Of a DNA stretch of 64,000 nt, positions 1 through 64,000 are shown piece by piece (within the stretch, counting starts at the first letter, position 1; every line of letters starts with the position of its first letter). The stretch is from Myxococcales bacterium. Its GTDB lineage: Bacteria; Myxococcota_A; Polyangia; Polyangiales; Polyangiaceae. The notes beneath the pieces were generated by a model that ran no database searches, was not told the DNA's origin, and saw only the letters and a list, made by a program, of their open reading frames with translations. A program made the translations under genes and the position numbers. The stretch is from contig JAAFHV010000006.1 in assembly GCA_013297655.1 (NCBI GenBank), forward strand, positions 1 to 64,000, given 5' to 3'.

Positions 1-2
1 AC

Positions 3-233
3 CAGGCCAAGATCAACACCTACGTCGGCGCGTGCAACGGCGGCGAGGTGAAGGACAAGTCCAGCGTCGCCATCACCTACAACGCCGCAGCGAAGACCAC
101 CACGCTCTGGATCCAGGGCATGGGCACCGCCACCGTCCCCGGCGTCGACTTCATGAAGGCCGTGTGGAGCCTCTGGTTCGGCAAGATCGACCAGCCCAAG
201 CTCGGCGACGCGCTCCTCTCGAAGATGCCCTGA
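3..233 (+). CDS. Chalcone isomerase-like protein, C-terminal part
   Basis: The reading frame is open from the window edge to the stop at 231-233, so only the last 76 residues are seen. The segment around FMKAVWSLWFGKIDQPKLGD, followed by a short LLSKMP end, matches the usual C-terminus of the bacterial chalcone-isomerase-like family, where a helix with a Trp-Leu/Phe-Gly motif precedes a short tail. Bacterial members are usually exported proteins of unclear role, some possibly binding fatty acids, and true chalcone isomerase activity is not implied. A GTG at 48 could start a shorter ORF, but it lies inside the conserved domain and is rejected as the start. A strong terminator follows 18 bases after the stop. 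Confidence 0.7.
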   Translation, partial: QAKINTYVGACNGGEVKDKSSVAITYNAAAKTTTLWIQGMGTATVPGVDFMKAVWSLWFGKIDQPKLGDALLSKMP

Positions 234-250
234 GCTACCGCCGGCACCGC

Positions 251-292
251 GCGAGGCCCCACGATACCGATCGTGCGGGCCTCGCTTTTTTT
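251..292 (+). terminator. Intrinsic terminator
   Basis: GCGAGGCCC (251-259) pairs with GGGCCTCGC (277-285). An inner CACGA/TCGTG stem (260-264 with 271-275) extends it, and seven T residues follow (286-292). It sits directly after the chalcone-isomerase-like gene and is the clearest rho-independent terminator on the plus strand of this window. Confidence 0.88.
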
Positions 293-387
293 CCTGGCGC
301 GCCCACACTCCGACTCCCTTCGCGGACGGGAGCCGGAGTGCCGTGTGCTCGACGCGACGCGACGCGCTCGATCGCTCGAGCGTGAGC

Positions 388-771
388 TCACACGGTGAAG
401 TAGCGGACCCCGCGTTTCTCACCGACACGCCGGACCTTCTTCTTGTCGATGCCCGCCGTTACGACTCTCAAGAACTGGCCTTTCGACAACCCGAGCTTGG
501 TCCGAAGCTTGCCCCCTTGTGCGCCTCGATTTTTGGTGAGGAGCGCGAGGAGCTGGGAGAGCGATTGTTCGATTTCGTCCGAGCGGAGAGGCCCGTTCGG
601 ACGCGCTGTTCGTGTGGAGTGTCGGCTCTTTCCTCGCACCGTGAGGGGCATCGCCGTGCGGCGCCCGGTGAGCGCCGCGATCTCCTCGAGCGGTGCGGCT
701 CGAATGGCGTTCAGCGTTCGAGTGACGAACGAAGAGGTCAGGCTCGAAAGCGTGTTTCGTAGCTGGTTCAC
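388..771 (-). CDS. Hypothetical protein, possible winged-helix DNA-binding
   Basis: 127 residues from a GTG start at 771, preceded by a good AGGGAAGGA ribosome binding site. The frame is open further upstream, but the Arg/Gly-rich translation there looks noncoding. The N-terminal part (NQLRNTLSSL, then a helix with AAPLEEIAALTGRR) is followed by a basic Ser/Thr/Arg linker. The C-terminal half contains SLSQLLALLTKN, then LRTKLGLSKGQFLRVV and a basic hairpin KKVRRVGEKRGVRYF, which reads like a helix-turn-helix with a wing. No family was recognised with certainty. A regulatory, DNA-binding role is inferred from the basic charge and the helix pattern alone. Confidence 0.6.
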   Translation of the reverse strand: MNQLRNTLSSLTSSFVTRTLNAIRAAPLEEIAALTGRRTAMPLTVRGKSRHSTRTARPNGPLRSDEIEQSLSQLLALLTKNRGAQGGKLRTKLGLSKGQFLRVVTAGIDKKKVRRVGEKRGVRYFTV

Positions 772-1322
772 GTGAGTTCCTTCCCTCGGACGGGATGAGG
801 AGCCCATATCGTAGGCAATCGCCCCCGGAACACCAAAGGGAATTGGGAAGAATCTCCCCGCCAGGCTTGGATGATGTTTTGTTCCTCCGGGCCAGACGAC
901 GTGACCGGCGCCCGACGAAGACTCCGAAACGACGGACCGCGCGCGCTCGACGGCGCCTTTCGGCCGCGCAAGCCGTGGACACCGTCGTAGAGAGAACCAT
1001 CCCAAAGGAGATAACTTTTCAGTCGGGGATCGCTCGTGGTTTTTCTGGCGAGCGCGGCGTACACCTGGCACGCTCGAAAAGGCGGTTCCTACGCGGTTCC
1101 AGTCCCCCGAGGATCCCCCCGGATGCGCGTAGGAGCCGCCGCTTCGCGTCCGCTCGAACGCCCGCGCGCCTCGCAGGGCCCATGAACGCCAACACGCCTT
1201 GACACCCGCGGGCGGTTCGCGAAACCTCGCCTTTCGGGTGCGTCTCGCGGAGAGGCGCAGGCTAGCGCGAACGGTCGGGCCGCTGTTCGTCACGTCGCCT
1301 CTCAGGGCGCGAACGAGCTCCA
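772..1322. other. Intergenic region, no gene seen
   Basis: 551 bases between two divergent genes. The open frames across it translate to Arg/Pro/Ser-rich sequence without domain character and are taken as GC-driven noise. It must hold the promoters for the GTG-start gene on the left and nhaA on the right, but no confident -35/-10 pair or inverted repeat was found. Confidence 0.5.
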
Positions 1323-2771
1323 TTGCCCCGCCTTTCGTCCACCGACACGTCTTTTCCGCCCGAAGCTTGGGGGCCCGCGCTGCGTCTCGCCCGCCTCGCG
1401 CGACGCCCGCTCGAGCGTTTCTTCCAGATTCAAGCCGCCAGCGGCCTCGTCCTCATCGCCTGCGCGATGATCGCCCTCGGGATCGCGAGCTCGCGATTCG
1501 GTGCATCCTACATCCATTTTTGGCATACGCCGGTCGCGGTGGAGGTAGCGGGGCACCGCTTCGAGCGCTCGCTCGAATGGATCGTGAACGACGGGCTGAT
1601 GGCGATCTTTTTCTTCGTGGTGGGAATGGAGATTCGCCGCGAGGTGCACCAGGGCGAGCTCTCGGACCTGCGCCGCGCGGCGCTGCCGGCGGCGGCGGCG
1701 CTCGGGGGGATGCTCTTTCCCGCCGCGATCTACCTCCTCGTCGCCTATTCGCGAGCACACGAAGGCTGGTTTGCCCTCGTTCGGCCGGGTTGGGGCGTGC
1801 CGATGGCGACCGACATCGCGTTCGCCGTGGGCGTGCTCACGCTGCTCGGCAAGCGCATTCCGCCGGCGCTTCGCGTGCTGCTCCTCGCCCTCGCGGTCAT
1901 CGACGACCTCGGCGCCATCATCGTGATCGCCCTATTTTACTCGAAGGGAATCCACCTCGCCGGGCTCGGGGTCGCCGCGGGCGGCCTCGCGCTCTTGTTG
2001 CTCCTTCGTTTCGCGGGGGTGCGCGCGAAGCTCGCGTACGTGGCGCCGGCGCTCGTGATCTGGGGCGGGACCTACGCCGCAGGAATCCACCCTACGATCG
2101 CGGGTGTCGTCGTAGGGCTGCTCACTCCGGTGCGCGCGTGGCTAGGCACCGATGGCGCTCGTGAGGGGCTCGAGGCCGACGTGCGCGCCTTGTCGCGATC
2201 GCGCGCGGGCGGCGAAGCGGATCTGTCGGCCCAGGAGCTGGCCTCGGTGCTCCGTCACGTCGACGCGGTTCGCCGCGAGGCCACCTCACCGGCAGAGGCG
2301 CTGATCGAGACGCTCCACCCATGGGTCGCGTTCGTCATCATGCCGCTCTTCGCCCTCGCGAACGCAGGGGTCGCGCTCGGCGGAGCCCCCGTCGTGGCGG
2401 CCGGAGAGCTCGCCCTCGTCGCCACCGCGGCGGGCCTCGCGCTCGGGAAGCCGCTCGGCATTTGTGTCGCATGCGCGATCTCGATCCGACTCGGGATCGC
2501 CAAGCTCCCGCGCGGCCTCGGTTGGCGGCACGTGCTCGTGCTCGGGCTCGTCGCGGGGATCGGCTTCACGATGGCGCTCTTCGTCGCGCAGCTCGCGTTC
2601 AACGACCCTGCGATGCTCGGCGCGGTGAAGCTGGGCGTGCTCGCCGCCAGCGGGGGCGCCGCGATCGTGGCGCTCGCAGTCGGTAGGCTGGCCCTTCCCG
2701 CTCCTTCGCCGGTCGAGTCGTCCGCCGCTGCCGAGACGGCCGATGAAGCGGAGGACTCGACCGAGGCGTGA
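1323..2771 (+). CDS. nhaA: Na+/H+ antiporter NhaA
   Basis: 482 residues, longer than the roughly 390 of the E. coli protein. NhaA exports sodium or lithium in exchange for protons across the inner membrane and controls pH and salt tolerance. The family core is clear: WIVNDGLMAIFFFVVGMEI (about 86-104), VPMATDIAFAVG with the Asp of helix IV near 164, and AVIDDLGAI with the paired Asp at 194-195 that carry ions in E. coli NhaA (Asp163/164). A hydrophilic insert of about 50 residues (roughly 275-325) lies before the ETLHPWVAFVIMPLFALANAG segment, and the C-terminal tail is Glu/Asp/Ala-rich. The start is TTG with a weak ribosome site; the next in-frame Met is far too late. The carbonic anhydrase downstream fits a pH-homeostasis neighbourhood. 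Confidence 0.95.
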   Translation: MPRLSSTDTSFPPEAWGPALRLARLARRPLERFFQIQAASGLVLIACAMIALGIASSRFGASYIHFWHTPVAVEVAGHRFERSLEWIVNDGLMAIFFFVVGMEIRREVHQGELSDLRRAALPAAAALGGMLFPAAIYLLVAYSRAHEGWFALVRPGWGVPMATDIAFAVGVLTLLGKRIPPALRVLLLALAVIDDLGAIIVIALFYSKGIHLAGLGVAAGGLALLLLLRFAGVRAKLAYVAPALVIWGGTYAAGIHPTIAGVVVGLLTPVRAWLGTDGAREGLEADVRALSRSRAGGEADLSAQELASVLRHVDAVRREATSPAEALIETLHPWVAFVIMPLFALANAGVALGGAPVVAAGELALVATAAGLALGKPLGICVACAISIRLGIAKLPRGLGWRHVLVLGLVAGIGFTMALFVAQLAFNDPAMLGAVKLGVLAASGGAAIVALAVGRLALPAPSPVESSAAAETADEAEDSTEA

Positions 2772-2816
2772 GCGGCTCCGATACCGAACGCTCCAACCAC
2801 CGTATTCCGAGGGACT

Positions 2817-3293
2817 ATGCGACGTTCTGCCCTTTCAATCTTCGTGCCTCTCGCGCTCGGGCTCGCGCTCGCGGCGTGCCGCGACGACCAAGATCCCGCC
2901 GGCGCGGCAGACCTATGGACGCGCGTGCAGAGCTCCGGCTACCGCGAGTGGCCGCGACCTCGCGGGTACAGCACGCGCGAGCCGAGCTTCACCCTCCACG
3001 GCGGCAGCGTCGACATCTTCCTGAACCCCACCCTCGCCGCCGCGCGGGGCAGCAGCACGTCGCTCGCGGAGTGGCCCGTGGGCTCGTTGGTCGTGAAGGA
3101 CGGCTACTCGGGAAACAGCGATTCGCTCTCGATCGTGGCGGTCATGGAGAAGCGCCAAGACGGCTGGTACTTCGCCGAGTACAGCGCCGATGGCAGCGTA
3201 CTTTTCTCGGGAAAGCCCAAGGTCTGCGTCGACTGCCACGACGCACGCAAGGACTACTCGGACTGGCTCTTCTCGGTCGAGCGACCGCGCTGA
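2817..3293 (+). CDS. Cytochrome P460-like haem lipoprotein
   Basis: 158 residues with a short hydrophobic leader and lipobox LALAAC (Cys21), so probably a lipoprotein facing the periplasm. The body has the P460-like pattern: FTLHGGSVDIFLNP, then SLAEWPVGSLVVKDGY, then MEKRQDGWYFAEYS, ending in a c-type haem motif CVDCH at about 137-141 close to the C-terminus. This architecture is that of the cytochrome P460 family, whose best-known members oxidise hydroxylamine. Many distant relatives have no known substrate. It starts 45 bases after nhaA on the same strand and may be co-transcribed. The haem motif is seen directly; the P460 call is pattern-based. Confidence 0.72.
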   Translation: MRRSALSIFVPLALGLALAACRDDQDPAGAADLWTRVQSSGYREWPRPRGYSTREPSFTLHGGSVDIFLNPTLAAARGSSTSLAEWPVGSLVVKDGYSGNSDSLSIVAVMEKRQDGWYFAEYSADGSVLFSGKPKVCVDCHDARKDYSDWLFSVERPR

Positions 3294-3402
3294 CGCACGA
3301 GCTGCGGGGCCCTCCGTCGTCCGCGCGAACTTCGTGCGCGAGCCTTCTTCCGCGGTAAAACATGGAGGCTTCGGCGCTGCGTGGCATAGTTTACGGTTAC
3401 GT

Positions 3403-4074
3403 ATGGAGAAGCTGGTCAAGGGTGTGCACGCGTTCCAAGAAGAGATCTTCCGCTCGGAACGCGAGCTCTTCCAACGGCTCGCGAAGGGTCAGTCTCCGGA
3501 GACTTTGTTCGTCACCTGCTCGGACTCGCGCATCAACCCGAACCTCCTCACCGGCACCAACCCTGGCGAGCTCTTCATTCTGCGCAACGCGGGCAACATC
3601 ATCCCGCCGTACTCCGAGATCCCGTGCGGTGAGGCCGCGACCACCGAGTACGCGGTCGCGGTGCTCGGGGTGCAAGACATCATCGTCTGTGGGCACTCGC
3701 ACTGCGGAGCCATCGACGCGCTCTTGGACCCGGACACCACCGCGGAGCTGCCGGCCGTACGCGCGTGGCTCGCTTACGCACAGGAAACCAAGCGCATCGT
3801 GGACGAGAACTACGGCGCTCTCTCGCCCGAGTCGCGCGCGAGCATCGCGGTCCAAGAGAACGTGCTCGTCCAGATCGAGCACCTGAAGTCGCTGCCCACC
3901 GTCGCAGCGCGGCTCAAGGATCACTCCCTCGGGCTTCACGCGTGGGTCTACCAAATCGAGACCGGCGAGGTGTTCGCCTACGACCGAACGAGCGGCCAAT
4001 ACGTGCCCCTCTCGGACGACGTGGCGAAGGTGGGCGTGCGCAGCCGCGGCTCGAGCGCGATTCGCCCCATCTAG
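3403..4074 (+). CDS. Beta-class carbonic anhydrase
   Basis: 223 residues from ATG 3403; the frame is open further upstream into the previous gene, but the conserved N-terminus begins at MEKLVKGVHAF. The enzyme interconverts CO2 and bicarbonate using one zinc ion. The zinc and active-site set is present: Cys39-Ser-Asp41-Ser-Arg43, then His98 and Cys101 in CGHSHCGA, with the usual RNAGN segment between them. The length is typical for the bacterial beta class. It lies downstream of nhaA and the P460-like gene, consistent with pH/CO2 balance. No signal peptide is seen, so it is cytoplasmic. Confidence 0.95.
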   Translation: MEKLVKGVHAFQEEIFRSERELFQRLAKGQSPETLFVTCSDSRINPNLLTGTNPGELFILRNAGNIIPPYSEIPCGEAATTEYAVAVLGVQDIIVCGHSHCGAIDALLDPDTTAELPAVRAWLAYAQETKRIVDENYGALSPESRASIAVQENVLVQIEHLKSLPTVAARLKDHSLGLHAWVYQIETGEVFAYDRTSGQYVPLSDDVAKVGVRSRGSSAIRPI

Positions 4075-4200
4075 GCAAATACCAAGTTAAATCAACAGCT
4101 TGAGCCGAGCCTGACGCGATGAATCCGCGCGCGTCTCGGGCGAGCATTCCCCAGCGCGCGAAGGCGACGCGCGTTTCGAGGCCTCGATTCGCCTGGATTT

Positions 4201-4210
4201 GAAACGTTTC
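4201..4210. promoter_or_regulatory. GAAACGTTTC palindrome upstream of the peptide-MNIO unit
   Basis: A perfect 10-base palindrome sits 24 bases before the proposed ATG of the small peptide gene. It is a candidate operator for that unit only by position; no regulator family is implied. Confidence 0.3.
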
Positions 4211-4233
4211 GGGCCTTGGTGCGTCGGACGAAC

Positions 4234-4443
4234 ATGCACCTCCCGTGGGTCCTCCTCGCTATCCTGAGCCCGTCGCCCTCGCTCGACGAGGCAAACGCAC
4301 ACGCGACGCCCCACGTCGTGGTGGCCGACGAGCCAACCCGTGAAGCCTCGACCCAAGGCACGCAAGTCGCGCAGCAGAAGCCGAAACCCAAGCCGAAGCC
4401 CAAGCCCGATCCGGACTACTGCCCTCCCTGCGGTCGCGGATGA
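4234..4443 (+). CDS. Small exported Lys-Pro/Cys peptide, putative RiPP precursor
   Basis: 69 residues from ATG 4234; an upstream in-frame start at 4216 would add six. Three parts are visible: a hydrophobic leader (MHLPWVLLAIL, with a possible cleavage after ANAHA near residue 24); a polar linker; and a Lys-Pro repeat (49-58) ending in DPDYCPPCGRG with Cys63 and Cys66. It overlaps the next gene by the ATGA tetranucleotide (4440-4443), so translation is probably coupled to the DUF692 enzyme. Known DUF692/MNIO substrates are short peptides modified at Cys, Asp or other residues, and the bufferin class carries Sec-type leaders. That this is the enzyme's substrate is inference from the coupling, the leader and the paired Cys. 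Alternatives are a metal- or haem-binding peptide, or a cell-wall-associated peptide. Confidence 0.7.
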   Translation: MHLPWVLLAILSPSPSLDEANAHATPHVVVADEPTREASTQGTQVAQQKPKPKPKPKPDPDYCPPCGRG

Positions 4444-5558
4444 CGGCGCGCTGCGCGGTCGCGCTCCACCCGGAGGACGATCTTCGCACGGCGCTCCTGC
4501 CCCTCTTCACCGAAGGCCGCGTCGACGCGGTCGAATGGACCTGGGAAGCAGGAGTGCCGGAGTGGCTCGACGCGCTCGTCGCGTTCTACGCGTCGAACCA
4601 TGCACTTTACACGCATCTCGTTGGCTTCCCGCTCTTCGGGGACGGCGCGTCGCTGCCGAGGAGGCTCGCGGAGATCGCGCGTCGTTCGAGGCAGCACCGG
4701 CCGCGCCACGTGACGGCGCACTACGGGCTCGTGCAAGCGGAGGGCTTCTCGGACATCGCGCCGCTCCCCCCCGTGCCGTGCGCGGAGGTGGTCTCGACCG
4801 GACGCGAGCGTCTCCTTCGTCTCGCGGACGCGGCGGAGTGCGCGGTCGGTGTCGAGAACCTCGCGTTCGCGTTTTCGCTCGACGACGTCGCGAGGCAGGG
4901 AGACTTGGTCGACTCGATGCTCCCGGATCAGGGATTTTTGCTGCTCGATCTGCACAACATCCACTGCCAAGCGATCACGTTCGAGAGGAGCCCGGAGGAG
5001 CTGCTCGCGCGGTACCCGCTCGAGAAGGTGCGCGAGATTCACCTGTCTGGCGGGCGCACCACGTACCCGAAGGTGGACCCGCGGCCCTTCCGCCGTGACA
5101 CCCACGACGACGCGGTGCCGGCGGAGGTGCTCGCGCTCCTCGATGTGGCGCTCGCGCGCTGCCCCGCGGTGGAGGTCGTGTGCCTCGAGCGCCTCGGCGG
5201 CACCCTGGCGACGAAAGAAGCGAAAGAAGGCCTCGTCCGCGATTTTCGTGCGATGCGAGAGCGGGTGGCCGAGCCCAGCCTCGACCTTCGCGCGCGCGCG
5301 TATCTCCCGCTCGACATCGCGCTGCCCTCCGTTCCTGCGCGCGTCCTCCGTGACTTCGAGTCCAAGCTCGTGACGGTTCTCCGCGCTGCGCCCTCGGTCG
5401 AGCACGCGAAGAGCGCGCTCCGCGACCTCGCCCACGAGCCCACCCTCGCCGCCTTCGTGGCGCGTATGGAGCCGCGCGCGATCGAGGTCGCGATGGAAAT
5501 CGAGAAGCGTTGGGCCGTTCCCGCGCTCGACTCCCACGCGATCGCGGACGACGAATGA
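4440..5558 (+). CDS. DUF692/MNIO-family non-haem iron oxidase
   Basis: 372 residues. The family has a TIM barrel with two or three iron ions and oxidatively modifies peptide side chains in RiPP pathways (MbnB, TglH, ChrH, BufB). The likely metal-ligand blocks appear in family order: YTHLVGFPLFGDG (His59), HVTAHYGL (His94), VGVENLAF (Glu139-Asn140), LLDLHNIHCQA (Asp170, Asn173), EIHLSGG (His201), DTHDDAVP (Asp220, His222) and VVCLER (Glu250). After about residue 285 a helical extension of roughly 85 residues follows, rich in Ala, Leu and Glu. There is no separate DUF2063-type recognition partner nearby, so the extension may take that role. The gene starts inside the stop codon of the small Cys peptide gene. 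The family call is firm; substrate and product are inferred. Confidence 0.87.
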   Translation: MTARCAVALHPEDDLRTALLPLFTEGRVDAVEWTWEAGVPEWLDALVAFYASNHALYTHLVGFPLFGDGASLPRRLAEIARRSRQHRPRHVTAHYGLVQAEGFSDIAPLPPVPCAEVVSTGRERLLRLADAAECAVGVENLAFAFSLDDVARQGDLVDSMLPDQGFLLLDLHNIHCQAITFERSPEELLARYPLEKVREIHLSGGRTTYPKVDPRPFRRDTHDDAVPAEVLALLDVALARCPAVEVVCLERLGGTLATKEAKEGLVRDFRAMRERVAEPSLDLRARAYLPLDIALPSVPARVLRDFESKLVTVLRAAPSVEHAKSALRDLAHEPTLAAFVARMEPRAIEVAMEIEKRWAVPALDSHAIADDE

Positions 5559-5566
5559 GGCGCGAG

Positions 5567-6955
5567 CTACTTCGCGGCGCGTAGCGTGCGTGGCGCGATC
5601 CAGTAGATTTTCCCTGCCGTATCGTCGGCGACGAACAGGCGGCCATCGGGAGCGAACACGGCGTCGGTCGCGCGACCGGTCGGGGCGAAGCCACGCGCGA
5701 AGGCGGTCGCCGGTCCGGTCGGTCGCTTCGAGATCGGATCGGTCGGCACGAAGACGACCCCGGTGCCGCCGAACGACGTGAACACGCCGTGGAGCGCGAC
5801 GAAGAGCCCGTGCCGGTACGGAGCCGGGAACCCGCCGCGATCGAAATCGAGCCCGAAGTTGGTGTCGTGGAGCGGGATCGAGACGAGCTCGCGGCCCACG
5901 TTCGCGCAGTCGTGGGCGCGGAACCTCGGGTGCGGCTCGCCCTGCCCCACACAGCACGGGTAGCCCCACGTCTCGCCGATTTTCCCGAGGAGAGAGAGCT
6001 TCTCGCGCCCTCCCACGCCGTCCCAATCGTCGCCGCTCAGCTCGCTCGCGTAACAATCTCCACAGGAGCTCGGCGAGCATCGCAGGTACATCGGGTTACG
6101 AAATCCGTCCGCGACGATCGAAGGCACGAGCGGGAGCGCGCCGCGCGGATCGATCGCGAGCACCGCCCCGCGCGACATCTCTTCGTCGCTGCACGCGGAA
6201 GAATCGCCGCGCCCGCGCGACACGTACACGAGGCCGTCTTTCGTGCGCTCGAGGGTGTGGGCGAAACGAGCGTCGGGGATGCTCGCCCCGCCGAGCTTGG
6301 CGACGAGCTCCGAGTCGGAGGTCGCCGTACGATCGCCGGATCGATAGGGAAAACGCCTTATCTCGTCGCTACGTGTATAGTACACATGAGAGCCGGAGAA
6401 GAGCAGCCCGTGAACGCAGGCGAGGCCCTTCGGATCGGCCTCGAGGGCGGCGCAGGGGCGGCCGTCGCTCGGCCAGGTGCCCGCGAACGGGAGCACCGCG
6501 TCGGCCCTTCCGTCGCCGTCGTCGTCGGGGAGAACGAAGATGCCACCCGGCCCGCCGTGCGCGCCGCCAACGGTGCTCTGCGAGGGGGCGGTGAGGAACA
6601 GATCGCCGTTCGGAGCGAACGCCATGACCCGCGCCTCGAGCACGGGCGTGGTGGTGAGCTCGCGCACGCAGAACTCGGGCGGCACCGTGACGTCGGGAGC
6701 GTCGGCGCCGGGCAGCTCACAGAAGAGGCGCCCCTTTCCCTGCGGAATATCGACGATGTCGCAGACGGGAGGCGCGGCATCCGGCGACGGAACCGGGACC
6801 GCGCCGTCGGTCCTCGGCGGGGGCACCGACGCGTCGATCGAGGGGGGCTCGTCTTGGGTGGTGGAGCACGCGCCCACGAAGAGCACGCCACACATCGCAG
6901 CGACGAAGATCGGCAGCGCGGGTCTCACCCGCGTGATTCTACATGACGGGCCCAC
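5567..6955 (-). CDS. PQQ-type sugar/sorbosone dehydrogenase-like lipoprotein
   Basis: Up to 462 residues, with leader and lipobox GVLFVGAC, then an Asp/Pro-rich linker (PPPRTDGAVPVPSPDAAPP). The body is a propeller of the glucose/sorbosone dehydrogenase class: VMAFAPNGDLFLTAPS, GIFVLPDDDGDGRAD, FAHTLERTKDGLVYVSRG, ADGFRNPMYLRC, ETWGYPCCVGQGEPHP and TDAVFAPDGRLFVADD. Related enzymes use PQQ and calcium to oxidise sugars in the periplasm, but many secreted relatives in this class have no shown activity. About ten Cys residues suggest disulphides. It converges with the MNIO gene (8 bases between stops). Its long start overlaps the divergent oxidoreductase ORF, and a GTG start just inside would shorten the leader. 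Confidence 0.82.
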   Translation of the reverse strand: MGPSCRITRVRPALPIFVAAMCGVLFVGACSTTQDEPPSIDASVPPPRTDGAVPVPSPDAAPPVCDIVDIPQGKGRLFCELPGADAPDVTVPPEFCVRELTTTPVLEARVMAFAPNGDLFLTAPSQSTVGGAHGGPGGIFVLPDDDGDGRADAVLPFAGTWPSDGRPCAALEADPKGLACVHGLLFSGSHVYYTRSDEIRRFPYRSGDRTATSDSELVAKLGGASIPDARFAHTLERTKDGLVYVSRGRGDSSACSDEEMSRGAVLAIDPRGALPLVPSIVADGFRNPMYLRCSPSSCGDCYASELSGDDWDGVGGREKLSLLGKIGETWGYPCCVGQGEPHPRFRAHDCANVGRELVSIPLHDTNFGLDFDRGGFPAPYRHGLFVALHGVFTSFGGTGVVFVPTDPISKRPTGPATAFARGFAPTGRATDAVFAPDGRLFVADDTAGKIYWIAPRTLRAAK

Positions 6956-6987
6956 GAATTCTCGGCCCGTCGTGTAGCCTCGGCCCC

Positions 6988-7989
6988 GTGAAAGCGATGA
7001 CCATTCACGGGTACGGTGGCGTCGACGTCTTCCGCGAGGAGGACGTGCCGAAGCCCTTCCCTCGCTCGTACGACGTGCTCGTGCGGGTGTGCGCCTCGGC
7101 GGTGAACCCGGTCGACTGGAAGATCCGATCCGGCGGGCAGCGAAACATCATTCGCCTCTCTTTTCCCTGGATCTTGGGGCTCGACGTGTCCGGCGTGGTG
7201 GAGGCGGTGGGCCCCGGCGTGACCCGCTTCCGCGTCGGCGACGAGGTGTGGTCCTCGCCGCGGCACACCCGCCCCGGATCGTATGCAGAATACATATGCA
7301 TCGACGAGAGCGAGGTCGGCAAGAAGCCCGCGAGCCTCACCCACGACGAAGCCGCGTCGCTCCCGCTCGTCGCGCTCACGGCTTGGCAGTGCGTGGTGGA
7401 GAAGGGGCGCCTCGAGAAGGGGCAGACCATGCTCGTGCACGCCGGCTCGGGCGGGGTCGGCTCGGTCGCGATCCAAATCGGCAAGCACGTCGGCGCGAAG
7501 GTGATCACCACCTGCAGCGCGAAGAACGCCGAATTCGTCACGAAGCTCGGCGCCGATCAGGTGATCGACTACACGAAAGAGGCCTTCGAGAAGGTCGTCT
7601 CGGACGTCGATCTGGTGCTCGACTCGGTCGGCGAGAGCGCGTTCGACGGCAACATCGCGGTGGTCCGTCGTGGCGGGCGCATCTCGAACATCACCGTCGA
7701 CGTGACGGCGCACGTGAAGAAACACGGCGCGTTCCTGAGCCTGTTCACCCTCGCGTGGGCGATGATTCGGATGCACCTCGTGCCCTATTTCCGTAAGCGG
7801 ATCGCGTTCCGTCACGTCATCAAGCGCTGCGACGGGGAGCAGCTCGGCGAGATCGCGAAGCTGGTCGACGCGGGCGCGATCACCGCATCGATCGATCGTG
7901 TGTTTCCCCTCGCCGAGGTCGGCGCCGCCCACACGTTGAGCGAGTCGCACCACGCGCGCGGCAAGATCGTGCTCCACGTCGCCGACTGA
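6988..7989 (+). CDS. Zinc-free MDR-family NADPH:quinone-oxidoreductase-like protein
   Basis: About 333 residues from GTG 6988, with ATG 6997 equally possible; an earlier ATG at 6943 would overlap the divergent lipoprotein start. The N-terminal GroES-like domain shows SAVNPVDWKIRSG, ILGLDVSGVVEAVG and FRVGDEVW. The Rossmann domain carries the NADP-binding AGSGGVGSVAIQ (about 152-162). No structural or catalytic zinc ligands are seen, as in the quinone oxidoreductase branch of the medium-chain dehydrogenases, which reduce quinones or enones. The C-terminus ends in the usual HARGKIVLHV motif. Substrate unknown. Confidence 0.9.
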   Translation: MKAMTIHGYGGVDVFREEDVPKPFPRSYDVLVRVCASAVNPVDWKIRSGGQRNIIRLSFPWILGLDVSGVVEAVGPGVTRFRVGDEVWSSPRHTRPGSYAEYICIDESEVGKKPASLTHDEAASLPLVALTAWQCVVEKGRLEKGQTMLVHAGSGGVGSVAIQIGKHVGAKVITTCSAKNAEFVTKLGADQVIDYTKEAFEKVVSDVDLVLDSVGESAFDGNIAVVRRGGRISNITVDVTAHVKKHGAFLSLFTLAWAMIRMHLVPYFRKRIAFRHVIKRCDGEQLGEIAKLVDAGAITASIDRVFPLAEVGAAHTLSESHHARGKIVLHVAD

Positions 7990-8004
7990 TGTACTCCGCA
8001 CGCA

Positions 8005-8715
8005 TCACGCGACGCCCTGCTCGTCTTCGTCGTCCTCGGTCTCGTCGAAGGTGACCTCGCCGGTGCGCACGTAGCGTGCGTAGGCCTCGGGGTGCTCGCG
8101 CTCGCACACCCCGCGGAGCGCGCCCTCCGAGAGGCGCACGATCGGCTTTCCGTCGGTGCTGCTCCGTGGGCGATGGCGGATCTCGCGCGGCGCGTACACC
8201 GTGAGTTCGATCGGGAACAGATCGATCACGTGCACGTGCGTGAAATTCATCGCTTTTCCCTGCTTCATGATGCTCACGCGGGTCACCTCGAAGGTCCACC
8301 CGAGGGTCTTCACGTGGGTCACCACGTCCTCCGGATCGGGCGCGAACACGTGGAGATCCACGTCGCTCCCTTCACGCACGTGCCCGGTCGCGACCGATCC
8401 GATGAGGCGCGGCGAGAAGGGCCCGAGCTCCGCCATCGTCTCGATCGCGAGCACGCGCATCGCGAAGAGCCGGCGCGTGCGTTGGTCGCCTTCGATGTCC
8501 TCGACGAGCTCGAGGAGGGCGGCTTTGATCTCGCCGTTCGAGGGGAGGTCGCGGGGGCGATACTTCACCGTGCGTTTGCCGGCGGTGCGGCCGAGGAGGC
8601 GCTTCGCGGCGAGGCGTTTTGCGGTGAAATATTGTTTCACGTCCTCGCCGTACATGATCTGCGCGGCGAGCTGGGCGATGGCCTCGCGGAGGCCTCCGAA
8701 GCGTTCCCAGCTCAT
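8005..8715 (-). CDS. Nucleotidyltransferase (Pol-beta superfamily)
   Basis: 236 residues. The centre holds GSVATGHVREGSDVDLHVF, the GS-x(9-12)-DxD signature of the Pol-beta nucleotidyltransferase fold with two metal-binding Asp, and a further Asp follows in VIDLFPIELTVY. The N-terminal third is helical and basic (KQYFTAKRLAAKRLLGRTAGKR) and the C-terminal tail is acidic. It overlaps the HTH gene upstream by ATGA and belongs to a three-gene unit with that gene and an HD hydrolase. The target (nucleic acid, protein or small molecule) cannot be told. It differs from typical short MNT antitoxins by its length and helical N-terminus. Confidence 0.8.
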   Translation of the reverse strand: MSWERFGGLREAIAQLAAQIMYGEDVKQYFTAKRLAAKRLLGRTAGKRTVKYRPRDLPSNGEIKAALLELVEDIEGDQRTRRLFAMRVLAIETMAELGPFSPRLIGSVATGHVREGSDVDLHVFAPDPEDVVTHVKTLGWTFEVTRVSIMKQGKAMNFTHVHVIDLFPIELTVYAPREIRHRPRSSTDGKPIVRLSEGALRGVCEREHPEAYARYVRTGEVTFDETEDDEDEQGVA

Positions 8716-8999
8716 CGCGGGAGACCGAGCTCGAGGGCGTGCGGCAAGAGAGCCTCGCGAAGCTTCGCGAGCGCGCCGCCCACGACGACCCCTTCACGAG
8801 GAGCGCCGAAGATGCGCTTTTGCACCACTTGCTGCGAGATCCCGAGCCGGCGCGCGATCTCGGATTGGCTGAGCCCCTCGAAGAAGAAGAGCTCCACCGC
8901 CTCGCGTTGTTTCTCCGTGAGCACCGTCGCGACCGCGGCGCGGACCCGATCGTGAGGCTCCGGGGTGTCAGCTTCGTTCGTCGAACCTTTCGTCTTCAT
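8712..8999 (-). CDS. Sigma-70 region 4-like HTH protein
   Basis: 95 residues. The core, LTEKQREAVELFFFEGLSQS followed by EIARRLGISQQVVQKRIFGA, is a sigma-factor region 4 / LuxR-type helix-turn-helix. No sigma region 2 is present, so it is not a complete sigma factor. It overlaps the HD gene before it and the nucleotidyltransferase after it (ATGA at 8712-8715), so the three are probably one transcript. A role as regulator of its own unit is inferred from size and position. Confidence 0.78.
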   Translation of the reverse strand: MKTKGSTNEADTPEPHDRVRAAVATVLTEKQREAVELFFFEGLSQSEIARRLGISQQVVQKRIFGAPREGVVVGGALAKLREALLPHALELGLPR

Positions 9000-9447
9000 T
9001 CATGGGGAGGGAAACCCCTCGTGGAAAAAGGATGCACATTGCATCGTTTACGGAGAGCACGCGGGCTTCGGGGCGACGGCCCTTCACGTCCCAGGTGCGG
9101 AGCTTCTCGAGATCGGCGAGGCGCTGATCGCCGTGCAAGCGCCGGCGTGTCTTTCGGGCGTCGCGGAGGAGGTCGAGGTGGTGGCGCACGAGCCACTCGA
9201 CACGATCGGAGACCAGGCCGGCGAGCAGATCGGCGCCGATCTCGTCGTGACCCGCGTCGCCGGATCGAACGCTCTTGCCTACGTCGTGGAAGAGGGCAGC
9301 GGCCCACATTTCGCGGTCATCGGTGGCGGCGCGGGCGAGGTCGAACACTTGGAGCGAATGGAAGAGCGCGTCGCCTTCGGGATGATAACGCGGCGATTGC
9401 TCGACGCCGTCGAGGGCGAGGAGAAGATCATGAAGCTCGTGGTCCAT
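8968..9447 (-). CDS. HD-domain metal-dependent hydrolase
   Basis: 159 residues. The metal-binding pattern is seen in order: ALFHSLQVFDLA, ALFHDVGKS (the HD pair), DAGHDEIGADLL and LVRHHLDLL. The spacing resembles the HD subdomain found behind bacterial tRNA nucleotidyltransferases more than (p)ppGpp or cyclic-di-nucleotide hydrolases, so phosphatase or phosphodiesterase activity on a nucleotide is likely. It is first of three overlapping minus-strand genes and shares 32 bases with the HTH gene. Having a nucleotidyltransferase and an HD hydrolase in one unit suggests opposing or sequential chemistry on one substrate, which is inference. Confidence 0.82.
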   Translation of the reverse strand: MDHELHDLLLALDGVEQSPRYHPEGDALFHSLQVFDLARAATDDREMWAAALFHDVGKSVRSGDAGHDEIGADLLAGLVSDRVEWLVRHHLDLLRDARKTRRRLHGDQRLADLEKLRTWDVKGRRPEARVLSVNDAMCILFPRGVSLPMNEDERFDERS

Positions 9448-9496
9448 CTACCCTAGGCGCCGGCTACACCCACCTCGCTCCGAGGCGCGGGCATTT

Positions 9497-9916
9497 TCAT
9501 TCACCGAGGACGTGCAGCACGACCTCGCGTCGGTGCGGCGCCGTTCGATGCTCGAAGAGGTAGATCGCCTGCCACGTGCCGAGGAGCAGCCCCCCGTCTG
9601 CGAACGGGACCGTGATTTGGGTCGCGGTGAGCGCCGAGCGCACGTGCGCCGGCATGTCGTCCGGGCCCTCCGCGTCGTGCTCGAACATGGAATCGCCGTC
9701 CGGAACGAGGCGCCCGAAGAATCGCTCCATGTCCCTCAACACGGCCGGATCCGCGTTTTCCTGCACGATCACGCTCGCAGAGGTATGACGAACGAACACG
9801 TTGACGATGCCGCGGTCGAGCCCGCTCGTGGCGAGAGCACTGGTCACCCGTGAGGTGACGTCGACGAGCGAGCGCCCCTTGGTCGCGATCGTGATCCGTT
9901 CCATGTGCTGCTTCAT
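9497..9916 (-). CDS. YjbQ/UPF0047 family protein
   Basis: 139 residues, the usual family length. The family blocks are all present: GIVNVFVRHTSASVIVQENAD, a GPDDMPAHVRSALT block, and the C-terminal VPFADGGLLLGTWQAIYLFEHR. Members carry conserved His and Asp/Glu that bind metal, and some show weak thiamine-phosphate-synthase-like activity; the real function is unsettled. A second, more divergent copy lies at 21103-21513. The divergent PhnD-like gene starts 141 bases away, so this gap holds both promoters. Confidence 0.92.
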   Translation of the reverse strand: MKQHMERITIATKGRSLVDVTSRVTSALATSGLDRGIVNVFVRHTSASVIVQENADPAVLRDMERFFGRLVPDGDSMFEHDAEGPDDMPAHVRSALTATQITVPFADGGLLLGTWQAIYLFEHRTAPHRREVVLHVLGE

Positions 9917-10057
9917 ATCGCGTGCAGTTTACACGATTTGGCGCGCATGCCGCGCTGTCATGATGGACACAAATCGCGCGCCTTTCGTCGTATGCTCGCG
10001 GCTCCCCGGAAGGGGCGCACTTGGTGGGGGCGATCACGACGGAACGACGGAACGACG

Positions 10058-10858
10058 ATGACCTCAGCTTTGACGTTCGGATACTTCGCCCAAGAAGAGA
10101 CCACCCGCGCCGCCTCCGAGCGCCTCCGCGAATGGATGACCGAGAAGCTCGGCATCACGATGAACCTGCACTACGCCGGCGGCTACGAGGCCCTCGCCCG
10201 CGACGTGGAGACGGAGCGCGTCGACATCGCGTGGCTGCCGCCGGTGGCCTATTTGAAGGTCGATCCGGCGAAGGTGGACCCGCTCCTCGCGCTCCAGCGC
10301 GGCAGGCAAACGGGCTACAAGGCCGCCCTCGTCGTCCGCTCCGACTCCACCTACGAGCGCATCGAAGATCTCCGAAACGCGCGCGCGGCGTGGGTCGATG
10401 CGTGGAGCGCGAGCGGCTTCGTGGTGCCTCGTGTCGGCATGAAGAAGCTCGGGGTCGATCCGCGCGCGTTCTTCCGCGTGGAGGCGTTTTACGGCTCCCA
10501 CAGCGCGGCAATTCGCGCCGTGATCGACGGCGCGGCCGACGTGACGGGCACCCACGCGCGCCCCAAGTCGAGCGGCGAAGAAGGCTTCGAGGGCTCGTGG
10601 ACGTTGGTCGACGGCGTCGCGATGCGTGTACTCCGCACGTTCGGGGAGGTCCCCTCCGACCTCATCTGCGTGAAGCGCGTGCTCGCCGCCCCGATCCGGG
10701 AGAAGCTCGTCGCCGCATTCAAGGAAGCCGTCACCGCGCAAAAGGCTGAAGTTAAAGCCATTTTTGGCGCCGACGGGTTCAGCGACGCGAGCACCCTCGG
10801 GTACGACGAGCTGCGAACGTCGCTCGCGGAAGCGAACGCGGCGGGTCTCTTCGACTGA
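10058..10858 (+). CDS. PhnD/SsuA/transferrin-like substrate-binding protein
   Basis: 266 residues from ATG 10058. The pattern is that of the PhnD class of binding proteins: LTFGYFAQEETTRAASERLR, HYAGGYEALARDVETERVDI, AWLPPVAYLK, RSDSTYERIEDLRNARAAWV and FRVEAFYGSHSAAIRAVIDG. The start of the mature domain follows the ATG immediately, so no signal peptide or lipobox is visible, and no ABC permease or ATPase is near. It may therefore be a cytoplasmic ligand-binding protein rather than part of a transporter. The ligand (phosphonate, phosphate or other) is unknown. Confidence 0.82.
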   Translation: MTSALTFGYFAQEETTRAASERLREWMTEKLGITMNLHYAGGYEALARDVETERVDIAWLPPVAYLKVDPAKVDPLLALQRGRQTGYKAALVVRSDSTYERIEDLRNARAAWVDAWSASGFVVPRVGMKKLGVDPRAFFRVEAFYGSHSAAIRAVIDGAADVTGTHARPKSSGEEGFEGSWTLVDGVAMRVLRTFGEVPSDLICVKRVLAAPIREKLVAAFKEAVTAQKAEVKAIFGADGFSDASTLGYDELRTSLAEANAAGLFD

Positions 10859-10945
10859 GCGTCGCGTCGCTCTGGAGGCGCGTGCCTCGCAGCGACGAGC
10901 CCCCTCGGTGACGTAGACGGGAACTTCGAGAGCGGGCACGTTTCC

Positions 10946-13162
10946 ATGACCGTTATGCCCGGTTCGTCTTTTTCGCATTCTCCCCGCGCCGCTCGCCTCT
11001 CGATCTTCGGTCTCGGCTCTGTCGCCATCGCGTCGCTGGTTCTCGCCTGCCGCAAAGATCCCCCCGTCGACACAATCGCGGACGCTGCCCTCGATGCCTC
11101 CGCCGCGAGCGCCGCGATCGACAGCGGAAACACGGCACCTCGGAAGGACCTCGCCGCGTTCACCTCGAAAGAGGACATGGACGCGTACTTCAAGTCGCTC
11201 GTCGAAGCCGACGCGACCGCGAAGGCACGGCGCCTCGCGCTCATCGAAGCAGGGGTAGAGGCCGGCGCGTTGTGGGGCACCGAGATCGGTGACTCGTTCG
11301 GGAGCGGCGGGCTCGGCCTCAGCGGGATCGGCGAGGGCGGAGGCGGCACCGGGCAAGGCATCGGCCTCGGGAACATCGGCACGATCGGCTCCGGCAGCGG
11401 CACGGGGACTGGCCAGGGCTACGGCGCAGGATCCGGGAAATTTTCCGCGGTATCGAAGCCCGCTCGTGCCCCTGCGACCGCGGGCGCGCCGTCGATCACG
11501 AACACCCAAGTCGAGGGCGTCGACGAGGGCGACATCGTCAAGACGGTCGGGGATTTCCTCGTCGTTCTCCGGCGCGGGCGGCTCTTCACGGTGAAGATAG
11601 CGGGCGGCGCGCTCACTCCCGTTTCACACGTCGACGCGTTCGGTCCCGACCTCGATCCGAAGGGCACTTGGTACGACGAGATGCTCGTCTCGAAGACCAC
11701 CGTCGTCATCATCGGATACAGCTACGCGCGCGGCGGCACCGAGCTCGGCCTCTTCGACATCGACGACAAAGGCGCCTTGAAATACCGCGCCACGTACCAC
11801 CTCCGCGGGGCCGACTATTACTCCTCGCGCAACTACGCGAGCCGCCTCGTCGGCGACAAGCTCGTCTTCTATTCGCCCTCGTTCGTCTCCGCTTCCGAGG
11901 CGGACCCCACGAAGCGCTTTCCCGCGATTCGAAAGTGGAAACCCGGTGTCGACGCCTCCGCCTTCGCTTCCGTGATCGAGCCGACGCGGATCTACAAACA
12001 GCTCGTGCCGGGCCTCCACATGACGCTCCACGCGGTCACCGTATGCAACGTGTCCGAGCCTGCGCTCTCGTGCACGTCGCGCGGCGTGCTCGGGCCCGCG
12101 GGGCGCGTATTTTACGTGTCGCAAGCGGCCGTCTACGTGTGGACCACGCCGTACACCCGCTATGTGGCGCCCCCGAAGATCGACGCAGGAGCAGCGGACG
12201 GCGGAGCGGACGCGAGCAAGCCCGTCGTGCCTTCGCAGTCGTACGTGTACCGCCTTCCCCTCGACGGCAGCGAGCCCACGGTGCTCCGTGCTTCCGGCGC
12301 CCCGATCGATCAGTTCTCGTTCCACGAGGCGGATGGCCACCTCGACGTGCTCGTGCGCGAGTCCGGAAATGGCGACGCGATGTGGGCAGCAGAGGGCGCG
12401 ACGAAGAACGTGGCGCTCCTCCGTGTGCCGCTCACGTCGTTCACGTCGGCCGCGGAGATCGCCCCGAGCGACGCGTACACGGCCCTCCCGTCGGTCGGCG
12501 GTTTTGCGCTCCAGAACCGCTTCGTGGGCGACTACGTCCTCTACGGCACCGGGAGCGGCTGGAGCAGAGCGCGAGACAAGGCCGAGACCAAGGTCACCGC
12601 TTATCGCTACGCGAGCCGCAACGCCGCACAGGTGCAGGTGCTCCCCCTCGACCACGTCGTCGACCGGATCGAGCCTATCGGAGACGATGCCCTCGTGGTC
12701 GGCGGGCGCGACAAGGATCTCGTGATGAGCGCGATCTCCCTCGGCGCCACCGCCGAGCCGCGCGGGCGCTACGTGCGAAAGAACGCGTCGCAAGGCGAGA
12801 CCCGGAGCCACGGTTTCTTCTACCGGCGCGACTCCGACTCCCAAGGCATCTTCGGCCTCCCGCTTCGAGGCGGAGACGAGGCAGGCGCGAACCAGCTCGT
12901 CGCCGGCTCCGCGTCGATCGTGTTCGTGAAGAACGACGCGCTCGCCTTCCGCGAGGTGGGCTCGATCGCCGCGAAGACCGGAGCGGCGACGAACGACGGT
13001 TGCCGCGCGTCGTGCGTGGACTGGTATGGCAACGCGCGCCCTATTTTCCTAGGCGATCGTGTGATCGCGCTCATGGGCTACGAGCTCGTCGACGCGACGG
13101 TCGAGAACGGCGAGCTCCGTGAGAAAAAACGGGCGAGCTTCGCCCCCGGCCAGGCCAAGTAA
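10946..13162 (+). CDS. Beta-propeller lipoprotein with glycine-rich module
   Basis: 738 residues; ATG 10946 or 10955. The leader ends in a lipobox (IASLVLAC). A helical acidic stretch follows, then a glycine-rich module (11269-11440, WGTEIGDSFGSGGLGLSG and on) that recurs in the VIT-VWA lipoprotein at 49.6 kb. From about residue 190 the sequence matches the secreted beta-propeller family typified by TNTQVEGVDEGDIVKTVGDF (PF09826-type), with repeated blades containing YASRLVGDKLVFYSP, VYRLPLDGSEPTVLRASG and PIGDDALVVGGRDKDLVM. Function in this family is unknown; surface or adhesion roles have been suggested. An Asp/Ala-rich insert lies near 12181-12220. Confidence 0.82.
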   Translation: MTVMPGSSFSHSPRAARLSIFGLGSVAIASLVLACRKDPPVDTIADAALDASAASAAIDSGNTAPRKDLAAFTSKEDMDAYFKSLVEADATAKARRLALIEAGVEAGALWGTEIGDSFGSGGLGLSGIGEGGGGTGQGIGLGNIGTIGSGSGTGTGQGYGAGSGKFSAVSKPARAPATAGAPSITNTQVEGVDEGDIVKTVGDFLVVLRRGRLFTVKIAGGALTPVSHVDAFGPDLDPKGTWYDEMLVSKTTVVIIGYSYARGGTELGLFDIDDKGALKYRATYHLRGADYYSSRNYASRLVGDKLVFYSPSFVSASEADPTKRFPAIRKWKPGVDASAFASVIEPTRIYKQLVPGLHMTLHAVTVCNVSEPALSCTSRGVLGPAGRVFYVSQAAVYVWTTPYTRYVAPPKIDAGAADGGADASKPVVPSQSYVYRLPLDGSEPTVLRASGAPIDQFSFHEADGHLDVLVRESGNGDAMWAAEGATKNVALLRVPLTSFTSAAEIAPSDAYTALPSVGGFALQNRFVGDYVLYGTGSGWSRARDKAETKVTAYRYASRNAAQVQVLPLDHVVDRIEPIGDDALVVGGRDKDLVMSAISLGATAEPRGRYVRKNASQGETRSHGFFYRRDSDSQGIFGLPLRGGDEAGANQLVAGSASIVFVKNDALAFREVGSIAAKTGAATNDGCRASCVDWYGNARPIFLGDRVIALMGYELVDATVENGELREKKRASFAPGQAK

Positions 13163-13211
13163 CGTCGCCGCGACGTGTGGGACGCTGAACCGACCTCGAC
13201 GCGTGCAGGAT

Positions 13212-13249
13212 ACACCGACGACAGGCGTGCATAACGCACTCGTCGGTGT
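13212..13249. terminator. Strong hairpin between convergent genes
   Basis: ACACCGACGA (13212-13221) pairs perfectly with TCGTCGGTGT (13240-13249), with an inner GCGT/ACGC stem in the loop. It lies between the stops of two convergent genes and could end transcription from both sides, although there is no T-run on either strand, so rho-independent action is uncertain. Confidence 0.5.
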
Positions 13250-13271
13250 CGCCGTCACGGCCCTTCGAGGG

Positions 13272-15155
13272 TCAGTGGGCGCGCTTCTTCGCGACGGTGG
13301 CGACGGCGCGCTTCGGCCACCCCTCGGAGAGGCTGCGGAGGGCGAGGCACACGTCCGGATCTTTGCACTCGCCGAGCCCCTCGCGGAGAGTGGGCCAAGG
13401 CTCGGTGCGTGGACGCGCGCCGCGCATGTCGGGGCCGCGCCACGTGGGCGGAGCGTGGGCGAGCGAGGCCTCGCGATCGGCTATTTTTCCCGTATTCGGG
13501 CTCGCAAAAGGAACCTCGAGGGTGGGCGCGAGGCCGACGCGCTGGACCGGCGTTCCGTCCGGGAGCGCGTACAGCAACGTGGTGAGGCGGAGCACACCGG
13601 TGCGCGGCTCGTCGTCGAAGTACTCTTGCGCGCAGCCCTTCCCGAACGTGCGGAGGCCGATCGAAGGTCCGCGGCCATAGGCGGTCAGCGCGCCGGCCAT
13701 CATCTCCGCCGCGCTCGCGGTCGCGCCATCGACGAGCGTAGCGACCGGTCCGCGGAACCTGTCTTCGTCGGCCGGCTCGGTGGAGCGCTCGATCTCGATC
13801 GTTCCGTCGCGACGCTTCATCGGGAAGAGCGGCAGGCCCGGCATGAAAAGACCGAGCGCCTGCATCGCGCCGTCCGTCGACCCGCCCCCGTTCCCGCGGA
13901 GATCCAAGACCACGCCCGCGAGCGCTTTTTTTCCCTTGCCGCGCTCGTCTTGGAGCACACGACCGAGGTCGTCGCCGAGGTCGTCGCGCACGTCGTGAAT
14001 CGCGACCACGAGAACGTCGGAGGCGCCCCAGGAGATGCGCTCGGTGACGAGCGAGGACTCGGGCTCCTTCTTGGGCTCGCTCGGCGGGGGTGGCCCGCCG
14101 ACCATGACGGTGAGGAGCTTCTTGTTGCGGAGCACGACGGCGGGGAGCTTCTCTTTGCCGTCCGACGCGACGAAACCGAGCTGCTCGATTTGCTCGAGCG
14201 GCAGGCCCGCCGTCGCGAGCGGACCGACGGAGAGCACCACGTCACCCGTCTCCAGCGGGGCGACCGGACCTTCGAGGATCGCGACGCCGACAGCGGTGAC
14301 CTCTCCGCGGGTCCACAGCGGCTCGGGGGCGTTCGACGCGAGGTCCACGTCGTACACGCTGGACTCTTCGTCGTACGGAGCCCACGCGCCGTGCGGATCG
14401 ACGATCGGCACGTAGGCGCGCACCGCGGCGGAGAGCACCATCTCGCCCCAACCGTGCGCGTTTACAGGGGGAAAGAATCGTTCGCGTGCATAGTCTCCGT
14501 ATTTTTTTCCGTCGGGCCCGAGCGCTCGTTCGAACGCGCCGACCTTCTCGCCGATCTCGCGCGCGGCGACGAGGGCATCACCGGAAGAAGGGAGCGGAGA
14601 CTGCGCCGCCATCGCGTCGGCCCGATCGCCCGCCGCGCGCGCGGTGTCGAAGGCGGCTCGGAGATCGTTCGCCCACTTCGCGAGCACGGCCCCCGAAGCG
14701 TCGGCGCGAGCGCAATCGCCCTTGGTGGACTCGAGCTCGGGCAGCAGCGCCTCGACCTCTTTCTTGAACGGGTCGCGGGGAGCATCGGGCGCGACGCTCC
14801 AGAGCGCGTGCGGATCGAGCCAGTACGAGGTGGAGTCTGCGAACGCGCGCGCGTCGACGCGCGTAGGCGGCGCGGCCATCGTGCTCTTCACCTGCGCGAC
14901 GATGCGCCGCGCGTCTTCGCACGACAGCGCCGAAGCCTTGCCGGACGGCATGTGAAACGCGTAGCCGGAGCCGATGGCGTCCTCGTCTTCTTCGTCTTTC
15001 GGAGGGGCGGGAGCGACCTTCTCTTTGTGCTCTTGCGCGCGAACGGGCGCAGAAGGAAGCGAGAGGTACGCGTGGCGCGCGTAGAGGCCCGAGCACACGC
15101 CGCCGCCGAACAGCGCGACCGTGAGCACAGCCGTGACGACCTTTCTCGACTTCAC
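13272..15155 (-). CDS. S41-family (C-terminal processing) peptidase
   Basis: 627 residues with a single N-terminal hydrophobic anchor (VVTAVLTVALFGGGVCSGLY), then a Lys/Glu/Pro linker. The PDZ-like region is around WTRGEVTAVGVAILEGPV and GDVVLSVGPL. The S41 core has VLDLRGNGGGSTDGAMQALG, then VATLVDGATASAAEMMAGAL with the nucleophile Ser, and SIGLRTFGKGCAQEYF with the general-base Lys. Such proteases cut exported proteins near their C-termini in the periplasm. An N-terminal region of about 200 residues unlike E. coli Prc precedes the PDZ part. The targets are unknown. Confidence 0.9.
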   Translation of the reverse strand: MKSRKVVTAVLTVALFGGGVCSGLYARHAYLSLPSAPVRAQEHKEKVAPAPPKDEEDEDAIGSGYAFHMPSGKASALSCEDARRIVAQVKSTMAAPPTRVDARAFADSTSYWLDPHALWSVAPDAPRDPFKKEVEALLPELESTKGDCARADASGAVLAKWANDLRAAFDTARAAGDRADAMAAQSPLPSSGDALVAAREIGEKVGAFERALGPDGKKYGDYARERFFPPVNAHGWGEMVLSAAVRAYVPIVDPHGAWAPYDEESSVYDVDLASNAPEPLWTRGEVTAVGVAILEGPVAPLETGDVVLSVGPLATAGLPLEQIEQLGFVASDGKEKLPAVVLRNKKLLTVMVGGPPPPSEPKKEPESSLVTERISWGASDVLVVAIHDVRDDLGDDLGRVLQDERGKGKKALAGVVLDLRGNGGGSTDGAMQALGLFMPGLPLFPMKRRDGTIEIERSTEPADEDRFRGPVATLVDGATASAAEMMAGALTAYGRGPSIGLRTFGKGCAQEYFDDEPRTGVLRLTTLLYALPDGTPVQRVGLAPTLEVPFASPNTGKIADREASLAHAPPTWRGPDMRGARPRTEPWPTLREGLGECKDPDVCLALRSLSEGWPKRAVATVAKKRAH

Positions 15156-15260
15156 CAGGCGAAGGGTACCAGGCCGGTCACGGGAGGTCTTCTTCTTGGC
15201 TACGACGGCGCCGCGTGATCACGGCGCGCCTGCATTTCGTGGGTGCGCACGCGCGGCTCC

Positions 15261-16493
15261 TCAGAGCGAGATCGATTTCCCCACCTTCATCGGGCCGCCG
15301 GAGAACGCAGGTACGTGCGCGCCGCGGAACTTCCCCGCGATGCACCCGCCCACCGGCGTACCGACGAACGAGCCCTGGTCGACAATGGCACTCTGCACCG
15401 ATCCGCTGGGGTCGAAGGTGACCACCACGTGTCCCGCTCCCGACGGACCATCAGGCTTCTTGCAGCTCGCGAACGCGATCGACGCGAGGGAGGCGGAGGC
15501 GGCTCCGCGGTTGAACGGAGCAAGCGCGCCGCTCGCAGGCGGCGCGACGGTGGGGGGCGGCGGCGTGGTCGGCGGAGTGACGATTTGGGTCGGCTCCGTT
15601 TTGGTGCTCGCGACACCTTTCGGGCCCACGGAAGGCTTGTTTTTCCCTGGTTCGGGCGTAGGTGTCGACTTCGCGGGCTCGCTCTCGTGGGCCGGGCCGA
15701 CGACGACAGGAGGGAGCAGAGGCGCGGCGGCGGTGCTCGGCGGCGGTTGGGCGCTCGAGGGGTCACGCTCGAGCACCGCGGTGCGGGCCGGCTCCGCACC
15801 ACGAGGCGGATCGGCGATAGGTCGCGTCGCTACGATCGCGAGGACCACCGCGCCGAGGAAAAAGAGGCCTCCCGCCGCGAGGGCGATCCACACCCCGCGC
15901 TTGCCCTCGCGACCTTCGACCCGACCTTCGAGCCCCGAGCTCGGCGCGTCGAGCGTAGGCGCCGAGAGCAGAGGAGACATCGCGAGCCCGCTCCCGCCGA
16001 GGTTCACGAGATCGTCGACGGTGGGCATCGGGATGGCGCTCTTCGTGCCGTGAGCGGCCGACAGCGCGCGAATGTCGATGAGGCCCGATCCGTCCCCCTC
16101 GGCTTGCCCGCGCGCGTGGAGACCCGTGCGCTCGATTTCTTCCGTCTCTTTCGAGAGCGCTCCGAGGGAAAAAAGCACGCTCGTATCGTTTCGCTGGCCC
16201 TTCAGCTTCGCGTCGTTCGGTCCTGCGGGAAGGTTCGAGACCTCGCCGAGGGCGGGCGGGGAGAACATGTCGCGTTCTTTCCTGCGCGCGCGGCGAGAGC
16301 TCGCGTCGGAGTCTTCCGACATCGACGCGTTGATCGTGGGCTCTTCCCGGGGCGCGATCGAAGCGCCGCCTGTGCCCTCGATGAGCGCGAGGCCGCCGCC
16401 GCACTTGCGACAACGCGCGCGTTCGAGGGCAGCCGGGACCTTCTCGTCCGAGACGGAGTACTTCGCGAGGCACCCAGGACACACCAGCTTCAT
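15261..16493 (-). CDS. Zinc-ribbon membrane protein with AgmX/TonB-like C-terminal domain
   Basis: 410 residues from ATG 16493. The N-terminal zinc ribbon (CPGC at 5-8, CRKC at 28-31) is the short MJ0042-type ribbon common in myxobacterial proteins. A long Ser/Asp/Glu-rich cytoplasmic stretch follows, then one membrane span (IALAAGGLFFLGAVVLAIVA), a Pro/Thr-rich periplasmic linker and a final domain (SIAFASCKKPDGPSGAGHVV to HVPAFSGGPMKVGKSISL) of the AgmX/PglI or TonB C-terminal type. This layout suggests a link from cytoplasm to envelope. Adventurous gliding proteins such as AgmX share it, but motility function here is only inferred. Confidence 0.75.
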   Translation of the reverse strand: MKLVCPGCLAKYSVSDEKVPAALERARCRKCGGGLALIEGTGGASIAPREEPTINASMSEDSDASSRRARRKERDMFSPPALGEVSNLPAGPNDAKLKGQRNDTSVLFSLGALSKETEEIERTGLHARGQAEGDGSGLIDIRALSAAHGTKSAIPMPTVDDLVNLGGSGLAMSPLLSAPTLDAPSSGLEGRVEGREGKRGVWIALAAGGLFFLGAVVLAIVATRPIADPPRGAEPARTAVLERDPSSAQPPPSTAAAPLLPPVVVGPAHESEPAKSTPTPEPGKNKPSVGPKGVASTKTEPTQIVTPPTTPPPPTVAPPASGALAPFNRGAASASLASIAFASCKKPDGPSGAGHVVVTFDPSGSVQSAIVDQGSFVGTPVGGCIAGKFRGAHVPAFSGGPMKVGKSISL

Positions 16494-16641
16494 CGCTCGC
16501 TCCTTCGGTCGCTCCACTGACCCGTTCACACGGGAAGCCGCACCCACGCGCGCGCGCATGGCGAACCGAGCTCCCGATGGGGTGAAACGCGGGAGGGCGT
16601 GGGTCCTTGGGGCCTTCGCGAAAGAAATGTCGGGCGTGGGA

Positions 16642-18081
16642 TCAGCCCGCGCGAGCGGCGACCTTGGCCATCTTTTCACCGATGCGGCCGAGGGTCGTGA
16701 CCCCGCGATCGAGGTCCGCCGCGATCGCTCCGGAGAGCGCGATACGGACGTGATCCCCGTATTTTCCAGGCGGATACCACGCCGCGCCTTCCGTCACGCG
16801 GACGCCTCTCTCGAACGCGGCGTCGGCGAGGGCGCGCTCGGAGACGCCATGAGGGAGCGACACCCACACCGAGAAACCTCCCTCCGGAACACGAAGCACA
16901 CGCGCGCTCGGGAAATGGTCGGCGAGGGCCTTCAGCACCACGTCGCGCCTCGTACGAAGCGTGGCCCGCACGGACTTCTTGTGCGCCTCCCACGCAGGCG
17001 AGGTGACCACCTCGAGCGCGAGCCCCTGCAGCATCCCGGAGAGGAACATGTCCTCCGCCGCGCGGAGCGCACGAAGGCGCGCGAGCACGGGGCCGTGGGC
17101 CACGATCGCGGCGATGCGGAGCCCAGGCACCGTCGTCTTCGTGAGCGACCGAAGATAAACGACGCGCCCAGGACCTTCGCGAAAGAGCGGCGAGGGCGGC
17201 ACGCTCGCGTAGGCGAGGTCGCGCGCGTAGTCGTCCTCGATCACGAACGCCGCTGTTTTCTCAGCGATCGCGAGCACCTCACGACGCCTCGCGGCCGAGA
17301 GAACGACTCCGGAGGGGTTCGAGAACGCAGGTTGGAGGTAGATCACGCGCGCGCCCGAGCTACGGATCGCGGCCTCGAGGCCCGCGGTGACGATGCCCTC
17401 GTCGTCGACCGGGATCGGCACGACGCGCAGCCCGAGCGTGCGTGTCAGCGTGAGCGCACCGAAGTACGTCGGAGCTTCGACCACGACCGCGCCGCCGTAC
17501 GGGCTGAGCGCGCGGAGGGTGGTCGCGAGGGCGGCTTGCCCGCCGGGCACCACGAGCACCTGCTCTTCCGTCGCGCCTCCTCCCACGTCGCGCGCGAACC
17601 AGTGGCGCAAATCCGCGAGCCCTTCGACCGGCAAGCGCCCCCACAAACGCGCGTTCCCCGCGACCCGCCGCGCCGCGCGCGCGACGAGCTCCACGGGCTG
17701 CATCGTCGCGTCGAGGTAGCCGCTCGAGAGCTCGAGCTGACCGGGACGCGCCATCTCGAAGGCGCGCGTACCGGGCGACTCGTCCCACGCGCCGAGCACC
17801 CCGAGCTGCCAGGAGTCGTCGCGCGGGGGAGCGATCGCGCGCGACTCCGCGACGAACGTGCCCACCCCCGGCCGCGGCTCGAGCACCCCCTGCCGCGACA
17901 GCTCCGTGATCGCGCGCTGCACCGTGACCGGGCTCGCCCCCATGGTCGCGCACACGTCGCGCACCGAGGGGATGCGACCACCGGGGCCTATCGCCGCCGC
18001 CTCGTCGCGCAGGTACGCCACGATCCGCTCCGGGGACGTGCCCCCTTCCGCTGCGCGCGCCGATGCGTTACTCTTTTTCAT
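16642..18081 (-). CDS. MocR-type regulator (GntR HTH plus aminotransferase)
   Basis: 479 residues from ATG 18081. The N-terminal GntR winged helix is seen in GRIPSVRDVCATMGASPVTV and AITELSRQGVLEPRPGVGTF. The rest is a fold-type I aminotransferase domain: QVLVVPGGQAALATTLRALS, VVVEAPTYFGALTLTR, YLQPAFSNPSG and the PLP-lysine motif RSLTKTTVPGLRIA. MocR regulators bind PLP or its adducts to control neighbouring genes. The start codon lies within CATG shared with the divergent EamA gene (18079-18082), which makes that exporter the likely target. The upstream site TAACGTTA (18093-18100) is a candidate operator. Confidence 0.9.
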   Translation of the reverse strand: MKKSNASARAAEGGTSPERIVAYLRDEAAAIGPGGRIPSVRDVCATMGASPVTVQRAITELSRQGVLEPRPGVGTFVAESRAIAPPRDDSWQLGVLGAWDESPGTRAFEMARPGQLELSSGYLDATMQPVELVARAARRVAGNARLWGRLPVEGLADLRHWFARDVGGGATEEQVLVVPGGQAALATTLRALSPYGGAVVVEAPTYFGALTLTRTLGLRVVPIPVDDEGIVTAGLEAAIRSSGARVIYLQPAFSNPSGVVLSAARRREVLAIAEKTAAFVIEDDYARDLAYASVPPSPLFREGPGRVVYLRSLTKTTVPGLRIAAIVAHGPVLARLRALRAAEDMFLSGMLQGLALEVVTSPAWEAHKKSVRATLRTRRDVVLKALADHFPSARVLRVPEGGFSVWVSLPHGVSERALADAAFERGVRVTEGAAWYPPGKYGDHVRIALSGAIAADLDRGVTTLGRIGEKMAKVAARAG

Positions 18082-19066
18082 GAAGGAACACGATAACGTT
18101 ACTGTCGCTCGGACGGTAACCCTTTCTTCCCCTCGCCTCGGGCTCATCCTCACCGCGCTCGGCATCTTGGCATTCAGCCTCAGCTTCACCGCCACCCGCG
18201 CAGCGGTGCACGAGCTCGGGCCGATCACGGTCGGCGCTGGGCGTGGCGCGGTCGCAGCGATCCTCGCGGCGGCGTACTTGCGGCTCACGAAGGCGCGGCT
18301 GCCGACCCGCTCGGAGTGGCGTAGCCTGCTCGTCGTCGCGATCGGAGTCGTCGTCGGGTCCCCGATCCTCTCCGCCGTCGCGCTCCTCTCGTTACCTGCC
18401 TCCCACGGTAGCGTTATCATCGGCCTCGCGCCGACGATGACCGCCGTCGTCGCTACCTTGCGAGACAAGGGGCGCCCCTCCGTCGTGTTCTGGCTCGCGT
18501 CGATCGCAGGGACGGCCGCCGTCGTCGCGTTCGGTCTGCGCACGGGGCACGGACGGCTCGGCAGCTCGGACCTCGTCATGCTCGTCTCGGTCGTGCTCGT
18601 CGCGGTGGGTTACGCCGAGGGCGGGAGGCTCTCGGTCACGATGGGTGGCGCGCGGGTGGTCTCTTGGGCCCTCGTGCTCTCGTTCCCCCTCACCGCGTCG
18701 ATCACGACGTGGGAGCTCACGACGCACCCTCTCCACGCGGTGCCCTCCGCGGCCGCCCTCGGAGGATTCGCGTACGTCTCGGCGGTGAGCATGTTTCTAG
18801 GCTTTTTTGCCTACTATCAGGGTCTCGCGATGGTGGGCGTGGCGAAGGCGAGCCAGCTCCAGCTCCTTCAAGTTCCGCTCGGCGCGCTTTGGTCGGCGCT
18901 GTTGCTCGGTGAGCGAATCTCGCTCTCGATCGTGGCGACCTCGGTCGTGGTGGTCGCGTGCGCGGCGATCGCGCAACGCTCGAGAGCGAGCGTCGGAGCG
19001 AAGGTCACGAGCCCACTCGAAGACGACACGATCGCGTTGCCGCCCGCCGTCGCGAGGATGGAGTGA
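18080..19066 (+). CDS. EamA/DMT-family transporter
   Basis: 328 residues with about ten hydrophobic spans and two EamA-like halves, the first beginning at LGLILTALGILAFSLSFTATRAAV and the second around VVSWALVLSFPLTASITTWE. The family moves small metabolites, often exporting amino acids or drugs. The spacing AFSLSFTATRAAVHELGPIT fits the usual EamA first helix and loop. The start ATG overlaps by two bases with the start of the divergent MocR regulator, and no other start lies nearby. A C-terminal hydrophilic tail of about 30 residues is present. Confidence 0.88.
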   Translation: MKEHDNVTVARTVTLSSPRLGLILTALGILAFSLSFTATRAAVHELGPITVGAGRGAVAAILAAAYLRLTKARLPTRSEWRSLLVVAIGVVVGSPILSAVALLSLPASHGSVIIGLAPTMTAVVATLRDKGRPSVVFWLASIAGTAAVVAFGLRTGHGRLGSSDLVMLVSVVLVAVGYAEGGRLSVTMGGARVVSWALVLSFPLTASITTWELTTHPLHAVPSAAALGGFAYVSAVSMFLGFFAYYQGLAMVGVAKASQLQLLQVPLGALWSALLLGERISLSIVATSVVVVACAAIAQRSRASVGAKVTSPLEDDTIALPPAVARME

Positions 19067-19115
19067 GCTCACGAGATCGTGGGCCGCGCGAGGGAGCACG
19101 CGTTAGGATCCGCCC

Positions 19116-19595
19116 ATGTACCGCCAAGAGTCGCTGCGATGTCCCTCGTGCGAAGGTGGTCTCACGAAGGTCACGTCCCCCGTCGAGGTCCACGGCTGCC
19201 ACGCCTGCGGTGGGCTGTGGCTCGGCCCCGACGCGACGGTGCACGTGATGCGAGGGCTCGAGGACGAGGTCGACGTGGAGCTCGCGCGAGAAGGGCGGAT
19301 CCTAGCGACCGGCGCCAAGAAGGCGAGCTCGATCCCGGAAGATCAGCGCGTGTGTCCCGTGTGTATGCAGGGGCTCTCCCGCGTGAACGTCGCGTCGATC
19401 CGGATCGACACGTGTTTTTCCCATGGATCGTGGTTCGACAAGGCCGAGCTCACCGACGTCGTGGACGTGTGCGCGAGCCTCGCGGCGAGCTGGAGGCGCG
19501 AGCCTCGCGACGCGAACAACCTCGTCGACACCGCGATGCCGGAGGTGTTCCGCCCGCTGTGGCTCGCGATCGCGCGCTTGCGCGCGGGGAAGTAG
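19116..19595 (+). CDS. Two-zinc-finger protein (zf-TFIIB type)
   Basis: 159 residues. Two copies of the short TFIIB-type finger are seen: CPSC with CHACGGLWLGPDA, and CPVC with DTCFSHGSWFDKAEL. In the second, one Cys is replaced by Ser-His, which may still bind zinc. The family is widespread and of unknown role. The C-terminal part is helical. A 22-base segment near the end (19492-19513) is identical to the repeat unit found between genes at 40999-41058, so the C-terminus may have been reshaped by that repeat. Confidence 0.78.
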   Translation: MYRQESLRCPSCEGGLTKVTSPVEVHGCHACGGLWLGPDATVHVMRGLEDEVDVELAREGRILATGAKKASSIPEDQRVCPVCMQGLSRVNVASIRIDTCFSHGSWFDKAELTDVVDVCASLAASWRREPRDANNLVDTAMPEVFRPLWLAIARLRAGK

Positions 19596-19674
19596 CGGCG
19601 AGCGATCTCGCGTTCGGCGGGCGCGCACGTCGACGCTGGATTCCGACTCCGCTTCGGTGTTCTCTAGCCCGACG

Positions 19675-20328
19675 ATGGCGAAGAAGGCTCCCCACGATGA
19701 CGTCGTTCGCGGCCTCCGCGCGTTTGGTCTCGCCTACCCGGGCACCCACACGAAGAGCCCTTGGCCGGGCCACCTCGACCTCGCGGTCAACGACAAGACG
19801 TTCGCCTACCTCGGCCTCGAGGGTGAGCCCCTGCATGTATCTTGCAAGCTTCCATTGTCGTCGCCGATCGCGTCGATGCTCCCCTTCGCGAAGCCGAGCG
19901 CGTACGGCCTCGGGAAGAGCGGCTGGGTCACCGCGACGTTCACGTTCGAGGACGAATTACCGGTCCCCATGCTCGAAGCGTGGATCGACGAGAGCTACCG
20001 CGCGCAGGCTCCCAAGAAGCTCGTGAAGGCGCTCGACGAGGCGATCGCGGCTGGTAAAATCGCCGGTCCACGCGGAGAAGCACCCGGCGCGACCCTGACC
20101 GCACCGCGCGCGAAGAGCACGTCCAACGCCCGTGTGCAGAGCGCATCGATCACGAAGAAGCCACCCGCGACGCCATCACCCAAGAAGAGCCAGGCGAGCA
20201 CGAAGGCCCCGCGCGACGTGCTCGAGGCGCCGAAGAAGCGCGCTCGATCGGCCACGAAAAGCAGCCCCGCGACGCGAGCCTCCTCGCCGCGGCCAGCCAC
20301 GAAGAAGACCACCAAGCGGGCACCATGA
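19675..20328 (+). CDS. MmcQ/YjbR-family protein with Lys/Ala-rich tail
   Basis: 217 residues. The first 120 residues match the MmcQ/YjbR (DUF419) fold: LRAFGLAYPGTHTKSPWPGH, DKTFAYLGLEGEPLHVSCKL, GLGKSGWVTATFTFEDE and LEAWIDESYRAQAPKKLVK. The fold resembles CyaY-type DNA-binding proteins. A tail of about 85 residues follows, rich in Lys, Pro, Ala, Ser and Thr, like histone-H1-type tails, and fits nucleic-acid binding. It overlaps the next gene by ATGA (20325-20328). Confidence 0.85.
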   Translation: MAKKAPHDDVVRGLRAFGLAYPGTHTKSPWPGHLDLAVNDKTFAYLGLEGEPLHVSCKLPLSSPIASMLPFAKPSAYGLGKSGWVTATFTFEDELPVPMLEAWIDESYRAQAPKKLVKALDEAIAAGKIAGPRGEAPGATLTAPRAKSTSNARVQSASITKKPPATPSPKKSQASTKAPRDVLEAPKKRARSATKSSPATRASSPRPATKKTTKRAP

Positions 20329-21014
20329 AGGGCTATCGGCCTTACCTCGCCGGTGCGCTCGCGCTCGCGGTGCTCTTCGCGCTCTACCTCGCGCTCGGTC
20401 CGAACAAGGGCACGAGCGGATGGCCCGGGCCGAACGAGTCACAACCGAACGAGAGCCTCGGCGCTCCGCCCGAAGGCACCCCCGCGGCCACGAACGTCGT
20501 CCTCGCCGATGGAGCGCGGGCACCTTCGCGCGCCGTGCTCACCCCCGCCCAGCGCGCCGAGCTCGCGAAGAAGATCCATGGCGCGCTATGGGCGGAGTCC
20601 GGCAAAAAACCCACTCAAGACGAGATCGGGAAGGCCCCGCCGAACGCGCCGTCGCTCTCCCCCGCGTACATCCAGCAGCGGATCCGTGAGGATCTGAAGC
20701 CGATGGCCGAGAAGTGTTACGAGGATCTGCTCTCCAAGCACCCCGACGCCGGCGGGACCGCGAACATGGAGTTTACGATCGTGGCGGACGAGAAGCTCGG
20801 CGGCGTCGTGGAGGACACCAAGCTCGGCGATGGCTCGTCCCTTGTCGATCCGGCGTTCTCGACGTGCCTCCTCGAGTCGCTCTCGACGGTGTCGTTCCCG
20901 GCGCCCGCGAAGGGCGGAAAGACGACCGTGCACTACCCGCTCACGTTCTCTCCCGGCGACGTCGACGACGAAGGCGGCGCGCCCCCCGCCGCGAGCGCCG
21001 CACCCAAGAAATGA
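20325..21014 (+). CDS. AgmX/PglI-type (TonB-like) C-terminal domain protein
   Basis: 229 residues with one N-terminal membrane anchor (YLAGALALAVLFALYLALG), an Asn/Pro/Gly-rich linker, a helical stretch with YIQQRIREDLKPMAEKCYED, and a C-terminal beta domain (GGTANMEFTIVADEKLGGVV through STCLLESLSTVSFPAP). The pair of Cys (in EKCYED and STCLLES) is the usual mark of the AgmX/PglI domain, which is found in envelope-spanning myxobacterial proteins. Translation is coupled to the MmcQ/YjbR gene. Function unknown. Confidence 0.75.
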   Translation: MKGYRPYLAGALALAVLFALYLALGPNKGTSGWPGPNESQPNESLGAPPEGTPAATNVVLADGARAPSRAVLTPAQRAELAKKIHGALWAESGKKPTQDEIGKAPPNAPSLSPAYIQQRIREDLKPMAEKCYEDLLSKHPDAGGTANMEFTIVADEKLGGVVEDTKLGDGSSLVDPAFSTCLLESLSTVSFPAPAKGGKTTVHYPLTFSPGDVDDEGGAPPAASAAPKK

Positions 21015-21102
21015 GCGCCCGCGGGCGTCCATCCCGTGACATGCGCCGGCGCCGAGGTCGTGACCACCGTGCCCCGGCCTCGTGTCGTCTATGCTGCCGC
21101 CC

Positions 21103-21513
21103 GTGAAAGCGCACACCGAGTACTTCACGTATCGCCTGAAGAAGCGCGAGCTCCTCCACATGACGCCCACCCTCGAGGAGGAGCTCGCGCGGAGCGGGAT
21201 CGAGGAGGGCTTCATGCTCGTCTCGGCGATGCACGTCACCGCCGGTGTCTTCGTGAACGCCGACGAGTCCGGCCTCCACTCCGACATCTGGAAGTGGCTC
21301 GAGGGCCTCGCGCCCTCGGGTGTAGATTACAAGCATCACCGCACCGGGGAAGACAACGGGGACGCGCACCTGAAGTCGCTCCTCATCCATCACGAGGTGA
21401 TCGTGCCGATCACCAAGCGCCGCCTCGATCTCGGGACGTGGCAGCGCGTGTTCTACGCAGAGTTCGACGGAGAGCGATCCAAGCGCGTGCTGGTGAAAGT
21501 GATGGGCACGTGA
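21103..21513 (+). CDS. YjbQ/UPF0047 family protein, second copy
   Basis: 136 residues from GTG 21103; ATG 21091 and GTG 21082 are in frame. It has the family pattern in a divergent form: FMLVSAMHVTAGVFVNADES, then DYKHHRTGEDNGDAHLKSLL and VPITKRRLDLGTWQRVFYAE. The His and Asp positions match those of the copy at 9497-9916, but sequence identity is low, so the two are old paralogues. It overlaps the downstream lipoprotein gene by GTGA (21510-21513). Confidence 0.88.
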   Translation: MKAHTEYFTYRLKKRELLHMTPTLEEELARSGIEEGFMLVSAMHVTAGVFVNADESGLHSDIWKWLEGLAPSGVDYKHHRTGEDNGDAHLKSLLIHHEVIVPITKRRLDLGTWQRVFYAEFDGERSKRVLVKVMGT

Positions 21514-22934
21514 GAGCGCGGCTCATCTCGTCGATCGGCGCTGGCAAAATGGCCGCATTTGCCGGCATTTTCCTCTTTTTTTCAGCCACCGCGTGCGGGC
21601 CGACGCTGCCTCCTCCGACCACGGCGTTGCTCCCGAAAGAGAGCACGAACGACGCGGCGGTGGTGGCCTCCGCGGAGGACGAGCTCTTCCACGGGCTCGC
21701 GGCGACCGATCCGCGCCTCGCCTCGCGCCTCGAAGACTCCCCCGCCGTCGCCGACGTGGAGGCCATGCTCGGGAGGCTCGCTTCGGTCGGGAGCAAGGGC
21801 GAAGGTCAGCAGGCGATCATCCTCGGGAGCTCGCTCGATCCGTTCGCGGTCGAGGCGCGAAAAGCGGAGACCACGTTCTTGCTCGCGCGCTTCGAGACGA
21901 AGACACGCTCGGTGAGTACGACGGCGACGCCCGCGGCGGTGACCGAGCGCGTGCTCGCCTCGCGCATGATGCTCGCGGAGATCGCGCGCGCCACTATTGA
22001 GGACGACCTGACGACCTACGGCGCCGAACTGCTCCTCGCCGCGACGTTCGTCGTTCGAGACGCGAACGACGAGACACGACGCGCCACGAGCGACGCGTGG
22101 CTCGCGGAGCGCCTCGGCGACGTGAACGACGCGTTCGCCACGAAGAAGACCAGCGTCGCGCACCGACGCGAGCTCGCCGACACCCTCGATCCCCTCGAGC
22201 GCGCGCTCGTCGACGGAGGGGGCGCGGCTCGTTTCCCTCGTTCTTTCGCGGTATTGGCCAAGCTCCGAGAGACCACCGGGGAGGCGCGGATGCTGAACGA
22301 GTCGCCGCTCCCAGCGCCTGCTCCGGTGCCGCTCGCGCCACAGCTCGCCGTGCTCGGGGAAGACATGAAGGTCGACGCGCTGACCCGCGATCTCGTCGCA
22401 GCCGAGGTGGCCCTCGCCGTCGTCGCGAAAGAGTCGCTCGCGGCGCTCTCCGATCACGACGGCGACAAGGCGCGGCTCGCGGCCGGCAAGCGACTCGCGT
22501 TGCGTGCACCATGCAAGAACGTGGTGCAAGGCTCCCCCGTGCGCAGCTTGCCCTCGTCGCCGGAGCGCGAAGCGGGCTGCCTCGCGGTTCGCACCCTCGC
22601 CGACGCGAAGACGGACCTCGATCGCGCCGCGGCGTGGACGCTGATTCATGATCGTGTCGCGGTCGCGGTGTGGTCCATTTCGTTCCACGGCGGCGCGGCT
22701 ACCCTCGACAGCGCGCGTGGCAAGGCTTCCCTCATGTCGCTCGCGGAGGACCCCACGAAGAGCGCGCTCCTCCGCCGCGCCGCGCTTCGTCCCGCCGTCG
22801 CGATAGGTCCTGGCCTCTTCGCGTCGCTGCTCGTTCACGACGGCAAAGCCGACCCTGCGCGCGCCGCGAAGATCCTCGCGTTCGGCGAGGGCGACATGGC
22901 CTCGCGTCGCGCGTTCGTCGATCGCGCCCCGTGA
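21510..22934 (+). CDS. Hypothetical lipoprotein
   Basis: 474 residues from GTG 21510, which overlaps the stop of the YjbQ gene. The leader (MAAFAGIFLFFSATAC) ends in a lipobox-like Cys, so it is likely lipid-anchored in the envelope. The rest is mostly alpha-helical, Ala/Leu/Arg/Glu-rich sequence without a recognised domain; helical repeats of about 35 residues are possible. Four Cys lie in the region around residues 330-365. The coupling to YjbQ is the only context. No function can be given. Confidence 0.75.
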   Translation: MRARLISSIGAGKMAAFAGIFLFFSATACGPTLPPPTTALLPKESTNDAAVVASAEDELFHGLAATDPRLASRLEDSPAVADVEAMLGRLASVGSKGEGQQAIILGSSLDPFAVEARKAETTFLLARFETKTRSVSTTATPAAVTERVLASRMMLAEIARATIEDDLTTYGAELLLAATFVVRDANDETRRATSDAWLAERLGDVNDAFATKKTSVAHRRELADTLDPLERALVDGGGAARFPRSFAVLAKLRETTGEARMLNESPLPAPAPVPLAPQLAVLGEDMKVDALTRDLVAAEVALAVVAKESLAALSDHDGDKARLAAGKRLALRAPCKNVVQGSPVRSLPSSPEREAGCLAVRTLADAKTDLDRAAAWTLIHDRVAVAVWSISFHGGAATLDSARGKASLMSLAEDPTKSALLRRAALRPAVAIGPGLFASLLVHDGKADPARAAKILAFGEGDMASRRAFVDRAP

Positions 22935-23039
22935 AGTCGTCACGATGTGCCGTAAATCGTAGCGTTTCGAGGGTCGACTACACCGCTGGGTGAGTCGCGC
23001 GAAGCAATGGTGCGCGCCTCGGCAACGCGAGACGGCGGG

Positions 23040-25037
23040 TCAGCCGCCGTCTTTGGAGCGCGCGTCGATCTCGGAGACGGCCTTGTCGAACGCCTCGCCA
23101 CGCACGCACCCGGGGTACGCGTCGCGCTTGTGAGCCGGCTTCCTCGGCACCGACTGCAGCACGGCGAGGGCGCGTTTGTCACCGACCTCGGTCGCGCGAT
23201 CGAGCGTCTTTCGCAGCTCGCAGGTGCCGATCGAACCGCGCATGTCGATCGCGACGAGGAGCGCCGGATCGGCCTTCGCGCGCACGTCGGACTGGCGGAG
23301 CACCGTGATCGCCCGCTTCGAGGCCTTCGCGTACGACTTGGAGTAGTCGCCGTAGGCGATGTCGTAGAGCACGTCGGGACCGTAGGAGCCGAGGCCGGTC
23401 GCGAGGAGTGCGAACGCCTCGTTCTCCGCCGCGTTTTCACCGAGGGCGAGGTTTCGCACGACCACGAGCACGTCGATCGACTTGCGCTCCTGCGGCCGCT
23501 TCGCGAGCAGCTTTCGGGCGTGGAAAATGGCCTTCTTCGGGTCGCTCTCTTTGAACGCGGTCATCAACGCGCGGTGCACTTGCGACGGGCACGAGGGCTT
23601 CTCGGCGTAGGGCTCCAAGGTCGCGATCGCCTTCGCGCTGTCTCCCGACTCGAGCGCAGCGAGACCCTCCGCGATCTTCGGATCCGTGATCGGGACCTCG
23701 GGCCCGGCGGGATCGAGCTCGATCACCGCGTCGCTCGACGCCGAGGGCGAGGCCCCCGCGGTGGTCGACGGGAGCGCCGAGGCCGACGGATCGAGAGGGA
23801 TCACGCCGTTCGTAGGTTCGCTCGGCTTCCTCCCCACGAGGATCGCGAGCATGATGATCGTGACGAACAGCGCAGCGCCTCCGCCCACGATCGTGAGGGT
23901 TCGCCGGTTCGCCGTGAGCGGACCGAGCGCGAACACCGGGGCGGCCTCGGGCGGCGGCGTGGGCACGAAGCGAGAGAGCGACGGCGCGGTGCCACGGAAG
24001 CTCGTGGGCAGCTTGCCCTCGAGCCGACCCGAGGCCACGAGGAGGAGCTGAAGGCCGTCGAGCTCTTCGAGCAACGCCTTCGCGTCCGGGGTGCGATCGG
24101 ACGCCTCCTTCGCGAGCAGACGGAGGATGACCGCCTCCACCTCCGCCGGCACGTCCGAGCCGCCTTTTTCCGCCATTTTGGGCACGGGCGACGTGACGTG
24201 CATGCCGAGGAGGCGAATCTTGCTCTCGTCGTCGAAGGGGCGCACTCCGCAGAGCATCTCGAACGCCATGATGCCGAGAGCGTAGAGGTCGGCGCGCGCG
24301 TCGATCGGCTGACCGAGGGCTTGCTCGGGAGCCATGTACTCGGGTGTGCCGTAGACCATTCCGGCCTGGGTGAGCACCGGCGCGCTCGGGTCGTTGCGGC
24401 TCGACTTGGCGAGCGCACCGACAGGCACCTTCGCGATCCCGAAGTCGAGCACCTTCACGAAATCGGGCTCGCCTTCGCGATCGATCAGCATGATGTTCTC
24501 GGGCTTCAGGTCGCGGTGCACGATGCCGAGGCCGTGCGCACGCACGAGAGCGAGCACGATTTGGCGCGTGATCGTGATGACGCGCCCGAGCGGGAGTCGC
24601 CCCTTCGCGAGGATGTCGCGCAGGCTGAGCCCCTCGATGAGCTCCATCGCGAGGAAAAACGAGCCATCGTCGAGCTTGCCGAAATCGGTCGCGGCGGCGA
24701 CGTTCGGGTGGTCGATGTGGGCTGCGGCCATGGCCTCGCGCTCGAACCGCGCGACCACCTCCGGCATGTGGCTCATCTCGGGGTGGAGCACCTTGATCGC
24801 CATGCGTTTGCGCATGAGCGTGTGCTCGGCGAGGTAGACCGCGCCCATCCCGCCTTCGCCCAACACGGAGACCACGCGGTAACGGTCCGAGAGCACCGTA
24901 CCGAGCAGCGCATCGGGCCCCACCTTCTTCAGCGTGGCCGAGCCCGCTACCGAAGTCTCACCCGTGCTCGCAGGGAGGACCTCGGCGCTGTCCCACGGCT
25001 CGGGCACGGGAGAATCGATAGGATCCGGAGGCGCCAT
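23040..25037 (-). CDS. Hanks-type Ser/Thr protein kinase, membrane-bound
   Basis: 665 residues from ATG 25037, chosen because AAAGGAG sits at ideal spacing in front of it. The kinase domain (about 53-330) has the P-loop LGEGGMGAVYLAEH, Lys82, HRDLKPEN (174-181), DFG (198-200) and APE (236-238), so it should be active. A proline-rich stretch and one membrane span (IVGGGAALFVTIIMLAILVG) follow. The C-terminal extracytoplasmic region of about 250 residues has helical, TPR-like pairs (AEGLAALESGDSAKAIATLE) and several Cys. It may sense envelope conditions. It converges with the lipoprotein gene at 22934. Confidence 0.93.
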   Translation of the reverse strand: MAPPDPIDSPVPEPWDSAEVLPASTGETSVAGSATLKKVGPDALLGTVLSDRYRVVSVLGEGGMGAVYLAEHTLMRKRMAIKVLHPEMSHMPEVVARFEREAMAAAHIDHPNVAAATDFGKLDDGSFFLAMELIEGLSLRDILAKGRLPLGRVITITRQIVLALVRAHGLGIVHRDLKPENIMLIDREGEPDFVKVLDFGIAKVPVGALAKSSRNDPSAPVLTQAGMVYGTPEYMAPEQALGQPIDARADLYALGIMAFEMLCGVRPFDDESKIRLLGMHVTSPVPKMAEKGGSDVPAEVEAVILRLLAKEASDRTPDAKALLEELDGLQLLLVASGRLEGKLPTSFRGTAPSLSRFVPTPPPEAAPVFALGPLTANRRTLTIVGGGAALFVTIIMLAILVGRKPSEPTNGVIPLDPSASALPSTTAGASPSASSDAVIELDPAGPEVPITDPKIAEGLAALESGDSAKAIATLEPYAEKPSCPSQVHRALMTAFKESDPKKAIFHARKLLAKRPQERKSIDVLVVVRNLALGENAAENEAFALLATGLGSYGPDVLYDIAYGDYSKSYAKASKRAITVLRQSDVRAKADPALLVAIDMRGSIGTCELRKTLDRATEVGDKRALAVLQSVPRKPAHKRDAYPGCVRGEAFDKAVSEIDARSKDGG

Positions 25038-25098
25038 GAGACTCCTTTCACCTACCACACGAGCGGAAAAAGGAGGACCCCGGCGAACATCCCCGCGC

Positions 25099-25689
25099 TC
25101 ACAGATCCACCAAAAGACCGAGCGAAAACGCGAGCATTACCCCGTCGTTCCCGCCGCCGCCGGCGTAGGCCGAGCCATGGTGACCGACGCCGAAGATCGA
25201 TTGCACCTCACCGAAGATCGTGAGCGGCTTTCGAACTTTGTATCCTGCACCTATTCCGACGGGCACCTCGACGTACCCACCGGCGGGGGAGGATGGCCCG
25301 CTCACGAAGGTGCGCGCGTACCCGGCGCCGAACCCGAGCCAAAGCGAGAACGAATCGGTCCGTGGGAACGGCGACACGATCTTCGCGTGCACACCGAGGG
25401 AGCCCATCGTGCGGCCCTCCCCGGCCTGCGGCGCGAACGCGAAGGCGCCATATCCGCCGAGGCGAATGAAGGGGAAAAACGCGAAGTGGGCCCGCAGATC
25501 GAGCCGCGGGCCTACTCCGGCGTCCGGGACCCCGGGACCGCGCGACGCGAGGAGCCGCTTCTCGATTCCCGCCTGGAGCGACACGTCGGAGTGGAGCTGG
25601 GCCCGCCCTGTCGATGGCACGAGCGCCACGAGCGCGAACGCCACGAAGACCACGAGGGCATGGGCGAAGCGCCGTCCGACCGAGAGCAT
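25099..25689 (-). CDS. Outer-membrane beta-barrel protein
   Basis: 196 residues from ATG 25689, with a clear signal peptide (FAHALVVFVAFALVALVPSTGRA) cleaved before QLHSDVSLQAG. Alternating strands with aromatic girdles follow (LRAHFAFFPFIRLGGYGAFA, SFSLWLGFGAGYARTF, YVEVPVGIGAGYKVRKPLT, VMLAFSLGLLVDL). About eight strands and a small barrel are expected. It has no recognised pocket or substrate. The frame is open upstream, but that part has no coding character. Confidence 0.75.
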   Translation of the reverse strand: MLSVGRRFAHALVVFVAFALVALVPSTGRAQLHSDVSLQAGIEKRLLASRGPGVPDAGVGPRLDLRAHFAFFPFIRLGGYGAFAFAPQAGEGRTMGSLGVHAKIVSPFPRTDSFSLWLGFGAGYARTFVSGPSSPAGGYVEVPVGIGAGYKVRKPLTIFGEVQSIFGVGHHGSAYAGGGGNDGVMLAFSLGLLVDL

Positions 25690-25753
25690 CGTAGGAAACA
25701 CTACACTACCCACGGCCCTCGCGAAGCGCGCGAGCGGATGGTAAGTGGCGATC

Positions 25754-26146
25754 ATGTTTGCTTTTCGGAAGCGCCTTTTTGCCGTCGCGACGGGCCTCGC
25801 GCTCGCGCTCGGCGCGTGCGACTTCAAGCTCGATCCGCCCGCACCGTCGGGCTCGACCGACGCCGCGACGGACTCGGGCGTGTACGACTGCACGAAGTTC
25901 GCGAGGTACCGGAAGCTCTGTCCGAACGACGTCGATCCGATCGAGAGCCCCAAGCGCCTCTGCGAAAACCGGGTGAACCACCCGAAGTGCGGCGATCTCG
26001 GGGCCGAAATCATGGAGTGCCTCTGGGGCCTTCAGTCGCGAAAAGACATGTGCGGCGCCGACGGCGTGACCATCTCCGGCAAGGTCACCGCCGCCTGCGG
26101 CCAAGAAGACTCCGCCGACGACACGTGCCGCGCGCAGAACCCCTGA
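25754..26146 (+). CDS. Small Cys-rich lipoprotein
   Basis: About 130 residues from ATG 25754 (GTG 25745 also possible). The leader FAFRKRLFAVATGLALALGAC ends in a lipobox. The mature part has an Asp/Ala/Thr linker and then eight Cys (YDCTKF, KLCPND, RLCENR, PKCGDL, MECLWG, DMCGAD, AACGQE, DTCRAQ), which suggests a disulphide-bonded periplasmic domain. No family was recognised. It is divergent from the beta-barrel gene. Confidence 0.78.
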   Translation: MFAFRKRLFAVATGLALALGACDFKLDPPAPSGSTDAATDSGVYDCTKFARYRKLCPNDVDPIESPKRLCENRVNHPKCGDLGAEIMECLWGLQSRKDMCGADGVTISGKVTAACGQEDSADDTCRAQNP

Positions 26147-26233
26147 CCGTTCGCGATCGTTTCACGCTGGAAAAATAGGCACACCGAGCGAGCTTGCGCG
26201 TCACGACCGCGACGCGCCACCCGAGGCGAGAGG

Positions 26234-27142
26234 ATGGACGGGAGACCGAGCGAGCGACCGAGCTCCCGTGTCGTCGCGCTGACGGCGCTCGCCCTCGCGT
26301 GTTTCGCGGGCAACTCTCTCCTCTGTCGCGCCGCTCTTGTCGCGGGTCACATCGACGCGACGAGCTTCACCGTGATTCGGCTCGTGAGCGGCGCGCTCGT
26401 TCTCTCGGTGCTCGCTCGCGGCCGCGCGGTGGACACATCGGCGACCGAGCGCGCACGTTGGGGTTCCGCGCTCGCGCTGTTCGCCTACGCGGCTCCATTT
26501 TCGTTCGCGTATCTCCGCCTCGGAGCCGCGATCGGCGCGCTCGTGCTCTTCGGTTGTGTTCAGGCCACGATGATCGGCGTCGGGATCGCGCGCGGTGAAC
26601 GCCCGAGCGCCCTCGCGTGGGTTGGCATCGCGCTCGCGCTCGGCGGGCTCGCGCTGCTCACTGTGCCTGGAAAAACCGCACCGAACCCGCTCGGAGCCGT
26701 GATGATGGCGATCGCGGGCGCGGCGTGGGGCGTGTACTCGCTGCGTGGGCGCACGTCGAAGGACGACCCCGTCGTCGCCACGTCGGCGAGCTTCTCGCGC
26801 GCGAGCCTACTCGCGTTGGTGCTGGCAGGTGTCGTCCTCCGGTGGTCGTGGTCGAGCGGCTCGTTCATGCCGCCATCGCTCCGTGGGGTGCTCCTCGCGG
26901 TGGTATCCGGAGCGTTCGCATCGGGTGTAGGATACAGCCTTTGGTACGCCGCGCTCCGGCACCTCACCGCGACCCGAGCCGCGGTGTTGCAGCTCCTCGT
27001 CCCGATCGTCGCCGCGGTCCTCGCGGTGCTCTTCCTCGGCGAAACGGCCTCCGCGCGTCTTGTCGGCGCGGGCCTCGCGATCGTCGGAGGAGTAGCGACC
27101 GCCACGCTCGCGCGCCGCGCCGCGCCGCCGGCGCGATCGTGA
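26234..27142 (+). CDS. EamA/DMT-family transporter
   Basis: 302 residues with ten hydrophobic spans in two EamA repeats (first from VVALTALALACFAGNSLLCR, second from PNPLGAVMMAIAGAAWGVYS). It probably exports a small metabolite. It is the second transporter of this superfamily in the window but not a recent copy of that at 18080. No regulator lies beside it; the next gene converges 16 bases away. Confidence 0.9.
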   Translation: MDGRPSERPSSRVVALTALALACFAGNSLLCRAALVAGHIDATSFTVIRLVSGALVLSVLARGRAVDTSATERARWGSALALFAYAAPFSFAYLRLGAAIGALVLFGCVQATMIGVGIARGERPSALAWVGIALALGGLALLTVPGKTAPNPLGAVMMAIAGAAWGVYSLRGRTSKDDPVVATSASFSRASLLALVLAGVVLRWSWSSGSFMPPSLRGVLLAVVSGAFASGVGYSLWYAALRHLTATRAAVLQLLVPIVAAVLAVLFLGETASARLVGAGLAIVGGVATATLARRAAPPARS

Positions 27143-27158
27143 GCCCGCCGCGACCCGC

Positions 27159-27641
27159 TCAGCCGAAGCGTGAATCGAGCTTCCGGAGCTGGCTCGTGAA
27201 GCCCTCTTTTTGCATCTCGGTGGTGGTGTCGTCGTGCATGCGATCGAGCGTGACGACCATGCGAACGCGGTCGCCGACGGGCAGCAGCTCGACGACGATG
27301 TCGGCCTCGTAGCTGGCGACGCCGGGTAGGAAGTCGATGACGTTCCGGAGGACAAGGCGCGACCGGGGCGTGAGCTCCGCGAAGCGCGAGCGGGTCGCGT
27401 GCGACACGGGCGCCCCCATACGCTTCATCTCCGCGATCATCTCGGGGGAGTCCGCGACCATGTCGTAACGGAGGAGGCCGTCGACGCGAGGGTCAATCTC
27501 GTGGACGTCGGCGCGGAATCCCACCGGGCCCCACCACGACTCGAAGCCGTCCTTCGTCGTCCAGAGCGCCCACACGTCTTCGACGGAAGCTCGGTACGTT
27601 CGTTCGATGACGACCTTGGCGCCCTTGGCTGATTCGCTCAT
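27159..27641 (-). CDS. AHSA1/START-like SRPBCC protein
   Basis: 160 residues from ATG 27641. The family pattern is clear: VVIERTYRASVEDVWALWTT, GFESWWGPVGFRADVHEIDP, LVLRNVIDFLPG and VRMVVTLDRMHDDTTTEMQK. These proteins form a hydrophobic pocket and are often encoded next to an ArsR-type regulator, as here (ATGA overlap at 27638-27641). The ligand is unknown; the pair may respond to a small toxic organic compound, which is inference from other ArsR-SRPBCC pairs. Confidence 0.92.
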   Translation of the reverse strand: MSESAKGAKVVIERTYRASVEDVWALWTTKDGFESWWGPVGFRADVHEIDPRVDGLLRYDMVADSPEMIAEMKRMGAPVSHATRSRFAELTPRSRLVLRNVIDFLPGVASYEADIVVELLPVGDRVRMVVTLDRMHDDTTTEMQKEGFTSQLRKLDSRFG

Positions 27642-27991
27642 TTCTCGCTTTTCCTCTCTGCGGCCGCACGCGCGGCGCGCTGTTTTTTCTCGAGCGCGGC
27701 ACCGAACCGGTCCAGGCGCGCCTCCCACAGACTTCGGTACCCGGCGACCCAAGCGTCGAGCTCGCGGAAGGGCTCCGGCCTCAAGGCATAGAGCCGCCGC
27801 GGCCCGTCCGGCCGCATCGACACGAACCCCGCCTCCGTGAGGATGCGAAGGTGCCGAGAGACCCCAGACTGGTGAATCCCGGCCTTCTCCACGACATCCC
27901 CCACCTGCTTCTCGCCGGCGAGGAGCACCTCCACGATGCGACGCCGCGTCGGGTCGGCGAGCGTCTGAAACACGTCGGCATGCATGGACAT
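27638..27991 (-). CDS. ArsR-family transcriptional regulator
   Basis: 117 residues; ATG at 27991 or, two codons later, 27985. The winged helix is DVFQTLADPTRRRIVEVLLA, VGDVVEKAGIHQSGVSRHLR and ILTEAGFVSMRPDGPRRLYA. The metal-binding Cys of ArsR/SmtB are absent, as in the SRPBCC-linked branch. A C-terminal Arg/Lys/Ala/Glu-rich helix follows. It is translationally coupled to the AHSA1 gene and presumably represses this pair through the TGCAT-rich site at its start. Confidence 0.92.
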   Translation of the reverse strand: MSMHADVFQTLADPTRRRIVEVLLAGEKQVGDVVEKAGIHQSGVSRHLRILTEAGFVSMRPDGPRRLYALRPEPFRELDAWVAGYRSLWEARLDRFGAALEKKQRAARAAAERKSEK

Positions 27992-28014
27992 GCATATGCA
28001 CTACCATGCATACG
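27980..28014. promoter_or_regulatory. TGCAT-repeat operator candidate for the ArsR/AHSA1 pair
   Basis: The sequence at the start codon contains three TGCAT and one TGCA steps (27981, 27991, 27997, 28008), forming overlapping inverted repeats such as ATGCATATGCA. It is AT-rich compared with its surroundings. A site for the adjacent ArsR regulator is likely from position. Confidence 0.5.
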
Positions 28015-28126
28015 ACGTCAAGCGCGCGGTCGTGTCCCCACGGCGTGGGGAGCGTTCCTCGCGTAGCAGCCCGCGGCTCGCTCACGGAGAACCGGAGCGA
28101 GACCGGCGAGCCCCTGCGACACGTTG

Positions 28127-28211
28127 CGGAGGAGGAGAGATTCGAACTCCCGGTACCTTGCGATACGGCGGTTTTCAAAACCGCTGCCTTAGACCACTCG
28201 GCCACTCCTCC
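28127..28211 (-). tRNA. tRNA-Ser (anticodon UGA)
   Basis: 85 bases without encoded CCA. Read on the minus strand, the acceptor GGAGGAG pairs with CTCCTCC. The D arm has GGCCGAGTGG and the anticodon stem GCGGT/ACCGC encloses TGA. A long variable arm is present as in class II tRNAs, and the T loop is TTCGAAT with a five-base-pair stem. The discriminator is G. Nothing resembling an integrase or a partial copy of the 3' end lies nearby. Confidence 0.96.
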
Positions 28212-28305
28212 GGACTCGGACCCCGATGTTCTAGCATGCCCCCATCGGGCTGCCGACCATTCCTTCGACGCGAAAGGGGCCCATTTTGCGCCGCGCCGGT
28301 GAGCG

Positions 28306-28677
28306 TCAGAGCGGGCGGAGCTGCTCCTCGAGCGACCGCGTCTTGTCGGTCACCGTGTCTCCCGTATGCAGCGTGGTCTTCCGCTCCACGAGGAGAAGGT
28401 GGCACTCGTGCTCGGCGATCGGGTTATGGCGTACCCCCTTCGGCACGACGAACATCTCCCCTTCGCCGAGCTCGACGACGCTCGCCTCCATCTCGATCCG
28501 CAGGCGCCCTTTCAGCACGAAGAAGAGCTCGTCCTCGTTCTCGTGAGAGTGCCACGAGAGCGAGCCCTGCACCTTGGCGACCTTCACGTACGCGTCGTCG
28601 ACCTCGGCCACGACGCGAGGGGACCAAAGCTCCGAGAGCGACGCCGCGACCTGCGCGGGAGAGGTGACGTTCGACAT
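28306..28677 (-). CDS. Cupin-domain protein
   Basis: 123 residues. The two cupin motifs are seen: SWHSHENEDELFFVLKGRLR (metal-binding His, His, Glu) and MFVVPKGVRHNPIAEHECHL (second His). This is the small single-cupin class, whose members bind a metal and a small ligand and may be isomerases, dioxygenases or sensors. Substrate unknown. It lies alone between the tRNA and a divergent gene. Confidence 0.9.
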   Translation of the reverse strand: MSNVTSPAQVAASLSELWSPRVVAEVDDAYVKVAKVQGSLSWHSHENEDELFFVLKGRLRIEMEASVVELGEGEMFVVPKGVRHNPIAEHECHLLLVERKTTLHTGDTVTDKTRSLEEQLRPL

Positions 28678-28852
28678 CCCACGACGATAACCGACGAAGC
28701 GCGTCGTTGGCGCTAGGCGTTCGAGCGGCCGGAGAACGCGGCGAAACGGAGACCGCGGCGCGGTCGCGGGCGTGAATCTGCGCCAATCGGCGGCCGGCTC
28801 GAACTATGGTGCATCGAGGTCGCGGAGGTCGCGGCTCGTGGAGCTCGTTCGT

Positions 28853-29671
28853 ATGTCACTGCCCTGGGAAACGCTCGCGTCGGTCGATACACCGGACGGA
28901 AAGCTCGACCTCCGTCGTCGTGGCCAAAAAGACTTCCTCATCACGATCGCGGGCCGGGTGCTCATGACGAGCTCGGCGCACAGGTCCGAGGACGCCCTCG
29001 CGAAGCTGGCGTGCGAAGGGCTCCGCGCGAAGCCGAACGTGCGCATGCTCGTGAGCGGGCTCGGCATGGGATACACCCTCCGCGCCGCCCTCGACGAGCT
29101 CGCGCCCGATGCCCACGTGCTCGTCGCGGAGCTCAACCCCGCCGTCATCGAGTGGTGCAAAGGCCCGCTCGCGAGCCTCACCGCCGACGCGGCGAACGAC
29201 CCCCGGGTGACCATTCACGTCGTCGACGTGGCCAAGCGCATCGCGAACGTCGCCAAGAACCCGGAGCGCGCGCGCTTCGACGCGATCGTGCTCGACATGT
29301 ACGAGGGCCCGCAGACCAACATTCGGCCCAACAATCCGCTCTACGGCCCCGCCGCCCTCGTTCGCACCAAGCGCGCGCTCGCGGTAGGCGGCATCTTCGC
29401 GACGTGGTGCGAAGGCCCGTCCGCCGGGTTCGAGCGCGAGCTCCGCGCCGCCGGCTTCTCGTTCCGGATCGAGCGCGCCGGTCACGGAGCGCGCATCCAT
29501 CACGTGTATATTGCACATGCACTCCCGGACCCTGTCGCATTCGCGGAGGAAGGCACGGAAGGCTCGCGCGGGAGAGGGGCTCGCCCCGCCCGCGTTGCTC
29601 CTGCGCCGGCACGGAAGGCTGCCGCTCCACGCCCGTTCCGCCGTGGTCAGCGCCCTCCGAAGAAGCGCTGA
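28853..29671 (+). CDS. Spermidine-synthase-like protein
   Basis: 272 residues from ATG 28853 (GTG 28838 possible). The Rossmann SAM-type fold is seen in MLVSGLGMGYTLRAALDELA, VLVAELNPAVIEWCKGPLAS, RVTIHVVDVA and FDAIVLDMYEGPQ. The polyamine-synthase catalytic DAFD motif is altered to DMYEGPQTN, and no S-adenosylmethionine decarboxylase lies near, so real spermidine synthase activity is doubtful. The C-terminal 45 residues are Arg/Pro/Ala-rich and basic, unlike the family, and may bind nucleic acid. Confidence 0.8.
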   Translation: MSLPWETLASVDTPDGKLDLRRRGQKDFLITIAGRVLMTSSAHRSEDALAKLACEGLRAKPNVRMLVSGLGMGYTLRAALDELAPDAHVLVAELNPAVIEWCKGPLASLTADAANDPRVTIHVVDVAKRIANVAKNPERARFDAIVLDMYEGPQTNIRPNNPLYGPAALVRTKRALAVGGIFATWCEGPSAGFERELRAAGFSFRIERAGHGARIHHVYIAHALPDPVAFAEEGTEGSRGRGARPARVAPAPARKAAAPRPFRRGQRPPKKR

Positions 29672-29704
29672 CGCGCAGAGACACGTTGCGCCCGCGGGGA
29701 CGGG

Positions 29705-30922
29705 TCACGTCGCGCGGGCGAGGGCCTCCAGGCCCGCGCGAACCTTCGCCCCCGCTTCGTGCAGGTCGCTGTCGGCGAGCACGCCGAAGATCTCTTCGCC
29801 GACCTCGAGCGCGCGCGCCGCACGGGATGGGATGTCGCCGTCTTTGCCCCCCGCGAGCATCAACGTCTCTACAGCTCCCGCCACGTCGCCTTCCTCGAGC
29901 TGTGCCCAGGTAGCGTCGTAATAGGCAAATCGATTTCCGGTGTGCTTCGCGCGCTCCAAGATCGTCGCGATACGCTCTCGGTGCCTGTCCAAGAGACCGA
30001 GCGCCCACTCCTTTTCGACCAAGAACGCCGTGCGGGTGGCGTGCCACAGCGACGGCAGCGCAAGGGCCCGATCGGCGAGTCGAAGCGCGTCCTCGTCGCG
30101 ATGCTGCGCGCGAAGAATGCGGGCTCGCGCGAGGATCCCCAGCGCTTCGCCGTCGTCCCCCGGCGCCGCGACGAGACGCTCCACGAGCGCCTCCGCCTCG
30201 TCGAAACGACCTTGCACCGTGTGCAACGTGACGAGGGCAGAGATCACGTTACGGGCGCTGATCGGATAGAGCGTCTCCCACGGGAGGAGCTCGTGATTCG
30301 GGTCCGCGAGGCGCTCGATCGGCGCGCGCGAGAGCTCGATTGCGGCAGCCACGGAGGCGGACGGATCGGCAACTCCGACGAGGGCGGGCAAGGCCTCGAC
30401 TGCCCACTCCACGAGCGCCTTGTCGAGCCACTGTTCGTACCAATCGAAGAACGAAGATCCCTCGAAGACGAACCCCCCGTGCTCCTCGCGCATGTCGGCC
30501 CAAACCTGACCACGCTTCTCGCCGACGAGGACGAGCATGCTCTTGTAGCCGCAACCTTGGTCGGCGAGGAGGAGCGCGCCGCCCCGCCGCGACAGGTTCT
30601 TCATGACGCTGTCGTCGTCCGCCGCGGCGTCGCCCACGAAGGGGTCCGCGAGCGCCCATCTCGCCAGATCGTCGCTCTCCGGAAATGGGCGAAGGCCGTA
30701 ATACGGCCCCGCGCCCGAGCTCGCGATTCGGCCCAGGTAAGCGCGATAGTCGGGAGGAAAGCTCACCCCCGCGCGGCGCTCGTTCTCGACGATCGCCGCC
30801 TCGTCGAGGGTGGGCTCGAGGGCATATTCGTGGCCAGACGCGCCGAACACGTGTCGCCCCTCGTCGATCGCGCGAAGGAGGTCGAGTCGCTTGCGAATCC
30901 GGTCGATGGCATCGTCGTTCAT
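29705..30922 (-). CDS. SMI1/KNR4 (SUKH)-domain protein with TPR-like repeats
   Basis: 405 residues from ATG 30922. The N-terminal SUKH-type domain (about 30-170) shows ERRAGVSFPPDYRAYLGRIA, a GAGPYYGLRPFP turn and GGALLLADQGCGYKSMLVLV. SUKH proteins often give immunity against polymorphic toxins, but many have other roles. The C-terminal half has helical TPR-like pairs (QGRFDEAEALVERLVAAPGD, RDEDALRLADRALAL). No toxin gene is adjacent, so immunity is not supported by context. Confidence 0.82.
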   Translation of the reverse strand: MNDDAIDRIRKRLDLLRAIDEGRHVFGASGHEYALEPTLDEAAIVENERRAGVSFPPDYRAYLGRIASSGAGPYYGLRPFPESDDLARWALADPFVGDAAADDDSVMKNLSRRGGALLLADQGCGYKSMLVLVGEKRGQVWADMREEHGGFVFEGSSFFDWYEQWLDKALVEWAVEALPALVGVADPSASVAAAIELSRAPIERLADPNHELLPWETLYPISARNVISALVTLHTVQGRFDEAEALVERLVAAPGDDGEALGILARARILRAQHRDEDALRLADRALALPSLWHATRTAFLVEKEWALGLLDRHRERIATILERAKHTGNRFAYYDATWAQLEEGDVAGAVETLMLAGGKDGDIPSRAARALEVGEEIFGVLADSDLHEAGAKVRAGLEALARAT

Positions 30923-31090
30923 GTGCGCGCTCTCTCTCCCGTGCCTCGGCGCGGCGATGCGGCGATCGCCGTCGCGCGTCTGCCGTGCCGAGCCCACACG
31001 CAGAAACTACCACTCGACGCGCGCTCGTCTCGTCGCCCGACTGGACGGCAACGGGCCTCTTTCGCGGCGTGAGCTACGCTTGAAGAGCCT

Positions 31091-32020
31091 ATGGCCTTTG
31101 CCGCGCGATCCGCATGTTTTTCCCGGATTTTCGCGACCCTCCTCGTCGCGACGACCTGCGCATGCACGCCGCAAGCGCAGGAGCGCACACCTCCACCTCC
31201 ACCGGTCCTCGAGGCCCCCGTCGCCGCGGCCCTACCCGCCGCGGAGGTCGACCTCGGAGAGGCCTTCCGAGATCGCGCGTCGTACGCAGAGGTCTACATT
31301 CCAGCCCACCTCGCGATTCGACAAGGGCACTACGACCTCGTGGTCCACTTTCACGGTATCCCGAAGCTGCAGGAAGACGCGACCGCGCGCGCGAACGTCT
31401 CGGCCGTGATCGCGAGCGTGAACGTGGGCACTCAATCTGGCCCTTATGGCGCGATCTTCCGCCAGAAGGCCATTTTCCCCGACATGCTCGAGAAGATCGA
31501 AGCGGTCGTGAGGAAGCGCCCGAACCTCGCGAACGTCACGCGGGGCCGCCTCGCCCTCACCGGGTGGAGCTCGGGAGCCGCTGCCGTCACGGCGCTACTT
31601 GCCAATGGCTTCGGCAAAGACGCGGACGCGGTGCTCCTCGCCGATGGTCTCTTCGCGGCTTACGTCGACCCGAAGCGCAAGACCATCTACCAAAAGACAC
31701 TCGAGCCGGTGGCCGACTACGTGGAGCGCGCCAAACGAGGGGAGACCCTGTTCGTGCTCACTCACACGTCGATCCCGACCGACGGCTTCCCCGCGATGCC
31801 CGATACGACCGGCGAGCTATTGAAAATGACCCACCTCGAGAAGAAAGCGCCGAAGAGCGAGAAGGGCCCCTGCAGCTCGAAGGTGCTCTACGAGGTCCAC
31901 GAGGGGAACGCGCACGTCACCGGCTACGACGGCATGCTCGCGGGCGACCATATCTCCCAAATCAAGCACATGGACGAGAGCGAATTTTCCTATCTTCGCG
32001 ATCGCTGGAAGGCCCCTTGA
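31091..32020 (+). CDS. Alpha/beta-hydrolase-like lipoprotein
   Basis: 309 residues with a leader ending at a Cys (VATTCAC), then a Pro-rich linker. The core has VVHFHGIPKLQED (oxyanion-hole His-Gly) and LALTGWSSGAAAV with the nucleophile Ser in G-x-S-x-G form (GWSSG), then a His in HEGNAHVTGYD. A secreted or periplasmic esterase/peptidase-like enzyme is likely, and the substrate is unknown. Its divergent neighbour is the SUKH protein. Confidence 0.72.
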   Translation: MAFAARSACFSRIFATLLVATTCACTPQAQERTPPPPPVLEAPVAAALPAAEVDLGEAFRDRASYAEVYIPAHLAIRQGHYDLVVHFHGIPKLQEDATARANVSAVIASVNVGTQSGPYGAIFRQKAIFPDMLEKIEAVVRKRPNLANVTRGRLALTGWSSGAAAVTALLANGFGKDADAVLLADGLFAAYVDPKRKTIYQKTLEPVADYVERAKRGETLFVLTHTSIPTDGFPAMPDTTGELLKMTHLEKKAPKSEKGPCSSKVLYEVHEGNAHVTGYDGMLAGDHISQIKHMDESEFSYLRDRWKAP

Positions 32021-32039
32021 AGCGAGGGCTACCCGCGCT

Positions 32040-34058
32040 TCAGGGCGGGAGGACCAGCTTGCAAGGGCCAGCGCAGGGGTGAATCACCCTTCCTTCGACC
32101 GAGAGGAACGCGTCCAGTTGGCGCACTGCCTCGTCGGACTTGCGGAGGTAGTCGTGCACCTTGTTCGTGGGGTTCGGCACCGGATCGGCGCTGTTCGCCC
32201 CGAGGCCGAAATCGAACAGCGTGATCGCCGACGTGAGCGACTCGGCCCCCGCCTCGGGAACGCCGAATAGCGGAGTCGCGGCTGGTGCCGTCTGCGAAAT
32301 ACCGAGCGCGCGCGCATGAATGAAGCCCCCGAGCGGCGGCACCGCAGAGTCGCCGAGGCCCACCTGCAAGAGAACGCGCCTGTCGTCCGGCGAGCCGGGA
32401 AACTTTTCCTTCAGCATGTTCGACGCGTACGTGAGCGGATCGATGCGATCGAGCGCCGACTGGAAGCTCGCCGCGAAGGCCTGATCGGAGAGCGAGCTCC
32501 CGAGGACCGAATGCACGATCACGAACAGCGGCGCGAACGGCGCCGCGCGCGGCATCATGTGGGTGAAACCAGCCCCTGTGACGTTCAAGGCGACGCGAGA
32601 GAAGTCGGGGTCCAACGCTCCGAGCACACCCCCGAGGATCGCGCCCTGGCTGATTCCCACGTAGTGGATTCGTGCCGAATCGAAGAGCACCTTCCCTGCC
32701 TCGGGATCACCCTCGCAGGCGCCCTCCCCCGTCGCGGGGCGAGTGAGCTCGGGGAGGTCGAACGCCCCCTTCTTCACCGCCGCCGTGGTCACGATCCAAT
32801 TGGCCATCGCCTGGTGCACACGCTCGGTAAAATCGGTCGTCCGCGCGGGGTCCTCCGAGATGGTCTGCGCGAGCCAATCCCGGTCGGGCACCGACATTCC
32901 TGCCCAATCGATCCCGAAGGTGACCGCCTCGAGGCGATTGCCAATCTCGGTGGCGGGGGCCGAGGTCATTTCGCCCTGATCTCCGAAGAACCCGTGGCCG
33001 TAGGCGATAGCGCGCCCCTTTTGGCACTTGGTCTTGAGCGAGGTGGGCACGTGGACGGAGAAGGCGATGCTCGTGGTGCCCTTTTGCACGACTACCCCTT
33101 TGGCGTCGCGCGAGAGGCGCGCGCCGGGCACGTCGGTCTCGGTGAAGAGCGGCACCTCGATCGTGCCGCGCACGATCTTCCAGGTCGGGCCGGTGCGCGG
33201 CTCGACCCCCGTGACGGTGACCTTGGGGGTGTTCGCGCCGAGCCACGCGAGGGTGAGCTTTCGCACCTCGAGCATGTCGGTCTTGGGGGACTCTTCGCTG
33301 CCGGTCGTGAAATCCCACGCGAGCTGGAGCTCGCTCCGCGCGACGCCGAGCTTCTCGAGGGGGGCGAAGACCTCGGACTCGTAACGATCGCGAATGGCTA
33401 CGAGCGCTGGCTCTTTGGCAGTCTTGTCGCGCAGCTTCGCGAACCCGGGGGCCGCCGGCGCGGGCTCACCGGAGACGAGGAGCACCTTGCGAAAAGCCAC
33501 CACGTAGCGTGTCTTCGCGCGCAGCTTCGTGAACGACCGCAGGGCGACGGATTGGCGCACGGTGCCTTCCCCGTCGTCGAGGCGATTCGATGGCAAATCG
33601 GTATAATGCTCGACGAGCTTGCCGGTGCTCGTGTCGAGGAGCAACGTCGCGGAGTCTTTCGTCGCGCTCGCGCCAGGGTCGCCGTTCACGTTCGGGAGGC
33701 CCTTCGCGATCAACTCTTCGCCAGGGAGCGCGCCGACGATGGAGGCCGCGGTGGAGAAGCCGTCGAAGCGCCCGAGGGGATGAACGTCGGCGACCTTGCC
33801 CGTCTTCGTCTTCACCTCCGACCCACTCGGGACGGCGAGGCGAAACCCGGTCGCGGTAGACGAGTCGGCTACGCGCAGAAAGTCCGACGGATAAGGGAGA
33901 AAACACGCCTCGCCACCGAGGAGCGGTTGGCACCCTTCTGCGATCGTGAGAGCGGCCGGCTCGGGCGGCGTGGGCGTGGGTGTCTCCGAGCACGCGAACG
34001 CGCCGAGAGCGAAGGCAGAGAGATGAACGATTCCAGCTCGGAAGCGGCGCGCCTGCAT
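32040..34058 (-). CDS. Large alpha/beta-hydrolase-like lipoprotein
   Basis: 672 residues from ATG 34058. The leader (IVHLSAFALGAFAC) ends in a lipobox. The N-terminal 300 residues form a beta-rich region (CFLPYPSDFLRV, then TATLLLDTSTGKL-like repeats). The C-terminal half has the hydrolase parts AYGHGFFGDQGEM, YVGISQGAILGGVLGAL (nucleophile Ser in G-I-S-Q-G) and a late region with HARALGISQTA. This is a myxobacterial lipoprotein type without a tested function; lipase or esterase is plausible. It converges with the smaller hydrolase-like lipoprotein at 32020. Confidence 0.72.
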   Translation of the reverse strand: MQARRFRAGIVHLSAFALGAFACSETPTPTPPEPAALTIAEGCQPLLGGEACFLPYPSDFLRVADSSTATGFRLAVPSGSEVKTKTGKVADVHPLGRFDGFSTAASIVGALPGEELIAKGLPNVNGDPGASATKDSATLLLDTSTGKLVEHYTDLPSNRLDDGEGTVRQSVALRSFTKLRAKTRYVVAFRKVLLVSGEPAPAAPGFAKLRDKTAKEPALVAIRDRYESEVFAPLEKLGVARSELQLAWDFTTGSEESPKTDMLEVRKLTLAWLGANTPKVTVTGVEPRTGPTWKIVRGTIEVPLFTETDVPGARLSRDAKGVVVQKGTTSIAFSVHVPTSLKTKCQKGRAIAYGHGFFGDQGEMTSAPATEIGNRLEAVTFGIDWAGMSVPDRDWLAQTISEDPARTTDFTERVHQAMANWIVTTAAVKKGAFDLPELTRPATGEGACEGDPEAGKVLFDSARIHYVGISQGAILGGVLGALDPDFSRVALNVTGAGFTHMMPRAAPFAPLFVIVHSVLGSSLSDQAFAASFQSALDRIDPLTYASNMLKEKFPGSPDDRRVLLQVGLGDSAVPPLGGFIHARALGISQTAPAATPLFGVPEAGAESLTSAITLFDFGLGANSADPVPNPTNKVHDYLRKSDEAVRQLDAFLSVEGRVIHPCAGPCKLVLPP

Positions 34059-34265
34059 GAAGACCCTCGGCGAAATCTGCGCTCGTTTCGAACGCATAGC
34101 CGAGGGTGTACCGGCGCGAACCTCGCTGCAAGCTCGAAGCGTGCGACGCCGATCGCGCGCGCCTCGTCACCGCGGAAAGAGCCAATCACGAGCTGCCCGC
34201 GGTGCCGGTTCGCGACCATCCCATCGCATACGACGGGCGAGAGCGGCTGATGCGCGCGCGGGCGC

Positions 34266-35273
34266 TCAAAACGCGTAACCAACGCCCGCTTGGAACGCGA
34301 GCGTCACGATGAACGGGGTGCCGGTGACGAAGCCGACCTCGAGCGGCTTCGCGACGATGAAGAGCCCCTCGCCGCCCTTGCTCGGCTTGCGGACCTTGCC
34401 CGCTTCGAGCTTCTCGACGGTGGCCGATTGCTCGACGATGTTGATCTCGACGCGGCGGTTCTTCTCGCGGCCTTCCTCGTTGTCGTTCGAGGCGATTGGG
34501 TTCTTCGCGCCGAAGCCCTTCGCCTCGAGCATGCCCTCCGATACCCCCCCGCGCTTCACGAGGTGCTCGCGAACGGCGCGGGCACGAGCGTCGGAGAGCT
34601 TCTCGTTCGCGGCCGCGTCGCCTTCGGAGCTCGCGTGGCCTTCGATCCGGAGCTTCTTGAGCTGAGGATTGCCTTTGATGACCGTCGCGATCTCGGCGAG
34701 CAGAGAGTCGCTCGCGCTCTCGATGACGGCCTCGTTGTGCTTGAACTGGATCTTCTCGCGAATCTCTACTTTGTTCGCGGCGACGACCACCCGCTTCGGC
34801 GCCTCCACGACCGGGACGGCCGACTCTTCGTCGATCTTTTCGAGAGGGAAAAAGCGACCCTCCACGCCGAATCCGAAGTGGGCGCCCGGATCGCCGGCAG
34901 AGAACGGATAGGCAATTCCGCCAAAACCATAGGGCGCGATCGTGAGCTCGCGCCGGCCGAGAGGGATCGCCAAGTCGTACCCGAGGCGCAGCACGGTCGC
35001 CCCGATCGAGCCGTTCGCGAAAGCGAACTTTTGTGTCGCGCCGATCACGAAGCCATCGTGACGACCGCTCACGTGATACCCGCCGTGGAGCTCGAGCGGG
35101 AACTGCACCCCCGTCTGGGAGATGCCATTGGCGCTACCGAACGCGAGCTGCACGCCCACGACGTGCGCTTGCACGTACGCAGGACCGCGCTCGCTCTCGG
35201 CTGCGCGAGCATCTCCGAGGCATCCGAGGGAGACGACGAGCGCGACGAGACCACATCCAAGGAGACGCTTCAT
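34266..35273 (-). CDS. OmpA-family outer-membrane protein
   Basis: 335 residues with a Sec signal peptide (LLGCGLVALVVSLGCLGDARA). Residues 30-160 are strand-rich as in a small barrel (VQAHVVGVQLAFGSANGISQ, APYGFGGIAYPFSAGDPGAH). An OmpA C-terminal, peptidoglycan-binding domain follows (IQFKHNEAVIESASDSLLAE, KKLRIEGHASSEGDAAANEK, AKGFGAKNPIASNDNEEGRE, KNRRVEINIVE). Unusually, about 45 more residues come after it and end in strands with a final Phe (FIVTLAFQAGVGYAF), the signal normally found on the last barrel strand. It tethers the outer membrane to the cell wall. Confidence 0.9.
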   Translation of the reverse strand: MKRLLGCGLVALVVSLGCLGDARAAESERGPAYVQAHVVGVQLAFGSANGISQTGVQFPLELHGGYHVSGRHDGFVIGATQKFAFANGSIGATVLRLGYDLAIPLGRRELTIAPYGFGGIAYPFSAGDPGAHFGFGVEGRFFPLEKIDEESAVPVVEAPKRVVVAANKVEIREKIQFKHNEAVIESASDSLLAEIATVIKGNPQLKKLRIEGHASSEGDAAANEKLSDARARAVREHLVKRGGVSEGMLEAKGFGAKNPIASNDNEEGREKNRRVEINIVEQSATVEKLEAGKVRKPSKGGEGLFIVAKPLEVGFVTGTPFIVTLAFQAGVGYAF

Positions 35274-35506
35274 GACGGTGAACCTCGAGTCGAAGAGGGC
35301 GGCCTCCGCGGCCGTCGCTCCCGATGACGGAGGCTCCCCGTCGTCGTCGCATCGAATTCTTCCGAGACCGCTCCGGCGCTTCGAGTGCCATCGGCCACCT
35401 CACGAGGGGAAGGTGCCCTCGGATCGAGCCCGCCTGCCAGGGTGGCAACTCGAGTGGTCAGGAGGCGTCGTCGATGCGTCCGTACGTCAACTGCTGCTGC
35501 CGGGCC

Positions 35507-35998
35507 TCACACCCGAACTTCGAGTTGGGCCGGAACCGCGTGCGGCTCACGGACCGCATCGAGGACCTTCTTCGTCCGCGGGTCGCCGTCGCCGTCGATG
35601 TACTCGAGCGCGAGGCACGCGAGCAGCGTCCACGCGCGCGGGTCGAGATCACGGACGTCGTTCTCCCAGCGAGAGATGGTGCCTACGCCGAGGCCGAGCA
35701 TGTGCGCGACCTCCTTTGCTTGGAGGCCCATGGTTGCGCGCAAAAACCGAAAGGATTCGCCATTCACGCGGCCGGACATCGCGACGACCCGGAGGGCTGC
35801 CATCGCGGCTGCGCGCGCTACTGCGGCGGGTTTCGCGAGGCGCCCGCAGCGCTCGCACCCGGTGCTTTCCACGCGCACCACGAGAGGGGCCTCGAAGCCG
35901 ACCTCGAACGTGCGCTGCTGTTCGATGATCCCGAGACGGACTTGCCCACAGCGAGCGCAGCCCAATCGATCCTGACGAGTCTGTGTTTCCACTTCCAT
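35507..35998 (-). CDS. MqsA/YgiT-like zinc-ribbon HTH protein
   Basis: 163 residues from ATG 35998, which has an AGGGCAGG ribosome site. The N-terminal zinc ribbon (CARC at 14-17, CERC about 30 residues later) and the C-terminal Xre-type helix-turn-helix (FRFLRATMGLQAKEVAHMLG, VGTISRWENDVRDLDPRAWT) match the layout of the MqsA antitoxin. No MqsR-like toxin is adjacent, so it is either a lone regulator or a remnant. The frame upstream is open but lacks coding character. Confidence 0.82.
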   Translation of the reverse strand: MEVETQTRQDRLGCARCGQVRLGIIEQQRTFEVGFEAPLVVRVESTGCERCGRLAKPAAVARAAAMAALRVVAMSGRVNGESFRFLRATMGLQAKEVAHMLGLGVGTISRWENDVRDLDPRAWTLLACLALEYIDGDGDPRTKKVLDAVREPHAVPAQLEVRV

Positions 35999-36470
35999 AC
36001 CTGCCCTAATGCAACCCGGGTACCAGCTCGCGTACGCGACGGTCGGACCGCTCGGGGAACGTCGGCGAACCGAGCCTGTCGAAACGATCCGTGAAAGTCC
36101 TCGACGATGAGCGCCTCGCGGGCGGCGCCTCCCGACGAACGCGCTCGCGACGTGGAGTGGCCCCCGAGGCGCGCGCTGCTGCTTGGAGGCCTCATCGGCG
36201 GCGTGCCCGAGGCGATCTTTCATCGCCGGCACCGGGCCGCGTGACGACGGACATCGGGAGCGAGCTCGCGGCGCGGCGCGAGAGGTAAGAGGCGGACCGG
36301 ACGACGCGAGCCTTCGAAGCGTACGGGCTCGGGTCGGGCGAAGCGCGGTTCGCACACGAATCCGGCAACTGGTTCAACCAGCCGACGACTTTGGTTCACA
36401 CCGGGCAGCGCGAGATGCGAATTTGCCCGCAAAAACGCGGCCTCGCGGGTGGCATGGCGCTGGCTAACGA
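35999..36470. other. Intergenic region, no gene seen
   Basis: 472 bases between the divergent MqsA-like and GtrA genes. Open frames exist on both strands but read as Arg/Ser/Pro-rich noise. It should contain both promoters; no clear elements or repeats were found. Confidence 0.45.
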
Positions 36471-36902
36471 ATGGTCATGACCTCTCGTTTGCCCCTCCGG
36501 CGGCTCCACCGAAGCGCCCTCGTCGGCTTCGCGGCGACCATGATCGACCTCGCCGCGCTCGCGTTCGGCGTGGAGATCCTCCACCTCGATCCGCGCGCGG
36601 TCACGCCGGTGGCGCTCGGCATCGGGGTGCTCGTGCAGTTCTTCGGGAACAAGGTGCTCGCGTTCCAAGACCGTTCAGCCGCCTGGGCGCGGCAAGCGAT
36701 GCTCTTCTTGGCTGTCGAAGCGGCGGGGTACACCGCGAACATCGCCCTCTTCGCGCTCCTCTCCACCGTCGCCCCCGTTCGGATCCCGTACGCGTTGCTG
36801 CGTGTCGTCATCGGCTCGGCGGTGTACTTCGGTATCTGTTTGCCACTCTGGTCGAAGATCTTTCGCGCTCGCGGCGACGAAGGAGAGGAGGCCCACGCAT
36901 GA
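36471..36902 (+). CDS. GtrA-like membrane protein
   Basis: 143 residues; ATG 36471 or 36477. Four membrane spans are seen (SALVGFAATMIDLAALAFGV, AVTPVALGIGVLVQFFGNKV, MLFLAVEAAGYTANIALFAL, ALLRVVIGSAVYFGICLPLW). GtrA-like proteins are thought to flip undecaprenyl- or polyprenyl-linked sugars for glycolipid or O-antigen modification. It overlaps the GT2 gene by ATGA (36899-36902), so it may present the lipid acceptor to it. Confidence 0.85.
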   Translation: MVMTSRLPLRRLHRSALVGFAATMIDLAALAFGVEILHLDPRAVTPVALGIGVLVQFFGNKVLAFQDRSAAWARQAMLFLAVEAAGYTANIALFALLSTVAPVRIPYALLRVVIGSAVYFGICLPLWSKIFRARGDEGEEAHA

Positions 36903-38200
36903 ACGCCATCGTATTCCTGCCGATGCTGCTCGTGACGATTTGGACGGTGCTCGGGCTCGTCGCGATGGCGCGCACCATGCGGCGGCGACGCGGCGCCGAG
37001 AGCACCCTCCCCGGGATCACGGTCTTGAAGCCCCTCGCCGGCGCCGACACGAACCTCGAAGAGAACCTACGAACGGTATTCGAACAGGATCATCCTTCGT
37101 TCGAGGTGCTCTTCGGCGTCGAGTCCCCCGACGACCCTGCCGTCGCGGTCGCGGAGCGTGTACGTGCGCGCTATCCCCACGTTCCCAGCAAGATCGTCGT
37201 GACTCCGGCGGGCGAAGCCAAGAACCCCAAGGTCCGCAATCTGCTCGGGCTCCTGCCGCACGCGCGCCACGACGCGTGTGTCATCAGCGACAGCAATGTA
37301 CGTGTAGCCCCCGACTACCTCTCCGACCTCCTGGAGACGCGCGCTCGCGCCGGCGCGGGGCTCGTTACGAACTTGGTCGCCGGGGTCGGCGAGGAGACGC
37401 TCGGTGCCGCCGCCGAGTGCGCTCAGCTCAATGGCTTTTGCACACCGGGGAGCTGCCTCCCCACGTCGATCGGACAAGCCGCGATCATCGGCAAGTCGAT
37501 CCTCTTCTCGCAATCGGAGCTCGAGCGGCTCGGTGGCCTGCGCAAGGTCGCCGACGTATTGGCCGAGGATTTCGTGCTCGGGAAGATGTACGAGCACGCG
37601 GGCCTCTCGCTCTCGATCGCGCGGACGGTGGTCGAGAACGTGACCGGCAAGGTAAGTCTCCGAGGTTTCTTCGCGCGGCAACGTCGGTGGGCCGCCCTCC
37701 GCTGGAACCTCGCGCCGTTCGCGTTCGTCCTCGAGGGCGCCACCAATCCGCTCGTGTTGCTCCTCGTCGCGCTCTTCGTTCGCCCTCCGCATCTGTTCAC
37801 CGTCGCAGCGCCGTGGATGCTCGCGGTGGCGCTCCTCCGCGACGTGGGTGGCTGGGTGCTCCTCCGCGGCTTTCGGCGCGCGTACTTGCCTGTCGTGGTG
37901 CTGCCCGTAAAAGACACCCTCGCGCTCCTCGCGTTCCTCGCCGCGCCGTTCACGCGGACACTCTCGTGGCGCGGGCGCTCGCTCCGCCTCGGCGCGGGCA
38001 CGATCCTCTACGCAGCAGACGAACGAAAGACCGCCCGCCGTCCGCTCCTTCAGGCTGCGCGAACGAGCGCGCGGAGCACGGTCAAAATGGCCTCCGGAAT
38101 GGGAGTGGGGCGCCGCGTCTCGCGGTCGACGAAGACGTGGACGAAATGCCCCTCCGCCACCGCCACCGGCCGCCGCGCGACGAACACCCCGAGCTCGTAG
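36899..38200 (+). CDS. Ceramide-glucosyltransferase-like GT2 (HpnI type)
   Basis: 433 residues. An N-terminal membrane span (IVFLPMLLVTIWTVLGLVAM) precedes the GT2 domain: TVLKPLAGADTNLEENLRTV, FGVESPDDPAV, VISDSNVRVAPDYL (D2 region), AEDFVLGKMYEHAG (D3) and FFARQRRWAALRWN (R/Q-x-x-R-W). Three more spans follow. The class adds sugars to ceramide or hopanoid lipids. After TILYAADERKTARR the frame runs on for about 70 Ser/Thr/Arg-rich residues, overlapping the convergent thioesterase gene by 151 bases. This tail looks non-native, and an ancestral stop may have been lost. Confidence 0.87.
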   Translation: MNAIVFLPMLLVTIWTVLGLVAMARTMRRRRGAESTLPGITVLKPLAGADTNLEENLRTVFEQDHPSFEVLFGVESPDDPAVAVAERVRARYPHVPSKIVVTPAGEAKNPKVRNLLGLLPHARHDACVISDSNVRVAPDYLSDLLETRARAGAGLVTNLVAGVGEETLGAAAECAQLNGFCTPGSCLPTSIGQAAIIGKSILFSQSELERLGGLRKVADVLAEDFVLGKMYEHAGLSLSIARTVVENVTGKVSLRGFFARQRRWAALRWNLAPFAFVLEGATNPLVLLLVALFVRPPHLFTVAAPWMLAVALLRDVGGWVLLRGFRRAYLPVVVLPVKDTLALLAFLAAPFTRTLSWRGRSLRLGAGTILYAADERKTARRPLLQAARTSARSTVKMASGMGVGRRVSRSTKTWTKCPSATATGRRATNTPSS

Positions 38201-38496
38201 CGTACGCTCGAGGTGCCGAGCTTTCCGACGCGAATGCCCACCGTCACGTCCTCCGGATAGGAAACTGGCGCGTGGTAGCTGCAACCCGACTCGACACAAA
38301 GGCCTATCGCGAGCCCCTCCGCGACGTCGAGCCCGCCCTCCTCGACGAGGAGCTTGTTCACCGCGCTGTCGAACCATGCATAATACACGACGTTGTTCAC
38401 GTGCCCGTAGACGTCGTTGTCGCCCCAGCGGGTGGTGAGCTGCACGAAACGCGCGTACGCCGATTGCGGCGAAGGTACCTTCCGCGCCTCGCTCAC
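38050..38496 (-). CDS. Acyl-CoA thioesterase, 4HBT hot-dog fold
   Basis: 148 residues. The 4-hydroxybenzoyl-CoA thioesterase pattern is seen: TTRWGDNDVYGHVNNVVYYA with the catalytic Asp and the GHVNN turn, then CSYHAPVSYPEDVTVGIRV and VAEGHFVHVFVDRETRRPTP. It hydrolyses acyl-CoA of unknown chain. It shares four bases with the upstream alcohol dehydrogenase gene (38493-38496), so the two are co-translated. Its 3' end overlaps the convergent GT2 gene. Confidence 0.92.
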   Translation of the reverse strand: MSEARKVPSPQSAYARFVQLTTRWGDNDVYGHVNNVVYYAWFDSAVNKLLVEEGGLDVAEGLAIGLCVESGCSYHAPVSYPEDVTVGIRVGKLGTSSVRYELGVFVARRPVAVAEGHFVHVFVDRETRRPTPIPEAILTVLRALVRAA

Positions 38497-39800
38497 GGCA
38501 CTTCTCCGTAAGCGAACGAACCCTCGAACAGGCGCCGCATCGTGGCCTCGTCCACCGCGAGGGGGGCGTTGTCCACGAGGCGCTTCTGGAGGAGCGTGCC
38601 CACGACGAGCGCGTCCGTCGCGGAGCGCGCGAACCCGAGCGCCTCGAGGCCGAGCGGCACGTTGGTCGCGCGCATGAGGGCGATGAGCCTGTCACTCAAG
38701 ATTTCTCCGGCCTCCGTCGGCGACCCGCCTCTTGTTTCCGCGCCGAGCGCGATGGCCGCCTCCATATGGCGCTCGGGCGAGCACGCCGCCGTCGCGCGAA
38801 ATACGGAAGGGGCGCCTACGACGACGGAAATGCCATGCGGGACGAAGGGGGCTTCGGAAGGGTAACCTGCGCATTGGTACGTCTTCGACAGGCCTGCAAC
38901 GGCGTACGACATCGCGTGCGGCAGGTGCACTCCCGCGTTCCCGAATGCCACTCCCGCGAGCGTCGCCGCCCACGAGAGACCGTGGCGGGCCTCTTTGTCG
39001 CTCGCGTCACGGACGGCACGTACGAAGTATTTTCCAGCGAGGCGGAGCGCCTCCATGCTCCCCAAGTCGCTCCACGGATTCTGGCCTTGGCTCATCGGAC
39101 GAACATCGGGCGTGAGCGGCGCCTCGCGCGCGGTGAAGCGGCGCGCCGTAAACGATTCGAGCGCATGACAGAGCACGTCGAAGCCACTCGCGGCCACCAC
39201 CTCTGCCGGCAAGCTCTCCGTGAACGTGGGATCGACGAGCGCGGCGATGGGCCGTAGCGCGCGCGAGGCAACGGCGGTCTTCACGTTCTTTTCGACGAGA
39301 TCGAACACGGCAATACCGGTGCACTCGCTCCCGGTTCCGGAGGTGGTCGGACACGCCACGTGAGGCGGAAGTGGACCGGGGACACGCCGCCCCTCGCCGA
39401 CCGGCGCGTTCACGTACGCGAGTAAGTCGGCGGGGTAGTGCGCGTAGAGCGCGGCGAGCTTGCACGTGTCGATCGACGAGCCGCCACCGACCGAGACATA
39501 ACCGTCGAGACGCGCTTCTTTTGCGAAGCGGATCGCGTCGAGCACCGAGCCGTCCTTCGGCTCTACGCGGCAGGCGTCGTAGACGACCACGTCGAGGTTC
39601 GCGCGCGTGAGCGATGCCTTGACGATCTCGACGGGGCGCAGCTTCGCGACGCGAGCGTCGGTGTAGAGGCCTATCCGTTTCGCGCCGCGGGCCGCAAGAA
39701 GGGGGCCCGCCTCGGCGGCGGCACCCTCGCCGAACGAGATCGACGACGCGTCGATGGTGAAGACACTTTCCCTTTGGATGAGCCCGTGTGCGCACGCCAT
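38493..39800 (-). CDS. Iron-containing alcohol dehydrogenase, HOT (ADHFE1)-like
   Basis: 435 residues from ATG 39800. It has the Fe-ADH pattern: FTIDASSISFGEGAAAEAGP, YVSVGGGSSIDTCKLAALYA, HVACPTTSGTGSECTGIAVF, the metal ligands FDVLCHALESF and GVHLPHAMSYAVAG, and PHGISVVVGAP. The sequence is closest in layout to the mitochondrial-type hydroxyacid-oxoacid transhydrogenase (ADHFE1). That enzyme couples 4-hydroxybutyrate oxidation to 2-oxoglutarate reduction. The paired thioesterase suggests a role in short-chain hydroxyacid metabolism, which is inference. Confidence 0.9.
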   Translation of the reverse strand: MACAHGLIQRESVFTIDASSISFGEGAAAEAGPLLAARGAKRIGLYTDARVAKLRPVEIVKASLTRANLDVVVYDACRVEPKDGSVLDAIRFAKEARLDGYVSVGGGSSIDTCKLAALYAHYPADLLAYVNAPVGEGRRVPGPLPPHVACPTTSGTGSECTGIAVFDLVEKNVKTAVASRALRPIAALVDPTFTESLPAEVVAASGFDVLCHALESFTARRFTAREAPLTPDVRPMSQGQNPWSDLGSMEALRLAGKYFVRAVRDASDKEARHGLSWAATLAGVAFGNAGVHLPHAMSYAVAGLSKTYQCAGYPSEAPFVPHGISVVVGAPSVFRATAACSPERHMEAAIALGAETRGGSPTEAGEILSDRLIALMRATNVPLGLEALGFARSATDALVVGTLLQKRLVDNAPLAVDEATMRRLFEGSFAYGEVP

Positions 39801-39893
39801 TCGACCATCGTTTCGGGACGCGCCGACGATGTCCACACAAATGGCCGTCGCGGACGCCCGCGCGACTCCGCGAAACGCCGTGCCTCGCGCGCG

Positions 39894-40856
39894 CTACGGG
39901 AGGTCGAACAGGTGCATCTCGTAGAACATGAGCAAGAAGCTACCTGCGACCCACGCGGAGACGAGAACGAGCGCGAGCAGCGTGGCCGCCCACACGCGGA
40001 GCGGGAGCGAAGAGTCCCACTGCCCACGAGCGTCGGGGCGCGGCATCGAGCCGAAATCGGGCACCCCGAAGGCGAGATTGGGATTGTCGGGGTGGCAGAC
40101 GATGACGCCATCGTATTCGACGCCGGACACGCTCGTCGTGCCGAACGCGCCGCGCGAAGTTCGGTATTGAAAATGGGTGACCCTGCCCGCCCCAGAGTAC
40201 GAGCGCACCTCCGTTCGCCAACCGCGGGTGAACGTCATCGGCCAATTGCTCATTTTGCCAGAGCCGAACGTCACCGTCCGCGCGACGATCTCCGGGACTT
40301 CGCCACCGCGTAAGACGGCGAGCCTATTTTTGGCGCGCACCGCCGCATAGATGGCCAGCGGCGCGAGAAGCCCGAGCGACGTGAGCGGGTGGAACATGCT
40401 CGTCACGGAGACGAAGCCCACGAACACCATCGTGAGCGGCGGGAACAGCGCCCACCGAAGCACGAGCCAATACCCCCTCATCGTCTCCGCGAGCACGTAC
40501 GAGAACGGGACCGGGCGCGGCGCAGGGCCGAGCGGCTGCGGCGCATCGACTTCACGAAGCCCTGCCACCGCGCCGTCCACGTAGGCTGCGAGGCGGCGAT
40601 TTTCGGACGCGTAGTAGGCTGCGAGATCGAGGTAGCGCTTGGTGTAGGACTCGAGCAGCGCTTCTGGTGCGCCGTGGGGATAGGCCTCGAGCGGCGCGTA
40701 GTCCGGGATCATCGGTGCATCGCCGCCCCCGTGCGCGAGAGCACGCGCGACGAGCGGAAGGACGCGCCCGCGCATCTCCGCGAGCGCCTGGAAAGAGGCG
40801 TGCGCCTGCGCGTGCGCGTCTTGGCATTTGGCACGAGGATCGAGGCCGCGGTACAC
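39894..40856 (-). CDS. Hypothetical membrane protein
   Basis: 320 residues from GTG 40856. An N-terminal helical stretch of about 100 residues (HAQAHASFQALAEMRGRVLP, then YTKRYLDLAAYYASENRRLA) comes first. Two membrane spans follow (WALFPPLTMVFVGFVSVTSM, LTSLGLLAPLAIYAAVRA), then a beta-rich region (MTFTRGWRTEVRSYSGAGRV, GVEYDGVIVCHPDNPNL) and one last span near the C-terminus (VWAATLLALVLVSAWVAGSF). The family was not recognised. No further context is available. Confidence 0.7.
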   Translation of the reverse strand: MYRGLDPRAKCQDAHAQAHASFQALAEMRGRVLPLVARALAHGGGDAPMIPDYAPLEAYPHGAPEALLESYTKRYLDLAAYYASENRRLAAYVDGAVAGLREVDAPQPLGPAPRPVPFSYVLAETMRGYWLVLRWALFPPLTMVFVGFVSVTSMFHPLTSLGLLAPLAIYAAVRAKNRLAVLRGGEVPEIVARTVTFGSGKMSNWPMTFTRGWRTEVRSYSGAGRVTHFQYRTSRGAFGTTSVSGVEYDGVIVCHPDNPNLAFGVPDFGSMPRPDARGQWDSSLPLRVWAATLLALVLVSAWVAGSFLLMFYEMHLFDLP

Positions 40857-40998
40857 GCCGTCAGGGTAGCACGACGCCGGGAGTTGAGCTTGGTCTGGAC
40901 GCGCGCGCAAGAACCCGGCGCGCCCCCGAAACCCGCATGATTTCGTACGAATCGCCGTTAGTGCATGATACACACGAATCGCTCGCGCTGCCGGGGGA

Positions 40999-41058
40999 CG
41001 AGCCTCGCGACGCTCCGGAGGCGCGAGCCTCGCGACGCTCCGGAGGCGCGAGCCTCGA
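40999..41058. repeat. 25-base tandem repeat (2.4 copies)
   Basis: Two exact 25-base units (40999-41023, 41024-41048) and a third partial one (41049-41058) lie between divergent genes. The unit includes GAGCCTCGCG, GACGCTCC and GGAGGCGCG and can form a hairpin. A 22-base part is found again without mismatch inside the zf-TFIIB gene (19492-19513), and a shorter relative occurs at 10873-10889. Confidence 0.85.
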
Positions 41059-41134
41059 CATCGCTCACGCGAGCATGGCCGAGTCGAGGGAGAGCCCATG
41101 TCGCCCGCTCGCTCGCATGATACGTTCTCGTGTC

Positions 41135-41785
41135 ATGGCGAACGCTCTGTGCTTGTCGTGTGGTGCGCCCGATGACGGCGAAGCGGTGATCTGCAAGTAC
41201 TGCCAACGTGCCGTGAGCGCAGAGGCGCAGCAGCACGCGATCCCGTGCCCGAAGTGCCGCACCCCTTGCCGCTGGGGAAAGCAGAAGTGCAGCGCGTGCC
41301 AAACGTGGATCGTGGTCTCGTGCGTGTTCTGCGGGTCGATTTCCCCGCACAACCAGCAGGCCTGCATGAAGTGCCGCGAGCCGTTCGCCGGTGCGATGGA
41401 GCGCAAACAGGCAGCGTCGCAACAGCACGCCCACCATCAGCAAATGCAAACGATGGGAGCGGTGGGCAACATCGCCGCGTCGTTCCTCGGCGCGGCGGCA
41501 GGGGCGGCGGTCGGGTCGAGCTTTGGCCACTCACGCGACTCGTACGACTACGGGCATCGGTCCAGCTTCGGCGGCGGCGGCGACACGGACACCTTCGTCG
41601 ACGCGACCGGCGACGGGCCACCGGTGTGGTCCGGTGGCGACGACAGCGGTGGGTCCGATTACAGTGGCAGCTCCGATTACAGCGGAAGCTCCGACTACAC
41701 CGAGACGTCCGACGACGGCGGGAGCTCCGACACGAGCAGCGACTACAGCAGTGACTCGGGCAGCAGTGGAGGTTGGGACGAGTGA
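41135..41785 (+). CDS. Zinc-ribbon protein with Ser/Gly/Asp-rich tail
   Basis: 216 residues from ATG 41135. The N-terminal part has paired Cys knuckles (CLSCGAP, CKYCQR; CPKCRTPC, CSACQT; CVFCGS, CMKCRE), three probable zinc sites. A Gln/His-rich stretch and a short hydrophobic segment (GNIAASFLGAAAGAAVGSSF) follow. The C-terminal 60 residues are almost only Ser, Gly, Asp, Tyr and Thr, with repeats of GSSDYS. The tail resembles flexible linkers or phosphorylation targets. No function known. Confidence 0.78.
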   Translation: MANALCLSCGAPDDGEAVICKYCQRAVSAEAQQHAIPCPKCRTPCRWGKQKCSACQTWIVVSCVFCGSISPHNQQACMKCREPFAGAMERKQAASQQHAHHQQMQTMGAVGNIAASFLGAAAGAAVGSSFGHSRDSYDYGHRSSFGGGGDTDTFVDATGDGPPVWSGGDDSGGSDYSGSSDYSGSSDYTETSDDGGSSDTSSDYSSDSGSSGGWDE

Positions 41786-41940
41786 CACGAGGGCCCGCGG
41801 ACCCTCGACTTCCCTCTATGCCGTCCCCCCTTGGAAGCTCCTGACGAGGCACGGCGACGCAAATCGGCGAAAAGCCGATCGAATCAAGCGGTGTGGTGCT
41901 CTACGAGCTGCGGCCGAACCAAAGCGACTGAACGGTAGGG

Positions 41941-42204
41941 TCAGTTCCAGACCTTCGGGTTGGCGTCGAGCTCCGGGTCCGCGTCCGTGGGGCTGCCACC
42001 GCCATCCGCGAGCTCGCGGTTCTTCACCGCGTTGGCCTCGTAGAGGGTGCGGTACTTGCCCGGTTTTTCTCGGTCGGCGGCGCGATCCCAGAGGTGGGCC
42101 GCTTCGCGGTAGGCCTGTTCGCGCGCGATGTCGTCTTTTGCGTCGCGAGCCTTTTGCTCTGCCGCCTCGGCCTTGGCCACGTGAGGATTTTTTCCGAAGC
42201 TCAT
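41941..42204 (-). CDS. Small hypothetical helical protein
   Basis: 87 residues. Highly charged and Ala-rich (KAEAAEQKARDAKDDIAREQ, AYREAAHLWDRAADREKPGK), consistent with a coiled-coil or helical hairpin. An acidic tail follows (PTDADPELDANPKVWN). No Cys, no signal peptide and no known domain. Coding character is good on codon pattern and it sits alone between larger genes. Confidence 0.7.
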   Translation of the reverse strand: MSFGKNPHVAKAEAAEQKARDAKDDIAREQAYREAAHLWDRAADREKPGKYRTLYEANAVKNRELADGGGSPTDADPELDANPKVWN

Positions 42205-42379
42205 GGGTAAACTCTTAGCGCGGAGGGCCTCGAAAGGGGAGCCCGTTGGTGCGCGCGAGCGTCGCGGTCGGTCTCGCCGACGAGCGGCGGTCCGCTCCGA
42301 TCGTTCGTGTCGTATCGCTCGTCAGACCAGCTACGGAGTCGCAGGGATCGACGCGGCGAGTATCGGCGCGAGCGACGCG

Positions 42380-45300
42380 TCACGCTCCGCCGAGCATCAC
42401 GACCCAACGTTCGGGCCGCGCGATACCCTCTTTCGCGATCTCCGCGAGCGCGTCTCGGCGCTTGCGCGTGCCGTGGTCGCCTCCGAGGAGCTGCCCGTGG
42501 TGGGCGCGCGCCGCTGCCGCGTGGAGCCCCATGTCGGAGAGCCCGAACAATCGCGCCGCGACGGCGCTCTCGCGAACGGACTCGTCGTGACTCGTCGCGA
42601 GTCGCGAACGGACCAATGCTGCACACGCTTTGGCGTAGGTCGGGCCCTCGCTCGTGAGCTTGTCGGCGAGCCTCGACGCGGCGACCCGATCACGCCCGTG
42701 ACCGCGCGCGACGAGGAGGTTCGCCTCGGTCGTCGCGAGGAAGATCCGATAAAACTGCATCGCGAGGATGCGAGAGCCCTCTAGTGCCGCGCGCGCGCCT
42801 TCGAGCCGAGCGAGCCCCTCGTGCGCGGTGCCCTCGTAGAGGTGATACTGGAGTTGGCCGTAGAGCGCCCAAAAATGGATGGCGTGGAACCCGAGCGACG
42901 ACCAGCGAGATACGGTATCCGTGAGCTCGACGCGACCACGGGCGAGGTCGTCGTCCATCGCGGCGACGAACCAAGCGTGAACTCGCGCATAGGTGGCGGC
43001 GAAGAGGTCGCCGACGTCTTCTGCCGCGCGGAGGTGCCTCGCCGTCTCCGGGCGCAGGAGCGCGAGCTCGCCCGCGAAGAGGAGCCCCGAGCGGCCGAGT
43101 GACACCGCAGCGGTGCTCTCCCAAGTGGCGGGCTTCCCCGACCTTCGCAGCTTCGCCGGCGCGCCGAGGGCGAGGCGCGCGCCGCTCTTCCAGCGCCCGG
43201 TGCAAACGTGGATTCCAGCCTCGCACGCGTCGGCGAGGCCACGGAGGTAATCGTCGTCGAGGCGTTCGGCGACGGTGCGCGATGCCTCGAGCCACCGCAT
43301 CGCACGAGGAAACCCTGGCTCTCCGCCGCGGCAAAGGGTGACAGCGTTGAACGCGAAGCCAGCCGCCACACGACGGGGCTCGCCTGCCTCGTGTGCGTCG
43401 AGGAGAAAGCGCGCGAGAAACCCGTATCCGCGGAGCGGATCGATCAGCATGAGGCCCGTGCCCGCGGCGCGGGTCGCGTCGATGCGCGCGAGTGTCTCGG
43501 GAGCGAGCGTGCGTTCGTCGCGCGACGCGAACGAGCCGTCCATGAAACGAATCCGCACGATACGCGTCACCGCGCGGGCGAGCGCTTCGGCCTGCGTGCT
43601 CGGGTAGCGAAGGCCCACGTCGCGCAGCACCGCGCGCAACATCTCGACGCCTTGGTCGACGCGCCCGCATTTCAGCCACTCTTCGGCCGCCCGCCGTCGA
43701 CACGCGGTGCGCTCCTCCGCGCCGAGGGCGGTGCTCGCGAGGCGCGCGAACAAGGGAGCCGCGACGGAGGACCGCCCAGCGAGCACGAGGGCCTCTGCCA
43801 TCGCCCGTTCGAGCGCGGGCTTCGCGGCGTGCTGCGCGCACTCGAGCGCTTCACCGTGAAGGGTTACGGCGTGCTCGAACGCGAACGACGCGGACGCTCG
43901 CGACGCCGCGCGAAGGAAGAGCGGAAGCGCCCGGTCGCGCGCTCCGCCGAGCGCGAGGTGACGCGCGATCATCTCAGGCTCGGCTCCTTCGTGAGACGAG
44001 AGCGCGTCGCCCAAATCGAGGTGAAGATCTCGTTTTTGCTCGGGATTCAGAGCTCCCGCGACCACCTCGCGGACACGATCGTGGTACGGCTCGACCTCCC
44101 CGAGGTGAACGGCGCTCGTGCGCAGGAGCGACCGCGCGCACAAGAGTCGCACCACGGGCAGCGGATCGGCGCCGAGCTTGGAAGCCCGGCCGAGCAAGGT
44201 CGAGGCGAGAGGGACACCGGCGAGCGCGGAGAGCTCGAGCAGACGACGCGCGTCGTCCGGGAGACGCGCGACTTGGCGAGCGACCACCTCCTCGAGCGTC
44301 ATCGGCGGCCGCTCTTCCCCCGAGCGCGACGACCAACGCGCGAGCTCGAGGACGAGGAACGGCGAACCGCCAGCGTCGCGCGCGATCGTGCTCGCTGCTT
44401 CGGAGATCGCGCCGATCCCGAGCGGATTCACGACCCCTTGCGCGAGCTCGACACACGCGGCGACATCCATCGGCCCGAGATCGATCTCGACGAGACGAGT
44501 CGCGCTCGTGCGAATGGCGCGCACGACCTCGCTCTCGCCCGCCTCACCGCGCGCCGTCGCGACGAACAGCAGAGGGGTGGAAGAGTGAGGATCGATCGCC
44601 TCTGCGATGAGCGAGGCGCTGTCCATGTCGCCCCACTGAACGTCGTCGACGACGATGACGACAGGGAGATCGCCGCCGAGCCTAGCGAGGAGCGTTCGTG
44701 CCGCCGTGACCGCCCGCGACCGCACCTCGCTCGGGCCGAGGTTCTCGTCGAGGGGCGGGGACGACGCGATGGCGTCGACAGCGCCGAGGACCGGAAAAAT
44801 GAGCGCGAGCTCGCGCATCCCGTCGGGGAGTAGCCTCGCCAAGGTGGTCCCCGGGAGACGCGACAGGTGCGCCGCGAGCGCGTCGACGATGCCGTCGAGC
44901 GCCTTGAAACGCACCTGCTCTCGCTCGTAGCAGCGACCCGCGAGGACAAGCGCGCGACCACTTTCGGAGAGGCGCGCGCCGAGCTCGCGCGCCAGGGCAG
45001 ACTTACCGATTCCGGAGGCACCCGAGACGAGCGCGAACGACGGGTGTCCTCGTGACGCGACACGAAACGCCTCTTCGAGCTCCGCGAGCTCTTTCTCGCG
45101 TCCGACGAACGGAGGCTCGGCCATTCCTCCATGCGCGCCGGTGCTTCCGTCGGACGCGGGACGACCGGAGAGCGACTGCAGTGCTTGCCTGACCGCGCCG
45201 AGACCCGCGCGTCTCGAGGGGTCGTGGTCGAGCAGGTCTCCGACCAGGCGATCGAGCACGTCGGGGATGCCCTCGACGATGAGCGACGGACGAGAGCCGA

Positions 45301-46138
45301 GCCCGCGCGGGTTCGCCTCCGCGAAGCGAGTGCTCGATAGTGGCAAGTGGCCGGTGAGGCTCCAATAGAGCATTACACCGACCGCATACCAATCCGCGGC
45401 CGGGGTCGCGGCCGCTCCGCGCTCCACCTCGGGCGCGACATAATGGGGAGTTCCTTCCACCGACCGTGGAGCGGCGCCAGCGCGCCGCGGATGCTCGCGG
45501 ACGAGGCCAAAATCGAGGACGACGACGCGACCTTCGGCCGTGACGAGCACGTTCGACGGCTTCAAATCGCAGTGGCTCATTCCCGCGCGGTGGAGCGCGC
45601 CGACAGCGTCGACGAGACCGCCGAGCGCCGCGAGGAGGCGAGGCAAATCGGCCACTGGCCGCGCGATGCGCTCGATAGGCCCCGTGATCGGACCATCGTC
45701 TTCCTCGGGGCTCGTCTTTCGGGTGAGCGCTTCCCCGCGCGAGCGCTGCTGAACGCGCGTAGAGAGGAGCAGATCGACCTCTCCCGATCGCGGTCGGTGC
45801 GCGGCGTAGGTGTCGAAGCGGAGGCCGTCGACGACCTCCATCGTGAAAAACCAGGTCCCGCGGTCGGCGAAGAGCTCGTATAGCTCGACGAGCCCGGGGT
45901 GCGCGACGTCGGCGAGCGAGCGAAACTCTGCCTTGAATCGGGCGAGGTTCGACGGATCTTCGCTCTGGAGGGTCTTCAGCGCGACGCGCATGCCCCGTTC
46001 ACGATCGTGTGCAAGATACACGACCCCCATGCCCCCAGCGCCGAGGCGATCTTCGATCGTGAAGCGGGGCGCACCATCGGAAGACAGCGGCCCGAGCGGC
46101 GCAAGCGGATGGCCCGAGGCGGGACGAACGAGGTTCAT
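42380..46138 (-). CDS. Ser/Thr kinase fused to AAA ATPase and TPR-like region
   Basis: 1,252 residues. The kinase domain (about 25-325) has LGAGGMGVVYLAHD, Lys55 and DFGL (209-212). The catalytic loop reads HCDLKPSN (189-196), so the Arg of HRD is replaced by Cys. A 30-residue insert sits before it. The middle is an AAA-type ATPase of the LuxR/MalT-like kind: FVGREKELAELEEAF, Walker A GASGIGKSALAR and Walker B VVIVVDDVQWGD. The last 500 residues are helical TPR-like repeats. Such proteins are common in myxobacteria and probably integrate signals; no HTH follows the TPR part. Confidence 0.93.
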   Translation of the reverse strand: MNLVRPASGHPLAPLGPLSSDGAPRFTIEDRLGAGGMGVVYLAHDRERGMRVALKTLQSEDPSNLARFKAEFRSLADVAHPGLVELYELFADRGTWFFTMEVVDGLRFDTYAAHRPRSGEVDLLLSTRVQQRSRGEALTRKTSPEEDDGPITGPIERIARPVADLPRLLAALGGLVDAVGALHRAGMSHCDLKPSNVLVTAEGRVVVLDFGLVREHPRRAGAAPRSVEGTPHYVAPEVERGAAATPAADWYAVGVMLYWSLTGHLPLSSTRFAEANPRGLGSRPSLIVEGIPDVLDRLVGDLLDHDPSRRAGLGAVRQALQSLSGRPASDGSTGAHGGMAEPPFVGREKELAELEEAFRVASRGHPSFALVSGASGIGKSALARELGARLSESGRALVLAGRCYEREQVRFKALDGIVDALAAHLSRLPGTTLARLLPDGMRELALIFPVLGAVDAIASSPPLDENLGPSEVRSRAVTAARTLLARLGGDLPVVIVVDDVQWGDMDSASLIAEAIDPHSSTPLLFVATARGEAGESEVVRAIRTSATRLVEIDLGPMDVAACVELAQGVVNPLGIGAISEAASTIARDAGGSPFLVLELARWSSRSGEERPPMTLEEVVARQVARLPDDARRLLELSALAGVPLASTLLGRASKLGADPLPVVRLLCARSLLRTSAVHLGEVEPYHDRVREVVAGALNPEQKRDLHLDLGDALSSHEGAEPEMIARHLALGGARDRALPLFLRAASRASASFAFEHAVTLHGEALECAQHAAKPALERAMAEALVLAGRSSVAAPLFARLASTALGAEERTACRRRAAEEWLKCGRVDQGVEMLRAVLRDVGLRYPSTQAEALARAVTRIVRIRFMDGSFASRDERTLAPETLARIDATRAAGTGLMLIDPLRGYGFLARFLLDAHEAGEPRRVAAGFAFNAVTLCRGGEPGFPRAMRWLEASRTVAERLDDDYLRGLADACEAGIHVCTGRWKSGARLALGAPAKLRRSGKPATWESTAAVSLGRSGLLFAGELALLRPETARHLRAAEDVGDLFAATYARVHAWFVAAMDDDLARGRVELTDTVSRWSSLGFHAIHFWALYGQLQYHLYEGTAHEGLARLEGARAALEGSRILAMQFYRIFLATTEANLLVARGHGRDRVAASRLADKLTSEGPTYAKACAALVRSRLATSHDESVRESAVAARLFGLSDMGLHAAAARAHHGQLLGGDHGTRKRRDALAEIAKEGIARPERWVVMLGGA

Positions 46139-46647
46139 GGGTTTCGCCTCCCACGCATTGGCACGACCAGGGCTCCCTTGGCGCGTGGCCGCACGGACAT
46201 GCCGTTCGCCTGCTCACGCGCAGAGAGCGCGCTCGGAGCGCGGCCACGTCGCGCGCGACTCGCTCGAAAGGTCGTGTTGAAAGGGAGCGCCACTGGACCG
46301 ATAAGAATAACACGCGAGCGCGCCGCGCGAACGCTCGGGTCGCGATTTTCCCGAGCGACGAACGAGTTGGGCGCCAGCTCGAGCCTACACGAGCGTTCAC
46401 CCTCGAGAGGCGTTCGTTCGTAGAACAGGACCAAAACAGCCGGCGACGGGCGCGTGCCGGGCGCCCTGCGTGCGCCGCGGCGACGTGGATCCGGGAAGGC
46501 ACGCGAGGCGCCATTAGGGGAAATCCCGTGACGTGCGTGGAGAGAACGCCGCTTCCTCCGCCACCAAAGAGGCCGCCTCGGGACCGCCCGACAACTTCTT
46601 ACGGGCACGCGACAGCGATGCCAGCGCGGCGACCTACGTTCTCGGCG
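46139..46647. other. Intergenic region upstream of the kinase-AAA gene
   Basis: 509 bases between the divergent kinase-AAA gene and the membrane protein gene. A GTG-start extension of the right gene (from 46528) is possible but has a Pro/Arg-rich translation. No RNA, repeat or clear promoter was found; the last 120 bases may be coding if that start is used. Confidence 0.4.
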
Positions 46648-47505
46648 ATGACCGCGCCAGTGCCTCTCGCCGCGCGCGAGTGCCCCTTTCGTCACGCCGC
46701 TCGCCTGCTCGCGATGGTGGCGGGGCTCTTGCTCGCGGCGGTGGTCGCGCAGTCGACGGGGTGGACGGGTTACTCGGACCACGAAGTGCCCGTCCCCCAT
46801 GATTGGCAATCGATGCCCAGCGTGGGGGCGGCCCATTCCGTCTCGTCCCGCGCCGCGCTTTCCATCTCTCCGTTTGGACGAACGGAAGCACACGACGGCG
46901 GGCTGGGTGACTTCCACTTCGCGGCGGAGGAAGACGTTTGCACCGCCGGCGGGAGCTCGTGCGGACCGAACTTTCGTAACTTTCGAGATCTCCGCGTCGG
47001 CGACCACGACCTCTTCCTGCGCCCGATGGTCCCCATCGCCGAGCGGTGCGCAGGCAACGGTGGCTCGACCGGCGCGGATGCCCGGTCGTGCGATGTGGGC
47101 AAGCTGCGCATTCGAAAGTGCGCCCGCGCCGAGCTTTGGGTCGTCACGATCCTCGAGGGATATCCAGGCGAAGAGCGCGCGCTAACGGCGTTTTCTCGCT
47201 CACGCGGGCCGGGAGTAGGCTCCATGTGGCGAGCGAGGGTTCGAGCCCTCGCGGGCGGGACGGGGGCCGCGCTTCTCGCGTTGGCGTGCGCGATCCTCTC
47301 CGGGCGATGCGACTATTTCTTCTATCGCCGCCGCGGCGACGCGACGATCGAGCCGCTCCCCGCCTCGCCTTATCGCGCACAATCCAAACGCGAAGACGAC
47401 GACCTCGAGGTTGCCGAAGCGCGCGAGGTACACCGATCACGCTTCGCTATCGCCGCACTCGGCGGCGCCACGGTCGCGAGCGCAGTCGCGCTGATGCTGG
47501 GCTGA
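46648..47505 (+). CDS. Hypothetical membrane protein
   Basis: 285 residues from ATG 46648 (ATG 46618 or GTG 46528 also in frame). Spans are seen near the start (RLLAMVAGLLLAAVVAQSTG), in the middle (GTGAALLALACAILSGRC) and at the end (FAIAALGGATVASAVALML). Between the first two is an outer region with six Cys and a beta-rich look (EEDVCTAGGSSCGPNFRNFR). No family recognised; paired Cys suggest extracytoplasmic disulphides. Confidence 0.68.
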   Translation: MTAPVPLAARECPFRHAARLLAMVAGLLLAAVVAQSTGWTGYSDHEVPVPHDWQSMPSVGAAHSVSSRAALSISPFGRTEAHDGGLGDFHFAAEEDVCTAGGSSCGPNFRNFRDLRVGDHDLFLRPMVPIAERCAGNGGSTGADARSCDVGKLRIRKCARAELWVVTILEGYPGEERALTAFSRSRGPGVGSMWRARVRALAGGTGAALLALACAILSGRCDYFFYRRRGDATIEPLPASPYRAQSKREDDDLEVAEAREVHRSRFAIAALGGATVASAVALMLG

Positions 47506-47536
47506 GAGCCAACCCCGTCCGCTCGGAGGCGGGCAT

Positions 47537-48514
47537 TCACGCCGCACGAAGACCAGCACCGAACCTCGTGCGCGCCCACACCGCAGTCGCTGCGACCGCT
47601 TCGTCGATTGGCGTGGGAGCGACCCCGAAGGTGGTACGAAACCGCGTATCGTCGATGACGAACGGGACTTCCCATTGATAGGTCATCTCGACGACCTCGC
47701 GAACGGGCGGCGAGAAGACGCCGAGGGCACGCAAGAGCCACTTTGGAACGCGCGTACTGTCTGCCTCCACCCCGAGCGCACGACCGATTCGCCGCGTGAG
47801 GGCGGCCGTGCTCTCCGCTTCGTTCGTCGGCAAATGCCAAATGCGCCCCATCGCCTCGTCGCGCGAGCCGAGGATGGCGAGCGCTTCGGCGACGTCGTCG
47901 GCGTAGGTATACGAATGGGGCATCGTAGGGTCTCCCAGGCACTCGCCCGCCTTGCCGGCCAGAATGCGCTCGAAGAACCGGTCGCTGAAGCCCGAGAATG
48001 GCAACGACGCGCCGAAAAAGTCGCTCGCGCGACCTACGCTGACCGCCACTTCCCCGCGACGGTCGGCGCCCATCCGCAGCTCTTGGAGCGCGACGCGAAG
48101 GTCTCCTTTTTTGCTGCACGGCGCGAGCGGCGTGTCCTCCGTCATCGGGCCACTCGGGCGTCCGTACATGTAGAGGCAGTCGAGGGCGACGAGCTTGGCC
48201 CCCGCTGTCCGCGCGCCATGGAGCGCCCCGCGCGCGATCGGCAAGAGCAGGCGATCCCACTCGTGGTAGGGCGGGTTCATGCAGTCGTAGACGACCGCCG
48301 CACCTGCCGCTGCCTCGGCTGCGAACGAGAGGGAGGTCACGTCGCCGCTGAGGTTCTCGAGCCGAGGACGGGTGGATGGCTCCGACCGCCCACGCCGTAC
48401 GACCCGCACTTGGTGCCCCCTCGCGAGCAACACGTCGCGGAGGCGCGCACCGATTTGACCTGCGCCGAAAATGACATGCATCGCGGCAACCCGAGGCTTC
48501 GACTCGCTGTTCAT
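47537..48514 (-). CDS. NAD(P)-dependent epimerase/dehydratase-family protein
   Basis: 325 residues from ATG 48514, with ATG 48481 also possible (it opens at MHVIFGAGQIG). The extended SDR fold has the nucleotide motif GAGQIGARL, a LDCLYMYG block with the catalytic Tyr, and SYTYADDVAEALAILGS. The members change sugar nucleotides or other small alcohols; substrate unknown. Its start faces the LysR gene 53 bases away, with an inverted repeat between, so the regulator probably controls it. Confidence 0.85.
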   Translation of the reverse strand: MNSESKPRVAAMHVIFGAGQIGARLRDVLLARGHQVRVVRRGRSEPSTRPRLENLSGDVTSLSFAAEAAAGAAVVYDCMNPPYHEWDRLLLPIARGALHGARTAGAKLVALDCLYMYGRPSGPMTEDTPLAPCSKKGDLRVALQELRMGADRRGEVAVSVGRASDFFGASLPFSGFSDRFFERILAGKAGECLGDPTMPHSYTYADDVAEALAILGSRDEAMGRIWHLPTNEAESTAALTRRIGRALGVEADSTRVPKWLLRALGVFSPPVREVVEMTYQWEVPFVIDDTRFRTTFGVAPTPIDEAVAATAVWARTRFGAGLRAA

Positions 48515-48530
48515 GAGGGGACTATGCGTC

Positions 48531-48544
48531 TTGCCCCAGAGCAA
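48531..48544. promoter_or_regulatory. LysR-type operator candidate (TTGC-N6-GCAA)
   Basis: TTGC and GCAA form an inverted repeat around six bases between the divergent epimerase and LysR genes. This T-N(11)-A-like half-site pair fits LysR boxes; the site is predicted from position and symmetry. Confidence 0.5.
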
Positions 48545-48567
48545 CACAAAGCCCATCATCGCAACTC

Positions 48568-49488
48568 ATGAAGGCAAAATCGCAAGACCTCCTCCGCGAG
48601 CATTGGGACGACGTGCGGATCTTCTTGGCGGTGCATCGCGCAGGGAGCTTGGGCAAAGCGGGCCTCCGTCTCGGGATCGACACGTCGACGGTGAGCAGGC
48701 GCCTGTCCGCGCTAGAAGAGTCGCTCGGCGCGCCGCTTTTCGAGCGCCGTCGCGACGGGATCGGGGCGACGAGCGTGGCGGTCGCGGTGCTGCCCGCTGC
48801 CGAGGCGATGGAGGCGGCGCTCGGGCTCTTCGCGCGTACGGCATCCGGCGCGGAGGCGGTCGCCGAGGGCGTGGTACGGCTCAGCGGGTCACCGGGAGTG
48901 ACGGACACGTACGTAGCCCCCGCGCTCGTTCGCCTGCGGGCGCGGCATCCGGGGATTCGAATCGAGATCGACGCGTCGGCGCGGGTGCTCGACCTCGGCC
49001 GGCACGAGGCCGATATCGCGTTTCGATCCGTGCGACCCGAGGGCAGCAACCTCGTCGCGACGAGGCTGGGGAGCGCGACGTGGAAGTGCGTAGGAGCGAA
49101 GGCGCTCGTCACGAAGACGAACACGCTCGCGTCGTGGAGCGCGGTGCCGTGGATCGCGTGGGACCACGATTTTGCGGCGTTTGCGCCCGCGCGATGGCTC
49201 GCCAAACACGGGCCGAAGGCAGACGTCGTGCTTCGCACGAGCCATGTCTCGTCCCAAGTCGCGGCCTGCCGCGCGGGGCTCGGCGCGATGCTCCTCGTTA
49301 CGCCGGAGCGTCACGGGCTCGTGCCGTTCGACACGGGTGCGGCGCTGACCACGGGCCGCCGGGAGCTCCCCCGCGACGACCTCTGGCTCGTGGCCCCCGC
49401 CGCCATACGCCATGCACCGAAGGTCGCCGCGGTATGGGAATTTTTCCTGGAGGAGCTCCGCGGGCTCGGCGACGAGGCGCCGCGCTGA
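48568..49488 (+). CDS. LysR-family transcriptional regulator
   Basis: 306 residues. The N-terminal HTH (FLAVHRAGSLGKAGLRLGID, TSTVSRRLSALEESLGAPLF) is standard. The effector domain begins near residue 90 and shows VVRLSGSPGVTDTYVAPALV and HEADIAFRSVRPEGSN. It is divergent from the epimerase gene, its likely target, and the TTGC-N6-GCAA site lies 24 bases before its start. The inducer is unknown. Confidence 0.92.
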   Translation: MKAKSQDLLREHWDDVRIFLAVHRAGSLGKAGLRLGIDTSTVSRRLSALEESLGAPLFERRRDGIGATSVAVAVLPAAEAMEAALGLFARTASGAEAVAEGVVRLSGSPGVTDTYVAPALVRLRARHPGIRIEIDASARVLDLGRHEADIAFRSVRPEGSNLVATRLGSATWKCVGAKALVTKTNTLASWSAVPWIAWDHDFAAFAPARWLAKHGPKADVVLRTSHVSSQVAACRAGLGAMLLVTPERHGLVPFDTGAALTTGRRELPRDDLWLVAPAAIRHAPKVAAVWEFFLEELRGLGDEAPR

Positions 49489-49641
49489 GCCCGTCCCCGT
49501 TGGCTCGCGCCGCGTCATCGCCGATGATGTCGGCCTCGACGGACCTCGCTCCCCGCGAATCGAGCGGGCGCCGGGCGCGCGGTGGAACTTTCTTTCGCTC
49601 CGTGTGTCCGAGCCGAACCCCAAAGCCGAACCTGGAGAGCC

Positions 49642-53160
<3,519 letters not shown>

Positions 53161-53293
53161 GCCCGTCCCGTTCGTAATCTCACGGGCGCGCGGCCCCCGG
53201 CCCCCAGCGCGGGGAGGTCGAGAATCGAGCTCGTGTCGCGCGCAATCGTATGGCCGCGCGCTTCCGGGCCTCAAAATCGCCTATCTTTGCGGC

Positions 53294-54361
53294 ATGGGTG
53301 ACAGCGCGTCGCAGTCCGAGATCCTCTCGTTCCGCCATATCCTCGTCAACGAGGTGCGCGCGTTCTTGCGCGAAGAGGGCATGGACTTCGAGGCCGCCGC
53401 AGACGGCCTCGGCGAAGCGCTCGTGACCCTGTCGCGCTACCGCGAAGAAGGCACCGCGCTCCACCCCGCGCTCTTTTTGACTGCCGAGTTGCCGGCGCTG
53501 CTCTCGGCGCTCGGTGGGCTCGAGCACGTGCCGATCGGCGCCGGTCCGCGGTCGATGGAGACGGTGCGCCGCGCGCTCAAACAATGTGCCCCCATCGGTC
53601 GCAATGGCTGGTCCATCTACCTTTTACGACGCGACTCGGATCTGTCGTTCGGCGTGTTCCGCTGCGACAACTTCGTGCTCTCGGAGCCTCCGATGGCGCG
53701 CCTCCGCAACATGCGCGACAGGTCCGCGCGCATCTTGGGAATGCAGCAGCTCGCCGAGAACGTACTCGAGCTGCGAACGAGCAACGGCGGATGCCGCGTG
53801 ATTTACCTCTCCGGAGCCTCGGCCGACACGCTGCGGACCGACACGCTCCTCGGCTGCGTCGCGGGGGCGATGACACGCGACATCGAAGCTCCGTGCCGCG
53901 ACGGAGTGCGCGTGCTCCTCGGCCGCGTGCTCACCGAGGCACTCCGCGCCCACCACGGCACGCTGCTCGCGATCCTCCCCAAGGGCCAAAGCCCGCGCGA
54001 CACGTTCGCCGACGCAATCGTCCTCGAAGAGCCGCTCGCCCTCGGTGCGCTCGTACGGCGCCAATCAATGCAAGATACACCCGAGGGTCGCGCGGCGGTC
54101 GAAGGCGCGGGCCACCTCTTGAGCGGCATGCTCGCGACCGACGGCATTACCCTCGTCAGCTCCGCTGGCGAGATCCTCGCGTACAATGCATTTTTGCGCT
54201 TCAGCTACGACGAGCGCACCCGCACCGCTGCCCTCGGCGGGGCACGACGGCGCACCTTCGACGCGCTCTCGGCCAACGTTGGCACGTCACTCGTCGGTGC
54301 GTTCGTTCGCTCCCAAGACGGCTTCGTCGACTTCAAAATCGACGAACGCGAGCGGCGCTAA
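53294..54361 (+). CDS. Protein with degenerate DisA_N/DAC-like domain
   Basis: 355 residues from ATG 53294; no signal peptide. The C-terminal 130 residues resemble the DisA_N diadenylate-cyclase fold: TFADAIVLEEPLALGALVRR, a DGITLVSSAGEILAYNAFLR strand-turn that matches the DGA block, and GGARRRTFDALSANVGTSLV plus QDGFVDF that match the RHR-x-A-x-G block. Both catalytic motifs are altered (DGA to DGI, RHR to RRR), so it may bind rather than make a cyclic nucleotide, as proposed for DAC-derived sensor domains. The N-terminal 200 residues have no recognised domain. The call is structural-pattern inference. Confidence 0.5.
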   Translation: MGDSASQSEILSFRHILVNEVRAFLREEGMDFEAAADGLGEALVTLSRYREEGTALHPALFLTAELPALLSALGGLEHVPIGAGPRSMETVRRALKQCAPIGRNGWSIYLLRRDSDLSFGVFRCDNFVLSEPPMARLRNMRDRSARILGMQQLAENVLELRTSNGGCRVIYLSGASADTLRTDTLLGCVAGAMTRDIEAPCRDGVRVLLGRVLTEALRAHHGTLLAILPKGQSPRDTFADAIVLEEPLALGALVRRQSMQDTPEGRAAVEGAGHLLSGMLATDGITLVSSAGEILAYNAFLRFSYDERTRTAALGGARRRTFDALSANVGTSLVGAFVRSQDGFVDFKIDERERR

Positions 54362-54380
54362 TTGCCTATCGCGCGCACGG

Positions 54381-55307
54381 TCACGGGGCGACGATGACCT
54401 CGGATATCTTGGCGAACGTTCTACCCTCCGCGCGCATCGATGTGACGAGCGCACGAATGCCCTTCGGATCTTTCCCGAAGCCGTAGGGCGCGCCCAAATG
54501 GGCCAACACCACGACCACGTCTCGATCGGGGTTCCGTCGCGCGAACGAGGTCACCATCGCCGTCTCCTTCCCCGCGTCGAGGCAATTCGGGTCCACAGGA
54601 GCGACTCGGCATTCGGGAAAACCGAGCGAGTCGTGCACGTCGACGTTCCACCCGACGTGGGTGGTGTACCCGGCGAGCGCCGCTTCCCGTAACGAGCGGT
54701 CGTCGTATTCGCCATACGGCGCACGCCACATCGTGGTCATCGTCGACGACCGCGGCGCCTCCGCACCTGCATATGCGCGCGCGACCGAAGTGCCCCATGC
54801 GTCGCGCAGGAGCACGAGCTCGTCTTTCCAAACTACGCGTGGACCGAGGTGCGGATGATCGAGCGTGTGATTGCCCACCTCGTGACCATCCTCCACGATG
54901 CGGCGCACGAGGCGAAGGGTCGCTTCGTTCGGCGCACGCCGTGGGCCCGCCGCGACGACGAAGGGGCCCGCCACGAAGAACGTGGACTTTACATTCATCT
55001 CCTTGAGCGCGTCGAGGACCGCCATGCCCGCTTCCTCGGGCACCCACGCGCAGTCGAACGTGAGCGCGATCTCCTGCGCGGCGCCGCGACGCTTGAAATA
55101 CGCGGATTTCGTCTTGTCGCCTTGCGCCACCACGTGCGCAAAATGGTCGTGGGTGTCGACGTAGCGAAGCTCGCCCGCGTCGGTCGCGACGGTGCCTCGC
55201 GCGCCCGGCACGGTCTCGGTCGTGGACATCGGCTCGGGCAACGCGGCCTCCGTCCCACACGCCGCACACGCGAACGAGAGCACGAGAGGTCCGAGTCGAT
55301 GGCGCAT
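54381..55307 (-). CDS. PdaA-like polysaccharide deacetylase, lipoprotein
   Basis: 308 residues from ATG 55307. The leader ends in LSFACAAC (lipobox). The NodB-type domain shows IALTFDCAWVPEEAGMAVLD (motif 1, with Cys where the second metal-binding Asp usually stands), FVAGPFVVAA, GHEVGNHTLDHPHLG (His-x3-His metal site) and WRAPYGEYDDRSLREAA (motif 3). It probably removes acetyl groups from peptidoglycan or another polymer in the periplasm. Replacement of the second Asp also occurs in PdaA-type enzymes (TFDN in B. subtilis), so activity is possible. Confidence 0.85.
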   Translation of the reverse strand: MRHRLGPLVLSFACAACGTEAALPEPMSTTETVPGARGTVATDAGELRYVDTHDHFAHVVAQGDKTKSAYFKRRGAAQEIALTFDCAWVPEEAGMAVLDALKEMNVKSTFFVAGPFVVAAGPRRAPNEATLRLVRRIVEDGHEVGNHTLDHPHLGPRVVWKDELVLLRDAWGTSVARAYAGAEAPRSSTMTTMWRAPYGEYDDRSLREAALAGYTTHVGWNVDVHDSLGFPECRVAPVDPNCLDAGKETAMVTSFARRNPDRDVVVVLAHLGAPYGFGKDPKGIRALVTSMRAEGRTFAKISEVIVAP

Positions 55308-55455
55308 CGTCGTCGTACGCCGCGCCCGCTCGCCCGATTCCACGAACGACCTCGATGGCGACAAAACGCGAAGAGCGGGGAGGAGCCCGCTCGATCACGT
55401 CGTCCAGTCATTCGCGGACCGCGCGCCGTGCACGCGATCCATGCATCCTACATAC

Positions 55456-55896
55456 TCACTCGGCAGCCGCTTCGGCGGTGCGCGCGTGGGCCTCGGTCTC
55501 GCTCGGCTTCGCGTTCGCATCGAGCACGCCCTTGAACGAGCCGCGGTACGCGTAGGCCAGATAGACACCGACCGCCGCGAGCACCACCGGGAGCGCGAGG
55601 CCGGCCGGCGCGAGCGCGCCGTGGTACGCGAGGATGTTCACCATGATCGGCGCGAGGACCGTGAGCGCGAGCGGCACGAACCGCCCCGAGAGCAGCGCGA
55701 GGCCAGCGAGGATCTCGGTCACCTTGATGAGCGGGAACATGTACCCGGTCGCCGCGAGCGCGCCCAAGAACGCCCCCGCCTTCTCCGGAGGCGCCGGCAT
55801 CGGCAAGAACTGGAAGAGCCCGTTCAACCCGAACAGGACGAAGAGGCCTCCGAGGAAAAGACGAGCGGCGACGGGAGCTTTGCGAGAGATGTTCAT
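55456..55896 (-). CDS. DoxX-family membrane protein
   Basis: 146 residues with four membrane spans (ARLFLGGLFVLFGLNGLFQF, FPLIKVTEILAGLALLSGRF, LALTVLAPIMVNILAYHGAL, LALPVVLAAVGVYLAYAYRG) and a hydrophilic Glu/Ala tail. The ribosome site GAAAGGAAG is well placed. DoxX-like proteins are membrane subunits of quinone-linked oxidoreductases or unknown. The divergent LysR gene 78 bases away is its likely regulator, through the perfect inverted repeat at 55964-55990. Confidence 0.9.
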   Translation of the reverse strand: MNISRKAPVAARLFLGGLFVLFGLNGLFQFLPMPAPPEKAGAFLGALAATGYMFPLIKVTEILAGLALLSGRFVPLALTVLAPIMVNILAYHGALAPAGLALPVVLAAVGVYLAYAYRGSFKGVLDANAKPSETEAHARTAEAAAE

Positions 55897-55963
55897 GGCG
55901 ACTTCCTTTCAAAAAGCACCATGACCCTCGTTTCGCTGTTGCGCTACGCGCACCAAGCAGAAA

Positions 55964-55990
55964 TAATCGTTGTCGTGGAAAGAACGATTA
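55964..55990. promoter_or_regulatory. Perfect 8-11-8 inverted repeat, LysR operator
   Basis: TAATCGTT (55964-55971) and AACGATTA (55983-55990) are exact complements with an 11-base spacer. The centre lies over the GTG start of the LysR gene and 81 bases from the DoxX start, so binding would both repress the regulator and control DoxX. Confidence 0.75.
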
Positions 55991-56886
55991 GCTTCGACGG
56001 CGTAACGGCGTTCCTCGCGGTGGTGGAGACCTCGAGCTTCACGAAGGCGGCGAGCCGTCTCGGGATCGCGAAGTCGGCGGTGAGCCGGCGCGTGAGCGAG
56101 CTCGAGGATGGGCTCGGTGTACGCCTGATTCATCGCACCACGCGCAAGCTGCACCTCACCGACGCGGGGGTCGAGTACGCCGCGCACGTTGGCCGCGCCG
56201 TGACCGCCCTCACCGACGCGAACGAGGCGGTGCGCGATCTCGGCGACTCGACGCGCGGGCGCGTGCGCCTCACCGCTCCGGTGGACCTCGGCTCGACGTA
56301 TCTCCCGAACGTGCTCCGGCGATTTCGCGAGAAGTACCCCGACATCGCGGTCGACTGTTTGCTCTCCGGTCGGCGGATCGATCTCGTCGCCGAGGGCGTC
56401 GATCTCGCGCTTCGTTTCGGGCCCCTCCAAGACTCGTCGCTCGTCGCGCGCAAGCTCGCCACCGGCGCGGCGTTCTTCGCTGCGAGCCCGGCTTACCTGG
56501 AAAAACACGGCACGCCGAAGAAGCTCACCGATTTGCTCACCCACGAGCTCGTGCTCTTTCGCGCGCCGCACGGGAAGACTCGCTTCGACCTGGAAGGGCC
56601 GAAGGGGCCGGAGTCGATCGACGTGACCGGGAAGCTCACGGCCGACGACCTCTCGTTTTTGCTCAAAGCCGTAACGGACGGCGCCGGCATCGCGCTGCTC
56701 CCGTGGTTCCTCGTCGCGACCTACGTGGACGCGGGGTCCATCGTGCGCCTCCTCCCGAAGTACCGTCAGCCCGGCGGCGCGGGGCATTTGGTTTACCCCT
56801 CGGCGCGCCTCCTCCCGAAGCGCGTGTCGCTGCTCATCGATCACTTGCTCGACGAGCTCAAGGTGCTCCGCATGGAGCCGACGTGA
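55975..56886 (+). CDS. LysR-family transcriptional regulator
   Basis: 303 residues from GTG 55975; the ATG at 55921 would add 18 residues unlike the family and place the operator inside the gene. The HTH is standard (SFDGVTAFLAVVETSSFTKA, ASRLGIAKSAVSRRVSELED, LGVRLIHRTTRKLHLTDAG), and the effector domain follows (GRVRLTAPVDLGSTYLPNVL, DIAVDCLLSGRRIDLVAEGV). It belongs to the branch acting on quinone or aromatic stress genes. Its start overlaps the perfect inverted repeat, so autoregulation is likely. It is coupled by GTGA to the next gene. Confidence 0.9.
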   Translation: MERTISFDGVTAFLAVVETSSFTKAASRLGIAKSAVSRRVSELEDGLGVRLIHRTTRKLHLTDAGVEYAAHVGRAVTALTDANEAVRDLGDSTRGRVRLTAPVDLGSTYLPNVLRRFREKYPDIAVDCLLSGRRIDLVAEGVDLALRFGPLQDSSLVARKLATGAAFFAASPAYLEKHGTPKKLTDLLTHELVLFRAPHGKTRFDLEGPKGPESIDVTGKLTADDLSFLLKAVTDGAGIALLPWFLVATYVDAGSIVRLLPKYRQPGGAGHLVYPSARLLPKRVSLLIDHLLDELKVLRMEPT

Positions 56887-57497
56887 GGGGATTCGTGGTC
56901 GTCGCGCTCTCGCTGATGACGGGCTACAGAATGCGGGCTCCTGCCGCTCCGGACCGGCAGACAGCGCAACGGACAGTCGAATCGGTATCCCTCGACGCGT
57001 GTCCGTTCCCACGCGGACGGAGCACGACGATCCAGCTTTACGTAGCGTTCGATCGTCACGGGACCGCATCGCACGTCGAGGTCGGTCGCGACGTGGAGGG
57101 GTCGCTGGCCGAGTGCCTCGTCGCCTCGATCAAGGGCGCACGGCTGCCACCCGGCGAGTGGGAGGGAGCGACCGAGGTCACCTTCGAAGCCACCGTCGAG
57201 ACGGACGGTAACGGCCGCACTCGGTGGCCGTTCGATCGCGATGCCGGTGAGTGGACGCTCGGCACGATCGAGGCGACCTCCGGTTGCACGAGCAAAAAGA
57301 GCCACCTCGGGCACCTAAGCGTAGTGTTCGACGGCTCCGGCAAGGTCTCGTCGGCGAAGGTCGACGAAGACATCACGCTCACGCCCGAGACCGTCCGCTG
57401 CATCGAGGCCGCGTTCCTCCGCGCGCGCGTCCCACCTTTTGCAGGACCTCCCGTCTCCGTCGGGAAATGGTTCCTCGTCGAAGAGTCGCGCCGCTGA
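56883..57497 (+). CDS. Protein with tandem AgmX/TonB-like domains
   Basis: 204 residues from GTG 56883, overlapping the LysR stop. The short leader (VRGFVVVALSLMTGY) suggests export. Two similar units follow: TIQLYVAFDRHGTASHVEV with LAECLVASIKGARLPP, and GHLSVVFDGSGKVSSAKVDE with RCIEAAFLRARVPPFAGPPV and VSVGKWFLV. Both have the layout of the AgmX/PglI or TonB C-terminal domain, and the second closely resembles the end of the zinc-ribbon protein at 15261. Function unknown. Confidence 0.68.
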   Translation: MRGFVVVALSLMTGYRMRAPAAPDRQTAQRTVESVSLDACPFPRGRSTTIQLYVAFDRHGTASHVEVGRDVEGSLAECLVASIKGARLPPGEWEGATEVTFEATVETDGNGRTRWPFDRDAGEWTLGTIEATSGCTSKKSHLGHLSVVFDGSGKVSSAKVDEDITLTPETVRCIEAAFLRARVPPFAGPPVSVGKWFLVEESRR

Positions 57498-57500
57498 CCC

Positions 57501-58661
57501 TCACCCCGCGCGCAACGTGAGCATCGTCACCGCGGGCGCCGCGCCGATGCGGATCGGCGGGCCGGTGGTGCCCAAACCCGGGTGCACGTAGAGGGTGGCC
57601 TCGCCAATCGTGTAGATGCCCACGTTGAACTCGTGCGCGAGGCTCGCGAAAGAGAACCGCTTCGCCATGAACGGGACCGCGATCTGCCCGCCGTGGGTGT
57701 GCCCCGAAAGCATGAGATCTACACCCTTCTTCGCCGCAGCAGGGAACACCTCCGGGTCGTGGGCGAGCAGCACGCACGGCATCTGCGCGGGTCTCTCCGC
57801 GAGGGCGGCGTCGAGGTTCGCGCGGCGAGTCCAGGTGTCGTCGATGCCTGCGAGATACACCTTTTCGCCGTCGCGCTCGAGGACGAGCCCCTCGTTGCGA
57901 AGCACCTTCACGTCGCGCGCCTTCAGGTAACCGACGAGCGGCTCACCCTCGCCGAAATAGTCGTGATTTCCCATCGATACGAACACGCCGTCCTTCGCGC
58001 GGAGCGCGCCGACGACCTCCGCGATGTCCTCGTGGAAAGCGACCCCGCTCGTGACCATGTCGCCGGTGACGACCGCGGCGTCGGGTTCGTGCTCGTTCGC
58101 GATCTCGGCCCAACGAACGCCCCACTCCTTCGGCGTGTACTGCCCGATGTGGAGGTCGGACAGATGCGCGATGGTGTAGCCGTCGAACGCCTTCGGGAGG
58201 TTCTTCACCCTCACCTCGAACGCGAGCCGCTGAACCACCTTGCGCCGCACGAGCACTCCGTAACCGGCGACCACGAGGCCGGTGACGTACGTCGCGCCGA
58301 AGAACGCGAGCGGCAAGAGCGCGCCCCCCGTCGCGAGCCCCACGAGCGGTCGCACGACGAGGTAAACGAGCGTGGGCACGAGCGTGAAAACACACGCGCA
58401 CCAGTGCACGAAATACGGGACGAAGAAGAAACGCACGAGCCCCTCTTCGCCTTTGCGATCCTCGAGGCCGTTCCACACTCGCGCGACGAAACCCGCGATT
58501 CCAAAGCACGAAAACAGGAGCGCGATGCCGAACGCGGCTGGCCACGAGAGGCCCTTCCCGTGCACGAAGCCCAGCACGCCGAGGAGCGGACCCACGTGCG
58601 CCAGCACCGTCGCGTAGAACAAGAACACGACCATCCGACTCGGACGCGGCGGTCGCTTCAC
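57501..58661 (-). CDS. Metallophosphoesterase with membrane anchor
   Basis: 386 residues. Four or five N-terminal spans (from VVFLFYATVLAHVGPLLGVL to GATYVTGLVVAGYGVLV) precede a calcineurin-like domain with IAHLSDLHIGQYT, AAVVTGDMVTSG, VSMGNHDYFGEGE, LLAHDPEVFPA and LSGHTHGGQIAVP, all five metal-ligand blocks. The layout is that of the YkuE/LpxG-like membrane phosphodiesterases. The substrate may be a lipid-linked phosphate. Confidence 0.93.
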   Translation of the reverse strand: MKRPPRPSRMVVFLFYATVLAHVGPLLGVLGFVHGKGLSWPAAFGIALLFSCFGIAGFVARVWNGLEDRKGEEGLVRFFFVPYFVHWCACVFTLVPTLVYLVVRPLVGLATGGALLPLAFFGATYVTGLVVAGYGVLVRRKVVQRLAFEVRVKNLPKAFDGYTIAHLSDLHIGQYTPKEWGVRWAEIANEHEPDAAVVTGDMVTSGVAFHEDIAEVVGALRAKDGVFVSMGNHDYFGEGEPLVGYLKARDVKVLRNEGLVLERDGEKVYLAGIDDTWTRRANLDAALAERPAQMPCVLLAHDPEVFPAAAKKGVDLMLSGHTHGGQIAVPFMAKRFSFASLAHEFNVGIYTIGEATLYVHPGLGTTGPPIRIGAAPAVTMLTLRAG

Positions 58662-58706
58662 GCTCGCCTCGTGGCGCTCTGCTCGCGTGCTGTCACCGCG
58701 ATCTGC

Positions 58707-60809
58707 TTACGCGACAATGCGCCCTTCGACGAGCGCGCCGTCGTCGAGCACCGCGCGCACCGTGGCCTCGTGCGCCAAGATCGCGAGCACGTTGCCCTGC
58801 GAGGGAAGATCCCCGGACATGCGGACCCAGCTCCCGCCCGAGCGACGCAAGAGACGCGCGGTCGCCGCCCCCGCCCACGCCGAGCCATCGGGCGCGACCG
58901 CGAGCGACAAGAGATCGCGTGTAGTCTGCACGGCTTCGAGCACTCCCTCGCGGCTCTGCATCACGTGGAGCGCGTGCCCGCCCACGCCCACCGTGACCGC
59001 CGTTCCGTCAGGAAGCGCTGCGATCCCGCGGAGATGCCCGTGGCACAAGTTCCCCAAGAGCTCGGCGCGATCGGCGTCGCAGCGCACGAGAGCGCCGCGC
59101 TCCCCGCAGGCGAGCATGTCGTTTCCCGCGCGCGTGATCGCGGTGAGGCTCGACGCCCCGGCGCACTCGGCGAAGGCGTCGACGCGGCCCTTGGAGACGC
59201 GGACCACGACCCCCGCCGTGGTGCCCACTTGCACGCTCCGGGTGATGCTCCCACGGTAGGCGTGCTCGCCGACGACCCACGAGTCGCCCTCCGGGACACG
59301 GCACGCGCCGAGGAACGTGATGCCCGGGTGAACGACGCGAAGCACGTCGACCTGGCCGCGCGCCGACACACGCGCGAGCATGGACCCCTCGCCGAACAAG
59401 AGGAGCTCCTTGCCGTCGATCCACGTCACGCCGCGGAGCACGCGAGGATCGAGATCGCGCGGGAGCGCCACCGGCTGCCACTGCCCACGCTCCCACACGA
59501 GCAACCCAGAAGGTCCCAACGCGGCGACCTCTCCGCTAGGGGAAATCGTGGCCGATCGGAGCCCGAGCGGACGAGGAGGGGTCGCCACGGCCGAGAACCG
59601 CCACGACGAAGGCTGCGCCGCGACCGCCTCTGGAAACCGATGCGGGCGTCCGTAGGGCAAGGTCGCCGGGAGCTCGGGCTTGGCCGGCGGCGGGGTGCTC
59701 TGGTGCGGGTTGCTCTGGTGCGGGTTGCTCTGATGGCGCGGAACCGTCGCCGCGGGCTCGTGCGACGAAGCCGCGAAGGAGCGATCGTTCGGGGTAGTGG
59801 CCTCGAAGGGAGACACGAGGCTCTTCGGCGCGTTCTCCGCGTCCTCGACCGGCGCGAGGAGGGCGTCGAGCTCGTTCACGAAGGCGCGAATGCTCTCGTG
59901 ACGATGCGCCGGATCGGCGGAGAGGGCGCGCGCGATGACCTGATCGATCGCCTCGAGGCGATCCGGTCGCCGCGCGAGCTCGCGGGGGAGGCCTTGGAGG
60001 TTCTTCGCGAGCTGCGGGCGCACGCCGTTCAAAATGCGGGTCACGATGACGAGCGGGTTTTCGCCATCCATGAATGGAAACGCGAGCTTACCGCTCATCA
60101 TCTCGTAGGCGACGGCGGCGAGGGAGAACACGTCGGTGCGCGGCGATACGCGCTTGTTTCCTCGCTCGTACTGCTCTGGAGGCGCGTACCCGAGGGAAGC
60201 TCCCGCGAGGGCGGCGGTGCGCACGAGGTTGAGCTCGACCAGCTTCACGAGGCCGAAGTCGGTCACCTTCGCGACCTCCGAGCTCGCGTCGGTCGCGAGC
60301 AAGATGTTCGACGGCTTGAGATCGCGATGCACGACCTTCTGCTGGTGCACCGTGTCGAGCCCCTGCCCCACGTGACGGAGGATGCGACGCACTCGCGCGA
60401 TCGGCAGCGCGCCGCTCGACTTCAGCACTTGCTCGAGCGAGGGCCCCTTCACGAACTCGAGGACCGTGAACGGCAGGGCGATGACCGGCCCGCCGAGCGA
60501 TAGCTGCGCGACCGCGTGGTCGTAGAAGCGGACCACGTGCGGGTTCGGGAGCATCGACAACATGCGCAACACTTCGGCTTCTTGCTGGAACCGTCGCAGC
60601 GCATCGAGCCCCACCACGTCCGGGCGGAGCACCTTCGCGAGCACCTCCGCGCCGTTCGGATCGTTCCAGTGCGCGCGAAACGCCCAGCCCTGGCCCCCCT
60701 CGCCCACGCACTCGCGCAGGTGGTAGGCCACGCGGCCCGTCCCGATGAGCACCTGCCCCGGGAGCGCCTCGCGCAGACCCGCGAGCTGCTTTGCGTCCGG
60801 TAAGGACAT
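58707..60809 (-). CDS. Ser/Thr kinase with C-terminal beta-propeller
   Basis: 700 residues from ATG 60809. The kinase domain has ECVGEGGQGWAFRAHW, Lys59, HRDLKPSN (161-168), DFG (184-186) and a PPEQ block in place of APE, so it should be active. A Pro/Ser/Gln-rich linker with NPHQS repeats follows (DNA repeat 59696-59735). The last 300 residues form a propeller-like domain with blades such as SATISPSGEVAALGPSGLLV and DLLSLAVAPDGSAWAGAA. It may sense through the propeller. The gene has no good ribosome site. Confidence 0.92.
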   Translation of the reverse strand: MSLPDAKQLAGLREALPGQVLIGTGRVAYHLRECVGEGGQGWAFRAHWNDPNGAEVLAKVLRPDVVGLDALRRFQQEAEVLRMLSMLPNPHVVRFYDHAVAQLSLGGPVIALPFTVLEFVKGPSLEQVLKSSGALPIARVRRILRHVGQGLDTVHQQKVVHRDLKPSNILLATDASSEVAKVTDFGLVKLVELNLVRTAALAGASLGYAPPEQYERGNKRVSPRTDVFSLAAVAYEMMSGKLAFPFMDGENPLVIVTRILNGVRPQLAKNLQGLPRELARRPDRLEAIDQVIARALSADPAHRHESIRAFVNELDALLAPVEDAENAPKSLVSPFEATTPNDRSFAASSHEPAATVPRHQSNPHQSNPHQSTPPPAKPELPATLPYGRPHRFPEAVAAQPSSWRFSAVATPPRPLGLRSATISPSGEVAALGPSGLLVWERGQWQPVALPRDLDPRVLRGVTWIDGKELLLFGEGSMLARVSARGQVDVLRVVHPGITFLGACRVPEGDSWVVGEHAYRGSITRSVQVGTTAGVVVRVSKGRVDAFAECAGASSLTAITRAGNDMLACGERGALVRCDADRAELLGNLCHGHLRGIAALPDGTAVTVGVGGHALHVMQSREGVLEAVQTTRDLLSLAVAPDGSAWAGAATARLLRRSGGSWVRMSGDLPSQGNVLAILAHEATVRAVLDDGALVEGRIVA
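59696..59735 (-). repeat. 15-base in-gene tandem repeat
   Basis: Two exact 15-base units (59696-59710, 59711-59725) and a partial third (59726-59735). They encode the linker Asn-Pro-His-Gln-Ser between the kinase and propeller domains. Expansion is likely by replication slippage. Confidence 0.85.
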
Positions 60810-60855
60810 CAGGATCGGAGGATACTCCCTCGTGACGCCACCACCACGAAAAGCA

Positions 60856-60889
60856 AGGCCCGGCGCTTCCACGAGGGAAGACCGGGCCT
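60856..60889 (-). terminator. Terminator after trxA
   Basis: Read on the minus strand, AGGCCCGG (60882-60889) pairs with CCGGGCCT (60856-60863). An inner CTTCC/GGAAG stem extends it, and TTGCTTTTC follows. It lies 47 bases after the thioredoxin stop and before the kinase start, so it separates the two genes. Confidence 0.8.
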
Positions 60890-60936
60890 ATCTGCCAACC
60901 TGTTCAGGGTAGATCGGAGGCGATTTCTCGCCAGGA

Positions 60937-61260
60937 TCAGGCCTCGAGCATTTTGACGAGCGTCTCCTTGTTGGTGACGCCTACGTGCTGGCCGGCCTTG
61001 GCGCCGCCCTTGAACACGAGGATCGTCGGGACGCTGCGGACGCCGAAGCGCTGGGTGACCTTGGGGGCATCGTCGATGTCCAGCTTGGCGACCTTGTACT
61101 TGCCGACGTTCTCGTCCGCGATCTTCTCCACGATCGGCGCGAGCATTTTGCACGGGCCGCACCAGGTGGCGGTGAAGTCGACGAGCACGGGGATCGGAGA
61201 GTTCGTCACCTCCGTGTCGAAGTTGTCGTCGGTGAGCTCGATGACGTTCTTTCCGGCCAT
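60937..61260 (-). CDS. trxA: Thioredoxin
   Basis: 107 residues, the classic length. WCGPC at 33-37 is the redox site, and the cis-Pro loop is seen in VRSVPTILVFKGG. No signal peptide, so it is cytoplasmic. It reduces disulphides in ribonucleotide reductase, peroxiredoxins and others. The ribosome site AAGGAGACC is well spaced. A terminator follows the stop. Confidence 0.97.
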   Translation of the reverse strand: MAGKNVIELTDDNFDTEVTNSPIPVLVDFTATWCGPCKMLAPIVEKIADENVGKYKVAKLDIDDAPKVTQRFGVRSVPTILVFKGGAKAGQHVGVTNKETLVKMLEA

Positions 61261-61640
61261 GACGGTCTCCTTGCGAACTGTTCCGTGCGCGTGTCCACGT
61301 GGGCACGCTCTCGATGAGAGGCAAGCTGGTTCGGGCACAATGCCCGGCCCGAATGCTTCCCAAACGTAAGCAAGGCGCAAAGGAAAATCTACGGGCACGA
61401 CGTGATTTCGCGCGAACGAGCCGGGACCGAAGCCGGCGTCGCGTCCGGGGGGCGGCGCGGGGATAAGTCGGCCGTCGCGCAGGGAAATTTTCCGGTCGCG
61501 AGCGTGTCTGTCCGCCACCTGGCATCTGGAGAGGGTGCACGCTTCGACCCTCGATGAGCGTGCTCTCGACGGCGCGACGCGGGCGGGGCGGGCACAACAC
61601 TGTGGTGCCTCGTGGCGAGCCCTGCACTAACCTCGTCGCC
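61261..61640. other. Intergenic region, no gene seen
   Basis: 380 bases between the divergent trxA and a small membrane protein gene. Open frames here have no coding character. The promoter of trxA should lie here; no convincing element was found. Confidence 0.45.
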
Positions 61641-61922
61641 ATGAGCTACGTCCACGACGGTATGTGCGAGCAGTGCGGTCGCGACGCCAAGGTCCAACAC
61701 GTGAGCTTCGCCTACAACGTCGGCCTGCTCGTGATGCGCTTCCACAAGACGATTCAGGGCGCGCTGTGCAAGTCGTGCGCGAGCTCGATCGGGTGGAAGT
61801 ACTTCCTCGTCAGCTTCTTCTTCGGCTGGTGGGGTGTCATCTCGTTCTTCTTCAACTTCGTGTGCCTCGCCACGAACGTGAGCAACCTGCTCAAGTTGAG
61901 GAACTACCCACCGGAAGCCTGA
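61641..61922 (+). CDS. Small Cys-rich membrane protein
   Basis: 93 residues from ATG 61641 (ATG 61554 is in frame but the added part is not conserved in character). Two CxxC pairs (CEQC at 9-12, CKSC near 49-52) suggest a zinc site. Two aromatic spans follow (FLVSFFFGWWGVISFFFNFV), as in small zinc-binding membrane proteins. No function is known. Confidence 0.8.
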   Translation: MSYVHDGMCEQCGRDAKVQHVSFAYNVGLLVMRFHKTIQGALCKSCASSIGWKYFLVSFFFGWWGVISFFFNFVCLATNVSNLLKLRNYPPEA

Positions 61923-61953
61923 TTTCGGCGCCCACGAAAAGGCGACGGCGGGC

Positions 61954-63315
61954 CTACCTCCCGGCGTCCTTCCTCGCCGGTAAGATCTCGTCCGGAATGG
62001 GCTTTTTCATTGGTGGCGGCGTGGGTCCGGGCTCCGGTTGTGCCTTCTTGCGCCCGTAGTCCATCGCGCGCTGAATGCCGCGCGCGAGATCGTCGATCGG
62101 GGCATGGAGGCGAACGTCGAGCTCGCGGCCTTTGGGCTCGGCGGAGATGGAGTCGACGACGGCGCCGAGGCCGATGAGGCGAATGCCGATGTCCTTGGAC
62201 CACCCGAAGCGCTTTCGCTCGACGAGGCGCGCGAGCACCTTCGCGTTCGCCTCCGACTCGCAGCGAAGCACGGCCATCGCGGAGAGCTCCTCGCCCGCGC
62301 GCGCCGAGATCGCGAGCCCCGCTGCGCCGACCGAGAGCACGGCCGACATGATCGCCTCGGGGCCGTCGTCGTTCCCACCCGCCGAAGCCGACGCGAGCTC
62401 TTGTGAGAGCTCCGACTTGAGGCGCTCGCGGAGCGCGGTCGGCAAGAGCGCGGTCGCGAGCACGGTGGGGTGCGCGAGAGAGGGCTCCGCGGTGAGCGTC
62501 TTGACGAGCTCGGCGTGGGCGTCTTCGGTGAGGGCGCGGGGCTCGGTGCCTTCGGCCGCCGCGAGCATCGAGCCGAGCCACGATCCCTCCGCCACGACGA
62601 GCAAACCGCCCTCCCTGAACGCGAGCCCAGGTTGACCACGCTCGCCTTTTTCTCCTTCGAGAACGTGGAAAGCGCCCACGACCTTGGGGCTCGTCTTCGT
62701 GCCTCGGGCGAGGGAAATGCGCTCGGCGCAGGTGGCGAGCTCGCTCTCCGTGATGCGCACTTGGGCCGCGACGCCGAACGTCCCTCGCGCCTCGCCCTCC
62801 GGGATCGCGAGCACGAGATCGTCGACCCTACCTAGCGGATCGAAACCACAGCCACGGGACAGCTCGTCGAGGCCGAGCGACTTCCCCGCGCCGTCGTCGC
62901 CGGCGACGATGGAGTAGATCGGAGAAGCCCGGAGCGTGGGCACGTCGACCTTCGCGACGAGGAAGCTCGCCTTCGGGACGGCCGACTCGGGCCCGAGCGC
63001 CGCCGCCGCGACGCCGCCCTTTTTCCACGTGAGCCCCACCATCACGGCGAGCGCGATCGCCATGACGAGGGCGATCGCGATGGGGTTGTCGACAGGTGAG
63101 GCCTCGCTCGGGAACGCGGGCTGCGGGAGCGGCTTGGGCAGCGCGGGGAACGCCTTCGGAGCGCGTTTTTCCGAGGAGATCTCGGGATCTACGCGCGCAC
63201 GTTTCGAGACCGACGGCGACCCGTTCGAGGCGCCCGTGCTCTCGGAAGCGGCCGCAGCGCGAGGCTTCGGCTCGGGGTTCGCGTTCGCTCGTTTTCCCTT
63301 TTTCTTGGCTGCCAT
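61954..63315 (-). CDS. Hypothetical single-span membrane protein
   Basis: 453 residues. An N-terminal basic Lys/Ala/Pro segment (about 1-75) precedes one span (IAIALVMAIALAVMVGLTW). The remaining 350 residues are outside the cytoplasm and have alternating helices and strands (KASFLVAKVDVPTLRASPIY, GVAAQVRITESELATCAERI, GLLVVAEGSWLGSMLAAAEG). No family was recognised. It is probably an envelope protein and lies next to the kinase-like gene at the window edge. Confidence 0.72.
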   Translation of the reverse strand: MAAKKKGKRANANPEPKPRAAAASESTGASNGSPSVSKRARVDPEISSEKRAPKAFPALPKPLPQPAFPSEASPVDNPIAIALVMAIALAVMVGLTWKKGGVAAAALGPESAVPKASFLVAKVDVPTLRASPIYSIVAGDDGAGKSLGLDELSRGCGFDPLGRVDDLVLAIPEGEARGTFGVAAQVRITESELATCAERISLARGTKTSPKVVGAFHVLEGEKGERGQPGLAFREGGLLVVAEGSWLGSMLAAAEGTEPRALTEDAHAELVKTLTAEPSLAHPTVLATALLPTALRERLKSELSQELASASAGGNDDGPEAIMSAVLSVGAAGLAISARAGEELSAMAVLRCESEANAKVLARLVERKRFGWSKDIGIRLIGLGAVVDSISAEPKGRELDVRLHAPIDDLARGIQRAMDYGRKKAQPEPGPTPPPMKKPIPDEILPARKDAGR

Positions 63316-63384
63316 CCGCGGGTCGTACCGTCATAGCAGACGCCACGAGCGACCCTGCCCCGGACACGAACGCGCGCCCGCAGG

Positions 63385-64000
63385 TCACCGCCTCGATGCC
63401 GGCGCAGAGACGGACGAGGCGCTCGCACGCGTCGCGTGGGCGCGATCCATGAGGGCCTTCGCCCACTCGGGACGCTGGAATCCCGCGGGCAACGTACGAC
63501 GGGACCCTTCGTCACCGAAGAGCGCGTCACGGAGCTCGGCCACGTCGAGCCAGCGCACCGCGCGGCGGGGATGAATCGCGCGTTCGAGCGCGCGCTCCAC
63601 GTGCCACGGGAGCTCCGAGGCGAACGAGGCGCCTTGCCGCCGGCACGCCCCGAGCGACGGAACGGGCGCGTGAAGGACGACACGCGGCTCCACTCCGGCA
63701 AGCAAATAGAAGAGGAGAGCGCCCACGTCGAACACGTCGGTCTGCTCGTTCTCGGTGCTCGCGCTCTCGGGGGCCCGGGCGTGGACCTCGCCCGAAGAGT
63801 CGATGACGAGGCTGCCATCCGGCAGGAGCGCGATCCCCGACGCGTGGAGCTTGGGGAAGCGCACACCGCGGCGATGGGCATGATCCATGTGAAAGAGCAG
63901 CACGTCCGCGACCCGCAGCACCACGTCGAGCTCGAGACGACCGCCAGCTTCTTGGCGAAGACGCTCGAGCGATATGCCGTGCGTAGGCGCAGGGGTCGGG
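63385..64000 (-). CDS. Kinase-like protein (C-terminal part, possible pseudokinase)
   Basis: The frame is open to the window edge (205 residues seen). It resembles the C-lobe of a Ser/Thr kinase: HMDHAHRRGVRFPKLHASGI, IALLPDGSLVIDSSGEVHAR and TDVFDVGALLFYLLAGVEPR. The HRD block is replaced by PKLH and the DFG block by DSSG, so it is likely an inactive pseudokinase, unless the real catalytic residues lie beyond the edge. The tail is basic and Ala/Ser-rich. Confidence 0.7.
   Translation of the reverse strand, partial: PTPAPTHGISLERLRQEAGGRLELDVVLRVADVLLFHMDHAHRRGVRFPKLHASGIALLPDGSLVIDSSGEVHARAPESASTENEQTDVFDVGALLFYLLAGVEPRVVLHAPVPSLGACRRQGASFASELPWHVERALERAIHPRRAVRWLDVAELRDALFGDEGSRRTLPAGFQRPEWAKALMDRAHATRASASSVSAPASRR

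Follow-up and report, generated by a model that had tools for sequence, protein, structure and literature searches.

We found that two overlapping genes in the window (the whole 64,000-nt stretch of myxobacterial DNA analyzed here) very probably make up a two-gene, minimal RiPP cluster belonging to the ChrH/DybH subfamily, with a DybA-type reaction predicted by analogy and possible export of the peptide. The pair is a diverged member of the chryseobasin/DybA family rather than a new RiPP system, since two reports already describe this family (2023; PMC10214503) and its myxobacterial members (2025; PMC12636315). What stands out here is that the precursor lacks a lipobox Cys and carries a Lys-Pro arm, and that the enzyme keeps all of the likely ligands but has changes at 13 of the 64 positions conserved in the subfamily.

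The 69-residue ORF and its ATGA overlap with a DUF692 gene, both proposed by an earlier sequence-only reading, were confirmed at 4234–4443 and 4440–5558 (Table 1). The ORF encodes MHLPWVLLAILSPSPSLDEANAHATPHVVVADEPTREASTQGTQVAQQKPKPKPKPKPDPDYCPPCGRG on the (+) strand, with the C terminus ...KPKPKPKPKPDPDYCPPCGRG, and its TGA (4441–4443) overlaps the ATG (4440–4442) of a 372-aa ORF; position 4201, the start given for the feature, is flank only. CPPCGRG followed directly by the stop codon (4420–4443), together with the ATGA overlap, is the arrangement expected of an adjacent precursor in the ChrH/DybH subfamily, whose CPxCGxG core motif is described for chryseobasin (PMC10214503) and DybA (PMC12636315). 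The small ORF is more than a chance frame. Specifically, the DNA pattern for CPxCGxG followed by TAA or TGA (TAG stops were left out) occurred once in the 9.9-Mb genome, at the precursor, with no matches to the reversed control in the same 9.9 Mb and none to the pattern itself on either strand of 10 Mb of simulated sequence with the dinucleotide make-up of the window; for these two stops, the genome holds no second cluster and no further CPxCGxG substrates. The G+C content at the three codon positions is coding-like in the ORF (0.70/0.53/0.80), unlike that of the preceding stretch (0.62/0.60/0.59). The NCBIfam model ChrA_rel_RiPP matched the C terminus weakly (E-value 0.087; 13.6 bits against a cut-off of 40 bits), and matches of the peptide to NCBIfam TonB models most likely reflect only the composition of the Lys-Pro arm. 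An upstream TTG start at 4216, which adds VRR, is possible and would give the signal a better charge, but we prefer the ATG at 4234 because it is homologous to the MHLP starts of relatives.

Table 1. Features of the precursor-enzyme pair and of unusual homologous loci (positions are those of the window unless a locus, L, is named)
Feature	Location	Strand	Evidence
ChrA/DybA-like precursor peptide, 69 aa	4234–4443	+	C-terminal CPPCGRG = CPxCGxG; homologues upstream of enzyme
Hydrophobic segment at the N terminus, MHLPWVLLAIL...ANA, perhaps a weak Sec/SPI signal	4234–4299	+	MHLPxxLLxLL likeness; hydropathy
Lys-Pro arm, QKPKPKPKPKPD and edges	4375–4410	+	Same arm in L116/L065 and L119
Core motif CPPCGRG, predicted MNIO modification site	4420–4440	+	Motif definition and processing of the CPPCGMG variant (PMC12636315)
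ChrH/DybH-subfamily MNIO enzyme, 372 aa	4440–5558	+	PF05114; NF050165; tree; structure model
C-terminal helical domain, residues about 290–360	5307–5519	+	Model helices; profile match
MNIO-dehydrogenase fusions	L003: 1486–3657; L120: 469–2607; L121: 1510–3618	+; −; +	
MNIO-dehydrogenase fusions (continued)	L123: 1480–3594; L127: 1501–3636	+; +	
NHLP/PCAT-type locus	L113: 1029–6650, 8436–9239, 9641–10567; and L004: 1076–1447	+, −, +; +	
Obscuribacterales precursors	L080, L082, L086, L092, L094, L095		Upstream of MNIO
Split enzyme	L002: 729–1625 and overlapping ORF downstream	−	

The downstream gene encodes an MNIO enzyme that is a member of the ChrH subfamily, as judged from its NCBIfam score, the tree, and its C-terminal helical domain. 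The protein matched PF05114 (MNIO/DUF692; now named MbnB_TglH_ChrH in Pfam) with an E-value of 6.9e-22, and its best NCBIfam model was NF050165 (MNIO_ChrH; E-value 1.6e-67), whose score of 228 bits lies far below the equivalog cut-off of 600 bits but well above the scores for BufB (58 bits), HvfB (46 bits), and ApyH (27 bits). In a tree of 47 sequences, seven of them further MNIOs from its own order, the enzyme fell inside the ChrH clade (support 100/99) and apart from those same-order enzymes; its nearest row was L002, also of the same order (support 83/88), and its branch is long (1.33). The AlphaFold2 model (pLDDT 92.9, pTM 0.92) predicts a barrel in which strands alternate with helices and, after it, a C-terminal helix bundle at residues 300–359 (helices 300–316, 320–330, 334–341, and 345–359), with TglH and MbnB as the nearest solved folds. 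A profile from which the window sequence had been left out also matched residues 308–359 (E-value 1.7e-5, search space 1000), and PMC12636315 gives such an extra C-terminal helical domain as a mark of the ChrH subfamily. As the sequence-only reading had stated, all of the likely DUF692 metal-ligand residues are present: the subfamily-invariant H59, H94, E139, N140, D170, H172, N173, H201, D220, H222, and E250 are all kept, including those that are likely, from their place in the MNIO family, to bind iron. However, the window enzyme departs from the subfamily at 13 of the 64 positions with at least 90% conservation; D36E, G60L, S64P, and N180T alter residues that are invariant in all 44 other sequences, and E93A adjoins the likely ligand His94. 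Only one other sequence of the set, L128, deviates comparably (14/65).

We compared the pair with 96 distinct homologous loci; a scan of a genome collection gave 80 loci, and order and phylum searches added myxobacterial ones. Absence of the small ORF beside orthologous enzymes would, on the sequence-only reading's own terms, have counted against it, but 91 of the 96 loci do have an ORF ending in CGxG upstream of the enzyme gene, with none on the opposite strand. The pairing of a RiPP precursor with an MNIO expected to act on the two Cys residues is likewise supported. The precursor of Taibaiella (L076) ends in exactly CPPCGRG and has a KPKP stretch, and two myxobacterial precursors share both the MHLP start and the Lys-Pro arm with the window peptide, the arm being KPKPKPKPAPPPP in L116 (the same locus as L065; MHLPLALLSLL...KPKPKPKPAPPPPKPPPNPDPCLGCGMG) and KPKPKPKPEPKPQP in L119 (MHLPLTLLALL...KPKPKPKPEPKPQP...DPCPACGMG). 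A true ChrA/ChrH pair in L032, which passes its own models (704 bits for ChrH and 124 bits for ChrA), likewise has a Lys/Pro-rich middle in its ChrA. The Lys-Pro/CPPC peptide is therefore not a new precursor type, and neither the proposed new precursor family nor a core outside the known families could be upheld: CPPCGRG is the CPxCGxG of the ChrA/DybA type, the enzyme belongs to the ChrH subfamily, and a genuine ChrA has a Lys-Pro-rich arm. A plasmid origin was considered and rejected, the only plasmid record matched being from Hymenobacter at 35% identity.

The immediate neighbors of the pair encode a cytochrome P460, a carbonic anhydrase, an MDR dehydrogenase, and, on the opposite strand, an unassigned protein of 462 aa. 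There is no known RiPP partner among them, nor ChrI (DUF1772), ChrE, or ChrP, and no DUF2063 partner was found among the neighbors scanned. The putative cytochrome P460 gene, at 2817–3293 on the (+) strand, lies just upstream of the RiPP pair and between an NhaA-like antiporter gene and the carbonic anhydrase gene, and its product ends with a CxxCH site.

According to PMC12636315, the ChrH subfamily spans Bacteroidota, Cyanobacteriota, Myxococcota, and Planctomycetota, with precursors that end in CPxCGxG. DybA/DybH of Dyadobacter and the related CPxCGxG clusters described there resemble the window pair in their two-gene layout and C-terminal core, and DybH resembles the window enzyme in having a C-terminal helical domain and no partner protein. 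DybA, with its lipobox Cys, is made into a DAG lipopeptide, whereas the window peptide lacks a third Cys and bears the Lys-Pro arm; its tail ends in GRG instead of GMG, and its enzyme shares ~35% identity with DybH-type members. The ChrA/ChrH/ChrI system (PMC10214503) shares with the window a non-lipobox N terminus, which in ChrA is an SPI signal, as well as a Lys/Pro-rich middle, a CPxCGxG tail, and the enzyme subfamily. Assignment to chryseobasin in the strict sense was nevertheless rejected, as the window pair lacks ChrI, ChrE, and ChrP and stays below the equivalog cut-offs for both enzyme (ChrH, 228 of 600 bits) and precursor (ChrA-related, 13.6 of 40 bits). ArlA/ArlH is a Myxococcota member of the same subfamily, but the CPACGMMM motif of ArlA is embedded while that of the window is C-terminal (PMC12636315).

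The same source reports that DybH recognizes the seven-residue motif alone, even on GFP, needs no partner protein, and oxidizes its substrate by four electrons (−4 Da), yielding a macrocycle between the two former Cys residues, a hydantoin, and one free thiol, while ChrH adds an S-methyl group (+10 Da overall). The window pair has the same parts as DybA/DybH and is therefore best predicted to share their core reaction, and because a CPPCGMG variant of DybA was also processed to −4 Da (PMC12636315), a −4 Da product is the best prediction for the window tail; no test of Arg in CGRG was seen in the parts of that report covered here. In the proposed mechanism, the precursor would be made in the cytoplasm, and the MNIO would bind the C-terminal CPPCGRG directly, with neither partner protein nor leader recognition. 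Its multi-iron center would use O2 for the four-electron oxidation of the tail, linking the sulfur of the first Cys to the former second Cys as a macrocycle, forming a hydantoin, and leaving one free thiol. The expected product is thus neither the thioamide/oxazolone suggested earlier nor a bufferin-type chelator, and S-methylation is not predictable. If the N-terminal segment works as a Sec/SPI signal, the modified tail would be presented on the extended Lys-Pro arm outside the inner membrane.

The hydrophobic leader claimed at first is real but short, with a best 12-residue hydropathy of 1.76 (compared with 2.48 for the ChrA of L032) and no Lys or Arg at the ATG start. Its MHLPxxLLxLL start is common to the window peptide, L116, and L119 and partly resembles the MKLPxxLLxAI of DybA-type precursors. 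The segment being short, export is no more than plausible, and any cleavage would fall after ANA. The peptide contains no Cys outside CPPC; without a third there is no lipobox of the kind expected of a DAG-RiPP, lipidation is probably absent, and a DAG-lipoprotein reading was rejected. The Lys-Pro arm may, at a guess, act as a stiff, charged spacer.

Given the 13 changes among 64 conserved positions, E93A, and the long branch, the product could differ or the activity could be weak. It is possible, though we think it unlikely, that the diverged surroundings of the likely ligands (E93A, G60L, S64P, N180T) direct a different oxidation of CPPCGRG, the product being, e.g., S-methylated or a heterocycle that lacks the macrocycle; under this same reading, the window, L116, and L119 would make up a distinct, Lys-Pro-armed and non-lipidated functional branch in which the modified tail is displayed, e.g., across the wall or bound to it. 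Changes around the likely ligand histidines (E93A, G60L, and S64P) would fit such a shift, as would the fact that published members already differ (methylated ChrA, +10; DybA, −4; ArlA, a mixture; PMC12636315), but the motif keeps both of its Cys residues, its Pro, and its GxG, and the enzyme keeps every likely ligand residue. That the fast-evolving enzyme is losing its function in a decaying cluster, leaving the peptide unmodified, is quite improbable: the likely ligands are all retained, the frames are intact and coupled by ATGA, and the single CPxCGxG tail that the genome search turned up lies right beside its enzyme.

A bufferin- or oxazolin-like copper-binding peptide, which we rejected as highly improbable on family scores and neighbors, would share with the BufA/BufB/BufC system the MNIO superfamily and a Cys-containing, possibly exported peptide. 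Bufferins, however, involve another enzyme subfamily, a DUF2063 partner, another Cys motif, and thiooxazole chemistry; here, the BufB model reached 57.7 bits, whereas its cut-off is 310 and the ChrH score is far higher, no DUF2063 gene lay among the neighbors tested, neither EGKCG nor a bufferin Cys pattern is present, and the tree groups the enzyme with ChrH. The thioamide/oxazolone and thiooxazole products proposed by the sequence-only reading belong to other MNIO subfamilies, the characterized chemistry of CPxCGxG being macrocycle plus hydantoin, and we found no evidence in support of its metal-binding product.

Several ChrH-like relatives proved unusual. Five genomes of the same order encode an enzyme whose ChrH-like MNIO part is joined to a zinc-type MDR alcohol dehydrogenase, and these enzymes form one clade in the 47-sequence tree (support 98/89). 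All five adjoin lipoprotein-like precursors whose terminal motif has a single Cys, xxxCGRG, where CxxCGRG has two (RAACGRG, MAACGRG, PPPCGRG, VPACGRG, PVDCGRG, AANCGRG); with the first Cys missing, the known two-Cys macrocycle cannot form, and the chemistry should therefore differ. Elsewhere, a precursor with an NHLP leader (TIGR03793, 65.6 bits) that ends in GG-SGANCPLCGAG lies beside a ChrH-like enzyme in L004, and genes for HlyD and for a PCAT-type protein (tandem peptidase-C39/ABC) are close by, so that at L113/L004 ChrH-type chemistry is apparently routed through a PCAT-type export system. Targeted term searches of PMC10214503 and PMC12636315, supplements apart, brought up neither the dehydrogenase fusion nor a nitrile-hydratase-type leader. 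The large precursors of Obscuribacterales end in CG...WW...CGMG, with two Cys residues far apart and not in CPxC, and L117 and L118 have an embedded YC[AM]ACGLVAH... resembling the ArlA type beside a near-identical ChrH-like enzyme. The C-terminal helical domain, fused in the window, is a separate overlapping ORF in L002, L116, L119, L126, and L130, a split in myxobacteria that matches the one reported for Cyanobacteria (MelHc). Finally, the DybA/DybH-type cluster of L110, labeled Glaciecola amylolytica, groups with Bacteroidota and has precursors resembling those of Fluviicola, which reflects either transfer or a mislabeled assembly.

The window pair extends the chryseobasin/DybA-type peptides by a non-lipidated, Lys-Pro-armed myxobacterial form, and its natural CPPCGRG substrate and diverged enzyme offer material for structure-function work. 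The ChrH subfamily also adjoins unexpected substrates, i.e., single-Cys lipoproteins with an enzyme-dehydrogenase fusion and an NHLP leader with a PCAT-type exporter, and for finding new chemistry these loci are more promising than the window pair.
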